Shown here one piece after another: positions 1 through 43,617 of a DNA stretch of 43,617 nt; the stretch's first letter is position 1; each line of letters opens with the position of its first letter. This DNA is from Thioalkalivibrio sp. (GTDB lineage Bacteria; Pseudomonadota; Gammaproteobacteria; Ectothiorhodospirales; Ectothiorhodospiraceae). The position numbers and the translations under genes are program-made. Location of the stretch: contig SKJG01000002.1 in the NCBI GenBank assembly GCA_007116035.1, positions 1 to 43,617 of the forward strand. Direction: 5' to 3'. A model generated the notes under the pieces. It was given only the letters and a program-made list of their open reading frames with translations. It ran no database searches and was not told the origin of the DNA.

Positions 1-2230
1 AGGCCCGTGCGATCTCCTCTTCCAGTTCCCCGATTTCCTGGGACAGGCGCTGGCGCCGCTCGTCCGCCTGCTGGGCACGATCGCGCAGCCGCTGGAGTTG
101 TGCCTCGCGACCGGCGACCTCACGCTGGCTCTCGCGCAACCCCGCCTCAACCTGCTCGAGTTCGCCCTCAATCCGGTGGATGGCCTCCCGGCGCGCCTCC
201 AGCCCGGACGCGGACTCCTCGCCGCGGGCCCCTAGCTCGACCGCCTCCTGCTCCAGCGCCCGCTCCAGACGCAGGCGCTCGATCACGCCCTGGACCTGCC
301 GATCCTGCGTGCGGTGGCACAGCCAGCCCGGACCCACCCAGGTCCCGTCGCGGGTGACCACGCTTTCGCCGGGCGCACACGAGCGCAGACGCTCGTGCGC
401 CTGGGCCGCCGTATCCACGCAGTGCACCGAGGCGAGATGCGCCCGCAGCGCATCCGGGCCACGGACCCGCGCGGCCAGCGAGTCCTCGGCAAAGACACTG
501 CCATCGGGGACCGGGTCCAGCGCTCGGAATGCCGCACCGGGCAGGCTCGCGGGCATCTCGGACAGGGACATCAGCACCGCCTCGAACCACTGTCCCAGCA
601 CCACCTCGACCGCGGCCTCCCAGCCCGGATCGACATCGATCTGTGCGGCAACGCGCTGGTTGGGGTCGATCCCCTGCTCCCTGGCCCAGTGCTCGAAACG
701 GCTGCGGTCCTCGTCCTGGTCCATGCCAGGAAGGATCTTCAGCGACGACAGTTGTCCGGCGATCTCGCGGGCCTTGCGCTCCAGGGCATGGGCGGCATCC
801 TGCTCGGCCTGCAAATCCCGCCGCTGCGCCGCCAGATCGTCGCGCAACGTTTCGCGGCGCTGCTGCAGGGCAGCGTGGCTGCGCCCGGCCGCGGCGAGTT
901 CGTCCTCGGCAAGCCGCAGGGCGTCCCCGCCATCCTCCTGCGGCAACCGGCCCTGCTCCTCCAGCAGGCGCTCGCGCCGCTGCCGTGCCCGCTGCAGCAA
1001 CTGATCGGCGTGGTCCATCCGGGTCCGGGCAAGCTGGGCGGCCTGCTGAGGCTCGGCCATCGCCTGGTGCCAGGAAGAACGGGCCTCGCGCGCCGCGTGC
1101 AGCGCCTGTTCCGCGGTCTCTGCAGCGCGCTCCGCCTGTTCGAGCGCCTCCGCAGCCGCCTCATGGTCCAGTTCGTGGGTCGAAATCGCCGTCTGCGCGG
1201 ATTCGACCCGGTGCATAGCGGCGGCCAGGGCCTGCTCCGAGTCCCGGATCCGGGCATCCAACTGGGTCCGTTCCCGCGCCTCGCGCTGGAGTTCGTCCTC
1301 GGCGTGGCGGATGGACTGTTCCAGCCGCGACACCGCGGCCGACACGTCGTAGGACTGCGCCTGCGCGGTCTGCAGATCCCGTTCGAGATCGGCCCGCAGC
1401 ACCCGCTGCTGCTCCGCCTCGGTCTCCCTCCTGCGGCCCTGGGTCTGCAGACCGGCCAGCGCGGTCTCCGCCGCCATGAGTTCCTGATTCTCACGGGCCA
1501 GCCGTTCCTCCTGCCCGCGCAGGCGCAGCAGCAGCAGTTCCGCACGCCGCTGGCGCCGGGTCGCGGCCAGGTCCTGGTAGCGCTCGGCGACCTCGGCCTG
1601 GCGGGTGAGCTTGGCCGCCTGACGGTCCACTTCCTCGCGCACGTCGTCCAGCCGCTCCAGGTTCTCGCGCGTGTGGCGGATGCGGTTTTCGGTCTCGCGC
1701 CGGCGCTCCTTGTACTTGGAGATGCCCGCCGCCTCCTCTAGGTAGACGCGCAGTTCCTCCGGGCGGGCCTCGATCAGGCGCGAGATCATGCCCTGCTCGA
1801 TGATCGCGTAGCTGCGCGGTCCCAGGCCGGTGCCGAGGAAGATGTCGGTGACGTCGCGCTTGCGCGCGCGCAGGCCGTTCAGGTAGTACTTCGACTGGCC
1901 GTCCCGGGTCAGGGCGCGGCGCACCGAGATCTCGGCATAGCTGCTGTACTCGCCGCCCAGGCGTCCCTCGCTGTTGTCGAAGAAGAGTTCGATGCTCGCC
2001 TGGCCCACCGGCTTGCGCGAGGCCGAGCCGTTGAAGATCACGTCCTCGCCCGAATCGCCGCGCAGGTGCTTGGCCGAGGACTCGCCCATCACCCAGCGCA
2101 CCGCGTCGATGGTGTTGGACTTGCCACAGCCGTTCGGCCCAACGATACCGACCCGGTTGCCGGGCAGCACGAGCAGGGTCGGGTCGACGAAGGACTTGAA
2201 GCCGGCCAGTTTTATACGGGCAAGTCGCAC
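1..2230 (-). CDS. smc: Chromosome partition protein SMC, N-terminal part (cut by window edge)
   Basis: Structural-maintenance-of-chromosomes ATPase that folds and helps segregate the chromosome with ScpA/ScpB. About 743 codons are present; the 3' end lies off the left edge (family length about 1150-1200). The N-terminus RLARIKLAGFKSFVDPT is the family signature. A Walker A motif GPNGCGKSN follows near residue 30, then a long Arg/Glu/Gln/Ala-rich coiled coil. A globular stretch near residues 500-650 fits the hinge. The start is taken as GTG at 2230 because the conserved start of the family aligns there and no in-frame ATG lies just upstream. It diverges from queF across 99 bases. The C-terminal signature and Walker B lie outside the window. 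Confidence 0.95.
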   Translation of the reverse strand, partial: MRLARIKLAGFKSFVDPTLLVLPGNRVGIVGPNGCGKSNTIDAVRWVMGESSAKHLRGDSGEDVIFNGSASRKPVGQASIELFFDNSEGRLGGEYSSYAEISVRRALTRDGQSKYYLNGLRARKRDVTDIFLGTGLGPRSYAIIEQGMISRLIEARPEELRVYLEEAAGISKYKERRRETENRIRHTRENLERLDDVREEVDRQAAKLTRQAEVAERYQDLAATRRQRRAELLLLRLRGQEERLARENQELMAAETALAGLQTQGRRRETEAEQQRVLRADLERDLQTAQAQSYDVSAAVSRLEQSIRHAEDELQREARERTQLDARIRDSEQALAAAMHRVESAQTAISTHELDHEAAAEALEQAERAAETAEQALHAAREARSSWHQAMAEPQQAAQLARTRMDHADQLLQRARQRRERLLEEQGRLPQEDGGDALRLAEDELAAAGRSHAALQQRRETLRDDLAAQRRDLQAEQDAAHALERKAREIAGQLSSLKILPGMDQDEDRSRFEHWAREQGIDPNQRVAAQIDVDPGWEAAVEVVLGQWFEAVLMSLSEMPASLPGAAFRALDPVPDGSVFAEDSLAARVRGPDALRAHLASVHCVDTAAQAHERLRSCAPGESVVTRDGTWVGPGWLCHRTQDRQVQGVIERLRLERALEQEAVELGARGEESASGLEARREAIHRIEGELEQVEAGLRESQREVAGREAQLQRLRDRAQQADERRQRLSQEIGELEEEIARA

Positions 2231-2329
2231 GGGTGTAGGAGGTCCGATGGGGACAACGGGTAGAATCTTACATGGTTCGGCCCGGCTTGTTGCCAGGCGC
2301 CAGAAAACTGCGGACGACAAGGATCCCCG

Positions 2330-2734
2330 ATGCCCAGCCAACCCAGCAAGACCCTGGACAGCTTTCCCAATCCCCAGCCGGAGCGGGACTTCACCATTTA
2401 TATCCGCATCCCGGAGTTCACCTGCCTCTGCCCGGCCACCGGTCAGCCTGATTTCGCGGAGTTGCACCTGCAGTACGTGCCCGAGGCCGCCTGCGTGGAA
2501 CTGAAGTCGCTGAAGAACTACATCTGGTCCTACCGCGACCAGGGCGCCTATCACGAGGCGGTGACCAACCGCATCCTCGACGATCTGGTGGCGGCTCTGC
2601 AGCCGCGCTTCATGCGCCTGACCGCCGATTTCAACGTGCGTGGAGGCGTGTACACCCAGGTCGTGGCGGAGCACCGGGCCGAGGGATGGAGCCCCAGCAC
2701 GCCGGTCAACCTGCCCCCGCCGACGCGTTCCTGA
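2330..2734 (+). CDS. queF: NADPH-dependent 7-cyano-7-deazaguanine reductase (type I QueF)
   Basis: Reduces preQ0 to preQ1 in queuosine tRNA modification in the cytoplasm. The protein is 134 residues, the short unimodular type I length. The active-site region [16 protein letters not shown] is at about 30-45, with the catalytic Cys expected at C34 and the acid at D41. The substrate and NADPH motif ELKSLK is at 57-62. The ATG at 2330 leaves a short acidic leader as in relatives. It is followed after 33 bases by a sugar kinase on the same strand, possibly cotranscribed. I looked for a preQ1 riboswitch upstream and saw none. Confidence 0.96.
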
Positions 2735-2767
2735 GCCGCGCCGCCCGAATCGGCGAGCGGATCCCCT

Positions 2768-4054
2768 TTGATCCGGCATTGCATCGGGATCGACCTCGGG
2801 ACCTCGGGCGTCCGCGCCGAGATCGTGGACGCCGCCGGGACCTCCGTGGGCGCCCTTCGCCGGGCATGGCCGGTGGGCTCCCGGAACGAAGAACCCGGCG
2901 GACCCGATGATCCCAAGGTCTGGTGGGCGGCCGTAAGCGACCTGCTCCGGCAGGCCGCACGGCGCCTGCCCGACGCGCCCGTGGCGATCGCCGTAGACGG
3001 CACCTCCGCGACGCTGCTCGCGGTGGATGGCGCCGGCGACCCGCTCGGGCCAGCGCTGCTGTACAACGACGCCCGGGCGGTGGACGAAGGCGAGTACCTG
3101 CGCGGGATTGCGCCGCCGTCGAGTGGAGCCCACGGAGCGTCGTCGTCGGCGGCCAAGCTGCTCTGGCTGCGCCGCCAGGGCCGGCTGAAGGGCGCCGCCC
3201 GGGTACTGCACCAGGCGGAATGGATCAGCGGCAGCCTGCAGGGCCGCCACGATCGCGGCGACGAGAACAACGCCCTGAAGCTCGGTTACGACCCGATGCA
3301 GGCCCGCTGGCCCGACTGGTGGCTACGGGAACTGGGACCGATCGCCGATCTGCTTCCGGAGATCGTTCCGGCCGGAACGCCCCTGGGTCGGATCGCCGCA
3401 GCAGTGGCGCACGAGACGGGACTGCACAGCGAGAGCCAGGTCGTCGCCGGCACCACCGACGGGATCGCGGGCTTCCTGGCCACCGGCGTCGATCAGCCCG
3501 GGACCGGCGTCACCAGCCTGGGCAGCACGCTGGTGCTGAAGCAATTGTCGGAGCAGCCGCTGTTCGATCCGGCCGCGGGCGTCTACAGCCACCGCGTGCT
3601 GGGCCGCTGGCTGGCCGGCGGGGCCTCGAACAGCGGCGGCGCCATCCTCGCGGCCCATTTCACGCCCGCCGAGATCGCGGCGCTGGCGCGGGACATCGAC
3701 CCGGCCCGGGATACGGGGCTGGATTACTACCCGCTGCTGCGACCCGGAGAACGGTTCCCGGTCAGCGATCCGGCACTGCAGCCGCGCCTTACGCCGCGCC
3801 CGTCGGACGATGCACGGTTCCTGCAGGGACTGCTTGAGGGCATCGCAGGCATCGAAGCGGCCGGATACCTGCGGTTGCAGGCATTGGGCGCAGCCCCCTT
3901 GACCGCGATCGCCACCGTCGGTGGCGGCGCCGCGAACCCGCAATGGACCGCGCTGCGGGCGCGCATTACCGGAGTACCGGTGCTGCGCGCCGAACACGAG
4001 GAGGCCGCGCGCGGGGCTGCCCTGCTGGCAGGGATCGGCGCGGCGGCCATCTGA
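2768..4054 (+). CDS. FGGY-family carbohydrate kinase, D-ribulokinase-like
   Basis: ATP-dependent sugar kinase of the FGGY family (428 residues). The N-terminal phosphate-binding motif GIDLGTSGVRAEIVD is at about 7-21, followed by AVDGTSATLL near 75-85 and a YNDARA motif. A second-domain motif TTDGIAGFLATG and the late glycine-rich stretch ATVGGGAANPQW match the family's ATP site. The short length and the DGTS and YNDAR motifs resemble the xylulokinase-like proteins shown in plants and cyanobacteria to phosphorylate D-ribulose. The substrate here is inferred. The start is TTG at 2768 because the conserved IGIDLG begins six residues later and no ATG or GTG fits. It follows queF by 33 bases. Confidence 0.85.
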   Translation: MIRHCIGIDLGTSGVRAEIVDAAGTSVGALRRAWPVGSRNEEPGGPDDPKVWWAAVSDLLRQAARRLPDAPVAIAVDGTSATLLAVDGAGDPLGPALLYNDARAVDEGEYLRGIAPPSSGAHGASSSAAKLLWLRRQGRLKGAARVLHQAEWISGSLQGRHDRGDENNALKLGYDPMQARWPDWWLRELGPIADLLPEIVPAGTPLGRIAAAVAHETGLHSESQVVAGTTDGIAGFLATGVDQPGTGVTSLGSTLVLKQLSEQPLFDPAAGVYSHRVLGRWLAGGASNSGGAILAAHFTPAEIAALARDIDPARDTGLDYYPLLRPGERFPVSDPALQPRLTPRPSDDARFLQGLLEGIAGIEAAGYLRLQALGAAPLTAIATVGGGAANPQWTALRARITGVPVLRAEHEEAARGAALLAGIGAAAI

Positions 4055-4074
4055 CCCGCAGGGCCCACTCGTCG

Positions 4075-4401
4075 TCAGGCGTGGCCAGCCGTCGGTGCGT
4101 CGTGCGTGGCCGTCTGCAGCGAACGCAGCGCCTGTTCCAGCACGTCGCGGGCCAGGCCCCGGGTCAGTTCGGGATTGGCGGGAATCATTTCCGTGCGCAC
4201 TGCGATGGCCATGGCGAGGGCCTGCAGCAGGTCACCATTGCGGGTTTCGCCCAGCAGTGCGATCTCGTGGTTCACGACCTCCAGGATACGATCCAGCAGC
4301 TGATGGACTCGCGTTGCGGAGCCGGTCTCGGGGTGCAGCCTGAATTCGAAGGAGATGGCATCCCCGGTCGGCGTGGTGAAATGGTATGGCAGATAGTCCA
4401 T
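4075..4401 (-). CDS. Uncharacterised 108-residue protein downstream of ubiG
   Basis: I do not recognise this protein. It begins MDYLPYHFTTPTGDAISFEF, with no signal peptide or membrane segment, and looks like a small soluble alpha/beta protein with helical stretches (VHQLLDRILEVVNHEIALL, GDLLQALAMAIAVRTEM). The ATG at 4401 is chosen over one 18 codons upstream because GGAGAAG lies directly before it and the longer form would overlap ubiG. It starts 28 bases after the ubiG stop and is probably cotranscribed with it. It converges with the sugar kinase, leaving 20 bases between the two stops. Confidence 0.7.
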   Translation of the reverse strand: MDYLPYHFTTPTGDAISFEFRLHPETGSATRVHQLLDRILEVVNHEIALLGETRNGDLLQALAMAIAVRTEMIPANPELTRGLARDVLEQALRSLQTATHDAPTAGHA

Positions 4402-4429
4402 GGTCTTCTCCAGGGTCGGGGAATCTTGG

Positions 4430-5191
4430 TCAGGTTCCGGTGGCGGAAGGAACATTCGCCATCAGCATGTAGTTGACGCCTTCGTAGCGCGTCAGGCGCA
4501 TCCGCCTGCTGATGGGGTTGACGGCAACCCCGGAGCGGGCAACGATGCGACAATCGGCCGCCTCGAGCGGCCAGGTCAGTTCGCGGGGCCGGACGAACCG
4601 GCGCCACTGATGGGTGCCTCGTGGCAGCACCCGAAAGATGTACTCGGCGCCGATGATGCCCGCGATGTAGGACGCCACGGTCCGGTTCAGGGTCGCCAGG
4701 ACGAGGAAACCGCCGGGCCGTACCTTCGCGAGGCAACGCTGGAGAAACGCCTGCGGGTCGACCACGTGCTCGATCACCTCCATGTTCAGGACCACGTCGA
4801 AGCCGTCCTCGGCGAGGTCCTCCAAGGCCACGTGACGGTATTCCACCGCAAGACCGCTGCCCTCGGCATGACTGCCCGCGACGATGATGTTGCGCGGCGT
4901 CACGTCGATTCCAAGGACCTCGGCCCCATGTCGCGCCATGCTCTCCGAGAGGATGCCGCCGCCGCAGCCAACGTCCAGCATCCTGAGCCCCGCCAGCGGG
5001 CGCTCGGCTTCGCCGTCCCGCTCCAGTTCGCGGGTCAGGTGCTCGACGATCCAGCCGGTGCGCAGCCGGTTCAGCACATGCAGGGGCCAGAACGGCCCCT
5101 CCTCGTCCCACCAGGTCTCGGCCAGCCGTTGATACCGCGCAACCTCCTCGGGATCGACGCTGGCGGCCTGTATGGACTGCGTTTCCGACAT
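4430..5191 (-). CDS. ubiG: Ubiquinone biosynthesis O-methyltransferase UbiG
   Basis: S-adenosylmethionine-dependent O-methyltransferase that performs both O-methylations of ubiquinone synthesis (253 residues). The family opening DPEEVARYQRLAETWWDEEGPF is at about 13-34. SAM motif I LDVGCGGG is at 72-79, the acidic loop VLGIDVTP at 92-99, then FDVVLNMEVIEHV and the characteristic ending RYEGVNYML. The ATG at 5191 is preferred; an upstream extension of 51 codons has no family similarity. With coq7 at 29.3 kb it shows an aerobic ubiquinone pathway. In Pseudomonas the next gene is the MurNAc-6-P phosphatase mupP; here an unknown small gene takes that place. Confidence 0.95.
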   Translation of the reverse strand: MSETQSIQAASVDPEEVARYQRLAETWWDEEGPFWPLHVLNRLRTGWIVEHLTRELERDGEAERPLAGLRMLDVGCGGGILSESMARHGAEVLGIDVTPRNIIVAGSHAEGSGLAVEYRHVALEDLAEDGFDVVLNMEVIEHVVDPQAFLQRCLAKVRPGGFLVLATLNRTVASYIAGIIGAEYIFRVLPRGTHQWRRFVRPRELTWPLEAADCRIVARSGVAVNPISRRMRLTRYEGVNYMLMANVPSATGT

Positions 5192-5554
5192 GGCGTACTC
5201 CCGGCCGAAGGCCCTGGTGCATACCACGGTTTCGGCCGATTTCGCGGCAGTTAGTTCAGACCGGGTGGGATTTGATGGTCCGGACGATACCCGGGCGACT
5301 CTTTTACCGAGGGGCATCCAGGCAGCACCAGACCTGATGATCACGAAAGCTCCGCCCGTGTTCAGATTCGTGCTGCTTCAAGGCGCGTGGACGTAGGAGG
5401 CCAGCCTCTGGCCGATGGGTTTTCCGGCGCCAGATCGGCGAGAGGGCTCGCCTCCTACGGGGTAAGGCTCATGCGAAGCCTCCGTGATCATCAGGACGCC
5501 GGATGCCTGTGAAGTGCAGCGAAGCTAGCGGGCGCTGTCTGGCAGAATAGGCAG
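5192..5554. other. Intergenic region between divergent ubiG and mtgA
   Basis: 363 bases without a gene. It holds a REP-type inverted pair (5393-5458, listed separately) and must contain the promoters of ubiG and mtgA. I could not pick a convincing -35/-10 pair for either gene. No RNA gene or further ORF with coding character was seen. Confidence 0.6.
5393..5458. repeat. REP pair (BIME-like), two facing units
   Basis: The left unit (5393-5415) begins GTAGGAGGCCAGCC and ends CTGGCCGA; the right unit (5435-5458) is its approximate reverse complement and ends CTCGCCTCCTAC. Each unit can form its own short hairpin (for example GGCCAG/CTGGCC) and the two can pair with one another. This is the GTAGGAG(C/G) repeat class of extragenic palindromes known from Pseudomonas and relatives. 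Related units occur at 17948 and 29196. Confidence 0.75.
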
Positions 5555-6346
5555 ATGAGGCGATTCCGCTCCCCAAGACGCACCCGCGGGCCGCGCGCCC
5601 CGCGCAGGACGCTGCTGCGCAGGATGCTGCGCGCCGCAGCGCTCACCATGGCGCTGGTACTGGTCTTGGCCCTGCTGCTTGTGCTGCTGCTGCGCTGGGT
5701 GAACCCGCCGTACTCGATGTACATGTTCAGCGAGGCCGCCGGCCCGATCGCGCCATCCCTGCGCCGGCACTGGCAGCCGGTGCACGAGCTCCCGGTACAT
5801 GTGCCGCTGGCCGTGATCGCGGCCGAAGACCAGCGCTTTCCCCTGCACGGCGGATTCGACTGGCAATCCATGCAAGAAGCCGTGAACGAGTACCGGCAGG
5901 GCCGACGCCTGCGTGGCGCCAGCACTATCAGCCAGCAGACGGCGAAGAATCTGTTCCTGTGGCACGGCCGCAGTCTTGCGCGCAAGCTGCTGGAGGCCGG
6001 CTTCACCGTAGCCATCGAGGCGCTGTGGCCGAAGGCGAGAATTCTGGAGGTCTACCTGAACCTTGCCGAGTGGGGTCCGGGCGTATTCGGCATCGATTCG
6101 GCGGCACGCTACCACTTCGGCATCACGGCCCGGGAACTGAGCCGCGAGCAGGCGGCCCTGCTTGCCGCGGTGCTGCCGAACCCGAAGGTCTATTCGCCCA
6201 CCCGTCCCAGCGAGACCGTACGTGCCCGGGCGCGCTGGGTCGAACGGCAGATGTCCCAGCTGGGACCGGGCTGGCTGGAGCCGCTGGACCTCTCCCGGGA
6301 AGGACACCCTGGCTCTGGCTGGCCAACTCCGGCAGCGAGCCGTTAG
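5555..6346 (+). CDS. mtgA: Monofunctional peptidoglycan glycosyltransferase MtgA
   Basis: Polymerises lipid II into glycan strands at the outer face of the inner membrane; GT51 domain only, 263 residues. A very basic cytoplasmic tail (1-26) precedes one membrane segment at about 27-48. The donor-site motif AAEDQRF at 89-95 carries the catalytic Glu91. The second signature RGASTISQQTAKNLFLW is at 120-136, followed by EVYLNLAEWGPGVFGI. No transpeptidase domain is present. The ATG at 5555 gives the arginine-rich tail seen in the family. A mechanosensitive channel gene begins 80 bases downstream on the same strand. Confidence 0.95.
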   Translation: MRRFRSPRRTRGPRAPRRTLLRRMLRAAALTMALVLVLALLLVLLLRWVNPPYSMYMFSEAAGPIAPSLRRHWQPVHELPVHVPLAVIAAEDQRFPLHGGFDWQSMQEAVNEYRQGRRLRGASTISQQTAKNLFLWHGRSLARKLLEAGFTVAIEALWPKARILEVYLNLAEWGPGVFGIDSAARYHFGITARELSREQAALLAAVLPNPKVYSPTRPSETVRARARWVERQMSQLGPGWLEPLDLSREGHPGSGWPTPAASR

Positions 6347-6426
6347 ACTGCCCGCTTGGCGGATCCGGAAGACTTCCCGATACCAAACCCGGAGCCCGTG
6401 CCAGACCGCAAACCTGGAGCAGCACC

Positions 6427-8739
6427 GTGTCGAGACGATCCCGCCAGGGACTGAAAAACGTCTTCCGCCCACTCCTCGCATGGCTGCTGCTCCTTGCGAT
6501 CATCCCGGCCGCGGTGGGCGCCGCCAGTGCCACCGAGGCCGACACCGTCGAGGCCCTGATCTCGGTGCTGGAGGACCCCGAGGCGCGGGAGCGCTTGCTG
6601 GAGCGGCTGCGGGGCCTGCCCTCGGCGGGGCCCGACGAGCCCGTGGCAGCGCCGGAAGCAGAACCCTCGGTCGCCTCATTACCGCGCCAGATCGCGCAGC
6701 TGACGCAGCAGGCCGCCGAGGGGAGCGTCGCCGAGATCCGCCGCCAGGTCGAGATGGCGCGCGAGGTGTTCGACACCCTCAGGGACGCAAACTGGACGGT
6801 ATTCGGGCTGGCCGTGCTCGACCTCGCCATCCTGATCGCCGTGACGGTCGGCGTTTTCCTGGTGCTGCGCCGGCTCGCCCGGCCGCTGTTCGCTGCGATG
6901 GACCGTTGGGTTCTCGCCTCCAACCAAACGATGCTGCTGCTGCGCACCGTTCCTGCGGTCCTGCTCGCGGCTGCCGTCGACCTGCTGGTGGTGGTCCTGG
7001 CCTGGATCGCCGGCTACGGGCTGGCCCTGTTCGTGCTGGGCGACGCGGGCATGATGGAGATCCGGCATTCCCTCTTCCTGAACGCCTTCCTGCTGATCGA
7101 AGTCGCCAAGGCCGTGCTGCGCCTGCTCTTCGCCAGCCGCTACCAAGGCCTGCGCGTTCTCCCGATGGCCGGCGAAGAGGCCGCCTACTGGAACGCCTGG
7201 CTCAGCCGGATGGTCGGGTTCATCGGTTACGGTCTGCTGCTGATCGTTCCGGTCGTGAACTACAACGTATCGACCGCCGCCGGCCGCTCGGTGGGCCTGT
7301 TGGTGATGCTCGTCGCCTTCAGCTACGCCGTCGCCATCATTCTACAGAACCGGGTCCGGGTCCGGCAGCAGCTGCTGCAGGCGGGCGAGCGCAGCGGGCT
7401 GATGTTCACCCGTTTCGCATTGACCACGCTCGGGCGCATCTGGCACTGGCTAGCGCTCCTCTACTTTGCTGCACTGGCCGTCGTCAGCATCACTCGCCCC
7501 GAGGATGCGCTGCCGTTCATGGCCGCGGCCACTGGCCAAACCCTGCTCGCGATCATCGCGGGTTTCTTCGTGGGTGCACTGCTGACGCAGGTCATCAGCC
7601 GCCGGATTCACCTTCCGGACGAGACCCGTCGGAACTTCCCGATGCTCGAGGAGCGCCTGAACGCCTACATCCCGACCTCGCTGAAGGTGATGCGCGTGGC
7701 GATCCTGCTGGTCGTGCTGGCGGTGATCGCGGACGCGTGGGCCGTGTTCAACCTCGGCGCCTGGCTGACATCCGACGTCGGCGCGGGACTCCTCGCGAAG
7801 GTGCTCTCGGTGGTCATCATCCTCGGGATCGCGGCGCTGTTCTGGCTGGTCGTGGCGAGTTGGATCGAGCACAAGCTGAGCCCGGATACCGGCCTCGGCA
7901 TGCCCAGCGCACGACAGAAGACCCTGCTGACCATCTTCCGCAACGCAATCGCGATCGCGCTGGTGGTCCTGGTCACGATGGTCGTGCTGGCCGAGATCGG
8001 CATCAACATCGGCCCGCTTCTCGCCGGTGCCGGTGTCCTCGGATTGGCGATCGGCTTCGGTGCGCAGACCCTGGTCCAGGACATCATCACCGGCGTCTTC
8101 ATCCAGCTGGAGAACGCGATCAATACCGGCGACGTGGTGCAGGTGGCCGGAACCACCGGCACCGTCGAGAAGATGACCATCCGCTCGCTCGGCCTGCGTG
8201 ACCTCTCGGGAACCTTTCACGTGATCCCCTTCTCGTCCGTGGGTACGGTGTCGAATTTCACCCGCGACTTCGGCTATCACCTCGGCGAATACGGCGTTGC
8301 CTACCGGGAGGACACCGACGAGGTGATCGTGCGCCTGCGCCAGGCCTTCGAGGAACTGCGCGGCCACCCGGAACACGGACCGAAGATCGTCGGGGAACTC
8401 GAGGTCCACGGCGTCACCGCTCTGGCCGACAGCTCGGTGAACGTCCGCGTCCGGATCAAGACGTTGCCGGGAGAGCAGTGGGGGATCGGCCGCGAATACA
8501 ACCGCCTGGTGAAGCGCCATTTCGACGCCGCCGGCATCGAGATCCCCTTCCCGCACATGACCCTCTATTTCGGCGAGGACAAGAAGGGCTCGGCTCCCCC
8601 GGCGCATCTGCAGGTGATCCACCGGCAGGCCGAGGCGCGGAAGGAGGCTGCGGAGGAGCCGGAATCCTTCACGCGGGATCCCCGTGCGCGCACCAACCCG
8701 AAACACAAGGGCGACTTCGACGAGGGCGACGATTCCTGA
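6427..8739 (+). CDS. Large MscS-family mechanosensitive channel, YbiO-like
   Basis: Osmotic-release channel of the inner membrane (770 residues). A signal-peptide-like N-terminus (about 1-36, LLAWLLLLAIIPAAVGAASA) and a periplasmic region of some 80 residues precede many membrane segments. The MscS core starts near residue 530 with the glycine/alanine-rich pore helix GAGVLGLAIGFGAQTLV. It continues with ITGVFIQLENAINTGD and the beta domain DLSGTFHVIPFSSVGTVSNF. The charged C-terminal tail after about 720 is cytoplasmic. The layout and length are like the moderate-conductance channel YbiO of E. coli. GTG at 6427 is chosen because CTGGAG precedes it and the signal peptide follows at once; the open frame upstream overlaps mtgA and has no similarity. 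Confidence 0.9.
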   Translation: MSRRSRQGLKNVFRPLLAWLLLLAIIPAAVGAASATEADTVEALISVLEDPEARERLLERLRGLPSAGPDEPVAAPEAEPSVASLPRQIAQLTQQAAEGSVAEIRRQVEMAREVFDTLRDANWTVFGLAVLDLAILIAVTVGVFLVLRRLARPLFAAMDRWVLASNQTMLLLRTVPAVLLAAAVDLLVVVLAWIAGYGLALFVLGDAGMMEIRHSLFLNAFLLIEVAKAVLRLLFASRYQGLRVLPMAGEEAAYWNAWLSRMVGFIGYGLLLIVPVVNYNVSTAAGRSVGLLVMLVAFSYAVAIILQNRVRVRQQLLQAGERSGLMFTRFALTTLGRIWHWLALLYFAALAVVSITRPEDALPFMAAATGQTLLAIIAGFFVGALLTQVISRRIHLPDETRRNFPMLEERLNAYIPTSLKVMRVAILLVVLAVIADAWAVFNLGAWLTSDVGAGLLAKVLSVVIILGIAALFWLVVASWIEHKLSPDTGLGMPSARQKTLLTIFRNAIAIALVVLVTMVVLAEIGINIGPLLAGAGVLGLAIGFGAQTLVQDIITGVFIQLENAINTGDVVQVAGTTGTVEKMTIRSLGLRDLSGTFHVIPFSSVGTVSNFTRDFGYHLGEYGVAYREDTDEVIVRLRQAFEELRGHPEHGPKIVGELEVHGVTALADSSVNVRVRIKTLPGEQWGIGREYNRLVKRHFDAAGIEIPFPHMTLYFGEDKKGSAPPAHLQVIHRQAEARKEAAEEPESFTRDPRARTNPKHKGDFDEGDDS

Positions 8740-8808
8740 TCGGTTCCGATCACGCGGCAACGGGACGGGAAACGGAAACCCTGACGCGGATGGATTAGAT
8801 TAACCGCC

Positions 8809-9498
8809 ATGGCACGGTTGCTGATCATCCTGATTCCCCTCCTCATCCTGGCCACCTACGGGCCGGGATGGTGGGTGCGCAGAACCATGGAAAAGTACAG
8901 CCAGCCGGCCGACCGCTACCAGGGTACCGGCGGCGAACTGGCACGGCATCTGCTGAATCAGCGGGGCATGCACGACGTCGCGGTTGAGGTCACCGAACAG
9001 GGCGACCACTACGACCCGGAGGCCCGGGCGGTGCGCCTGTCCGAGGGCAATTATCACAGCCGTTCGCTGACCGCGGTGACCGTGGCCGCGCACGAAGTCG
9101 GACACGCGATCCAGCATGCCGAGGGTTACACGCCGCTCAAGCTGCGCGGCGAATTGGTGCGCTGGGCGGCGGGCGGACAACGTCTGGGTGCCTTCATGAT
9201 GCTGGCCATCCCGGTGATCACGATCATCACCCGCCATCCGGCACCCGGGCTGCTGTTCCTGCTGGCCGGGCTGCTGTCGATGGGACTGGCCGCGATCGTG
9301 CACCTGGTCACCCTTCCCACGGAACTGGACGCCAGTTTCGGCCGGGCCATGCCCATCCTGCGCGACGGCGGCTACCTGCACGACACCGATTACCGGCACG
9401 CGCACCGCATCCTGAAGGCGGCCGCCTACACCTACGTCGCGCAATCGCTGATGAGCCTGCTCAACATCTGGGCGTGGCTGCGCTTCCTGCGCCGGTAG
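8809..9498 (+). CDS. Membrane zinc metallopeptidase, YugP family
   Basis: Predicted inner-membrane neutral zinc peptidase (229 residues). The motif HEVGHAIQH at 95-103 supplies the HExxH zinc ligands and catalytic Glu. An N-terminal hydrophobic segment (about 3-20) and two or three segments after residue 125 (LGAFMMLAIPVITIITR, GLLFLLAGLLSMGLAAIVHLV) match this family. The conserved ELDASFGRAMPIL follows, as in YugP proteins. The substrate is unknown. It lies 69 bases after the MscS gene on the same strand and converges with minE, with a 39-base gap in which I see no clear terminator. Confidence 0.88.
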   Translation: MARLLIILIPLLILATYGPGWWVRRTMEKYSQPADRYQGTGGELARHLLNQRGMHDVAVEVTEQGDHYDPEARAVRLSEGNYHSRSLTAVTVAAHEVGHAIQHAEGYTPLKLRGELVRWAAGGQRLGAFMMLAIPVITIITRHPAPGLLFLLAGLLSMGLAAIVHLVTLPTELDASFGRAMPILRDGGYLHDTDYRHAHRILKAAAYTYVAQSLMSLLNIWAWLRFLRR

Positions 9499-9537
9499 AC
9501 GGCAGAAGAGGCTGTCGGCGCCCGGAAGGTCGGTCGG

Positions 9538-9792
9538 TCAGTCCTTTTCCGGCAGGGTGATGTTCAATTCCAGGACTTCGCAATCGCCCTCGCGCTCGAG
9601 GTTCATCTGTACGGCCTCGTCGTCGACGTGCACGTATTTGCGGATCACTGCCAGGATTTCGCGGTGCAGCGCCGGGAGATAGTCGGGTCCCGAGCGGTGT
9701 GCGCGTTCGCGGGCGACGATGATCTGCAGCCTTTCCTTGGCCTGCGACGCCGACCGGGTCTTCGGGGAGCGGAAGTAGTCGAAGATACCCAT
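9538..9792 (-). CDS. minE: Cell division topological specificity factor MinE
   Basis: Drives pole-to-pole oscillation of MinD by stimulating its ATPase, so that MinC blocks FtsZ only away from mid-cell. The protein is 84 residues, the normal length. The N-terminal membrane-targeting segment MGIFDYFRS is followed by the MinD-contact helix [14 protein letters not shown] at about 18-31. The dimer domain contains [16 protein letters not shown] and ends [11 protein letters not shown]. It starts 5 bases after the minD stop and is the last gene of the min operon. Confidence 0.97.
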
Positions 9793-9797
9793 GCCGG

Positions 9798-10607
9798 TCA
9801 GCCCCCGAACAGGCGTCCGAAGAAGCCTTTTTTCTCTAGCGTGGTGAAGCGGTAGGGACGCTCCTCACCCAGGAACCGTGCCACGGCATCCAGGTAGGCC
9901 TGGCCCGCGTCCGAATCCTCATCGAGTACCACCGGAACACCGGAGTTCGACGCATTCAGCACCGCCTGGGATTCCGGGATCACGCCAAGCAGGTCGATCG
10001 ACAGGATGTCCTGTACGTCCTCGATGCTCAGCATCTCGCCCTTGTCGACCCGTGCCGGCGAATACCGGGTCAGCAGCAGCGTCGCCGGGATGGCCCCTCC
10101 GCCCTCCTCGGCCTTCTTCGTCTTGCTGGCGAGAATGCCCAGCATGCGGTCGGAGTCCCGAACGCTCGAGACCTCCGGATTGGTCACGACGATCGCCTCG
10201 TCGGCAAAGTACGATGCCATCAGCGCACCGCGCTCGATCCCCGCCGGGCTGTCGCAGATCACGAACTCGAATTCCTTCGCAAGCTCGCCAAGCACGCGTT
10301 CCACGCCTTCGGTGGTCAGCGCCTCCTTGTCGCGCGTCTGGGACGCGGGGAGGATGAAGAGGTTGTCGGTGCGCTTGTCCTTGATCAGCGCCTGGCGGAG
10401 ATTGGCATCGCCATTGATCACGTTGACGAAGTCGTACACCACCCGGCGCTCGCAGCCCATGATCAGATCGAGATTGCGCAGGCCCACGTCGAAATCCACG
10501 ACCGCCGTCTTGCGCCCCTGCAGGGCAAGGCCGGTTGCGATCGCGGCTGACGTGGTCGTTTTGCCAACCCCGCCCTTGCCCGAGGTAATCACTACAATGC
10601 GTGCCAT
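9798..10607 (-). CDS. minD: Septum site-determining ATPase MinD
   Basis: Membrane-bound ATPase of the Min system that recruits MinC (269 residues). The deviant Walker [10 protein letters not shown] at 10-18 carries the signature lysine of the ParA/MinD group. The conserved [20 protein letters not shown] and the Walker B region [11 protein letters not shown] follow. The C-terminal amphipathic membrane-targeting helix is represented by the ending [12 protein letters not shown]. It sits between minC (39 bases upstream) and minE (5 bases downstream). Confidence 0.98.
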
Positions 10608-10646
10608 AAAGCCTGCATCTCCTTGAGTACGGCGTCTTGCGATCGC

Positions 10647-11408
10647 CTAGATTTCCGTAATGTGAATGGTTTCACCGGACAGGGTGACCAGGCGATTCTC
10701 CCCGCGCTCGCCGTCGAGGATGTCTTCGGCGATCCGGTAGTGTCCGCCGATGGACACCAGTTCCGCATCCAGGCGCCGGCAAAAGATGTGGGCGGAAACC
10801 AGGCCGCGTACCCCTGCGAGGGCCCGGCCGCGAAGCGTGCCATAGACGTGGATGTGGCCGTCCGCAAGGACCTCGGCCCCGGCCGACACGGCACCGGTCA
10901 CGATCAGGTCGCCGCCCCGCGCGTAGATCTGCTGTCCCGAGCGCACCGGCTGATTCACGACCCGCGTCGGGGTGTGCACCGCGGGAACCGGCGCCGCCGC
11001 CTGGCGCGGCTCGGGCGGGGCGGCTTCCGCCGGTTTCGCGCGCGGCGCAGAAGCCTCCGCCGCGGACTTGCTGCCCAGCACCAGCAACGGCAGGCCGCTC
11101 GCCTCGGCCAATGGTTCGGTGGCGGTTTCGCCCTGATGGATGCCGATCAGCTTGAAGCCGTGCCGACGTACGTGCTCGAGCGCGACCAGCAGGTCCGGCA
11201 CCGGCATCGGGCCGAGCCCCTCCAGGTCCACCACGACCGGCATGTCGCGCATCAATTCGGGCGCCTCTGCCATGCGGGCACCCAGGGCGGCGTCGAGTTC
11301 CGCGGCATCAACGGTATGCAGGCGGAGGATCGAGACCAGCATCATCCGCCCTTTGAGTTCGATGGCGCGCAGGATCTCTCCGCTTGCGCTGGCAGCGTCA
11401 GGTGGCAT
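10647..11408 (-). CDS. minC: Septum site-determining protein MinC
   Basis: Inhibitor of FtsZ polymerisation (253 residues). The N-terminal domain (about 10-110) carries the FtsZ-inhibiting fold with GRMMLVSILRLHT and MPVVVDLEGL. A proline/alanine-rich linker (about 120-150) leads to the right-handed beta-helix C-terminal domain with RSGQQIYARGGDLIVTG and VLADGHIHVYGTLRGRALAG, which binds MinD. It is the first gene of minCDE. A possible -10 (TACAAT on the minus strand) lies at 11461-11466. Confidence 0.96.
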   Translation of the reverse strand: MPPDAASASGEILRAIELKGRMMLVSILRLHTVDAAELDAALGARMAEAPELMRDMPVVVDLEGLGPMPVPDLLVALEHVRRHGFKLIGIHQGETATEPLAEASGLPLLVLGSKSAAEASAPRAKPAEAAPPEPRQAAAPVPAVHTPTRVVNQPVRSGQQIYARGGDLIVTGAVSAGAEVLADGHIHVYGTLRGRALAGVRGLVSAHIFCRRLDAELVSIGGHYRIAEDILDGERGENRLVTLSGETIHITEI

Positions 11409-11460
11409 GGGGCACCAAAAAGAACGGGTTCAGGGGCATCGACAGATTCGGCATCGGCGC

Positions 11461-11466
11461 ATTGTA
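11461..11466 (-). promoter_or_regulatory. Possible -10 element for minC
   Basis: TACAAT on the minus strand, 53 bases upstream of the minC ATG. No good -35 was found at 16-18 bases from it, so the call is weak. It lies in the 149-base gap after the DUF1295 gene, so min genes may have their own promoter. Confidence 0.3.
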
Positions 11467-11557
11467 TCGTTTCACGGCCCTGAAGACATGGGCCGGACAA
11501 TGCGATCCTGCCCGGGCTGGCCGCCAACGGCAAGCCCGACCCGTCCGGGCGATGGGG

Positions 11558-12331
11558 TCAAGCCTTGGGCGACCCCGGGATCAACGCGTTGGTGCGCTTC
11601 GCGTATTCGCGATAACCGGGCCGGCTCCCGCTCAGGTGCTGGTCCAGCAGCGTGACGCCGGAAACCCGCAGGATCAGGAAGATCATCAGCGCAACACTCG
11701 GCAGGGCCCACCAGCCGCCGAACGCCAACGCGATCAGGCCATAGCCGAGCCAGAGGACGATCTCGCCGAAGTAGTTCGGGTGCCGGCTGAAAGACCAGAG
11801 ACCCCGATCCATCACCTTGCCCCGGTTTGCGGGGTCGAGCTTGAAACGGGCCAGCTGCCAGTCGGCAACCGACTCGTACACGAAGCCGAACAGCCAGACC
11901 GCCCAGCCCAGCCAGACGAGGGTCCAGAGCGGGCTACCACCCTGCACGCTGGCCAGCAACGGCAGCCCGATCACCGCCACCAGTGCCCCCTGCAACCAGA
12001 AGATCGTGAACAGGCTGCGCACGGCGAAGGCGTAGTCGGAGCGATCCTCGCGCATCGCCGAGTAACGGGCATCCTCGCCATGACCCCAGTTGCGCCAGGT
12101 GATGTGCGCCGAGAGGCGCAGGCCCCAGAGGGTCACCGGCACGAGCATGACCCAGGCCGTCGCCGGAGTACCAGAGAGCAGCCACCACACGAATGCGACG
12201 ACGATGAAACCCAGCCCCCAGAAGCGGTCCACCAGGCTTGCGTCACGAAGCGGCACGCTGAAGATCCAGACCAGACTCATCAGCGCAATCGCCGCGAGCA
12301 GTCCCATAATGAAAAGTGTCATCGAATCCAT
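11558..12331 (-). CDS. DUF1295 membrane protein (steroid 5-alpha-reductase-like)
   Basis: Integral membrane protein of 257 residues with about six hydrophobic segments. It has the DUF1295 signature: DRFWGLGFIVVAFVWW near 35-50, then RLSAHITWRNWG, and late in the protein LWSFSRHPNYFGEIVLWLGYG. The C-terminal RHPNYFGE motif is shared with isoprenylcysteine methyltransferases and steroid reductases. The reaction is unknown. It lies 74 bases downstream of a cyclopropane-synthase-like gene on the same strand. The two families often occur together in bacterial lipid-modification clusters, some under ECF sigma/ChrR control. A role in membrane lipid modification is inferred. Confidence 0.85.
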   Translation of the reverse strand: MDSMTLFIMGLLAAIALMSLVWIFSVPLRDASLVDRFWGLGFIVVAFVWWLLSGTPATAWVMLVPVTLWGLRLSAHITWRNWGHGEDARYSAMREDRSDYAFAVRSLFTIFWLQGALVAVIGLPLLASVQGGSPLWTLVWLGWAVWLFGFVYESVADWQLARFKLDPANRGKVMDRGLWSFSRHPNYFGEIVLWLGYGLIALAFGGWWALPSVALMIFLILRVSGVTLLDQHLSGSRPGYREYAKRTNALIPGSPKA

Positions 12332-12405
12332 CCTTCCATTTTCAGGCCCCCGTTTGTAAGACTTTCCCGCCGGCCCGCCCGCGCGTACGCAGGTTCACCA
12401 AACGA

Positions 12406-13452
12406 TCACCCGGGTCCGGTCTCTTCGGGGCGCTGGAACAGCACGTGGGAGACGAACCACTCGTTGCCATTACGGTAGCCGAACAATTCGGCGCAGGCCA
12501 TGTAGAACATGCGCCAGCGCTGGAACCACCGCCCCGCGTCGGCGCCGTAAGTCTGCTCGAACAGGGGCATGATCGCCTCGCGGGCCGCATCCTGGCGGCG
12601 CAGCCACTCGTTGCAGGTCCGCTCGTAGTGCCGCCCGTTGACGCGCCACTGCCGGATCACCTGCAGATCCGCCTGGAAGTGCCGTGCCAGGTCGTCGGAG
12701 GGCATCAGGCCATCACGGAAGAAGTAACGACCCATCCAGTTCCCCGCGCCCTCGCTCTCGAAGAAGTAGGCTTGCTCGCGGTGGCTGAACACGTGCAGGA
12801 AGAGCCTGCCGCCGGGTCGCAGCCAGGTCGACGCGCGACGCAGCAGTTCCTCCCAGTTGCGCATGTGCTCGAACATCTCGATGGATACGATACGGTCGAA
12901 CCCGGGTTGTTCCGGGGCAAACTGGTTCATGTCCCGGGTGATCACGCGCAGGTTGCCGAGGCCACGCTCGTCGCGGCGTGCCTCGATGAAGGCGCGCTGC
13001 GAATGCGAGTTGGAGACCGCCGTGATCTCGCTGCCAGGATAGTGCGCGGCCATCCACAGCGACAGCGAACCCCAGCCACAGCCCAGTTCGAGAATGCGCT
13101 GCCCGTCGGCGAGACCGGCGCGCTCGCAGGAGAGACGGAGCATCCGGGCCTCGGCAGCGTCGAGGTCACCGACATCCTCATCCCAGCGACAACAGGAATA
13201 CTTCAGGTGCTCGCCCAGGCAAAGACGGAAATAGTCGGCCGGGACCTCGTAATGCTGTTCGTTGGCCACTTCGGTCGACAGCGCGACCGGCGCAGCCCGC
13301 ATCGCCTGGAGCAGCGCCTGGCGCTGCTCCATCGCGGCCTCGACCTCCCGCCCCACATCACGCAGCCGCTGCCGCAGCAGCTGCCGTATGCCGAAGCGAA
13401 CCGCGGCGTCCGGCAGCCAACGCCGCTCCGCCCAATCGACCAATGTCTGCAT
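12406..13452 (-). CDS. Cyclopropane-fatty-acyl-phospholipid synthase family methyltransferase
   Basis: SAM-dependent methyltransferase of the CFA synthase family (348 residues). The family's conserved ANEQHYEVPADYFRLCLGEHLKYSCCRW is near 63-90. SAM motif I ILELGCGWGSLSLWMA is near 119-134. VSIEMFEHMRNWEELLRR and the late NGRHYERTCNEWLRR are also typical. The protein is shorter than E. coli Cfa and lacks its N-terminal extension; it belongs to the subgroup often found beside DUF1295 genes. It may methylate unsaturated acyl chains, but cyclopropane formation is not proven. The ATG at 13452 follows 179 bases of intergenic DNA shared with a divergent lipocalin. Confidence 0.85.
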   Translation of the reverse strand: MQTLVDWAERRWLPDAAVRFGIRQLLRQRLRDVGREVEAAMEQRQALLQAMRAAPVALSTEVANEQHYEVPADYFRLCLGEHLKYSCCRWDEDVGDLDAAEARMLRLSCERAGLADGQRILELGCGWGSLSLWMAAHYPGSEITAVSNSHSQRAFIEARRDERGLGNLRVITRDMNQFAPEQPGFDRIVSIEMFEHMRNWEELLRRASTWLRPGGRLFLHVFSHREQAYFFESEGAGNWMGRYFFRDGLMPSDDLARHFQADLQVIRQWRVNGRHYERTCNEWLRRQDAAREAIMPLFEQTYGADAGRWFQRWRMFYMACAELFGYRNGNEWFVSHVLFQRPEETGPG

Positions 13453-13575
13453 ACCGCCCCCTGGTCACACCCCTCTCATCGACTGGACGGATCGTGATCG
13501 GTTCCGCTACGCGGCCCGAAAACACCGCGAACCGCCCGATTGCAAGCGGTCGATCACGCCGAGGCGCCCTGGGAT

Positions 13576-13593
13576 GGAATCTTGCGCGATTCC
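13576..13593. repeat. Perfect 6-bp inverted repeat in the cfa-like/lipocalin intergenic region
   Basis: GGAATC, a 6-base spacer TTGCGC, then GATTCC. It lies 39 bases before the lipocalin ATG, between two divergent genes. It could be an operator for a dimeric regulator or chance; there is no second copy in the window that I noticed. Confidence 0.3.
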
Positions 13594-13631
13594 CACAGTC
13601 GCACCTGCATCCCCCTTCCCCGGTAACCCCC

Positions 13632-14180
13632 ATGAACCACAGGCCCCTCCGCAACCTCGCCCTCGCCTCCTTCCTGACCGCCGCTGTCGCGGGCTGCAGC
13701 AGCAACCCCCCGATGCCTACCGTCGATTATGTGGACCTGGAAAGGTACATGGGCGACTGGTACGTCATCGCCAACATTCCCACCTTCCTCGAACGCGGGG
13801 CACACAACGCCGTCGAGAGCTACAGCCTGAACCCCGACGGGACCATCGCGACCGTGTTCACCTTCCGCAAGGACGGCTTCGACGGCGAGAAAAAGCGCTA
13901 CACGCCCCGCGGGTTCGTACGCAGCGAGAACAATGCCGAGTGGGGCATGCAGTTCATCTGGCCGATCAAGGCCGAGTTCCTGATCATCGATCTGGACGAG
14001 GACTACACGCAGACGGTGATCGGCCGCAGCAAGCGGGACTATGTCTGGATCATGGCTCGCGAACCCTCGATCCCGGAGGCGGACTACCAGCGGATCCTCG
14101 CTCTGCTGGCCGACCGCGGCTACGACATCAGCCAGATCGAAAGGGTGCCCCAGCGCTGGCCTGAAGCGCGGAACCCGTAG
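13632..14180 (+). CDS. Outer-membrane lipocalin lipoprotein, Blc family
   Basis: Small beta-barrel lipoprotein that in E. coli (Blc) binds fatty acids and lysophospholipids (182 residues). The ATG at 13632 begins a lipoprotein signal with lipobox AVAGC and lipidated Cys22; +2 is Ser, which favours outer-membrane sorting. The lipocalin motif GDWY at 41-44 follows, then NAVESYSLNPDGTI. The C-terminal DYVWIMAREPSIPEADYQRIL is characteristic of bacterial lipocalins. No strong ribosome site is visible. Divergence from a phospholipid-modifying methyltransferase suggests a shared membrane-lipid role. Confidence 0.9.
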   Translation: MNHRPLRNLALASFLTAAVAGCSSNPPMPTVDYVDLERYMGDWYVIANIPTFLERGAHNAVESYSLNPDGTIATVFTFRKDGFDGEKKRYTPRGFVRSENNAEWGMQFIWPIKAEFLIIDLDEDYTQTVIGRSKRDYVWIMAREPSIPEADYQRILALLADRGYDISQIERVPQRWPEARNP

Positions 14181-14252
14181 CCCGCCGGGCGTTCGCGGGG
14201 CGGCGCGATCCGGGGTCCGACGCGGTACGGCTCGGCTCCACCTCACGGCACC

Positions 14253-17200
14253 CTACGGTGGGCCGAACCCACCGCCCCCGGGTGTCTCGAGGACGACGCA
14301 GTCGCCGGCGCGGACCGCCCGTCGGTCGCAGGAATCCAGGCGCTCGATCGAACCGTCGGCGCGCTCGATCGACGTGCGGCCGCACTGGCCCGCGGCACCT
14401 CCCGCCAGGCCGAATGGCGGCACCCGGCGCCGGTTGGCCAGGATGATCACTTCCATGTCCTCCAGGAAACGCAGGCGCCGGATCACCCCGTCGCCGCCGC
14501 GGTGGCGGCCCTCGCCGCCGGAGCCCCGGCGCAGGCCGAAGTGCTCCACCCGCACCGGAAAGCGGTCCTCGAGCACCTCTGGGTCGGTCAGCCGGGAATT
14601 AGTCATGTGCGTCTGCACCGCATCAGTACCGGAAAAGCCGGGGCCCGCCCCGGAGCCGCCGCAGACGGTCTCGTAGTACTGGTAGCGGTCATTGCCGAAG
14701 GTGAGATTGTTCATCGTCCCCTGGGCGGCGGCCATCTCGCCGAGGGCGCCGTACAGGGCATCGGTGACCACCTGCGAGCTCTCGACGTTGCCGGCCACCA
14801 CCGCCGCCGGCGACTTCGGGTCGAGCATACAGTCGGCGGGCATGATGATCTCCAGCGGGCGCATGCAGCCTTCGTTCAGCGGGATGTCGTCGTCGATCAG
14901 CGTCCGGAACACGTAGAGCACTGCCGCTCGGGCCACCGCCGCGGGGGCATTGAAGTTGTCTTCGCGCTGGCCGGTGGTGCCGCTGAAGTCGATGCGTATG
15001 GACTCGCGCTCGCGGTCCACCTCCACGCCGATGCAGACCACTCCGCCGTTATCCATCGGGTAGCAGAAGTGGCCCGGGCGCAGGCGGCGGATCACGGTTC
15101 GGACCGCCTGAGCGGCATTGTCCTGCACGTGCCGCATGTAGGCGCGTACGGTCGCGGCGCCGTACTGCCCGACCAGCCGGCGCAACTCTTCGACGCCGCG
15201 CGCGTTGGCCGCCGCCTGGGCGTGGAGGTCGGCCAGGTTCTGCTGCGGGTTGCGCGCCGGATACGGCCCCCGCGTCAGGCGTTCGAGCATCGCCTCGGTG
15301 CGGAAACGGCCGCCTTGCACCAGGCGCATCGGCTCGATCAGCACGCCCTCCTCCGCCACCGTGCGCGAGAACGCCGGCATCGAACCCGGCGTGATCCCGC
15401 CGATATCGGCGTGGTGCCCACGCGCGGCGACGTGAAACAGGATCTCTCGGCCGCCGTCGTCGAAGACCGGCGTGATCACGGTGATGTCCGGGAGATGGGT
15501 GCCGCCCTCGTAGGGGTCGTTCAGCACGAAGACGTCCCCGGGCGCGATGTTCGCGCCGAAGCGACGCAGCACCGCCTGCACGCTGGCGCTCATGGAACCC
15601 AGGTGCACCGGCATGTGTGGGGCATTGGCGACCAGCGCGCCGTCCATATCGAACAGCGCGCAGGAGAAATCCAGGCGTTCCTTGATGTTCACCGAGTGGG
15701 CGGTGTTCTGCAGCGTGTAGCCCATCTGCTCGGCGATCGACATGAACAGGCTGTTGAAGACCTCGAGCATGCCCGGGTCGCAGGCCGCGCCCGCAGCCTG
15801 GGCGGCGGGCTTTGCCACCGCCATGCGCCCCAGGACCAGCACACCTTCGGCACCGACCGCAGCCGTCCAGCCCGGCATCACGACCAGAGTGCCGGTGCCC
15901 TCGATCACCACCGCCGGGCCGGCAAGGCTCTGCCCCGCCTCCAGGTCTTCGCGCCGGTACAGCGGGGTGCGCTGCCGGGACCCGTCGATACCCACCTCGA
16001 CCTGGGTCGCCGGTTCCGGCTGCGTTTTCTTTGCCGGCGGCGGAGCCGGGCGCGCCTCCCCCTCGCGCGCGCCGGCGACAGCCTCGACCACGCAGGTGGC
16101 GGCGACCAGCGGGCGATCCTCCAGCACAAAGCCGAAGCGTTGCCGGTAGCGCTCCCGAAAGTCCTCCGCCATCGCGGCCACTGGCGCCAGCGGGACCGCC
16201 AGTGCGGTGTCGGATCCCTGGTAGCGGATCTGCACCGACGGGAAGACGCCCGTTGTCATCCCACCCAGTGCCTGCTTGGCCAGCTCTTCCAGCGCGGCCT
16301 CCCGCAGCTGCTCGATGCAGGCCTCGATCCGCTCGGTAGCGGCGGGATCCTCGAGCGCGCACTCCAGGCTCTGTTCGCGCAGCGCGCGCACCTCGGCGAT
16401 CCCCATCCCGTAGGCGGAAAGCACGCCGCCCAACGGATGCAGAACCACCTCGCGCATGTTCAGGGCATCCGCGACCTGGCAGGCGTGCTGTCCACCCGCG
16501 CCACCGAAGCAGATCAGCGCATAGTGGGCCAGGTCGTGACCGCGCTGCACCGAGATCTTCTTGATCGCCTGGGCCATGTGTTGCACCGCGACGCTCAGAA
16601 AGCTCTCGGCCAGTTGCTCCGGCGTGCGCCGGGGCGCATCGGCCGCGACCATCGCCTGCGCGAGTTCGTCGAACAGCACCTGCACACGGTCGCGGTCCAG
16701 CGGCTGGTCCTGAGCCGGGCCGAAGACTGCCGGGAAGAAGTCGGGCTGCAGGCGCCCGAGTAACAGGTTGCAGTCGGTCACGGTGAGTGGCCCGCCACGC
16801 CGATAGCACGCCGGCCCGGGATTCGCACCCGCGGATTCCGGGCCGACGCGCAGACGCAGCCCGTCGAACCAGCAGATCGAGCCGCCCCCGGCGGCGACGG
16901 TGTGGATGTCCAGCATCGGTGCCCGCAAGCGCACCCCGGCGACCTGGGTCTCGTAGACCCGCTCGAGTTCCCCGGCGTAATGGGCCACGTCGGTAGAGGT
17001 GCCGCCCATATCGAAGGTGATGATCCGGTCGAACCCGGCGCGGCGCGCCACCTCGCGCGCGCCGACGATGCCACCGGCCGGACCGGACAGGATCGCGTCC
17101 TTGCCCTGGAACAGCCTGGCATCGGTGAGGCCGCCGTTGGACTGCATGAACTGCAGGCGCACCGGCCCCAGCGCCGTGGAGACGCGGTCCACGTAACGGC

Positions 17201-17855
17201 GCAGGATCGGCGACAGGTAGGCGTCGACGGTCGTGGTGTCGCCACGGCCGACGAGCTTGATCAGCGGACTGGTCTCGTGGCTGACCGAAACCTGCGCGAA
17301 ACCCAGGCCGCGCGCCACTTCGGCGATCGCCCGTTCATGGGCCGGAAAGCGGTAGCCGTGCATGCAGATGATCGCGACGGCCCGAAGCCCCCCCGCCAGG
17401 GCCTGTTCCAGCCGCGGCCGCAGCGAGTCCAGGTCCACCGGCACCAGCACGGTGCCATCGGCCCCGACGCGCTCGTCGACCTCCTCGACCCGTGCATACA
17501 GCAACTCCGGAAGCACGATCTGCCGGGCGAAAATCTCGGGGCGCGCCTGGTAACCGATCCGCAGGGCGTCGCCGAACCCCCGCGTGATCACCAGCAGCGT
17601 GGGTTCGCCCTTGCGCTCGAGCAGCGCATTGGTCGCGACCGTGGTGCCCATTTTCACCACTTCGATCGCGTCCGGCGGGATCGCCTCCCCGGGATCCAGC
17701 CCGAGAACGTCGCGGATTCCCTGCACGGCGGCATCGGTATAGGCCTCGGGGTTTTCCGACAGCAGCTTGCGCGTGACCAGGCCGCCGTCAGGCGCGCGTG
17801 CCACGACATCGGTAAAGGTGCCGCCGCGATCGATCCAGAACTGCCAGCCAGCCAT
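14253..17855 (-). CDS. 5-oxoprolinase (ATP-hydrolysing), HyuA-HyuB fusion
   Basis: Converts 5-oxoproline to glutamate with ATP; the same superfamily includes hydantoinases and acetone carboxylase. The 1200-residue protein joins both modules. The HyuA-like half (about 1-690) starts [19 protein letters not shown] and contains [16 protein letters not shown] and the nucleotide-binding [17 protein letters not shown] near 455. The HyuB-like half (about 710-1200) starts [20 protein letters not shown] and includes HPPDITVI-like and [18 protein letters not shown] segments. The full-length fusion is like eukaryotic OPLAH and many proteobacterial enzymes. The ATG at 17855 has AGGAGG in front; the 30-codon upstream extension is unsupported. 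Substrate other than 5-oxoproline cannot be excluded. Confidence 0.85.
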
Positions 17856-17947
17856 GTGGACACCTCCTGATCCCGTGTCACACCAATGGTACCGGGGCAG
17901 CGACCTCCAGGCGCATCGTGCCTGGGCGAACCCACGGGCGAGCACGT

Positions 17948-17970
17948 TCGCGACCGGAGGTCGCTCCTAC
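17948..17970 (-). repeat. Single REP unit, identical to the one at 29196
   Basis: On the minus strand it reads GTAGGAGCGACC then TCCGGTCGCGA, with an internal hairpin GCGACC/GGTCGC. It matches the left unit of the 29196-29273 pair base for base over 23 positions. A looser hairpin-rich tail (17980-18010) follows on the plus strand. Confidence 0.8.
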
Positions 17971-18034
17971 GGGCCCGCGCTGCTTCGCAGGAGCGAAGGC
18001 GCTCCGCCGGCACGCTTGCACGTATCATTGCCCG

Positions 18035-18850
18035 ATGACGACGCACTGGCGCGCGGCCCTCGTGGCCCTGGTCCTGACGGCAATGGCCGTGTTCACCGCC
18101 TCGCTGCCACCCCTGCCCCAGCCCGAGGCCTACCACGCCTTCGCCGAAACGCGGACCCTGCTGGGCATCCCGCACTTCGGTGACGTGCTGTCGAACCTCG
18201 CCTTCGTGCTAGTGGGACTCCTGGGCCTGACCTGGTTTCTCCGCAACCGGAAGCAGCGGCGCCGGGATTTCGTACACCCCGTCGAAGCCTGGCCCTACCT
18301 GTGCGCGTTCACCGCGATCGTGCTGGTCGGCGTCGGCTCGGCCTACTACCACTGGGAACCGACCCACCAGCGCCTGTACTGGGACCGGTTGGCAATGAGC
18401 CTGGCCTTCATGTCCCTCTTCGCAGCCATTATCGGCGAGCGCACGCATCATCGTGCGGGGCTGATCGCGCTGCCAATTCTGATTTTGCTGGGCATGGCCG
18501 GGACCACGCACTGGCTGCTCACCGAACTCCAGGGCGCCGGCGACCTGCGCTTGTATCTGTTGACGCAGGCGCTGCCGCTGACCGTCGGCACGCTGCTGAT
18601 CCTGCTGTACCGCAGCCCCTATACCCGCGGCGGGGATTTCATCATGGCCGCGGGCTGGTACCTGCTCGCGCTCGCGGCACAGAACCACGACCACGCCATC
18701 CACGCGCTGACCGCGGGATGGCTCAGCGGCCATACCCTGAAACACCTGCTCGCAGCCACCGCGATCTACTGGATCCTCCGGATGCTGCGACGACGGCGCA
18801 TCCGCGGCAGCCGAGCGTCGGAAGACTACCGCTCCAGCGCCTCCAGCTGA
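18035..18850 (+). CDS. Alkaline ceramidase-like membrane hydrolase (CREST superfamily)
   Basis: Multi-spanning membrane protein of 271 residues. The pattern of the CREST hydrolases is visible: a Ser in HFGDVLSNLAF (Ser53), SAYYHWEPTHQRLYWDRL with His106 and Asp117, and a late HxxxH in SGHTLKHLLAA near 242-246. These are the residues expected to bind zinc in alkaline ceramidases and PAQR proteins. About seven hydrophobic segments are present. The ATG at 18035 is chosen because the first membrane segment follows; the longer frame upstream runs through REP-like DNA. The natural substrate in a bacterium without obvious sphingolipids is unknown. Its 3' end overlaps the convergent small gene by 25 bases. 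Confidence 0.75.
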   Translation: MTTHWRAALVALVLTAMAVFTASLPPLPQPEAYHAFAETRTLLGIPHFGDVLSNLAFVLVGLLGLTWFLRNRKQRRRDFVHPVEAWPYLCAFTAIVLVGVGSAYYHWEPTHQRLYWDRLAMSLAFMSLFAAIIGERTHHRAGLIALPILILLGMAGTTHWLLTELQGAGDLRLYLLTQALPLTVGTLLILLYRSPYTRGGDFIMAAGWYLLALAAQNHDHAIHALTAGWLSGHTLKHLLAATAIYWILRMLRRRRIRGSRASEDYRSSASS

Positions 18851-19059
18851 CGCCGCCGCTGCTCGCCCGTATCCTGCATGAACTGCTGCATCTGTTCCTC
18901 GAACACGGGCAGATCCTGCGGCCGCTGCGGCACGCGCGGCACTTCAGGCCCGGACCCGGCTGCCGGGACGTCGATCGAGCGATCCGGGATCCCGCCGATC
19001 TGCCGGTACAGCAGCAGGCCGACGATCAGCAGGGCCGCGAGCAGCAGAATCAGGCGCAT
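18826..19059 (-). CDS. Small single-span membrane protein downstream of dksA
   Basis: 77 residues. One N-terminal membrane segment (MRLILLLAALLIVGLLLY), a proline-rich linker, and a charged helical tail (FEEQMQQFMQDTGEQRRRQLEALER). I do not recognise a family. It begins 6 bases after the dksA stop, so it is translated from the same message. Its 3' end overlaps the convergent ceramidase-like gene by 25 bases. Confidence 0.7.
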   Translation of the reverse strand: MRLILLLAALLIVGLLLYRQIGGIPDRSIDVPAAGSGPEVPRVPQRPQDLPVFEEQMQQFMQDTGEQRRRQLEALER

Positions 19060-19065
19060 GGCCCG

Positions 19066-19476
19066 TCAATCGGCCCGGCGATGCTCGTCCCGCTCGTGGG
19101 CCTCCTGGGCCTCGACGCTCAGGGTAGCGATGGGGCGTGCCTCCAGCCGGGCCAGCCCGATGGGCTCACCGGTCTCCTCGCAATAGCCGTATTCGCCGCG
19201 CTCGATCCTGCGGATCGCGGCGTCGATCTTGCCGATCAGCTTGCGGTAGCGGTCCCGCGTGCGCAGTTCGAGGCTGGCCTCGGACTCGTGGGTGGCCCGA
19301 TCATTCGGATCCGGCTCCTGCCAGTTCTCGGTGCGCAGGTGTTCCAGCGTCTGCTCGGATTCGTCGATCAACTCGTCCCGCCAGACCTCCAGCTTGCGCC
19401 GGAAATAGTCGAGCTGGCGCGGGTTCATGTACGGCTCGTCGGCCGAGGGTCGGTATTCCTGTGATGCTGTGTCCAT
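19066..19476 (-). CDS. dksA: RNA polymerase-binding transcription factor DksA, zinc-ligand-poor variant
   Basis: Binds in the secondary channel of RNA polymerase and with ppGpp adjusts rRNA and amino-acid promoters (136 residues). The coiled coil runs at about 20-92 with the tip DPNDRA (Asp56 and Asp59), the catalytic-loop-probing acids. The C-terminal globular part keeps the family frame YGYCEETGEPIGLARLEARP. Of the four zinc-finger cysteines only Cys99 remains; the others are Thr102, Ser120 and Ala123. The ribosome site AAAGGACG precedes the ATG at 19476. A small membrane protein follows 6 bases downstream. Confidence 0.92.
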   Translation of the reverse strand: MDTASQEYRPSADEPYMNPRQLDYFRRKLEVWRDELIDESEQTLEHLRTENWQEPDPNDRATHESEASLELRTRDRYRKLIGKIDAAIRRIERGEYGYCEETGEPIGLARLEARPIATLSVEAQEAHERDEHRRAD

Positions 19477-19555
19477 GCCTACGTCCTTTCACTCGACGCG
19501 CCCCGACCGGATCGCCGGGACGGGAAGCGGTAGTCATTGTTCCTGCAATTCGACC

Positions 19556-19563
19556 AGTATAGT
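19556..19563. promoter_or_regulatory. Overlapping -10-like elements for divergent dksA and cpdA
   Basis: The palindromic AGTATAGT gives TATACT on the minus strand (19556-19561, toward dksA) and TATAGT on the plus strand (19558-19563, toward cpdA). On the plus strand TTGTTC lies 15 bases upstream; the minus strand has no clear -35. It is a plausible but unproven shared start region. Confidence 0.35.
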
Positions 19564-19630
19564 CCAAGGCGTTACCTTACTGCGCGCGGACGCTCGCGCC
19601 GCACCATGAGAAGCAAGATCGGGGGACCAC

Positions 19631-20425
19631 GTGGCGACGAAGCAGAGTGACATCACCGTCATCCAGATCACGGACACGCACCTGGGCCGCACGCCCGGTC
19701 CGATCCGTTCCGGTTACCCGGACAGCGATGCGCAACTGGCTGCGGTTCTCGAAGACCTCGCACGACACCACGATGCGCCGGACCTGGTGCTGGTCACCGG
19801 GGATCTGGCCGAGGATCCGGAGAAGCCGGTATATGAACGCCTCATCGAGCACCTGTCCGTCCTGCCGGCCCCGATCGTTGCACTGGCCGGCAACCACGAT
19901 GATCACGGCATCGCCCGCCGCAGCTTCATCGACGCCGGGCATGGCTTCGACGGCGAGCGGGTACTGGGCAACTGGCTGATCATCGGCATCGATTCCTCCT
20001 GGGCCGGGCATGCCGGGGGGCTGGCCTCCACAACGGAGTTGCAGCGCGTCGAGGACGCGATCCGCAGGCATCCCGAACACTGGGTGCTGGTGGCCGTACA
20101 TCACCCCGTGGTGCCCGTGGGCAGCGCGTGGCTGGACCGTATCGGCCTGAGCAACGGCGAGGAGCTGCTGGCCCTGCTCGAGCAGCATCCGCGGGTACGC
20201 GCCTGTATCTTCGGTCACATCCACCAGGCCTTCGACCGGATGCACGGCTCGATTCGCCTGCTCGGCTGCCCGTCCACCCTGGTGCAGTTCCTGCCGGGAT
20301 CGCTGCTGTTCGCGCTGGACCCGGCCGAAGCCGGCTACCGGATCCTGCGGCTGTATCCGGACGGCCGGCTGGAGACCACGGTCCGACGCGTGCCGGGAAC
20401 CCGACCGACGGCGTTGACCGAATGA
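19631..20425 (+). CDS. cpdA: 3',5'-cyclic-AMP phosphodiesterase CpdA
   Basis: Class III cyclic-nucleotide phosphodiesterase of the calcineurin-like fold (264 residues), hydrolysing cAMP to AMP. The five metal-binding blocks are present in order: ITDTHLGR (about 13-20), VTGDLAED, ALAGNHDDHG, VAVHHPVVPVG and FGHIHQAFD. The GTG at 19631 starts two residues before the conserved first strand; GGGGGA lies upstream. It overlaps amgK by ATGA, so translation is coupled. No cAMP synthase or CRP is encoded in the window. Grouping with wall-recycling genes is notable. Confidence 0.92.
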   Translation: MATKQSDITVIQITDTHLGRTPGPIRSGYPDSDAQLAAVLEDLARHHDAPDLVLVTGDLAEDPEKPVYERLIEHLSVLPAPIVALAGNHDDHGIARRSFIDAGHGFDGERVLGNWLIIGIDSSWAGHAGGLASTTELQRVEDAIRRHPEHWVLVAVHHPVVPVGSAWLDRIGLSNGEELLALLEQHPRVRACIFGHIHQAFDRMHGSIRLLGCPSTLVQFLPGSLLFALDPAEAGYRILRLYPDGRLETTVRRVPGTRPTALTE

Positions 20426-21459
20426 GCAAATCCGCAATGCCAGCCGCGGCGGACCCGCGGGCACTGGCCCTGAACCGATGGCTGCGGAACGTCGACCCGG
20501 ACTTCACCCCGGCGCAGCCGATGGGCAGCGATGCCAGCTTCCGGCGCTACTTTCGCAGTCAACGGGGCGGGATCAGCCACGTGATCATGGATGCCCCGCC
20601 GGAGCGCGAAGACACTGCGCCGTTCCTGCGGGTGGGGGGATTGCTGCACACGATGGGTCTGCGCGCGCCCAGGATCCTGGCCAACGACCCGGATCAGGGC
20701 TTCATCCTGCTCGAGGATCTCGGCGACCGGACTTTCACCCGCGCCCTCGCGGACGGCGTACCGGAACCGGAACTGTACCGGCTCGCCACCGCGACCCTGC
20801 TTACACTGCAGGCGCGCTGGCACGAGCGCGGTGCCGCAGGACTTCCCGAGGCGGAGGCCCTGCCCCGCTACGACACGGGCCTGCTGCTGCAAGAGGCCCG
20901 CCTGTTCCTCGAATGGTACTGGCCCGAGGTTCAGGGTACCGCCGTGCCTCGGATGGTCGAGGACGCCTTCGAGCAGGCGTGGCGGGGGGTGCTCGATGCG
21001 CTGCCCGACCTGCCCGGGACCCTGGTCCTACGCGACTTTCACGTCGACAACCTGATGCTGCTGCCGGCAGACGGGGGAACCGGAGCCTGTGGCCTGCTCG
21101 ATTTTCAGGATGCCGTGCTCGGCAGCCCCGCCTATGACCTGGTGTCCCTGCTGGAGGATGCGCGGCGCGATGTCTCGCCCGACGTTGTCACGGAGAACCT
21201 GGAGACGACGCTGGCCGCAGGCCGCTGGCCGGCTGCAGACTTCCTGCATCATTACCGGGTTCTGGGTGCGCAGCGCACGGTCAAGATCATTGGTATCTTC
21301 ACCCGGCTGGCCCGGCGCGATCACAAGCCCGGCTACCAGGTCCACCAGCCGCGGCTTTGGCGCCTGCTGGAACGCAGCCTGAAGCAGCCGGAACTGGAGC
21401 CGGTCGCAACCTGGTTCCGTCGGCATTTCCGCAGGGACGGGCGACCGTGCACGCGATGA
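20422..21459 (+). CDS. amgK: N-acetylmuramate/N-acetylglucosamine anomeric kinase AmgK
   Basis: Phosphorylates the anomeric C1 of MurNAc and GlcNAc in the wall-recycling bypass that evades fosfomycin (345 residues). It belongs to the aminoglycoside-phosphotransferase fold. SDASFRRYFR near 34-43 is the glycine-poor nucleotide loop. ILLEDLGDRTFTRAL is near 95-110. The catalytic loop LRDFHVDNLML and the metal motif LLDFQDAVLGSPAYDL follow. The ATG at 20422 overlaps the cpdA stop, and the stop overlaps the murU start region. The direct partner murU makes this assignment strong compared with other kinases of the fold. Confidence 0.93.
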   Translation: MSKSAMPAAADPRALALNRWLRNVDPDFTPAQPMGSDASFRRYFRSQRGGISHVIMDAPPEREDTAPFLRVGGLLHTMGLRAPRILANDPDQGFILLEDLGDRTFTRALADGVPEPELYRLATATLLTLQARWHERGAAGLPEAEALPRYDTGLLLQEARLFLEWYWPEVQGTAVPRMVEDAFEQAWRGVLDALPDLPGTLVLRDFHVDNLMLLPADGGTGACGLLDFQDAVLGSPAYDLVSLLEDARRDVSPDVVTENLETTLAAGRWPAADFLHHYRVLGAQRTVKIIGIFTRLARRDHKPGYQVHQPRLWRLLERSLKQPELEPVATWFRRHFRRDGRPCTR

Positions 21460-22121
21460 TCCTCGCCGCCGGGCGCGGCGAAAGGATGCGCCCGCTCACC
21501 GACCACACACCGAAGCCGCTGCTGACTGTCGGCGGCACCCCCCTGATCGAGCACACCATCCGGCGCCTGCGCGAGGCCGGTTACCGGGATCTGGTGATCA
21601 ACCTGGGGCACCTAGGGGAACGGATCGAGGCACGCCTCGGTGACGGCGGCGGTCTCGGCGTTCGCATCCGCTACTCGCGGGAGCCGCCGGGCGCACTGGA
21701 GACCGCCGGAGGCATCCGCGAAGCGCTGGATCTGCTTGGGTCCGGCACCTTTCTGGTGACCAACGCCGACCTCTGGTGCGATCACCCGTTGCGGCCCCCC
21801 GTCCTCGCCCCGGATGCGCTGGCGCACCTGGTGCTGGTGGCAAACCCCGAGCATCATCCACAGGGCGATTTCACGCTGCAGGAGGGCCGGGTGAGCCTCT
21901 CCGGAGGCCCCCGCCATACCTTCGCCGGCATCGGCTGGTACCGCCCCGGCCTGTTCGCCGACCTTCCCCGCGGCCGCCGGGCGCTGGCGCCGCTGCTGCG
22001 CGACGCCATCACCGCCGGACAGGTCACCGGCGAGATCCACCGGGATGGCTGGATCGACATCGGAACCCCCGAACGCTTGCGCCTGCTGGACCAAAAAAGA
22101 AACCCGGCAGGACCGGGTTGA
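21447..22121 (+). CDS. murU: N-acetylmuramate alpha-1-phosphate uridylyltransferase MurU
   Basis: Turns MurNAc-1-P into UDP-MurNAc, the last step of the AmgK-MurU bypass (224 residues). The nucleotidyltransferase signature MILAAGRGERMRPLT starts at residue 4, followed by PKPLLTVGGTPLIEH. FLVTNADLWCDH carries the metal-binding Asp, and late GWIDIGTPERL is family-typical. GTG at 21447 is preferred over ATG at 21456 because relatives have two residues between the start and MILAAG, and AGGG lies upstream. The gene starts inside the end of amgK. Its last codons contain a terminator acting on the opposite strand. Confidence 0.92.
   Translation: MHAMILAAGRGERMRPLTDHTPKPLLTVGGTPLIEHTIRRLREAGYRDLVINLGHLGERIEARLGDGGGLGVRIRYSREPPGALETAGGIREALDLLGSGTFLVTNADLWCDHPLRPPVLAPDALAHLVLVANPEHHPQGDFTLQEGRVSLSGGPRHTFAGIGWYRPGLFADLPRGRRALAPLLRDAITAGQVTGEIHRDGWIDIGTPERLRLLDQKRNPAGPG
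22093..22119 (-). terminator. Rho-independent terminator of the dsrE-like gene, inside the murU 3' end
   Basis: On the minus strand a 7-bp stem AACCCGG/CCGGGTT (22101-22107 with 22113-22119, loop of 5) is followed by TTC and a run of six T (22098-22093). It lies 50-75 bases beyond the stop at 22168. The same bases encode the last residues of murU on the plus strand. Confidence 0.8.
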
Positions 22122-22167
22122 AGGCTCCGAAGAGCGCCCTCGCTAGGAGGGTCGGGGGAGAAGCGGG

Positions 22168-22608
22168 TCAGGGCTTGATGTAGGTGTAGCCCTCGCGCTG
22201 CAGGATGGACAGTTGCGCGACACCGCTGAGGACGATGTCCGCCTCGGTCGTGTCGTACAGCGCTTCCATCGGCAGCTGGCGGGAAGTGAGTGTATTTTGG
22301 CAAACCTGGAAGTCCACGCCCTGCAGCTTCAGGCTGTCGACCGCGGACTGGATATCGGGGTTCTCGTTGGCGCCCAGCAGCAGGTTGATGCCGCCCCCGT
22401 GCATCACCAGCTTGATGTCCATGTTATCGGCGCCAACGGCATTGATGTGATTCTGCACGTTGCGCAGCGCCGCCATGTGCAGACCGGGGTCCCCCTGGTT
22501 CACGTGGTAGACCACCCGCGTCTTGTCCTCAGGCGTCGCGGCAACGGCCATGCCGGAGACGACCATCACCAGAACCAGCAGCAGTAAATGAATGGATTTC
22601 TTGTGCAT
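22168..22608 (-). CDS. Exported DsrE/DsrF-like protein
   Basis: A 146-residue protein with a signal peptide (MHKKSIHLLLLVLVMVVSGMAVA) and then one DsrE-fold domain of the COG1416 type. It shows RVVYHVNQGDPGLHMAALRN near the start, DIKLVMHGGGINLL, then VDFQVCQNTL with a single Cys103, and the characteristic ending LQREGYTYIKP. The ATG at 22608 has GGAGAGAGG just before it; a longer form 16 codons upstream has no support. DsrE-family proteins act in sulfur relay or bind sulfur species, but many are uncharacterised. It is the third gene after an ECF sigma factor and an anti-sigma factor with the same kind of domain, and ends in a clear terminator. Confidence 0.85.
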   Translation of the reverse strand: MHKKSIHLLLLVLVMVVSGMAVAATPEDKTRVVYHVNQGDPGLHMAALRNVQNHINAVGADNMDIKLVMHGGGINLLLGANENPDIQSAVDSLKLQGVDFQVCQNTLTSRQLPMEALYDTTEADIVLSGVAQLSILQREGYTYIKP

Positions 22609-22701
22609 TGCCTCTCTCTCCATCTCGATGAACGGCGGTGTCCGCCTGGTGATCACGGACGCGCACCGCGCCTGTGTACTGCCCGAATGGACAACGCCCC
22701 G

Positions 22702-23454
22702 TCACACCCGGATATACGTCCAGCCCTCCTGCTGTTTCTGTGCGGCCTCGCGCACACCCGATTCGACCTCCTCGACCCAGGGCAGCAATGGGACGGGGCG
22801 CCCCTCCTCGCGCTCGTGGCGTGCGCGCGATTGCGCGCAGGCGGTGACACGCAGGCCGTCGTAGGTGTGTACCAGATCCCGGATGCGGTTGGGGAAGGGC
22901 GCCAGGTCGGCGCGTACCAGATCCATCCCGGTTCCGTGCAGCACCATCTGCACCTCGAGTTGCTCGTCGTTGAGCCAGGCCGTCTCGAACATGTGTTCGA
23001 TATCATCGAAGAGGGCCTCGGCGTCGCGCAGATCCACGTCGGTCACGTGAAACAGCACCCGTCGAACGTCCGTGACCGGCCCGATTTCCCCGCCCGCTGC
23101 CGGATCCCGCTCCTGGGGCACCAGCGCAACCTGCTGCAGATCCACCGATTGCTCGCGGGTCACCTCGAGCACGGCCACCGTGCCCAGTGCCAGCGCGACC
23201 ACGCTCGCGGCAATGGCCACCAATCCGCCGCCCAGCCGCCTCCCCTTGCGCGTGGAGCGCCGGTTGGGATCGGGGATGGAGCCCTGGCTGTAGGCCATGT
23301 TCACCAGCTCCTTGAGCTGGTACATGTCACAGACCTCGCGGCTGAGATTCTCGCTGGCCGCGATGGATTTGAGCGTCAACAGGCGGTCTTCGGACGAAAA
23401 TTCCCCATCCACGAACGCATTCAGGATCTCGTCGCTGGGCCGCGGATCACTCAC
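22702..23454 (-). CDS. Anti-sigma factor with extracytoplasmic DsrE-like sensor domain
   Basis: A 250-residue membrane protein in three parts. The cytoplasmic part (1-72) has the anti-sigma opening DEILNAFVDGEFSSEDRL and a helix with EVCDMYQLKELV; it lacks the HxxxCxxC zinc motif of ZAS domains. One membrane segment is at about 75-97 (GGGLVAIAASVVALALGTVAV). The outer part (about 130-250) aligns with the DsrE-like gene next door: RRVLFHVTDVD, VQMVLHGTGMDLV, VTACAQS with Cys206, and the ending QQEGWTYIRV. GTG at 23454 overlaps the sigma stop by 8 bases. The function as an anti-sigma factor is inferred from position and the N-terminal part. Confidence 0.8.
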   Translation of the reverse strand: MSDPRPSDEILNAFVDGEFSSEDRLLTLKSIAASENLSREVCDMYQLKELVNMAYSQGSIPDPNRRSTRKGRRLGGGLVAIAASVVALALGTVAVLEVTREQSVDLQQVALVPQERDPAAGGEIGPVTDVRRVLFHVTDVDLRDAEALFDDIEHMFETAWLNDEQLEVQMVLHGTGMDLVRADLAPFPNRIRDLVHTYDGLRVTACAQSRARHEREEGRPVPLLPWVEEVESGVREAAQKQQEGWTYIRV

Positions 23455-23992
23455 GATGCGTTCTCACCAGCCGCAGCGTCGGCGACTCCGGGGCAGCCTG
23501 CTCCAGCAGCAGCTTGCGCAACTGCGCGCGCGCCCGGCTCAGGCGGCTCATCACGGTCCCGATCGGAACCTCCAGCACCTCGGAGACCTCCGCGTAGGCG
23601 AAGCCCTCGAGATCCACCAGTGCCACCACCTGGCGATGATCGTCGCTCAACTGGGCCATCGCCCGACGAACGTCCTGCACGACACGATTGCGGTCGGTCT
23701 GGATTTCGGGGCAGTCATCGCAGGGAAGATCCATGGAATCCACGTCCACGGTATCCTTCTGCCGCCGACCCCAGTCGCGGTAACAGTTGGTCATGATCCG
23801 AAAGACCCAGGCCTTCAGCGCGGCCTCATCCTGCAGGGTCTTCAGACGTGTCAATGCCTTCATCATCGCTTCCTGGACCAGGTCATCGGCCAGAGCGGCG
23901 TCGTGGCACCAGGCAAAAGCGGTCCGGTAGAGCTGCGGACGCATGTCGCATACCTGCTGCCGCAAACGTCGCTGTGCGAGCCACGTTGCCAT
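23447..23992 (-). CDS. ECF-type RNA polymerase sigma factor
   Basis: Group IV sigma-70 factor of 181 residues. Region 2 (about 20-80) has DDLVQEAMMKALTRL and WVFRIMTNCYRDWGRR. Region 4 (about 112-162) has LSDDHRQVVALVDLEGFAYAEVSEVLEVPIGTVMSRLSRARAQL compressed into the usual helix-turn-helix. The linker holds a CDDC motif (91-94). The ATG at 23992 follows GAGGAGAA at good spacing; an ATG five codons earlier is less likely. It overlaps the anti-sigma gene by 8 bases, the usual sign of a sigma/anti-sigma pair. A candidate ECF promoter lies 54-82 bases upstream, so autoregulation is likely. Confidence 0.93.
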   Translation of the reverse strand: MATWLAQRRLRQQVCDMRPQLYRTAFAWCHDAALADDLVQEAMMKALTRLKTLQDEAALKAWVFRIMTNCYRDWGRRQKDTVDVDSMDLPCDDCPEIQTDRNRVVQDVRRAMAQLSDDHRQVVALVDLEGFAYAEVSEVLEVPIGTVMSRLSRARAQLRKLLLEQAAPESPTLRLVRTHRE

Positions 23993-24045
23993 CAGTTTTC
24001 TCCTCACCCGACCGTCGTAGCGGCCTTGCTTGTTCTTGTTCGCTG

Positions 24046-24074
24046 TTAGACGCTAGCCATGAAGGCCGTATTCC
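24046..24074 (-). promoter_or_regulatory. Candidate ECF-sigma-dependent promoter for the sigma operon
   Basis: On the minus strand GGAAT (24074-24070), a 17-base spacer, then CGTCTAA (24052-24046). This fits the GGAAC / CGTC-type bipartite promoters used by many ECF factors, with one mismatch in the -35. Transcription would start near 24039, about 47 bases before the sigma ATG. It lies in the gap shared with a divergent operon. Confidence 0.55.
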
Positions 24075-24106
24075 AGCACATTGTTCCTACAACCCTCGGA
24101 AGCGCC

Positions 24107-24550
24107 ATGCCATTTGACCCGAAACAGCTCGAAAAATCTTTCGCCTTCGACCCGGAGACCGTGTCAGGCCTGCGCGAGAACTGGTCGGAGCTGATTGTCG
24201 CGGTCGTCTGGGACGACCTGAAAAGCGGGACCATCGGCGCCCTGCCGCGGCTGCGCAAGCGGGTGCTGGAGGTGGGGGAGAACCTGCGCTCGCTGCTCTC
24301 GGACCGACGCTGGATTCCGCATGAGCGCGAACGGGTCAAGGGCGCGATGGCGGCAAGCCTGAACCTGCGCGACAGCCTGCTGCAGGCGGACCGCGCCGCC
24401 AAGCTCGTCGCGGAGGGCAGCGATTTCCCGCGCTTCGAGGCCCGCTACCTTGCGTTCCGACAGCAACTCCTGGCCTTCATCGAGACCCATGAGCAGATCT
24501 GGGCAGACCTGCTGGAGAGCCTCTACAGCGACGATACGGACGAGGACTGA
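24107..24550 (+). CDS. Uncharacterised soluble helical protein
   Basis: 147 residues, no signal peptide, no membrane segment. It is mostly helical by composition, starts MPFDPKQLEKSFAFDPETV and ends with an acidic tail (SLYSDDTDED). I do not recognise the family. The ATG at 24107 has GGAAG six bases upstream; an earlier ATG at 24059 would lie inside the candidate ECF promoter of the opposite operon and is less likely. It is the first of three tightly packed genes: the next starts 4 bases after its stop. It diverges from the ECF sigma gene. Confidence 0.75.
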   Translation: MPFDPKQLEKSFAFDPETVSGLRENWSELIVAVVWDDLKSGTIGALPRLRKRVLEVGENLRSLLSDRRWIPHERERVKGAMAASLNLRDSLLQADRAAKLVAEGSDFPRFEARYLAFRQQLLAFIETHEQIWADLLESLYSDDTDED

Positions 24551-24554
24551 GGTC

Positions 24555-25991
24555 ATGGGCGAAGACATCAGCGAGGAACGCTTCACCCCGGACGACTTCC
24601 ATCGCTTCGCCGGCAACCTCGACCGGGAAACCGAACGCCTGGGGCACTGGCTCCGCAGCCGGGAGGATCCGGGGACACAGCAACCTCGGCTCGGATTCGA
24701 GATCGAGGCCTGGCTGATCGACGCCGACTGCGCCCCCCTCGCCGAGAACGAGGCCTTCCTGGAACGCTTCGACAGCCCGATGGCCACCCTGGAACTGGCC
24801 CAGTTCAATGTCGAGATCAACTCCAGCGTCTTCCGTACCGGGCCGGACTGTTTCTGCATGATCCTGTCCGAGATGTCGGAGACCCTGCGCGAGGCGCGGC
24901 GCGTGGCGCAGCAACTGGGCGGCGACATCCTGATGGCGGGCTCCCTGCCGACGCTGATGCCCCAGCACCTCGGCCTGCACCACATGTCCCGGCGCACACG
25001 CTATCGCGCGCTGAACAGTGCGGTGCTCGAACGCCGCGCCCAGCGCCCGCTGCGCCTGGAGATCGAGGGCCAGGAATACCTGAGCCACGTGCACAGCGAC
25101 GTGATGCTGGAGGCCGCGGCGACCTCCTTTCAGATTCATCTCGAAACGCAACCGACCGTCGCCCACCGCGTCTACAACGCCGCTTTGGCAGCCTCCGGAC
25201 CGGTGCTCGCAGCCTGCGGGAACACACCGTTCCTGTTCGGCCGACTGCTGTGGGAGGAATCGCGCATCCCCCTGTTCGAGCAGGCGGTCGAGGTGGGTGG
25301 TTTCGGCGACTCGGCGCGCGGTCCGGTGCGGCGCGTGACCTTCGGCAGCGGCTACCTGCGCGAGAGTATCGCCGAGGCCTTCATCGAGAACAGGGAGCAC
25401 TTTCCGATCCTGTTGCCCAGTCAACTCCCGGAGAATGACTCCAGCCTGCCGCACCTGCGCCTGCACAACGGCACCATCTGGCGTTGGAACCGGCCGATCC
25501 TCGGCATCGACGCCGACGGCGGTTACAATCTGCGCATCGAACACCGCAGCCTTCCCGCCGGGCCGACACTGGAGGACATGCTGGCCAACACGGCGTTCCT
25601 GCTGGGGCTGATCGAACACCTGGTCGCAGCCCCGGGCAACGGGGCCGGAGCGCTCCCGTTCGCCAACGCCCGCGACAATTTCTACGCGGCGGCGCGCTAC
25701 GGTCTGAAGAGCCGGCTGCGCTGGGACGACAAGCCCCCGCTGCCGGCACGCCAGCTGATCCGGCAGGTGCTGCTGCCGCACGCAGCCGATGGGCTGGACC
25801 GCCTGGGCATCGACGCCAGCGAGCGTGACCACCTGCTCGGCATCGTGGCCGCCCGGGTGCAATCCGGACAGACGGGGAGCGTCTGGCAGCAGCAGTGGGT
25901 CGAGCGCCACGGCCGCGACATGGCGGCCCTGACCCGGGCCTACTTCGCCTGGCAGCGCACCGGGCGTCCGGTCCACACCTGGAGTCTGTAA
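24555..25991 (+). CDS. GCS2-family carboxylate-amine ligase homologue (glutamate-cysteine ligase-like)
   Basis: 478 residues with the glutamate-cysteine ligase type 2 fold signature LGFEIEAWLID near 47-57, then LELAQFNVEINSS near 78-90. ENREHFPILLPSQLP and DGGYNLRIEHRSLPAGPT follow; the last fits the conserved active-site RxE...R block. Enzymes of this superfamily join an amino acid through its gamma-carboxylate with ATP. The actual substrates here are unknown; it is not a standard GshA of the gammaproteobacterial type. The ATG at 24555 has GAGG just before it. Its stop overlaps the next ATG by one base (TAATG), which couples it to an AstE-like hydrolase. Confidence 0.8.
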   Translation: MGEDISEERFTPDDFHRFAGNLDRETERLGHWLRSREDPGTQQPRLGFEIEAWLIDADCAPLAENEAFLERFDSPMATLELAQFNVEINSSVFRTGPDCFCMILSEMSETLREARRVAQQLGGDILMAGSLPTLMPQHLGLHHMSRRTRYRALNSAVLERRAQRPLRLEIEGQEYLSHVHSDVMLEAAATSFQIHLETQPTVAHRVYNAALAASGPVLAACGNTPFLFGRLLWEESRIPLFEQAVEVGGFGDSARGPVRRVTFGSGYLRESIAEAFIENREHFPILLPSQLPENDSSLPHLRLHNGTIWRWNRPILGIDADGGYNLRIEHRSLPAGPTLEDMLANTAFLLGLIEHLVAAPGNGAGALPFANARDNFYAAARYGLKSRLRWDDKPPLPARQLIRQVLLPHAADGLDRLGIDASERDHLLGIVAARVQSGQTGSVWQQQWVERHGRDMAALTRAYFAWQRTGRPVHTWSL

Positions 25992-27040
25992 TGGATCACG
26001 TGCCGTTCGACGAATACGCGGAACTGCCCGACGGCTTTCTCGCCAGTGCACCGGAGGACCTGCACCGGCACCTTCCGCGGTCAGCCATCATCCGCCTGCC
26101 GGGCAGGCGTCAACCGGCGGTCGCGGTGGTGCTGATGCTGCATGGCAATGAGCCGGTGGGCCTGCAGGCGGTGCAGCGGCTGCTGCACCAGTACGCCGGT
26201 CGGGAACTGCCACGCGCGCTGACGCTGGTGGTGGGCAACGTGCATGCGGCCGCACTGGGACAGCGGCACCTGGACGACCAGCCGGACTTCAACCGAATCT
26301 GGCCCGGGACCGAACAGCCCGGATCGCCCGAGTCGCACATGTTCGAACAGATCATCGGGCGCCTGCGCGAGGACGGCCTGTTCGCGGCCATCGATCTGCA
26401 CAACAACACCGGACGCAATCCCCACTATGCCTGCGTCAACTACCTGGACGACGCGTTTCTGAACCTGGCGGGCCTGTTCGGGCGCACGGTGGTCTACTTC
26501 ACCCGCCCCCGCGGGGTGGCGTCCATGGCCCTGTCGGCGCTGGCACCCGCGGTCACGCTGGAGTGCGGGCATCCCAACGACGAGACCGGGATCCGCCACG
26601 CGACGGAATTCATCGACGCCGTGCTGCACCTCAGCCGGTTCCCGGACCATCCCCCGGACCCCCGTTCCATGAACGTCTTCCACACCGTCGCACAGGTACG
26701 CGTTCGCCCCGGGCTGCGCGTCGGCACAGAGGCCGAGGCCGACGTGGTGCTGGAACCCGATCTCGATCGCATGAACTTCCGGATCCTGCCCGCAGGGTCA
26801 CGGTTGATCCGGCAGGCGCGCTCCGGGATGGCACCCCTCGTGGCGACCAGCGAGGACGGGCGCGACGTGACCACGCAGTACCTGGAGGAGGAGGGACGGG
26901 ACATCCGCCTGCGTCGCCCGATGATGCCGTCCATGCTGACGCTGGACACGCGGGTGATCGCGCAGGATTGCTTGTGTTACCTGATGGAGCCGATGGACCT
27001 GTCGCGGGAACTGGAGATCGGCCATCGGGCGCACGGGTAG
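25991..27040 (+). CDS. AstE/aspartoacylase-like zinc-dependent amidohydrolase
   Basis: 349 residues of the M14-related succinylglutamate desuccinylase/aspartoacylase family. The zinc ligands are visible: MLHGNEPVG with His51 and Glu54, and DLHNNTGRNPHY with His137. The catalytic glutamate is probably Glu191 in TLECGHPNDETG. Family members remove an acyl group from an amino acid. No other arginine-succinyl (ast) genes are nearby, so a role in the arginine pathway is unlikely. It is translationally coupled to a GCS2-type ligase, which suggests that the pair makes and trims a small amide-linked compound (inference). It converges with a small gene, 11 bases away. Confidence 0.8.
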   Translation: MDHVPFDEYAELPDGFLASAPEDLHRHLPRSAIIRLPGRRQPAVAVVLMLHGNEPVGLQAVQRLLHQYAGRELPRALTLVVGNVHAAALGQRHLDDQPDFNRIWPGTEQPGSPESHMFEQIIGRLREDGLFAAIDLHNNTGRNPHYACVNYLDDAFLNLAGLFGRTVVYFTRPRGVASMALSALAPAVTLECGHPNDETGIRHATEFIDAVLHLSRFPDHPPDPRSMNVFHTVAQVRVRPGLRVGTEAEADVVLEPDLDRMNFRILPAGSRLIRQARSGMAPLVATSEDGRDVTTQYLEEEGRDIRLRRPMMPSMLTLDTRVIAQDCLCYLMEPMDLSRELEIGHRAHG

Positions 27041-27051
27041 CGCGTCCGGGA

Positions 27052-27261
27052 TCAGTCGTCGCGCTCGACGCGCTCCAGCACCTGATCGAGCCGATCGCCG
27101 CGGCGGTAATTGCGCAGTTCGCGGGCCATGTCGGCCAGGGCGCGCTCGCGGGCGGCCTCGCTGTCGTACCAGCGGAAATATTCCCAGTCTGGCCCCAGCA
27201 GGTGCGGCGCTCGCATGGTGCTCTCTTCCGCCAGCGTGATGCGGATACCGTATCGTTTCAT
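27052..27261 (-). CDS. Small uncharacterised protein (69 residues)
   Basis: Begins MKRYGIRITL, then a segment MRAPHLLGPDWEYFRWYDSEAARERALADMARE, ending in a charged helix. It is soluble. The tryptophan/tyrosine-rich DWEYFRWYDSE segment and short length look like a conserved small protein of gammaproteobacteria, but I cannot name a function. It lies just downstream of tRNA-Met on the same strand, 27 bases after the tRNA 3' end, and could be read through from it. Confidence 0.65.
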   Translation of the reverse strand: MKRYGIRITLAEESTMRAPHLLGPDWEYFRWYDSEAARERALADMARELRNYRRGDRLDQVLERVERDD

Positions 27262-27288
27262 CGCAGGGGATCACGGCAGGTAAGAAGG

Positions 27289-27365
27289 TGGTGGCTACGC
27301 CCTGATTCGAACAGGGGACCCCATCATTATGAGTGATGTGCTCTAACCAGCTGAGCTACGTAGCC
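27289..27365 (-). tRNA. tRNA-Met (anticodon CAT), elongator type
   Basis: The acceptor stem pairs GGCTACG with CGTAGCC; the discriminator A and CCA end are encoded (27292-27289). The D arm contains AGCTCAGCTGGTTAGAGC. The anticodon stem CATCA/TGATG encloses the loop CTCATAA with anticodon CAT. The T arm has the GTTCGAATC core. A G1-C72 pair and this D loop argue for elongator rather than initiator tRNA; a C34-lysidine isoleucine tRNA is a less likely alternative. Confidence 0.93.
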
Positions 27366-27378
27366 ACACGGGCTGCGA

Positions 27379-27407
27379 ATTCTCGATTCCCGGCCCGCCA
27401 TTGTCAA
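27379..27407 (-). promoter_or_regulatory. Sigma-70 promoter of tRNA-Met
   Basis: On the minus strand TTGACA (27407-27402), 17 bases, GAGAAT (27384-27379). A start near 27372 would be about 7 bases before the mature tRNA. The -35 is perfect and the -10 matches 4 of 6. Confidence 0.65.
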
Positions 27408-27438
27408 GCCGGAAGCCCAGTTGGAAGCCTTGGGACCA

Positions 27439-27744
27439 CTAGATCTGCAGGCGCTCGACCACCCGTCCGTTCTGCAGATGCTCCTCCAGGATCTCGTCGA
27501 TATCGCGCTCGTCCTGGTAGGTGTACCAGACGCCCTCAGGGTACACAACGGCCACCGGGCCCTCGTTGCAGCGATCCAGGCAGCCCGCGGTATTGACTCG
27601 AACCTGACCCTTTCCGTGGATCCCCATGTCCTTGGCGCGCTGCTTGGCATAGGCGCGCATCTCGGTAGCGCCGTGATCCTCGCAGCAGTTGCCGTCCTCA
27701 CGGAGGTTGGTACAGAAGAAAATGTGTCGCTCGTAATAGGCCAT
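27439..27744 (-). CDS. Thioredoxin-like [2Fe-2S] ferredoxin
   Basis: 101 residues. The cluster-binding cysteines are FFCTNLREDGNCCEDHG near 10-25 and AGCLDRCNEGPV near 54-65, the spacing of the NuoE-like/thioredoxin-fold [2Fe-2S] proteins (C-x(8-12)-C ... C-x3-C). The ending VWYTYQDERDIDEILEEHL is typical of this group. It probably acts as an electron carrier; the partner is unknown. GGGAGG precedes the ATG. It stands alone, upstream of the tRNA on the same strand. Confidence 0.9.
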   Translation of the reverse strand: MAYYERHIFFCTNLREDGNCCEDHGATEMRAYAKQRAKDMGIHGKGQVRVNTAGCLDRCNEGPVAVVYPEGVWYTYQDERDIDEILEEHLQNGRVVERLQI

Positions 27745-27924
27745 GCCGCCTCCCGCAGTTCATTGCCATGATAGCGCCACACCCGGGGGCGCAACAGGCA
27801 ACGGGATGGACGGTGGGGAAACCGTCAGGCGCCCGCCCCCCGCAACCCCCATCGCCGGCCTGTCAACGCCCGGGACCTGCGGGCTGCTGGTATGCTGAAC
27901 CAGTCGTCCACCGTCGCCTCCCCG

Positions 27925-29199
27925 ATGAGCACAGACCACGACCACGATGCACCCCCTGCACCGACTACTCCGCCGGCAAGCCTGCCCGGGTTTGCCGCGG
28001 ATCTCGCCGGGGCGGACCGCTGCGTACTGTGCGGCATGTGCCTCCCTCACTGCCCGACCTACACGATGCAGCGGATGGAGGGTGATTCGCCGCGCGGCCG
28101 CATCACCCTGATGCAGGGGTTGGCGCAGGGACGCCTGGAACCGGACAACGAGCGGCTGCGCGGGCATCTCCAGGGCTGCCTTGGTTGCCGGTCCTGCGAA
28201 GCGGTCTGCCCGGCGGGCGTGCGCTTCGGTGAACTGATGGACACCAGCCGGCGCATCCTCCGGGAACACCCGGGCGGCACCTGGCGAATGCTACCGGAGC
28301 GCCTGTTCAGTCCCTGGCGACGCCTGGCGCTGCGACGGCGGCCTTTGCGCCGCGTGGCCGCCCTGGCCGCGCGCGCCGCACACGGCATCCGCCTGCGGCG
28401 CCTGTTCCCGGCATCGAGCCGGCTCGGGCGCATGCTGCGCCACACCGGTCCCTCGCTGGTCAGGATGCCCCGCCTGGCGCCCCTGGCGGATGCGTCCAAG
28501 GCGGACGTCTGGCTCTTCGCCGGCTGCATGGACGCCTTCTTCACCGGGCCAGACAGCGCCGCCGCGCTGGAGCTGCTGCACGCACTCGGTATCCGGGCCG
28601 GACTCCCGCCGGGTCAGGTCTGCTGTGGCGCCATCGACCAGCACCTCGGCCGCACCGACGCCGCAGCCGCGTTGCGACGGAAAAACGAGAACGCCTTCGG
28701 CGGCGAGCGACCCATCCTGGTGCTGGACAGCGGCTGCGAGGCGCAGCTGCGTGAATACCCCGGGGAAGCCTGGCGCAAACGGGTGACCAGCCTGACCGGC
28801 TTTCTCGCGCAGCTGCCGGTCGAGGATTTCCGCTGGCGGTCTGACCCGGTGCGCGTGGCGCTGCATCTGCCCTGCACCCTGCGCAACGTGACCCGCGAGA
28901 GCGACGGCATCCGGCGCCTGTTCGAACGCCTGCCCGGGGTCGACCTGGCCGCCCTCATCCCACCCCAGAACTGCTGCGGTGCGGCCGGTACCGCCATGCT
29001 GACCCAGCCCGCGATGGCCGACCCGCTCGGCCGGGCGACCCTCTCGGCACTGGAGGCCGCGGAGCCCGACGTCATCGTCAGCCCGAACGTCGGCTGCAGC
29101 GTGCATCTGCGCGCCCTGCAGCAGGGTGGCACGATCGGAACCCGGATCGTCTCCCCGGCCCAGTTCCTGCGCGAACGCCTGGCCTCCCCCGACCCGTAG
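27925..29199 (+). CDS. GlcF-like iron-sulfur protein (glycolate oxidase FeS subunit family)
   Basis: 424 residues. Two [4Fe-4S] motifs occur near the N-terminus: CVLCGMCLPHCP (Cys33, 36, 39, 43) and CLGCRSCEAVCP (Cys85, 88, 91, 95). Two CCG domains follow, LFAGCMDAFF...VCCGAIDQHLG and LHLPCTLRN...QNCCGAAGTAML. This is the layout of GlcF. The usual flavoprotein partners GlcD and GlcE are not in the window, so the electron donor is unknown. The start is uncertain: ATG at 27925 is used, but ATG at 27892 is possible; neither has a strong ribosome site. The stop codon lies within a REP unit. Confidence 0.85.
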   Translation: MSTDHDHDAPPAPTTPPASLPGFAADLAGADRCVLCGMCLPHCPTYTMQRMEGDSPRGRITLMQGLAQGRLEPDNERLRGHLQGCLGCRSCEAVCPAGVRFGELMDTSRRILREHPGGTWRMLPERLFSPWRRLALRRRPLRRVAALAARAAHGIRLRRLFPASSRLGRMLRHTGPSLVRMPRLAPLADASKADVWLFAGCMDAFFTGPDSAAALELLHALGIRAGLPPGQVCCGAIDQHLGRTDAAAALRRKNENAFGGERPILVLDSGCEAQLREYPGEAWRKRVTSLTGFLAQLPVEDFRWRSDPVRVALHLPCTLRNVTRESDGIRRLFERLPGVDLAALIPPQNCCGAAGTAMLTQPAMADPLGRATLSALEAAEPDVIVSPNVGCSVHLRALQQGGTIGTRIVSPAQFLRERLASPDP

Positions 29200-29273
29200 G
29201 AGCGACCTCCGGTCGCGATGCCCTTGTTGCGGGTAACCGACAGCCGTTGATCGCGGCCAGAGGCCGCTCCTAC
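29196..29273. repeat. REP pair (BIME-like), left unit overlapping a stop codon
   Basis: The left unit (29196-29218) starts GTAGGAGCGACC and ends GGTCGCGA; the right unit (29251-29273) is an inverted copy of a close variant, ending GGCCGCTCCTAC. They are separated by 32 bases. The left unit is identical to the one at 17948-17970 and supplies the TAG stop of the GlcF-like gene. Confidence 0.8.
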
Positions 29274-29314
29274 GGGGCTTGTAAGGAGGGGCTTGGCTGG
29301 CCTAGCATCTGGTG

Positions 29315-29956
29315 ATGCGCAATCTTTCTTTTGTCGATGAACTGTTGAGCCAGGCGGATGCCTTCGTAAAGGTGTTCTCCGGCCATGCCCGGGCCACGGG
29401 GCGCCCGTCTCCGGGGCAGGGGCTCCCGGAGCCCTTCCTGGAGCCCGACGAGCGCCGCGTGGTCGGACGACTGATGCGCGTCAACCATGCCGGAGAGATT
29501 GCCGCCCAGGGGCTTTACCAGGGCCAGATGCTCACGTCCCGCCGGCCCGAGGTGCGGGCACGGCTAGACCAGTCTGCGCGCGAGGAAGGGGACCACCTGC
29601 ACTGGTGTGCCGAGCGGGCGCAGGAGATGGGCACGCAGACCAGCCTGCTGAATCCACTGTGGTATCTCGGCTCACTGGCCATGGGTGCGGCGGCGGGCCT
29701 CGCCGGCGACCGCTACAGCCTCGGTTTCGTCGACGAGACCGAACGCCAGGTCGAACAGCACCTTGACGAGCACCTCCAGCGACTGCCGCCGGAAGACAAC
29801 GTGTCGGCGGCGATCCTGCTGCAGATGAAGCTGGAGGAAGTCGAGCACGGCGCGGCGGCGATGGAACTGGGCGGACAACCGGTGCCCTGGCCCATCCGCA
29901 GGCTGCTGATGCCGGTCGTTGCCGGGATGATGACGCGGACCGCCTACTGGATTTGA
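29315..29956 (+). CDS. coq7: Coq7-type demethoxyubiquinone hydroxylase
   Basis: Di-iron monooxygenase for the last hydroxylation of ubiquinone (213 residues). The ferritin-like iron ligands are visible in NHAGEIAAQGLYQGQ near 60-74, REEGDHLHWCAERA near 92-105, and late LEEVEHGAAAM. It replaces the flavin enzyme UbiF in many proteobacteria. ATG at 29315 is chosen; a GTG sits directly before it. In Pseudomonas coq7 is also close to osmC and speD. Here it converges with speD, 49 bases apart. Confidence 0.94.
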   Translation: MRNLSFVDELLSQADAFVKVFSGHARATGRPSPGQGLPEPFLEPDERRVVGRLMRVNHAGEIAAQGLYQGQMLTSRRPEVRARLDQSAREEGDHLHWCAERAQEMGTQTSLLNPLWYLGSLAMGAAAGLAGDRYSLGFVDETERQVEQHLDEHLQRLPPEDNVSAAILLQMKLEEVEHGAAAMELGGQPVPWPIRRLLMPVVAGMMTRTAYWI

Positions 29957-29968
29957 TGTCCTTCGCCC

Positions 29969-29996
29969 GTTGGGCGGCCCGGGCCCGGCCCCCAAC
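29969..29996. terminator. Possible bidirectional hairpin between coq7 and speD
   Basis: An imperfect GC-rich inverted repeat starts GTTGGG and ends CCCAAC, centred on GGGCCC, between convergent genes. No T-run follows on either strand, so termination is uncertain. Confidence 0.35.
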
Positions 29997-30005
29997 CGTC
30001 GCTCT

Positions 30006-30818
30006 TCAGGTAGCGCGGCTCATGTTCTTGCCGTAGAAGATCTCCATCATCTCGCGCTTCAGCAGCTTGGAAATGCGCGACGCCTCTCGCGCCGGGTAAT
30101 CTTCCTTGCCCAGGCCAAACATGTAGTTGTCCAGGTCGAATTCCTTCAGCACCATCTTGGTGTGGAACAGGTATTCCTGGTACACGTTCACGTCGACCAT
30201 CTGGTACTTGTCCTTGGTGTCGCGCGACAGGAAGTCCTGGATGGAATTGATCTTGTGGTCGATGAAATGCTTCTTGCCGCGGATGTCGCGCGTGAACCCG
30301 CGCACCCGGTAGTCCATGATCACGATGTCGGACTCGAAGCTGTGGATCAGGTAGTTCAGGGCCCGCAGTGGCGAGATGCGCCCACAGGTGGAGACATCGA
30401 TGTCGGCACGGAAAGTGGCGATGCCGCCTTCGGGATGGGATTCGGGGTAGGTGTGGACCGTGATGTGGCTCTTGTCCAGGTGCGCGAGCACGGTTTCGGG
30501 CAAGGGTCCCGGCCCCTCGGTGAAGCCGATCTTCTCGGTGGCCACCGGTTCCTCGGAGATCAGCATGGTCACCGAAGCCCCCTGCGGGTCGTAATCCTGG
30601 CGCGAGATATCCAGGACGTTTGCCCCAATCAGCTGGGCCACGTCGGTCAGGATCTGCGTCAGGCGCGCGGCGTTGTACGCCTCGTCGATATACGCAATGT
30701 ACTCGTCACGGTGCCGGTGCCCCGCGGCGTAGCAGATATCGTAGATATTGAAACTCAGGCTCTTGGTCAGGTTGTTAAACCCGTGGAGCTTGATGCGCTT
30801 GTCGTGGCGAGCCAGCAT
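30006..30818 (-). CDS. speD: S-adenosylmethionine decarboxylase proenzyme (E. coli type)
   Basis: Makes decarboxylated SAM for spermidine synthesis; self-cleaves to form a pyruvoyl group (270 residues). [15 protein letters not shown] at 9-23 and the cleavage motif [19 protein letters not shown] place the Lys116-Ser117 processing site as in E. coli (111-112). [23 protein letters not shown] near the C-terminus is family-typical. The ATG at 30818 has GGAGGAA in front, better than the ATG seven codons earlier. It has its own strong promoter in the osmC-speD gap. No spermidine synthase is in the window. Confidence 0.96.
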
Positions 30819-30853
30819 GGCCTGTTCCTCCAGCCCCAACCAAAGAGCGGCGA

Positions 30854-30881
30854 ATTTTAGACCCCTCGTTCAGTGTGTCAA
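30854..30881 (-). promoter_or_regulatory. Strong sigma-70 promoter of speD
   Basis: On the minus strand TTGACA (30881-30876), 16 bases, TAAAAT (30859-30854). The predicted start near 30847 gives a leader of about 28 bases. It shows that speD need not depend on the trp/osmC transcript. Confidence 0.75.
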
Positions 30882-30885
30882 CGAT

Positions 30886-31341
30886 TCAGGCTTCGGCAGG
30901 GGTCGGACCCTCCTGCCGGGGGGCCGGACCCTCGATGATGGTGAAGTCGTGCGAGATTTTCGCTGAGGCTCCCAGCATGATGGACGCAGAGCAGTAGCGG
31001 GTGGCCGACAGCTCCACCGCACGGGCCACGTGCTTCTCCGACAGCCCGTCACCGTAGACGCGGAAATGCACCGCGATCTCGGTAAAGACCTTGGGCACCT
31101 TCTCCGAGCGCTGGGCCTCGACGATGACCTCGCAATCCAGCACCGGCTGCCGCGCCTTCTTCAGAATCGCGATCACATCGAAGCTGGTACAGCCCCCGAG
31201 TCCCAGCAGCAGCATCTCCATCGGCCGCGCCCCGAGGTTGCGCCCGCCGAATTCCGGAGCACCATCCATCACCACCGCGTGCCCGGTCCCCGTCTCGCCC
31301 ACGAAGGCCATGCCGTCCAGCCATTTCACCCGTACCCGCAT
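30886..31341 (-). CDS. OsmC-family peroxide/hydroperoxide reductase-like protein (YhfA group)
   Basis: 151 residues of the OsmC/Ohr fold. The redox cysteines are Cys51 in LLGLGGCTSFDV and Cys117 in TRYCSASIML, separated as in OsmC. MRVRVKWLDGMAFVGE is a typical opening of the YhfA subgroup, whose substrate is not settled. GAGGAG lies upstream of the ATG. It lies between trpC (63 bases upstream) and speD (67 bases downstream); the same order osmC-speD is known in Pseudomonas, where crp/vfr also sits there. Confidence 0.9.
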   Translation of the reverse strand: MRVRVKWLDGMAFVGETGTGHAVVMDGAPEFGGRNLGARPMEMLLLGLGGCTSFDVIAILKKARQPVLDCEVIVEAQRSEKVPKVFTEIAVHFRVYGDGLSEKHVARAVELSATRYCSASIMLGASAKISHDFTIIEGPAPRQEGPTPAEA

Positions 31342-31404
31342 CGGTTCCTGCTCCTCGTGTCGGCGACCCGATCCAACGGGCCGCGGAAAGAATTACGCCG
31401 GCCT

Positions 31405-32217
31405 TCAGCCGAACAGCCGCTCCAGGGCGGCGCCGGGATCGGCGGCGCGCATGAAGGTCTCGCCGACCAGGAAAGCGTGGATGTCGGTCGCGCGCATGCG
31501 TGCCACGTCGCTCGCCGTCTGGATCCCGCTCTCGGTCACCAGCAACACCTCCGGTGGCACTGAAGCGCGCAGTTCGAGGGTCGTCTCCAGCCGCGTCTCG
31601 AAGCTTCGCAGGTTCCGGTTGTTGATCCCCACCAGATCCGCCCCCAGGCGCAGCGCGCATTCGAGCTCCGCCCGGTCATGAACCTCCACCAGCGCATCCA
31701 TTCCAAGCTCATGCGCAAGCCGGTACAAATCACCCAGACGGGTTTCGTCCAGCGCGGAAACGATCAGCAAAACACAGTCTGCGCCCAGCGCCCGGGCCTC
31801 CACGACCTGATAGGGGTTGATCACGAAATCCTTGCGCAGCACCGGTAACGCGCACGCGGCACGGGCCTGCTGCAGGTAGGCGTCGGCCCCCTGGAAGAAG
31901 TCGACGTCGGTTAGCACCGACAGGCAGGTCGCACCGTGCTCTGCATAGCTGCGCGCGATGCCTGCCGGGTCGAAGTCGTCGCGCAGGAGTCCCTTGCTGG
32001 GGCTGGCTTTCTTGATTTCGGCAATCACGGCCGGCCGGCCGGCGTCGATGCGCTCGCGCAGGGCCGCACGGAAGCCGCGCGGGGGCTCCGCCACCGCCGC
32101 CAGGGCCGACAGGTCGGCCAGCGACAGGGCTTCGACCCGCGCCAGGATCTCCTCGCGCTTGCGCGTCAGGATGCGTTGCAGGACGTCCGGGACGGCCCCT
32201 TCCCCAGGGCCGCTCAT
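31405..32217 (-). CDS. trpC: Indole-3-glycerol phosphate synthase
   Basis: Monofunctional TrpC (270 residues), a TIM barrel that closes the indole ring in tryptophan synthesis. [16 protein letters not shown] is the helical opening. [14 protein letters not shown] near 66-79, [21 protein letters not shown] near 125-145, and late [12 protein letters not shown] and VTESGI carry the conserved catalytic Lys, Glu and Asn residues. The ATG at 32217 overlaps the trpD stop (ATGA). The frame stays open far upstream across trpD but without similarity, so no fusion is proposed. Confidence 0.97.
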
Positions 32218-33245
32218 GGCTTCCATTCGGGCAGCGCGGCGGTGAGTTCGGCCAGCTGCTGCAGGCGCTCCCCGGCCGCGCCGCTGTCGATGGCCCGGCC
32301 CGCCTCGGCAACACCCTCGGCGAGGCTGGAGGCGCGACCGCTGACGTAGAGCGCCGCACCGGCGTTCAACAGCACGATGTCGCGGGCCGATCCGGGCTCG
32401 GCGGCGAGCACCGAGCGGATCACGGCCGCAGACGCCTCGATGCCGTCGACCCGGATGCTTTCGAGCGGGGCACGCCTCAGGCCCATGTCCTCCGGAGTCA
32501 GGGTGTACTCGCGGATCGCGCCGTCGCGCAGCTCGGCGACACGGGTCGGGGCAGAGATGCTGATCTCGTCGAGACCATCCTCGGCATGGACCACCAGGAC
32601 ATGGCGGCTGCCGAGCTTCTCCAGAGCCTCGGCGAGAGGCCGCACCCACTGTGCCGCGAAAACCCCGAGCACCTGGTTCGGCGCCCCGGCCGGGTTGGTC
32701 AGCGGCCCGAGCACGTTGAAGATGGTGCGGATACCGAGTTCCCGGCGCGGGCCGATGGCGTGCCGCATCGCGCCGTGATGCGCGGGGGCAAAGAGAAAAC
32801 CGACGCCGAGCCGGTCGATGCAGGTCGCGACCCCCTCGGGCGCGATACCGAGACGCACCCCCAGGGCCTCGAGCACGTCTGCGCTGCCCGATCGCGACGA
32901 CACCGAACGGTTGCCGTGCTTGGCCACGCGTGCGCCGGCGGCCGCCGCGACCAGGGCCGAAACCGTCGAGATATTGAAGGTGCCGGAGGCATCGCCGCCG
33001 GTGCCGCAGGTATCCACCAGGCCTTCGGTGGCCACCTCGACCCGAGTCGCCAATTCCCGCATCACCCGGGCCGCCGCGACGATCTCGTCGGGGGTCTCCC
33101 CCTTCATGCGCAGCGCGACCAGCAGGGCCCCGATCTGAGCCGGCGTGTTCTGGCCGGTCATCACCGACTGCATCACCGAAACCATGGCCTCCGGTTCCAG
33201 ATCCTGCCGCTCGATCAACGCGGCGATCGCTTCCTGTATCGTCAC
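32214..33245 (-). CDS. trpD: Anthranilate phosphoribosyltransferase
   Basis: Transfers phosphoribose to anthranilate (343 residues). [17 protein letters not shown] is the usual N-terminus. The PRPP-binding [17 protein letters not shown] near 78-95 and [21 protein letters not shown] near 106-126 are exact family motifs; [12 protein letters not shown] follows. Start is GTG at 33245, with AGAGGTG upstream. It lies 86 bases after trpG and overlaps trpC by four bases. Confidence 0.98.
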
Positions 33246-33331
33246 CCGGCACCTCTTGTCTGCGTCGAATTGAAGAATAGGGGCGACAGTCTACCCTCGC
33301 TTGCCCGGGCAGACGACCCATGCTAATGGGT

Positions 33332-33925
33332 TCACGCCGCGGTCGGGAGACGCTTCAGGAAGTTGTTCAGCAGATCGTGACCTTGCCGGGTCAGGATGGA
33401 TTCCGGATGGAACTGCACGCCCTCGACCGGCAGGCTGCGGTGGCGCACGCCCATGATCTCGTCCAGCCCGCCCGTCCCGTCGCGGGTCCAAGCGGTGACT
33501 TCGAGGCAGTCGGGAAGACTGTCCTGCTCGATCACCAGCGAGTGGTAGCGGGTGGCCTCAAACGGGTTTTCGAGCCCGTCGAAGACGCCCTGGCCAGCGT
33601 GGAAGACCATGGAAGTCTTGCCGTGCATGATGGCCTTGGCATGGACCACACGCCCGCCGAAGGCCTGCCCGATCGCCTGGTGCCCCAGGCAGACACCCAG
33701 CAGGGGAATCTCTCCGGCAAAGGTACGGATCACTTCCAGCGAAACTCCCGCCTCGTTCGGCGTGCAGGGTCCCGGCGAGATCACGATACCGTCTGGCGCC
33801 AACCGGCGCACGCCCTCGACATCGATCTGATCGTTGCGGTGCACCGCCACCTCCGCTCCCAACTCGCCCAAATACTGGACGAGGTTGAAGGTGAAGGAGT
33901 CATAGTTGTCGATCATCAGGATCAT
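33332..33925 (-). CDS. trpG: Anthranilate synthase glutamine amidotransferase subunit
   Basis: Supplies ammonia from glutamine to TrpE (197 residues). [19 protein letters not shown] is the start, [11 protein letters not shown] near 50-60 contains the oxyanion loop, and [15 protein letters not shown] carries the nucleophile Cys79. The His/Glu pair lies in [13 protein letters not shown]. The ATG at 33925 is chosen over an earlier in-frame ATG nine codons upstream that lacks similarity. It may also serve p-aminobenzoate synthase (PabA role), as in some bacteria. It is the first gene of trpGDC and is separated from trpE by 2.5 kb of unrelated genes. Confidence 0.97.
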
Positions 33926-34090
33926 GCGTCGCAGCCTTGTGCTTGGAACCATCGGTTCGGGAGACAGCGCCTTCGGTCGGCAACACGGTGAAATCTTCTG
34001 CCACTGAAGTGGTCGGAAAGCCGAAGTGAGCGCTGATCCATTCCTGTTCCCGGCCCGGGAGCAGCACTCGACCGTTGGGGAGACCTTCTT

Positions 34091-34678
34091 ATGTTCTCAC
34101 GTTTCACCGCCGTATTGCTGACTGCCCTGCTGCTGTTGCCGGCACCCTTGATGGCGGACAACAACGCCGCCCTGATCGAAAAGATGCGTGACGGAGGCCT
34201 GGTCATCTACTGGCGACACGCCGTGACCGACCACAGCCAGCGCGACAGTAATCTGTCCGACATGAACCGTTGCGAGACGCAGCGCAACCTGAACAGCGCG
34301 GGACGGCAGCAGTCGCGCGACGTGGGCGAGGTCTTCGAGCGCCACGGCATTCCGGTGGGCACCGTGCTCACCAGCGCTTTCTGCCGCAACCGCGATAGCG
34401 CGGAACTGGCATTCGGCCGGTACGAGCAGGTCGACGACCTCTTCAATCTCCCGGCGGTCCGCGATCAGGCCAGGCGCGAATGGCTGGTGACCTCGCTGCG
34501 GGAACGACTGGCGACGCCGCCCGACGATGCCTCGCTGAACACGGTCATCGTGGGCCACAACCTGAACCTGCGCGCCGCCGCCAACGTGTTCATCGACGAG
34601 GGCGGAATCGCCGTGTTCGAACCGCTCGGCGGGAGCCGCTTCCAGCATCTCGGAAGCCTGCGCCCCGAGGATCTGTAG
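34091..34678 (+). CDS. Exported histidine phosphatase-like protein
   Basis: 195 residues with a signal peptide ([13 protein letters not shown], cut near 22). The phosphatase core shows [13 protein letters not shown] with Arg42-His43, where the usual RHG is RHA, then [17 protein letters not shown] and [10 protein letters not shown] with the second conserved His. It probably acts in the periplasm on an unknown phosphate ester. It lies opposite to the trp genes between trpG and trpE. A GC-rich stem CCGCGGCC/GGCCGCGG (34723-34749) follows the gene but has no T-run. Confidence 0.85.
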
Positions 34679-34722
34679 GGACCGTGGGGAGGCATTGCGG
34701 CCCGGACCGGATCGCCGCCTCA

Positions 34723-34749
34723 CCGCGGCCGCACCCGGACCGGCCGCGG
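34723..34749 (+). terminator. Perfect 8-bp hairpin after the histidine phosphatase gene
   Basis: CCGCGGCC (34723-34730), an 11-base loop, GGCCGCGG (34742-34749). It is 45 bases past the stop. No T-run, so it may be a weak or Rho-assisted end, or only a structured spacer. Confidence 0.3.
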
Positions 34750-34851
34750 AGGCTGCAGCCCCGGTTCGGCCCGACCCATTCCGCCACGTGGAAGGTTCGG
34801 CAGCCGACCGATTCGTAAGCCCGAAGCCGGGATCACACAATCAAATCGGTC

Positions 34852-34887
34852 TTATTCTTGACTATTTTGCTCAGGCTTTGCTTTAAT
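34852..34887 (+). promoter_or_regulatory. Promoter of the IscR-like gene with an IscR type 1-like site
   Basis: TTGACT (34858-34863), 18 bases, TTTAAT (34882-34887). The 25 bases starting ATTCTTGACTATTTTGC and ending AGGCTT (about 34854-34878) match about 20 of 25 positions of the E. coli IscR type 1 consensus ATASYYGACTRWWWYAGTC..., overlapping the -35 as at E. coli iscR. The surroundings are AT-richer than the rest of the window. Autoregulation is inferred. Confidence 0.6.
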
Positions 34888-34918
34888 GCATCCACAGCAC
34901 AGTTGCAAGGAGTCCGTC

Positions 34919-35398
34919 ATGAAACTATCCACCAAAGGCCGTTTCGCCATCACCGCGATGATGGACATCGCCATCCACGAGCGCAGTGGACCCGTCACCC
35001 TGATCGGGATCTCCGAGCGTCAGGGTATCTCGATGTCGTACCTGGAACAGATGTTCGCCAAGCTGCGCAAGGGCGGCCTCGTCGAAGGCATCCGTGGTCC
35101 CGGAGGCGGCTATCGTCTGGCCCGGCGCCCCGAGCGGATCAGTGTGGCCGACATCATCGACGCCCTCGGCGACACGATGAACCTGACCCGGCTGAAGCAA
35201 CACCAGGATGAGGTCGAGGAGGAACCGCCGCTGACCGAGGTCCTCTGGCAGGAATTCGACCAGCAGCTGCATGACTTCCTGGCCGGCATCACGCTGGACC
35301 AGTTTGCCAACCACCCGGAAGTGCTGAAGGTGATGGGCAAGCCGGACGTGCGTCAATTCCGCCCGCGTCACCATTTCATCTTCGACAGCGCCGCCTGA
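34919..35398 (+). CDS. Rrf2-family regulator, IscR-like but without any cysteine
   Basis: 160 residues. The winged-helix region is almost that of IscR: MKLSTKGRFAITAMMDIA, ISERQGISMSYLEQMFAKLR and RGPGGGYRLAR, with Glu43 kept. The [2Fe-2S] segment of IscR (Cys92, Cys98, Cys104, His107 in E. coli) is replaced by NLTRLKQHQDEVEEEPPLTEVLW; the whole protein has no Cys. The C-terminal FLAGITLDQFANHPEVLKVMG still resembles IscR. It cannot bind a cluster in the known way. AAGGAG lies before the ATG. No isc or suf genes are nearby. Confidence 0.9.
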   Translation: MKLSTKGRFAITAMMDIAIHERSGPVTLIGISERQGISMSYLEQMFAKLRKGGLVEGIRGPGGGYRLARRPERISVADIIDALGDTMNLTRLKQHQDEVEEEPPLTEVLWQEFDQQLHDFLAGITLDQFANHPEVLKVMGKPDVRQFRPRHHFIFDSAA

Positions 35399-35404
35399 GC
35401 CGTT

Positions 35405-35545
35405 GGGTGCGGCGCCCCCGGAGTGCAGCTTCGGAGCGGGGCACCCTGAAGGATCAGAGCGGAAGCGCCTGTGGAGTGCGGCGGCTTGCCGACGCCTTGG
35501 GTAGCCGGGTGATCCCCGGCTGCGCATAGCGGGAGCAAGCTCCCG
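35405..35545. repeat. Block of consecutive hairpins (REP-like mosaic)
   Basis: Four inverted repeats in 140 bases: GGGTGC/GCACCC (35405-35446), CGGC/GCCG (35479-35491), GCCGGG/CCCGGC with a 5-base loop (35504-35520) and CGGGAGC-AA-GCTCCCG (35530-35545). The block lies between the convergent IscR-like and hydrolase genes. It differs from the GTAGGAGC repeats elsewhere in the window. Origin unknown; it may also end transcription. Confidence 0.5.
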
Positions 35546-35590
35546 ATTCCATGTTGGGGTCTTAGTGCGGGTAACGCGGCGACTTTCACG

Positions 35591-36385
35591 TCATCGCGAC
35601 GGGAACTGTCCGGAGAACAGCGCAGCGATCAGCGTTCCGTCCATCGCTTCCAGCGCGTGGCCGCCAGGACTCAGCAGCATCTCCGCCCTTCCGCGCAGGT
35701 CGGCGACCCGATTCAGATCCTGCAGCACCGGATCCACGACGGTATCGCTGAAACGCACGATCCCAACATACCGGATGTCCGGGTGGGTCTGGTGACTCAG
35801 CCAGCGCAGCACGTTGCCCGGTTGGTTCGGACTGATTCCGGAATACAATTCCAGCAGCCGCTGCAGGTCTGCCTGGCTCAGCAGGGGCGTATAGGTGCCC
35901 AGCGGTGACTGCCAGAAGAAATCACCGAGCTGGATCATGCTGCTGTCCACATGCGGGCTGGCGATCGTGATCAGCACCTCCACCTCGGGACGTCGGCGCG
36001 TGACCAGCGAATAGCGCGCGACGACACCGGCAATGGAGTGGGCCACGAGGATCACGGGCTCGTCGGGGTGGCGCCGCGCCACCGCGTCCAGGTACAGGTT
36101 CAGCCACTCGGCCTGCATCGACACCGGGCGTTCGGTGGGCATCACCAGGGTGTAGAAGAGCTTGCGGGTTGCTTCGGGGGAACGGTCGAACTCCACCCCG
36201 CGCAGCGAGGGCAGCATCTGCCCCCCGTCCGCCCAGCCCGACCCGGCCAGGGGAATCGTGACCCCCGCCTCGCGGAAGGGGTGGGCCACCTCGGTCTGGT
36301 AACCGGGGATCAACAACATCACCTGACCGGCCAGGGGGAGCGGCAGCAGGAACAGCAGCACTGCAACAACGATTGGACGCAGCAT
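35591..36385 (-). CDS. Exported alpha/beta hydrolase
   Basis: 264 residues. A signal peptide (MLRPIVVAVLLFLLPLPLAG) is followed at once by an alpha/beta-hydrolase opening VMLLIPGYQTE. The nucleophile elbow is VAHSIAGVVARY near 114-125, a Gly-to-Ala variant of GxSxG. Acid and His are probably in the late DTVVDP and SPGGHALEAMD. Substrate unknown. It starts 22 bases after the trpE stop on the same strand and may be read from the trpE transcript. Confidence 0.8.
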   Translation of the reverse strand: MLRPIVVAVLLFLLPLPLAGQVMLLIPGYQTEVAHPFREAGVTIPLAGSGWADGGQMLPSLRGVEFDRSPEATRKLFYTLVMPTERPVSMQAEWLNLYLDAVARRHPDEPVILVAHSIAGVVARYSLVTRRRPEVEVLITIASPHVDSSMIQLGDFFWQSPLGTYTPLLSQADLQRLLELYSGISPNQPGNVLRWLSHQTHPDIRYVGIVRFSDTVVDPVLQDLNRVADLRGRAEMLLSPGGHALEAMDGTLIAALFSGQFPSR

Positions 36386-36407
36386 ATCGCCAGCCCCGGG
36401 TCTTCGC

Positions 36408-37889
36408 TCAGACGCGCCGCGGACCCAGTCCGGCGATCGCCATCTCCGCCGCCCGGACCACGGCCCGGCCCTTGTTCAGGGTCTCCTGCCACTCGTTTTC
36501 CGGCACGGAATCATAGACGACCCCGGCACCGGCCTGGATGTGCAGGACACTGTCGTGCAACACCGCGGTGCGGATGGCAATGGCCGTGTCCATGTTGCCG
36601 GACCAGGACAGATACCCGACGGCACCAGCGTACACGCCGCGCTTGACCGGTTCCAGTTCGTTGATGATCTCGAGCGCCCGGATTTTCGGGGCGCCGCTGA
36701 CCGTGCCGGCCGGGAAGGTCGCGCGCAGCACGTCCATGGCGCTGAGGCCGGGCTGCAGTTCGCCCTCGACATTGGAAACGATGTGCATCACGTGCGAGTA
36801 CCGTTCCACGACCATGGTGTCGGTGACCCGCACGGTCCCGGTGCGGCTCACGCGCCCGACGTCGTTGCGTCCGAGGTCGATCAGCATCAGGTGCTCGGCC
36901 CGTTCCTTCGGATCCGCCAGCAGTTCCGCTTCCAGGGCCTGGTCCTCCTGCGGATTACGGCCTCGGGGCCGGGTTCCGGCGATCGGGCGGACGGTGACGC
37001 GGTCATCCTCCAGCCGCACCAGGATCTCGGGCGAGGCCCCGACCACGTGGTGGTCGCCCAGATCCATGTAATACATGTACGGCGAGGGGTTCAGGCCGCG
37101 CAGGGCGCGGTAGAGATCCAGCGGCGCCGCGCTGAACGGAACGCTCATGCGTTGCGCGAGCACCACCTGCATCACGTCGCCATCGACGATGTACTGCTGA
37201 GCGCGGGCCACGGCGGCCCGGAAGTCCGTCCCGGGCCAGCCGGCGGAGTATTCGGGCACCGCGTGCGGCCGGGGGTGCGGGTGGGGGCGCTCCAGCGGCT
37301 CGAGCAGGCGGGTCTCGAGCCGGTCCAGACGCAGCGAGGCCTCGGCCTGCCCCTGCGGCCGCGTGGCGTCCGCATGCGCCACCAGATAGAGCCGCCCGGC
37401 GAGGTTGTCGAACACCACCACCTCGTCGGAGACCATCAGCAGGATGTCAGGCAGCCCAAGGGCGTCGGGCTTTTCCTGCCCGGCCAGGCGCGGCTCGATC
37501 AACTGCACGGTCTCGAAACCGAAATAGCCGACCAGGCCACCGGTGAAACGCGGCAGCCCACCCAGATCCGGCACCCGGAACCGCGCCTGGAATTCCTCGA
37601 TCCAGGCCAACGGGTCGTCGTGATCCAGGCTCTCCACAACGACGCCGTCGGTCTCGACCTCGATGCGATGCCCGCGGACGCGCACGAGGGTGCGCGCCGG
37701 CAGCCCGATGAACGAGTAGCGACCCCATTTCTCGCCACCCTGCACCGACTCGAAGAGGTAGGTGAAAGGCAGGTTGCCCAGCTTCAGGAAGATCGACAGC
37801 GGCGTGTCGAGATCGGCGAGCACCTCCCGTACCAGCGGGATACGGTTGTAGCCCTCGCCGACGAGACGGTCGAACTGATCGGGACTCAT
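36408..37889 (-). CDS. trpE: Anthranilate synthase component I
   Basis: Makes anthranilate from chorismate and ammonia delivered by TrpG (493 residues). The N-terminal [17 protein letters not shown]-like segment ([17 protein letters not shown] here, near 45-61) is where tryptophan inhibits. The chorismate-utilising core has [38 protein letters not shown] and [17 protein letters not shown], then [27 protein letters not shown]. Start at 37889 with GGGGGGCGG upstream. It follows rpe and gph on the same strand after a 168-base gap, in which I found no leader peptide rich in Trp. Confidence 0.98.
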
Positions 37890-37959
37890 GGCCGCCCCCC
37901 CAAAAACCACGGCCCGAACCATGCGGACCGGCCGACGGGGATCATCGCCGCAAAAATCC

Positions 37960-37990
37960 GCTCATTCCGAGCCTGTCGAGGGCTTGCCCA
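37960..37990. repeat. Possible remnant of a CCTGTCGAG-type dispersed repeat
   Basis: CTCATTCCGAGCCTGTCGAG resembles the short CCTGAGCxTGTCGAAGG repeats found scattered in many proteobacteria. There is one copy only in this window, between gph and trpE. Weak call. Confidence 0.25.
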
Positions 37991-38057
37991 GAGCACGGGG
38001 AAGGTTGTCTTCAGCACGCTTCCCAACCCCGGTCACCGCCGGCCGTTCGGCGTGGGT

Positions 38058-38741
38058 TCATGCGACCTCGGCCTGCAGCAGGCCGGGCAGTTCATCGAGA
38101 CGGTCGAGCACGGCGTCCGGACCCTCGTCGCGGATGTCCGCGCCGTGGTTGTAGCCGTAGCTCATGCAGACGATGCGGAAACCGGCGGCCCGGGCCGCCT
38201 TCACGTCGCTGCGGGAATCGCCGACCATCAGCGATTCGCCGGGCGTGACACCGAGTTCCGCGGCGGCATGCAGCAACGGCGCAGGGTCGGGCTTCTTGCG
38301 TTCCAGCGTGTCACCCGAGACGACCAGGGCGAAGTGGTGCAGGATCCCCTTGTCACGCAGCAGCGGCAGGGTGAACTGCTCGGCCTTGTTGGTGACGCAG
38401 CCCAGCCGGTACCCGGCGGCCTGCAGCAGATCCAGCCCCTCGCGCACCCCTGGATAAAGTCGGCTCCGCTGCGACGTGTTCTCGCGGTAGATGCGCATGA
38501 AGACCGGAAGGGCGCGTTCGAAGAACTCGGGGTCGGCCTCGCCGTCGAGGTCATTGACCAAAGCCCTCTGTACCAGGCGCTCGACACCGTTGCCAACCCA
38601 GTTGCGCACGGCGGGTTCTCCGCGCCGGGGCAGCCCCAGCTCGTCCATCATCGCATCGACGCTGAACGCCAGGTCCGGGACACTGTCGACCAGCGTCCCA
38701 TCGAGGTCGATCAGGATCATCCCGGGGCGCGGTAGGATCAT
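38058..38741 (-). CDS. gph: Phosphoglycolate phosphatase
   Basis: HAD-superfamily phosphatase (227 residues) that removes 2-phosphoglycolate formed by Rubisco oxygenation or DNA repair. Motif I LIDLDGTLVDSVPDLA has the nucleophile Asp12 and Asp14. Motif II is CVTNKAEQFT, then KPDPAPLL and motif III VGDSRSDVKAARAAG. Neighbour rpe (16 bases upstream) and trpE (downstream) give the classical rpe-gph-trpE order, which favours Gph over the close relative MupP. An internal ATG at 38720 is an alternative start; neither has a clear ribosome site. Confidence 0.92.
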   Translation of the reverse strand: MILPRPGMILIDLDGTLVDSVPDLAFSVDAMMDELGLPRRGEPAVRNWVGNGVERLVQRALVNDLDGEADPEFFERALPVFMRIYRENTSQRSRLYPGVREGLDLLQAAGYRLGCVTNKAEQFTLPLLRDKGILHHFALVVSGDTLERKKPDPAPLLHAAAELGVTPGESLMVGDSRSDVKAARAAGFRIVCMSYGYNHGADIRDEGPDAVLDRLDELPGLLQAEVA

Positions 38742-38757
38742 GGCGGACGACAGGGGA

Positions 38758-39447
38758 TCAGGCCTTGGCCAGTTCGTCGCGCATCTTCTTCACGATGCTG
38801 TCGTAATGGTTCGGGTCGGTATCGCTGGCGGCGCCAAAAATCGCCGATCCGGCGACAAAGGTATCGGCGCCGGCGGCCTTGATCTCGCGGATGTTATCGG
38901 CCTTCACCCCACCGTCAATCTCGAGCCGGATCTCGCGACCCGAGTCCTTGATCCGCTGACGTGCCTCGCGCAGCTTGTCGAGCGTGGCCGGGATGAACGC
39001 CTGGCCGCCGAAGCCGGGATTCACCGACATCAGGAGGATCATGTCGATCTTGTCCATCACGTAGTCCAGGTGGGACAAGGGAGTCGCGGGATTGAAGACG
39101 AGCCCGGCCTTGCAGCCTTCGCCCTTGATCAACTGCAGGGTGCGGTCGATGTGATCGGAGGCCTCGGGGTGGAAGGTGATGTAACTGGCCCCGGCCTTGG
39201 CGAAATCGGGAACGATACGATCGACCGGCTTGACCATCAGATGCACGTCGATGGGTGCGGTCACACCGTGCTTGCGCAGGGCCTCGCAGACCAGCGGACC
39301 GATCGTCAGGTTGGGCACGTAGTGATTGTCCATCACGTCGAAGTGCACGATGTCCGCGCCGGCGCGCAGCACGTTGTCGACTTCTTCGCCCAGACGTGCG
39401 AAATCGGCGGAGAGGATGGATGGGGCGATCAGGTCAGGAAGGGCCAT
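38758..39447 (-). CDS. rpe: Ribulose-phosphate 3-epimerase
   Basis: Interconverts ribulose-5-P and xylulose-5-P in the pentose phosphate and Calvin cycles (229 residues, TIM barrel). [17 protein letters not shown] at 7-23, [20 protein letters not shown] with metal-binding His and Asp, [25 protein letters not shown] and [11 protein letters not shown] are all present. The ATG at 39447 is chosen; the upstream in-frame extension of 30 codons has no similarity. It is followed by gph after 16 bases. Confidence 0.98.
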
Positions 39448-39551
39448 GAGGAACCTCGCGGTCGGAGCCAGTGTTGCGTGCCCGCGGTGAGGATGGCGGG
39501 CGGGGTAGCCGCAAGACTTTACCGGAAGCCCCGGCATGAGGCAAAAGCGCC

Positions 39552-39589
39552 AAAAAGCGAAGCCGCCGCGAGCAGGGCTCGCGGCGGCT
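39552..39589 (-). terminator. Rho-independent terminator of the cytochrome c gene
   Basis: A perfect 13-bp stem (39561-39573 with 39577-39589, loop AGG) lies 64 bases beyond the cytochrome stop. On the minus strand it is followed by TCGC and TTTTT (39556-39552). It separates the cytochrome from rpe. Confidence 0.8.
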
Positions 39590-39653
39590 CGGGAGGAACG
39601 GAAACCCAGGTGACCCGGGCTACGTTCCGTCCGGCTCGATCAGTCCCCAGCTG

Positions 39654-39971
39654 TCAGTCCATCGAGGCCATGTAGGCGGCCAGATTGGCGATATCTTCAT
39701 CGCTGAGGTTCATGGCATGCGGCATCATCATGGCGCTGTTCGGGCCAACGGCCTCACCGGCGCGGTACTTGGTCATGGTTTCGACCAGATGATCCACATC
39801 AGAGCCTGCGACCTTCGGGAAGATGGCCTGGCCCTGGCCCGCCGGGCCGTGACAGCCGACGCATCCGGAAGCCGCATACTTGGCCTGACCCGCTTCCACA
39901 TCCCCTGCCTGGGCAGTGGCCATCCCGGCCGCCATCGCGATACTGGCTGCGACCAAAATCAACTTCTTCAT
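39654..39971 (-). CDS. Periplasmic class I cytochrome c (c5/c553-like)
   Basis: 105 residues. Signal peptide MKKLILVAASIAMAAGMATAQA, then one haem site CVGCH (Cys37, Cys40, His41). The axial Met is probably among AMMMPHAM near 80-86. Such single-haem proteins carry electrons to terminal oxidases or other periplasmic reductases. A near-perfect ribosome site AAGGAGGATG precedes the ATG. It lies 92 bases downstream of a CbiM-like gene and has its own terminator. Confidence 0.93.
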   Translation of the reverse strand: MKKLILVAASIAMAAGMATAQAGDVEAGQAKYAASGCVGCHGPAGQGQAIFPKVAGSDVDHLVETMTKYRAGEAVGPNSAMMMPHAMNLSDEDIANLAAYMASMD

Positions 39972-40063
39972 TTTTCATCCTCCTTCAAGGATTGTGCGGT
40001 TGAAGTCCTTATGGATCATTTTTTTGACATCTACAGATTACGGCGTGCTACCTGAACGGCGCA

Positions 40064-40729
40064 TTAACGACCATCGACATAGCGCGCATCCGAATACGTG
40101 ATCACCCACTCGGGCCGAAACATCACCAGGCCAGTGATGATCATGCCGTTCAGCACCCCCTCTGGCAGTACCAACAATGGTGTGTATTGCAGATACTCCC
40201 TAACGATAGACTCCCATGCAACATCCGTAAAGAGTCCGTAGACCAGCGAGTTGGCGGCCATCACCACCAGCACCGACAATGCCCCGCCGAAGAAACCCAC
40301 GACGTAGAGGTAGATGAACATGTGGGGAGGCAGGCGACGCTCACTGAATTGCAGCAGCCCCCAAGTGGCGAGAGCCGGTGCAACCCCGGAGATCAGGATG
40401 GTCAGGGGGACCAGCATCGGCTCGACGATGCCGATGAGCGCTAGCGTCACGACGACCAGAAAGACCATCAGGATGGCCAGGCGCCAGCCAAAGATCAGGG
40501 TGACCGCAACCACGCCCAGGAAGTGCATCGCAAGACCGTCGACCGCCTCGGCACGCAGGCTCCAGATCACCACCAGCACGAGGGTGGCAAGCAGGAAATG
40601 CTGCACACGGCCCGGGACGAAGACCTCGTCCCAGGTCATGCTGCGTAGCATCCAGACCATCAGGATGGCGAGCCCGATGGTTCCCAGGATCTGCAGCCAA
40701 AGGGGGAAAGTGACATCGATGTGATGCAT
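40064..40729 (-). CDS. CbiM-like energy-coupling factor transporter permease (orphan)
   Basis: 221 residues with six or seven membrane segments. It matches the proteobacterial branch of the CbiM/NikM permease family: MHFLGVVAVTLIFGWRLAI, LPPHMFIYLYVVGFFGGALS and LPEGVLNGMIITGLVMFRPEW. The start at 40729 gives Met1-His2-His3, keeping the His2 that helps bind Co/Ni at the N-terminus in this family. A longer frame 24 codons upstream is unsupported. No CbiN, CbiQ or CbiO partner is seen, so transport of metal is uncertain. Confidence 0.78.
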   Translation of the reverse strand: MHHIDVTFPLWLQILGTIGLAILMVWMLRSMTWDEVFVPGRVQHFLLATLVLVVIWSLRAEAVDGLAMHFLGVVAVTLIFGWRLAILMVFLVVVTLALIGIVEPMLVPLTILISGVAPALATWGLLQFSERRLPPHMFIYLYVVGFFGGALSVLVVMAANSLVYGLFTDVAWESIVREYLQYTPLLVLPEGVLNGMIITGLVMFRPEWVITYSDARYVDGR

Positions 40730-40778
40730 GGGTGCAACCCTGATTGGGCCGGCCGGCGGAGGCCGGAAAGACAGGAAA

Positions 40779-41405
40779 TCAGTCGCGCTCTCGCCGCGCA
40801 AGCGCCACCGTGTAGTCCCGTCCCTGCTTCAGCTTCTCGTAATTCCCGAAGACTTCCTTGAATCCCTTCTCGATGAAGCGGCGCAGTCCGGTGATCGTTA
40901 CGACATAGAGACGACCGTCCGGGTTCAACTGGTCCCAGGCGTCGAGCAGGTAGGTGTACAGGAGTTCCCGTCCCACCTTCGCCGGCAAATTGGAAGCAAC
41001 GATGTCGAAACGGCGTTCCGCAATCTGGGCGAAACCGTTGCTCAGCAGACAGTCGACATTGCCCAGACGGTTGCGCTCGGCATTGCGGCGGCTGTACTCC
41101 ACCGCGACGAAGTCCTTGTCCACCAGCGTGCAGTGCCCGTCACGGGCCTTGCGCGCGAAGGCGAGCCCGATCGGCCCGTAGCCGCAGCCCAGGTCCAGGC
41201 AGCGGTCGGTCGCGGCCACCTCCGCGTAGTCCAGCAGCAGACGCGTTCCGTCGTCGATCCGCCGCGGCGAGAACAGTCCCCAGGTGGTCACGAACTCCAG
41301 CGACTCACCCGCAAGCACGTCCGCGAAACGCAGATCCGCCTTCAGTTCGCGCTTCAGACGTTCGCGCTGGGTACGATCGCGGAGATCCGCTCGGGAATCG
41401 CTCAC
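40779..41405 (-). CDS. Class I SAM-dependent methyltransferase, RsmC-like
   Basis: 208 residues. FVTTWGLFSPRRIDDGTRLLL near 36-56 is the RsmC/RlmG-like lead-in. SAM motif I CLDLGCGYGPIGLAFARKA follows near 68-86, with LVDKDFVAVEYSRRNAERN and the catalytic-loop motif SNLPAKVG in place of NPPFH. The ending has YVVTITGLRRFIEKGFKEVFG. It probably modifies a nucleic acid or protein, target unknown. GTG at 41405 overlaps the purK stop (GTGA), so it is coupled to purEK. Confidence 0.82.
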   Translation of the reverse strand: MSDSRADLRDRTQRERLKRELKADLRFADVLAGESLEFVTTWGLFSPRRIDDGTRLLLDYAEVAATDRCLDLGCGYGPIGLAFARKARDGHCTLVDKDFVAVEYSRRNAERNRLGNVDCLLSNGFAQIAERRFDIVASNLPAKVGRELLYTYLLDAWDQLNPDGRLYVVTITGLRRFIEKGFKEVFGNYEKLKQGRDYTVALARRERD

Positions 41406-42559
41406 CGTGCCACCGCTTCCGCCAACTCCGCCCACAATGACTCCGCGAGGCGCGCGGGCTGCGAGGCATCGCTCTCGCCCGGCACCCCGAGGAGGTTCAC
41501 ATGCCCCATCTTGCGCCCCGGGCGCGCGACCGGCTTGCCGTAGAGATGCAGCCGCGCACGTCCCTGCGCCAGCAGCCGCGACAGGTCGGGCAGGTCCTGG
41601 CCCTCGGGCCAAAGGTCCCCCAACAGATTGACCATCGCCGCGGGCGCAGTCAGGTCGGCCGGTGCCAGCGCCAGCCCGCAGATGGCGCGGACCTGCTGCT
41701 CGAACTGCGACACGGTCGTCGCATCGAGGGTGTAATGCCCGGAATTGTGCGGACGCGGCGCCATCTCGTTCACCAGCAGCTCGCCGGATCCGCAGACGAA
41801 GAACTCGATCGCAAGCACGCCGCAGTAGTCCAGGTGCTCGGCAACCCGCTGCGCGACCGCCTCGGCCTGGGCACGCGTCGCCGCGTCGATCCGCGCCGGA
41901 ACGCGGCTCAGGTGCAGGATGCCCTGCCGATGCACGTTCTCCGCGACCGGGAACGACCGGCAGCGCCCATCGGGATCGCGCGCCAGGACCACCGAGACCT
42001 CGCGGTCGAGTTCAACCTGCTGCTCCAGCACGCAGGGCACCTCGCCGAGCGCGCGGAAGGCGCGCACGACCCCGCCCGAGGCGGAAACCGGCACCTGCCC
42101 CTTGCCGTCGTAGCCGAGCCGCGCGGTTTTCAGAATCGCGGGAAACTCCCAGTCCGGAACCGCGGCACGGGCGGCGGCAACGCTGTCCACCACGAGCCAC
42201 GGAGCGACCGCGACGCCCGCATCCTCCAGGAAACGCTTCTCCGCAATGCGGTCCTGCGCGATGGCGAGGGCCCGGGGATTCGGGCGCATGGGCACGTGCG
42301 CCGCCAGCCACTCGGCACTGGCCGCGGGAACGTTCTCGAATTCGCAGGTGATCACGTCCGCGTGCGCTGCCAGCTCGGCCAGGGCATCGGGATCGTCGAA
42401 GGCGGCGCAGAGATGGCGGTCGGCCAACCGGCCGGCGGGGCTGTCCGGATCGGGATCGAGGACCCAGACTCGATATCCCATGGTACGGGCGCTGAGTGTG
42501 AAATAGCGGCCGAGCTGCCCGCCCCCGAGCAGCCCCAGGACCGCCGGCGGCAGGATCAC
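41402..42559 (-). CDS. purK: 5-(carboxyamino)imidazole ribonucleotide synthase
   Basis: ATP-grasp enzyme (385 residues) that adds bicarbonate to AIR in purine synthesis. [14 protein letters not shown] at the N-terminus, then [13 protein letters not shown]. The ATP-grasp core includes [33 protein letters not shown], and late [21 protein letters not shown] at 42559 overlaps the purE stop (GTGA). The open frame continuing upstream through purE is not part of the protein. Confidence 0.97.
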
Positions 42560-43059
42560 GGCTGCACCGGAGGCAGCACCTGGGCGAGAACGGCCTCGCG
42601 CTGGCGCTCCCGGAATCGTGTCAGGCGACCGCGCAGGCCCGGGTCCCCGTTCGCCAGCATCGCTGCGGCAAAAAGAGCGGCATTGGCCGCACCGGCCTCG
42701 CCGATGGCAAAAGTGGCAACCGGGATGCCTTTGGGCATCTGCACGATCGACAACAGCGAATCCTCGCCCCTCAGGTGCCGAGACGCCACCGGCACGCCCA
42801 GAACGGGTACCGTGGTCTTCGCCGCGAGCATCCCCGGCAGATGCGCCGCCCCACCGGCTCCGGCGATGATCGCGTGCAGACCGCGGCCCGCGGCCTTCTC
42901 CGCGTATTCGAACAGCAGGTCCGGCGTACGGTGCGCCGACACGACGCGCGCCTCGTAGGGAATGTCGAGTTCGGAGAGCATCTGCGCGGCGTGTTCCATC
43001 GTCGGCCAGTCGGAGCTGCTGCCCATCACCAGGCCGATCTTCGGGTTGGTCGATTCCAT
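42556..43059 (-). CDS. purE: N5-carboxyaminoimidazole ribonucleotide mutase
   Basis: Class I PurE (167 residues) that moves the carboxyl group made by Pur[17 protein letters not shown] near 9-24, [15 protein letters not shown] with the catalytic His, [19 protein letters not shown] and [26 protein letters not shown] are family motifs. It is first in the purE-purK-methyltransferase operon and diverges from purC across 272 bases, in which I could not pick a clear promoter or operator. Confidence 0.97.
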
Positions 43060-43331
43060 AACCTCGCAAAGATAGCCCTGGCAGGCATTGCGGGCAAGCC
43101 GATGCTCGGGAATGCACGGACGATGTCGACAGCCCGGCCATGGATCGGCCCGTCTTGCCCCGCACTCCGGGAGGCGACGCCGTCCTGCTGCCGACGGGGG
43201 CCGGCCGCAGGGATGCGGCCGTCAAGCCTACAGGGAAGTATTCACGGCGTCCCGATGGCAGGAGGTCCCCGGCGCCTCCCATCCCCGAACCCGGACGTGC
43301 TCCCTCCCGCGGTTCAGGCTAAGATTCGCAG

Positions 43332-43617
43332 ATGAAAGACGCCATGTTCGAGAGCCATATCCCGGGGCTGCAACTGATCCACCGCGGCAAGGTGCGCGAC
43401 CTCTATGCGGTGGGCGAGGAGCACCTGCTGATGGTGACCACCGACCGCCTGTCGGCCTTCGACGTGGTGCTGCCCACGCCGATCCCCGACAAGGGGCGCA
43501 TCCTGACCGCGATCACGGTGTTCTGGATGCGCAAGGTCGAGGCCATGCTCCGCATCCCCAACCAGCTGACCGACATCGACCTCGCCCGGGTGGTGCCCGA
43601 TCCGGCGGTCCGGGCAC
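43332..43617 (+). CDS. purC: SAICAR synthase, N-terminal part (cut by window edge)
   Basis: Phosphoribosylaminoimidazole-succinocarboxamide synthase; 95 codons are present. The opening [22 protein letters not shown] and [24 protein letters not shown] show the longer form of the enzyme (about 290-300 residues elsewhere), not the short E. coli type. ATG at 43332 is used; another ATG four codons later is possible. It diverges from purEK. Confidence 0.95.

Follow-up and report, generated by a model that had tools for sequence, protein, structure and literature searches.

Class I anti-sigma factors of the RseA/MucA type share a layout in which a cytoplasmic helical domain, one transmembrane helix, and a periplasmic domain follow one another, and their genes come after the sigma gene. 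The closest described systems that act on sulfur compounds, to go by the accessible portions of the reports, are RpoE4/SMc04050 of Sinorhizobium meliloti and the system of Starkeya novella, in which a self-activated ECF sigma/anti-sigma operon responds to sulfite or thiosulfate and controls sorT (PMC3511301, PMC6527743). The same portions give COG5662 for the anti-sigma factors of the ECF26 group, with no DsrE domain there (PMC3511301, PMC6527743). A different solution is SoxR of Hyphomicrobium denitrificans, an ArsR-type regulator that, in the available part of its description, controls sox genes on sulfane sulfur through cysteines (PMC10451225). An excerpt from 2024 presents SoxR as a DNA-binding repressor whose signal is transduced by the membrane protein SoxT1B, and calls the sensing of external sulfur by regulators poorly understood (PMC11582611).

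Here we describe a three-gene module at positions 22168-23992, minus strand, of the window (the whole 43,617-nucleotide stretch of Thioalkalivibrio sp. DNA that was analyzed). It encodes an ECF sigma factor, an anti-sigma factor whose outer domain has a DsrE fold, and an exported DsrE-family protein. We read it, with a probability of roughly 70%, as a sulfur switch that spans the envelope and governs the Sox genes of thiosulfate oxidation, with the DsrE-fold anti-sigma factor as its sensor. No such module was recognized in the literature linking DsrE to anti-sigma or ECF sigma factors, ECF sigma factors to sox genes or thiosulfate, or anti-sigma factors to sulfane sulfur, most subscription journals lying outside the scope of that search, and the parts available of the nearest papers do not describe it (PMC12563154, PMC2147049, PMC10512742, PMC7451513, PMC5744179).

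Module layout and domain assignments

The features of the locus, with predictions marked as such, are these:

23447..23992 (-), ECF sigma factor gene; 181 aa, ATG at 23992, alternative GTG start at 24007
22702..23454 (-), gene for the anti-sigma factor whose outer domain has the DsrE fold; 250 aa from a GTG start
23263..23445 (-), predicted cytoplasmic domain of the anti-sigma factor, residues 4-64, helical; low AlphaFold confidence
23167..23226 (-), predicted transmembrane helix of the anti-sigma factor, residues about 77-96; hydropathy peak 2.6
22705..23067 (-), predicted periplasmic DsrE-fold domain of the anti-sigma factor, residues 130-250; from profile, AlphaFold, and PDB comparison
22837..22839 (-), codon of anti-sigma Cys206; invariant in the family, aligned with a Cys of MTH1491 and ST0148
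22168..22608 (-), gene for the exported DsrE-family protein; 146 aa, ATG, Sec-type leader, PF02635 at 1.1e-11
22300..22302 (-), codon of Cys103 of the exported protein; from sequence and alignment
24046..24074 (-), predicted autoregulatory ECF promoter, GGAATA-N16-CGTCTAA; starts 82 nt ahead of the sigma ATG
22101..22119 (-), terminator-like hairpin with T-run, 3' of the operon; overlaps the end of a convergent gene

The computed gene layout agrees with the first-pass annotation of the locus in the 8-nt overlap of the sigma and anti-sigma genes, the 93-nt gap from there to the exported DsrE gene, and the numbering of Cys206 and Cys103. The terminator that it placed at the end of the operon holds up only in part: a hairpin with a T-run exists (22119-22101), but such hairpins do not exceed chance (1.6 expected, 1 found).

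Identification of the first gene product as an ECF sigma factor is borne out by matches to Sigma70_r2 (1.8e-13, 50.5 bits against a cut-off of 24; Pfam), Sigma70_r4_2 (7.3e-15, 54.8 bits against 25.7; Pfam), and TIGR02937 sigma70-ECF (92.1 bits against 42.9), all above cut-off, and the protein meets the ECF criterion of having sigma-70 regions 2 and 4 only. Its gene stands beside the anti-sigma gene in 28 of 29 loci of the own family and in 35/36 further loci, the one exception in each set lying at a contig edge; adjoining the own sigma gene is a criterion for class I anti-sigma factors, which is met.

The anti-sigma factor has a single hydrophobic stretch at about residues 77-96 with basic residues in front, and AlphaFold sets a helix at residues 81-95 with low confidence. 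One transmembrane helix with the DsrE domain in the periplasm is the topology we infer. A class I anti-sigma factor is expected to have an N-terminal domain of three to four helices to which family models respond. Residues 1-60 reach AlphaFold block means of only 51-68, their helices being predicted at low confidence. No Pfam model matched this N-domain in the window protein, and it passed no curated family cut-off. Ala13 and Asp16 are invariant across 31 diverse members. At E 0.01, zf-HC2 is matched by five of these members, RseA_N by one, and NF052375 by nine; the anti-sigma profile search also brought up, as weak matches, MucA and a protein with an RseA N-terminal domain (E 0.32 and 0.39). 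That the N-domain binds and inhibits the sigma factor is likewise an inference, without binding data.

The outer half of the anti-sigma factor stays below threshold against PF02635 (E 0.0014, 19.2 bits against a gathering cut-off of 22.7; Pfam), and because of this shortfall we claim a DsrE-fold homologue and not a curated member of the family. Aligning the anti-sigma and exported-protein alignments with hhalign gave 98.7% and E 4.2e-16, with Cys206 falling on Cys103. The sequence profile of the outer domain matches MTH1491 (1l1s) at E 2.5e-13, and the same protein is the best PDB match in structure comparison (TM 0.89). Taken together, these results meet the test for a DsrE fold and common descent and rule out chance resemblance. 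They uphold the resemblance to the exported protein that had been claimed from the letters alone, and the predicted fold of residues 130-250, proposed earlier as a check, is that of DsrE with AlphaFold block means of 93-97.

Conserved cysteine and exported partner

Cys206 is conserved in all 33 own-family rows that reach its position and in 39/39 rows of a diverse alignment that includes the window protein. Periplasmic sulfane sulfur is probably what is sensed on this residue; the ligand, and the role of Cys206 as a sulfane-sulfur acceptor that alters activity, are inferred without chemical data. One conserved cysteine is no proof of sulfur transfer.

The exported protein is a member of PF02635 (45.3 bits against the gathering cut-off of 22.7; Pfam). 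It has a hydrophobic leader ending AVA-A, its AlphaFold model (mean pLDDT 88.5) has the same top PDB matches as the anti-sigma domain, and it aligns with 1l1s at a TM of 0.91 by target. Its Cys103 is replaced by Ser in loci L049 and L052 and by Glu in L120, which weakens the case for an essential residue. Recurrence in other genomes, also proposed earlier as a check, was borne out for the module, with the qualification that its third gene is not universal. Of 36 further loci, 21 have a standalone DsrE gene next to the pair and 15 showed none; among the 29 own-family loci, five showed no such neighbor and a sixth is truncated, which rules out a universal three-gene module.

These data bear on the rival that survives best. 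It keeps the same switch and sox regulon but has the DsrE domain dock a protein, either SoxYZ or the exported DsrE as the true sensor, with no sulfur chemistry of its own. Homo- and hetero-oligomers are common among DsrE-family proteins, the exported partner has the same fold as the anti-sigma domain, and its gene lies in the operon or, if divergent, often carries its own copy of the promoter site described below (9 of 13 divergent standalone genes). An invariant Cys206, and the 5 and 15 loci beside which the partner was not found, speak against docking; we hold it to be unlikely, yet a serious contender.

Promoter sites, carriers, and sox genes

Upstream of the sigma operon lies a conserved promoter, GGAATA-N16-CGTC, present in 32/32 distinct own-family upstream regions; of 37 further regions upstream of sigma genes, 34 contain literal GGAATA. 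Sigma upstream regions also served to re-train the promoter matrix in three rounds, with no sox sequence included; because those further regions took part in the re-training, scores on them are partly circular. Self-activation of the operon through this promoter is a prediction, for which there are no transcription data. The GGAATA-N16-CGTC promoter might also serve other ECF sigma factors.

Within its own genome, GGAATA-N16-CGTCYWA has a single exact match, at the sigma operon, and GGAATA-N16-CGTC has four, at the sigma operon, soxYZ, soxA, and an exported rhodanese. Four is no excess in number, and only the location is informative. The soxY site scores just 14.7 bits, under the 17-bit line of the class test below, which lowers our confidence in the best explanation, and neither the soxB locus nor the second soxY copy of this genome has a site. 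Across 62 genomes the exact pattern barely exceeds its reversed control (42 versus 33), so that a very broad regulon is ruled out. In the genus, a site of at least 13 bits stands upstream of soxY in all 22 carrier genomes examined (under 17 bits in nine), as against 0/9 in the sister genus without the anti-sigma factor, where the best score was 5.9 bits; genome G011 has no site at soxY.

The DsrE-anti-sigma factor occurs in 34/47 own-family genomes and in 64/369 sampled genomes of the own class (G000, G020, and 62 others), a spread that rules out a locally acquired oddity. The match does not start near the profile start in five of the 62 (G229, G335, G389, G094, G334). Genome G343, a member of a carrier genus, may be a missed carrier, and G136 and G303, counted as non-carriers, look like carriers split by contig ends. 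In a 398-genome sample of the phylum (E 1e-15, with at most six candidates scored per genome), the scored matches covering both halves from near the start came from G000, G612, and G663, all of the own class. No full architecture was found outside the class among these candidates; there the matches began at profile position 61 at the earliest, except in G707, which matched with the front part only. SoxB is present in 63/64 carriers versus 87/305 other sampled class genomes, or, with the five partial-match carriers taken out, 58/59 versus 92/310.

At 17 bits, the class has 24 sites upstream of soxB (16) or soxX (8), spread over 20 of 59 carrier sox loci, versus none in 34 non-carrier sox loci; permuted matrices gave a mean of 0.08 sites and a maximum of 3 in 300 trials. 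At a looser 13 bits the counts are 22/59 versus 1/34. Shared ancestry was corrected solely by collapsing to families, which leaves 13 of 35 carrier versus 0 of 28 non-carrier families (p 1.4e-4). Apart from G000 and G020 there are 61 SoxB carriers; the carrier loci come from 58 of them (G176, G334, and G314 were left out), and five of these loci had already been met through the exact-pattern search (G128, G355, G307, G271, G377). The non-carrier loci come from 34 of 87 SoxB non-carriers, picked by listing order and availability; 14 of them have shorter flanks (upstream space totals 71 kb for carriers and 34 kb for non-carriers), and six have a DsrE-only match. At 17 bits, 39/59 carrier loci lack a sox-upstream site, so that sox control there is not universal or is indirect.

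The promoter thus recurs at sox genes of carriers; that this sigma factor reads these sites is inferred, and its control of sox genes is predicted from their sequence. Since the predicted targets are sox genes, the sulfur hypothesis of the first-pass annotation gains support. Two other readings of these targets were weighed. The module might answer envelope thiol, oxidative, or metal stress, with the sox genes as bystanders or as some of many targets: many ECF systems are stress systems, the rhodanese target adjoins a DsbA-like gene, and most exact matches outside the operons lack a sulfur link (11 of 19 such class regions have no clear one). Recurrence of sox genes as predicted targets, and the near-constant presence of SoxB in carriers, make this improbable. 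Alternatively, a different ECF sigma factor might act at the sox promoters, such as a second, related one whose gene lies upstream of the rhodanese target, leaving the DsrE module to control only itself. As the strongest and most conserved promoter copy is the module's own, and non-carrier sox loci have no sites at 17 bits, we regard this as quite improbable. Finally, RseA-like anti-sigma factors as a rule release their sigma factor through proteolysis, but a fossil DsrE resemblance (a captured carrier domain that senses nothing, with regulated proteolysis on general envelope cues) is very hard to square with invariant Cys, Gly, and Trp kept in 31 members down to 22% identity.

Proposed switch and comparison with known systems

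In the sulfur switch that we favor, the ECF sigma factor would be held by the cytoplasmic N-terminal domain of the membrane anti-sigma factor, and the periplasmic DsrE-fold domain would be the sensor, its invariant Cys lying where related DsrE-like proteins have one too. Reduced sulfur outside the cell (thiosulfate, polysulfide, or sulfane sulfur on SoxYZ, rhodanese, or exported DsrE) would modify or ligate Cys206, and the anti-sigma factor would let go of the sigma factor; both the sulfane-sulfur signal and the mode of release are inferred. The freed sigma factor would transcribe its own operon (sigma, anti-sigma, and exported DsrE) together with soxYZ, soxA, and the exported rhodanese here, and soxB and soxX in other families. 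Exported DsrE would itself belong to the regulon and either bring the signal in or draw it off.

A bolder claim remains tentative, and we would not quite bet on it: that this is a widespread, undescribed transmembrane sulfur receptor of sulfur-oxidizing Gammaproteobacteria, with Cys206 charged by the very SoxYZ, rhodanese, and exported DsrE that it controls. If true, RNA polymerase would be informed of Sox flux with no need for sulfur to enter the cell, and a domain of sulfur-relay proteins would have been turned into an anti-sigma sensor. Sox is common in Gammaproteobacteria, and for these the module supplies a specific sensor that can be put to the test, along with a predicted sox regulon. 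Such a switch would be a new means of detecting food sulfur while it is still outside the cell; ECF signaling would gain a further class of sensor, exported DsrE-like proteins would acquire a function, and a building block for thiosulfate or polysulfide biosensors would become available.

Set against known systems, the module resembles pairs of the RpoE4/SMc04050 type, as far as the accessible descriptions go, in being an ECF sigma/anti-sigma operon, predicted here to link a sulfur compound to sulfur oxidation genes; it differs in that the target there is a sulfite oxidase, whereas here a DsrE sensor and sox genes are predicted. With SoxR, as partially available accounts portray it, it has predicted sox control in common, but the device here would be a transmembrane sigma switch with a predicted sensor outside. 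The module proteins have no match to an ArsR-type domain at E 1 and carry sigma and DsrE-like domains instead, leaving the SoxR criterion unmet. MTH1491-type DsrE/DsrF-like proteins (1l1s, 2pd2) have the same fold and conserved Cys but are free-standing, with 108-113 residues in the PDB chains, and lack any fusion to an anti-sigma domain. From RseA/MucA, whose class I layout it is predicted to share, the anti-sigma factor differs in its periplasmic part, which here has the DsrE fold.

Layout of the module and fold of the outer domain

Gene coordinates and domain searches bear out the three-gene layout described in the first-pass annotation, in which the sigma and anti-sigma genes overlap by 8 nt and a 93-nt gap separates the anti-sigma gene from the exported DsrE gene, the last of the three.

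Genes of the module
23992-23447, minus strand: sigma gene; Sigma-70 regions 2 and 4 well over the Pfam cut-offs
23454-22702, minus strand: anti-sigma gene; N-terminal helical part, a single hydrophobic segment (about 77-96), then an outer part
22608-22168, minus strand: exported DsrE gene; DsrE domain (PF02635) behind a hydrophobic leader

All 26 named relatives found in a genome scan are labelled Thioalkalivibrio, the closest (96% identity) being MAG contig PUOZ01000101.1; the class name Gammaproteobacteria used below is inferred from them. A tRNA-Met (CAT) gene lies at 27289-27365 on the minus strand.

The outer domain of the anti-sigma factor is, by profile comparison and structure modeling, a DsrE fold. 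On its own it falls under the Pfam DsrE cut-off (E 0.0014), and 9 of 18 own-family members match that model at E 0.01. Profile-profile comparison confirmed the suspected likeness to the exported protein (98.7%, E 4.2e-16, residues 128-250), placing Cys206 of the anti-sigma factor on Cys103 of its neighbor. The anti-sigma family profile reached MTH1491 (1l1s) at 2.5e-13, or at 6.1e-21 with a more diverse alignment, and the cysteine equivalent to Cys206 is present in both MTH1491 and ST0148. Structure prediction for residues 130-250 agrees with the DsrE fold that had been proposed: the AlphaFold model has block means of 93-97 across 131-250, and the top three Foldseek matches are 1l1s (E 2.8e-9, TM 0.89 by target), 2pd2, and 8uja, the same three as for the exported protein. 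In the model, Cys206 is the last residue of strand 201-206, directly followed by helix 207-217, a position that we infer to be a usual site for a reactive thiol.

Cys206 is kept in all 33 own-family rows reaching that position, and in a diverse alignment of 39 rows Cys206, Gly244, and Trp245 are found in every row and His136 in 38. Across 31 anti-sigma members, with identity down to 22%, the only invariant residues are Ala13, Asp16, Cys206, Gly244, and Trp245. The Asp16 motif is one that we take to resemble helix 1 of RseA. Asp11 of that RseA helix is named as a sigma-factor contact (PMC7406223).

Distribution of the module

Within the family, both anti-sigma halves occur in 34 of 47 genomes, including G028, where the gene is in two pieces on two contigs, and excluding a 35th match, G033, which has only a short N-terminal piece. 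By genus, the counts are 28/30 in our own, 0/10 in its sister, and 1/1, 5/5, and 0/1 in three others. In a class sample of 369 genomes, 83 match at E 1e-9 and 64 were counted as carriers of both halves (our genome, G020, and 62 others, 57 of these matched from near the start).

A neighborhood survey of the kind first suggested for this triad upholds its conservation in part. The sigma/anti-sigma pair recurs in 28/29 own-family loci fetched (in the remaining one the contig starts inside the anti-sigma gene) and in 35 of 36 further loci having both halves, 33 from other families and three own-family paralogue loci. The third gene is not constant: an exported DsrE gene lies downstream in 23/29 own-family loci (five without a match there, one cut), and a standalone DsrE gene lies directly downstream or divergent in 21/36 further loci (19 met the script's rule; L110 and L119 were assigned from their coordinates). 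Where own-family genomes lacking the exported gene were inspected, a convergent nucleotidyltransferase is the next gene.

Several related arrangements were also seen. The three paralogue loci (L130, L131, and L132) hold second DsrE-anti-sigma genes, about 30% identical and each with its own sigma gene; such paralogues match in seven own-family genomes. At L115 and L117, two sigma/DsrE-anti-sigma pairs stand in tandem with one downstream and one divergent DsrE gene, which suggests duplication and specialization. A short orphan relative of the N-domain without a DsrE match, near a guanylate kinase-like gene in our genome (L147:6093-6371, contig C32), may be a soluble anti-sigma factor; another 10 genomes of the genus also have such matches to the N-domain alone.

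Promoter signature and predicted sox targets

The pattern GGAATA-N16-CGTCYWA precedes the sigma gene in 32/32 distinct own-family upstream regions. Genome-wide, the exact pattern is present in all 34 own-family anti-sigma genomes, with a single match in 23 and two matches in 11, and in one of the 13 genomes without the anti-sigma gene. Of 37 further regions upstream of sigma genes, 34 have GGAATA ahead of a CGTC-like box with N15-16 spacing, the other three having GAAATA, GGAAAA, and GGATTT. Such conservation, we infer, marks an ECF operon that activates itself. With a matrix trained on sigma promoters, divergent standalone DsrE genes have their own site of at least 15 bits in 9 of 13 cases.

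Our genome contains four GGAATA-N16-CGTC matches (reversed control, 1), a number that is not evidence in itself because about six are expected by simple base counting.

GGAATA-N16-CGTC matches in the genome under study
Site 1: the module's sigma operon
Site 2: contig C180, upstream of soxY and soxZ
Site 3: contig C83, upstream of soxA, then a heme-motif protein
Site 4: contig C179, upstream of an exported rhodanese

SoxA, SoxY, and SoxZ exceed NCBIfam cut-offs and the rhodanese its Pfam cut-off; the heme-motif protein, cut by the locus end and matching no model, is probably SoxX. On C179 (L188, L381) a second ECF sigma gene is followed by a DsbA-like protein and then the rhodanese, with the site just past the DsbA-like gene; no anti-sigma gene was seen within the 3-kb stretch inspected.

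In the genus, all 22 carriers examined out of 28 (G025 was assessed separately) have a site scoring 13 bits or more 93-114 nt upstream of soxY; the score reaches at least 17 bits in 13 of them and is 14.7 in our genome. The sister genus, which lacks the anti-sigma gene, has it in 0/9 (best score, 5.9). G011 has no site upstream of soxY, and in G043 and G045 a site sits upstream of soxB instead. None was found at the second soxY copies of our genome and G036 or at our own soxB locus. The intervals C134:3490-3828 and 4074-4529 contain a DsrE-like gene and, beside it, our second soxY copy, which has no ECF site.

Across 62 class carriers, the exact pattern gave 42 matches versus 33 for the reversed control, which means that chance must account for many of those outside the operons. 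Among 20 off-operon sites inspected in 19 class regions, six are upstream of soxB or soxX (G128 twice, G355, G307, G271, and G377), one each precedes a sulfur-transport family gene, a SoxB-like nucleotidase, and a desulfoferrodoxin-like gene, and 11 had no clear link. The transport gene (PF04143, TsuA-like; L230, in carrier G294, contig C17) has the exact pattern 46 nt upstream, an arrangement that recalls the SoxT story. The nucleotidase (L238; G140, contig C6), under the SoxB cut-off, follows a site just divergent from the sigma operon.

A systematic test compared 59 SoxB loci of 58 carriers with those of 34 non-carriers, 12 of them from families also containing carriers, using the matrix trained on sigma promoters only. 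At 17 bits, the 545 kb from carriers contained 31 sites. Of these, 24 precede soxB (16) or soxX (8) by no more than 600 nt and come from 20 of the 59 loci, and three of the remaining seven are consistent with the sigma operon itself. Non-carriers had no site at 17 bits in 264 kb (0/34 loci). At 13 bits the counts were 31 sites in 22 loci versus one in one locus. Permuted matrices yielded a mean of 0.08 near-sox sites and a maximum of 3 in 300 trials, and the reversed matrix yielded 1; Fisher p was 2.6e-5 by locus and 1.4e-4 by family (13/35 versus 0/28). SoxB itself is present in 63/64 carriers versus 87/305 others (p 6.5e-28, uncorrected for descent), and the module lies within a few kilobases of soxB in G201, G212, and G311. 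The sox genes are thus the module's predicted regulon, although control by the sigma factor is untested.

Proposed mechanism and known systems

These results support and sharpen the earlier idea of a sulfur-sensing module, adding a predicted sox regulon and an invariant Cys206. Judging from gene order and domains, the anti-sigma factor would keep the sigma factor at the membrane until its periplasmic DsrE domain encountered reduced sulfur. DsrE-like proteins are known sulfur-relay proteins. Because of this, because the module is predicted to control the periplasmic thiosulfate pathway, and because every sequence seen keeps the cysteine, we favor persulfidation or ligation of Cys206 as the signal, a chemistry that needs experiments. 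The sigma factor would then be freed, by direct release or by cleavage (which is unknown), and is predicted, without test so far, to transcribe its own operon and the sox genes. The exported DsrE protein may act as a soluble partner, supplying sulfur to the sensor or removing it; that some loci lack this protein, and that its cysteine is occasionally missing, suggests a helper rather than an essential component. Of the two cysteines put forward as contacts, Cys206 is invariant in the rows aligned, whereas Cys103 is replaced in L049, L052, and L120.

SoxR is an ArsR-type repressor sensing sulfane sulfur (PMC10451225), SoxT1B is a signal transduction unit for SoxR (PMC11582611), and ECF pairs are known for the sulfite response in Alphaproteobacteria (PMC3511301, PMC6527743). 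In our literature search we recognized no description of a DsrE-domain anti-sigma factor or of sox genes served by an ECF sigma factor. DsrE goes unmentioned in the main text of a survey that scanned class I anti-sigma factors for Pfam domains (PMC7406223); we infer that such a survey would easily miss this domain, since it falls under the Pfam cut-off. With binding, transcription, and chemistry inferred, the module adds to ECF/anti-sigma signaling a new variant whose predicted targets are the sox genes, whose cysteine probably senses sulfur, and which is widespread among Gammaproteobacteria having Sox.
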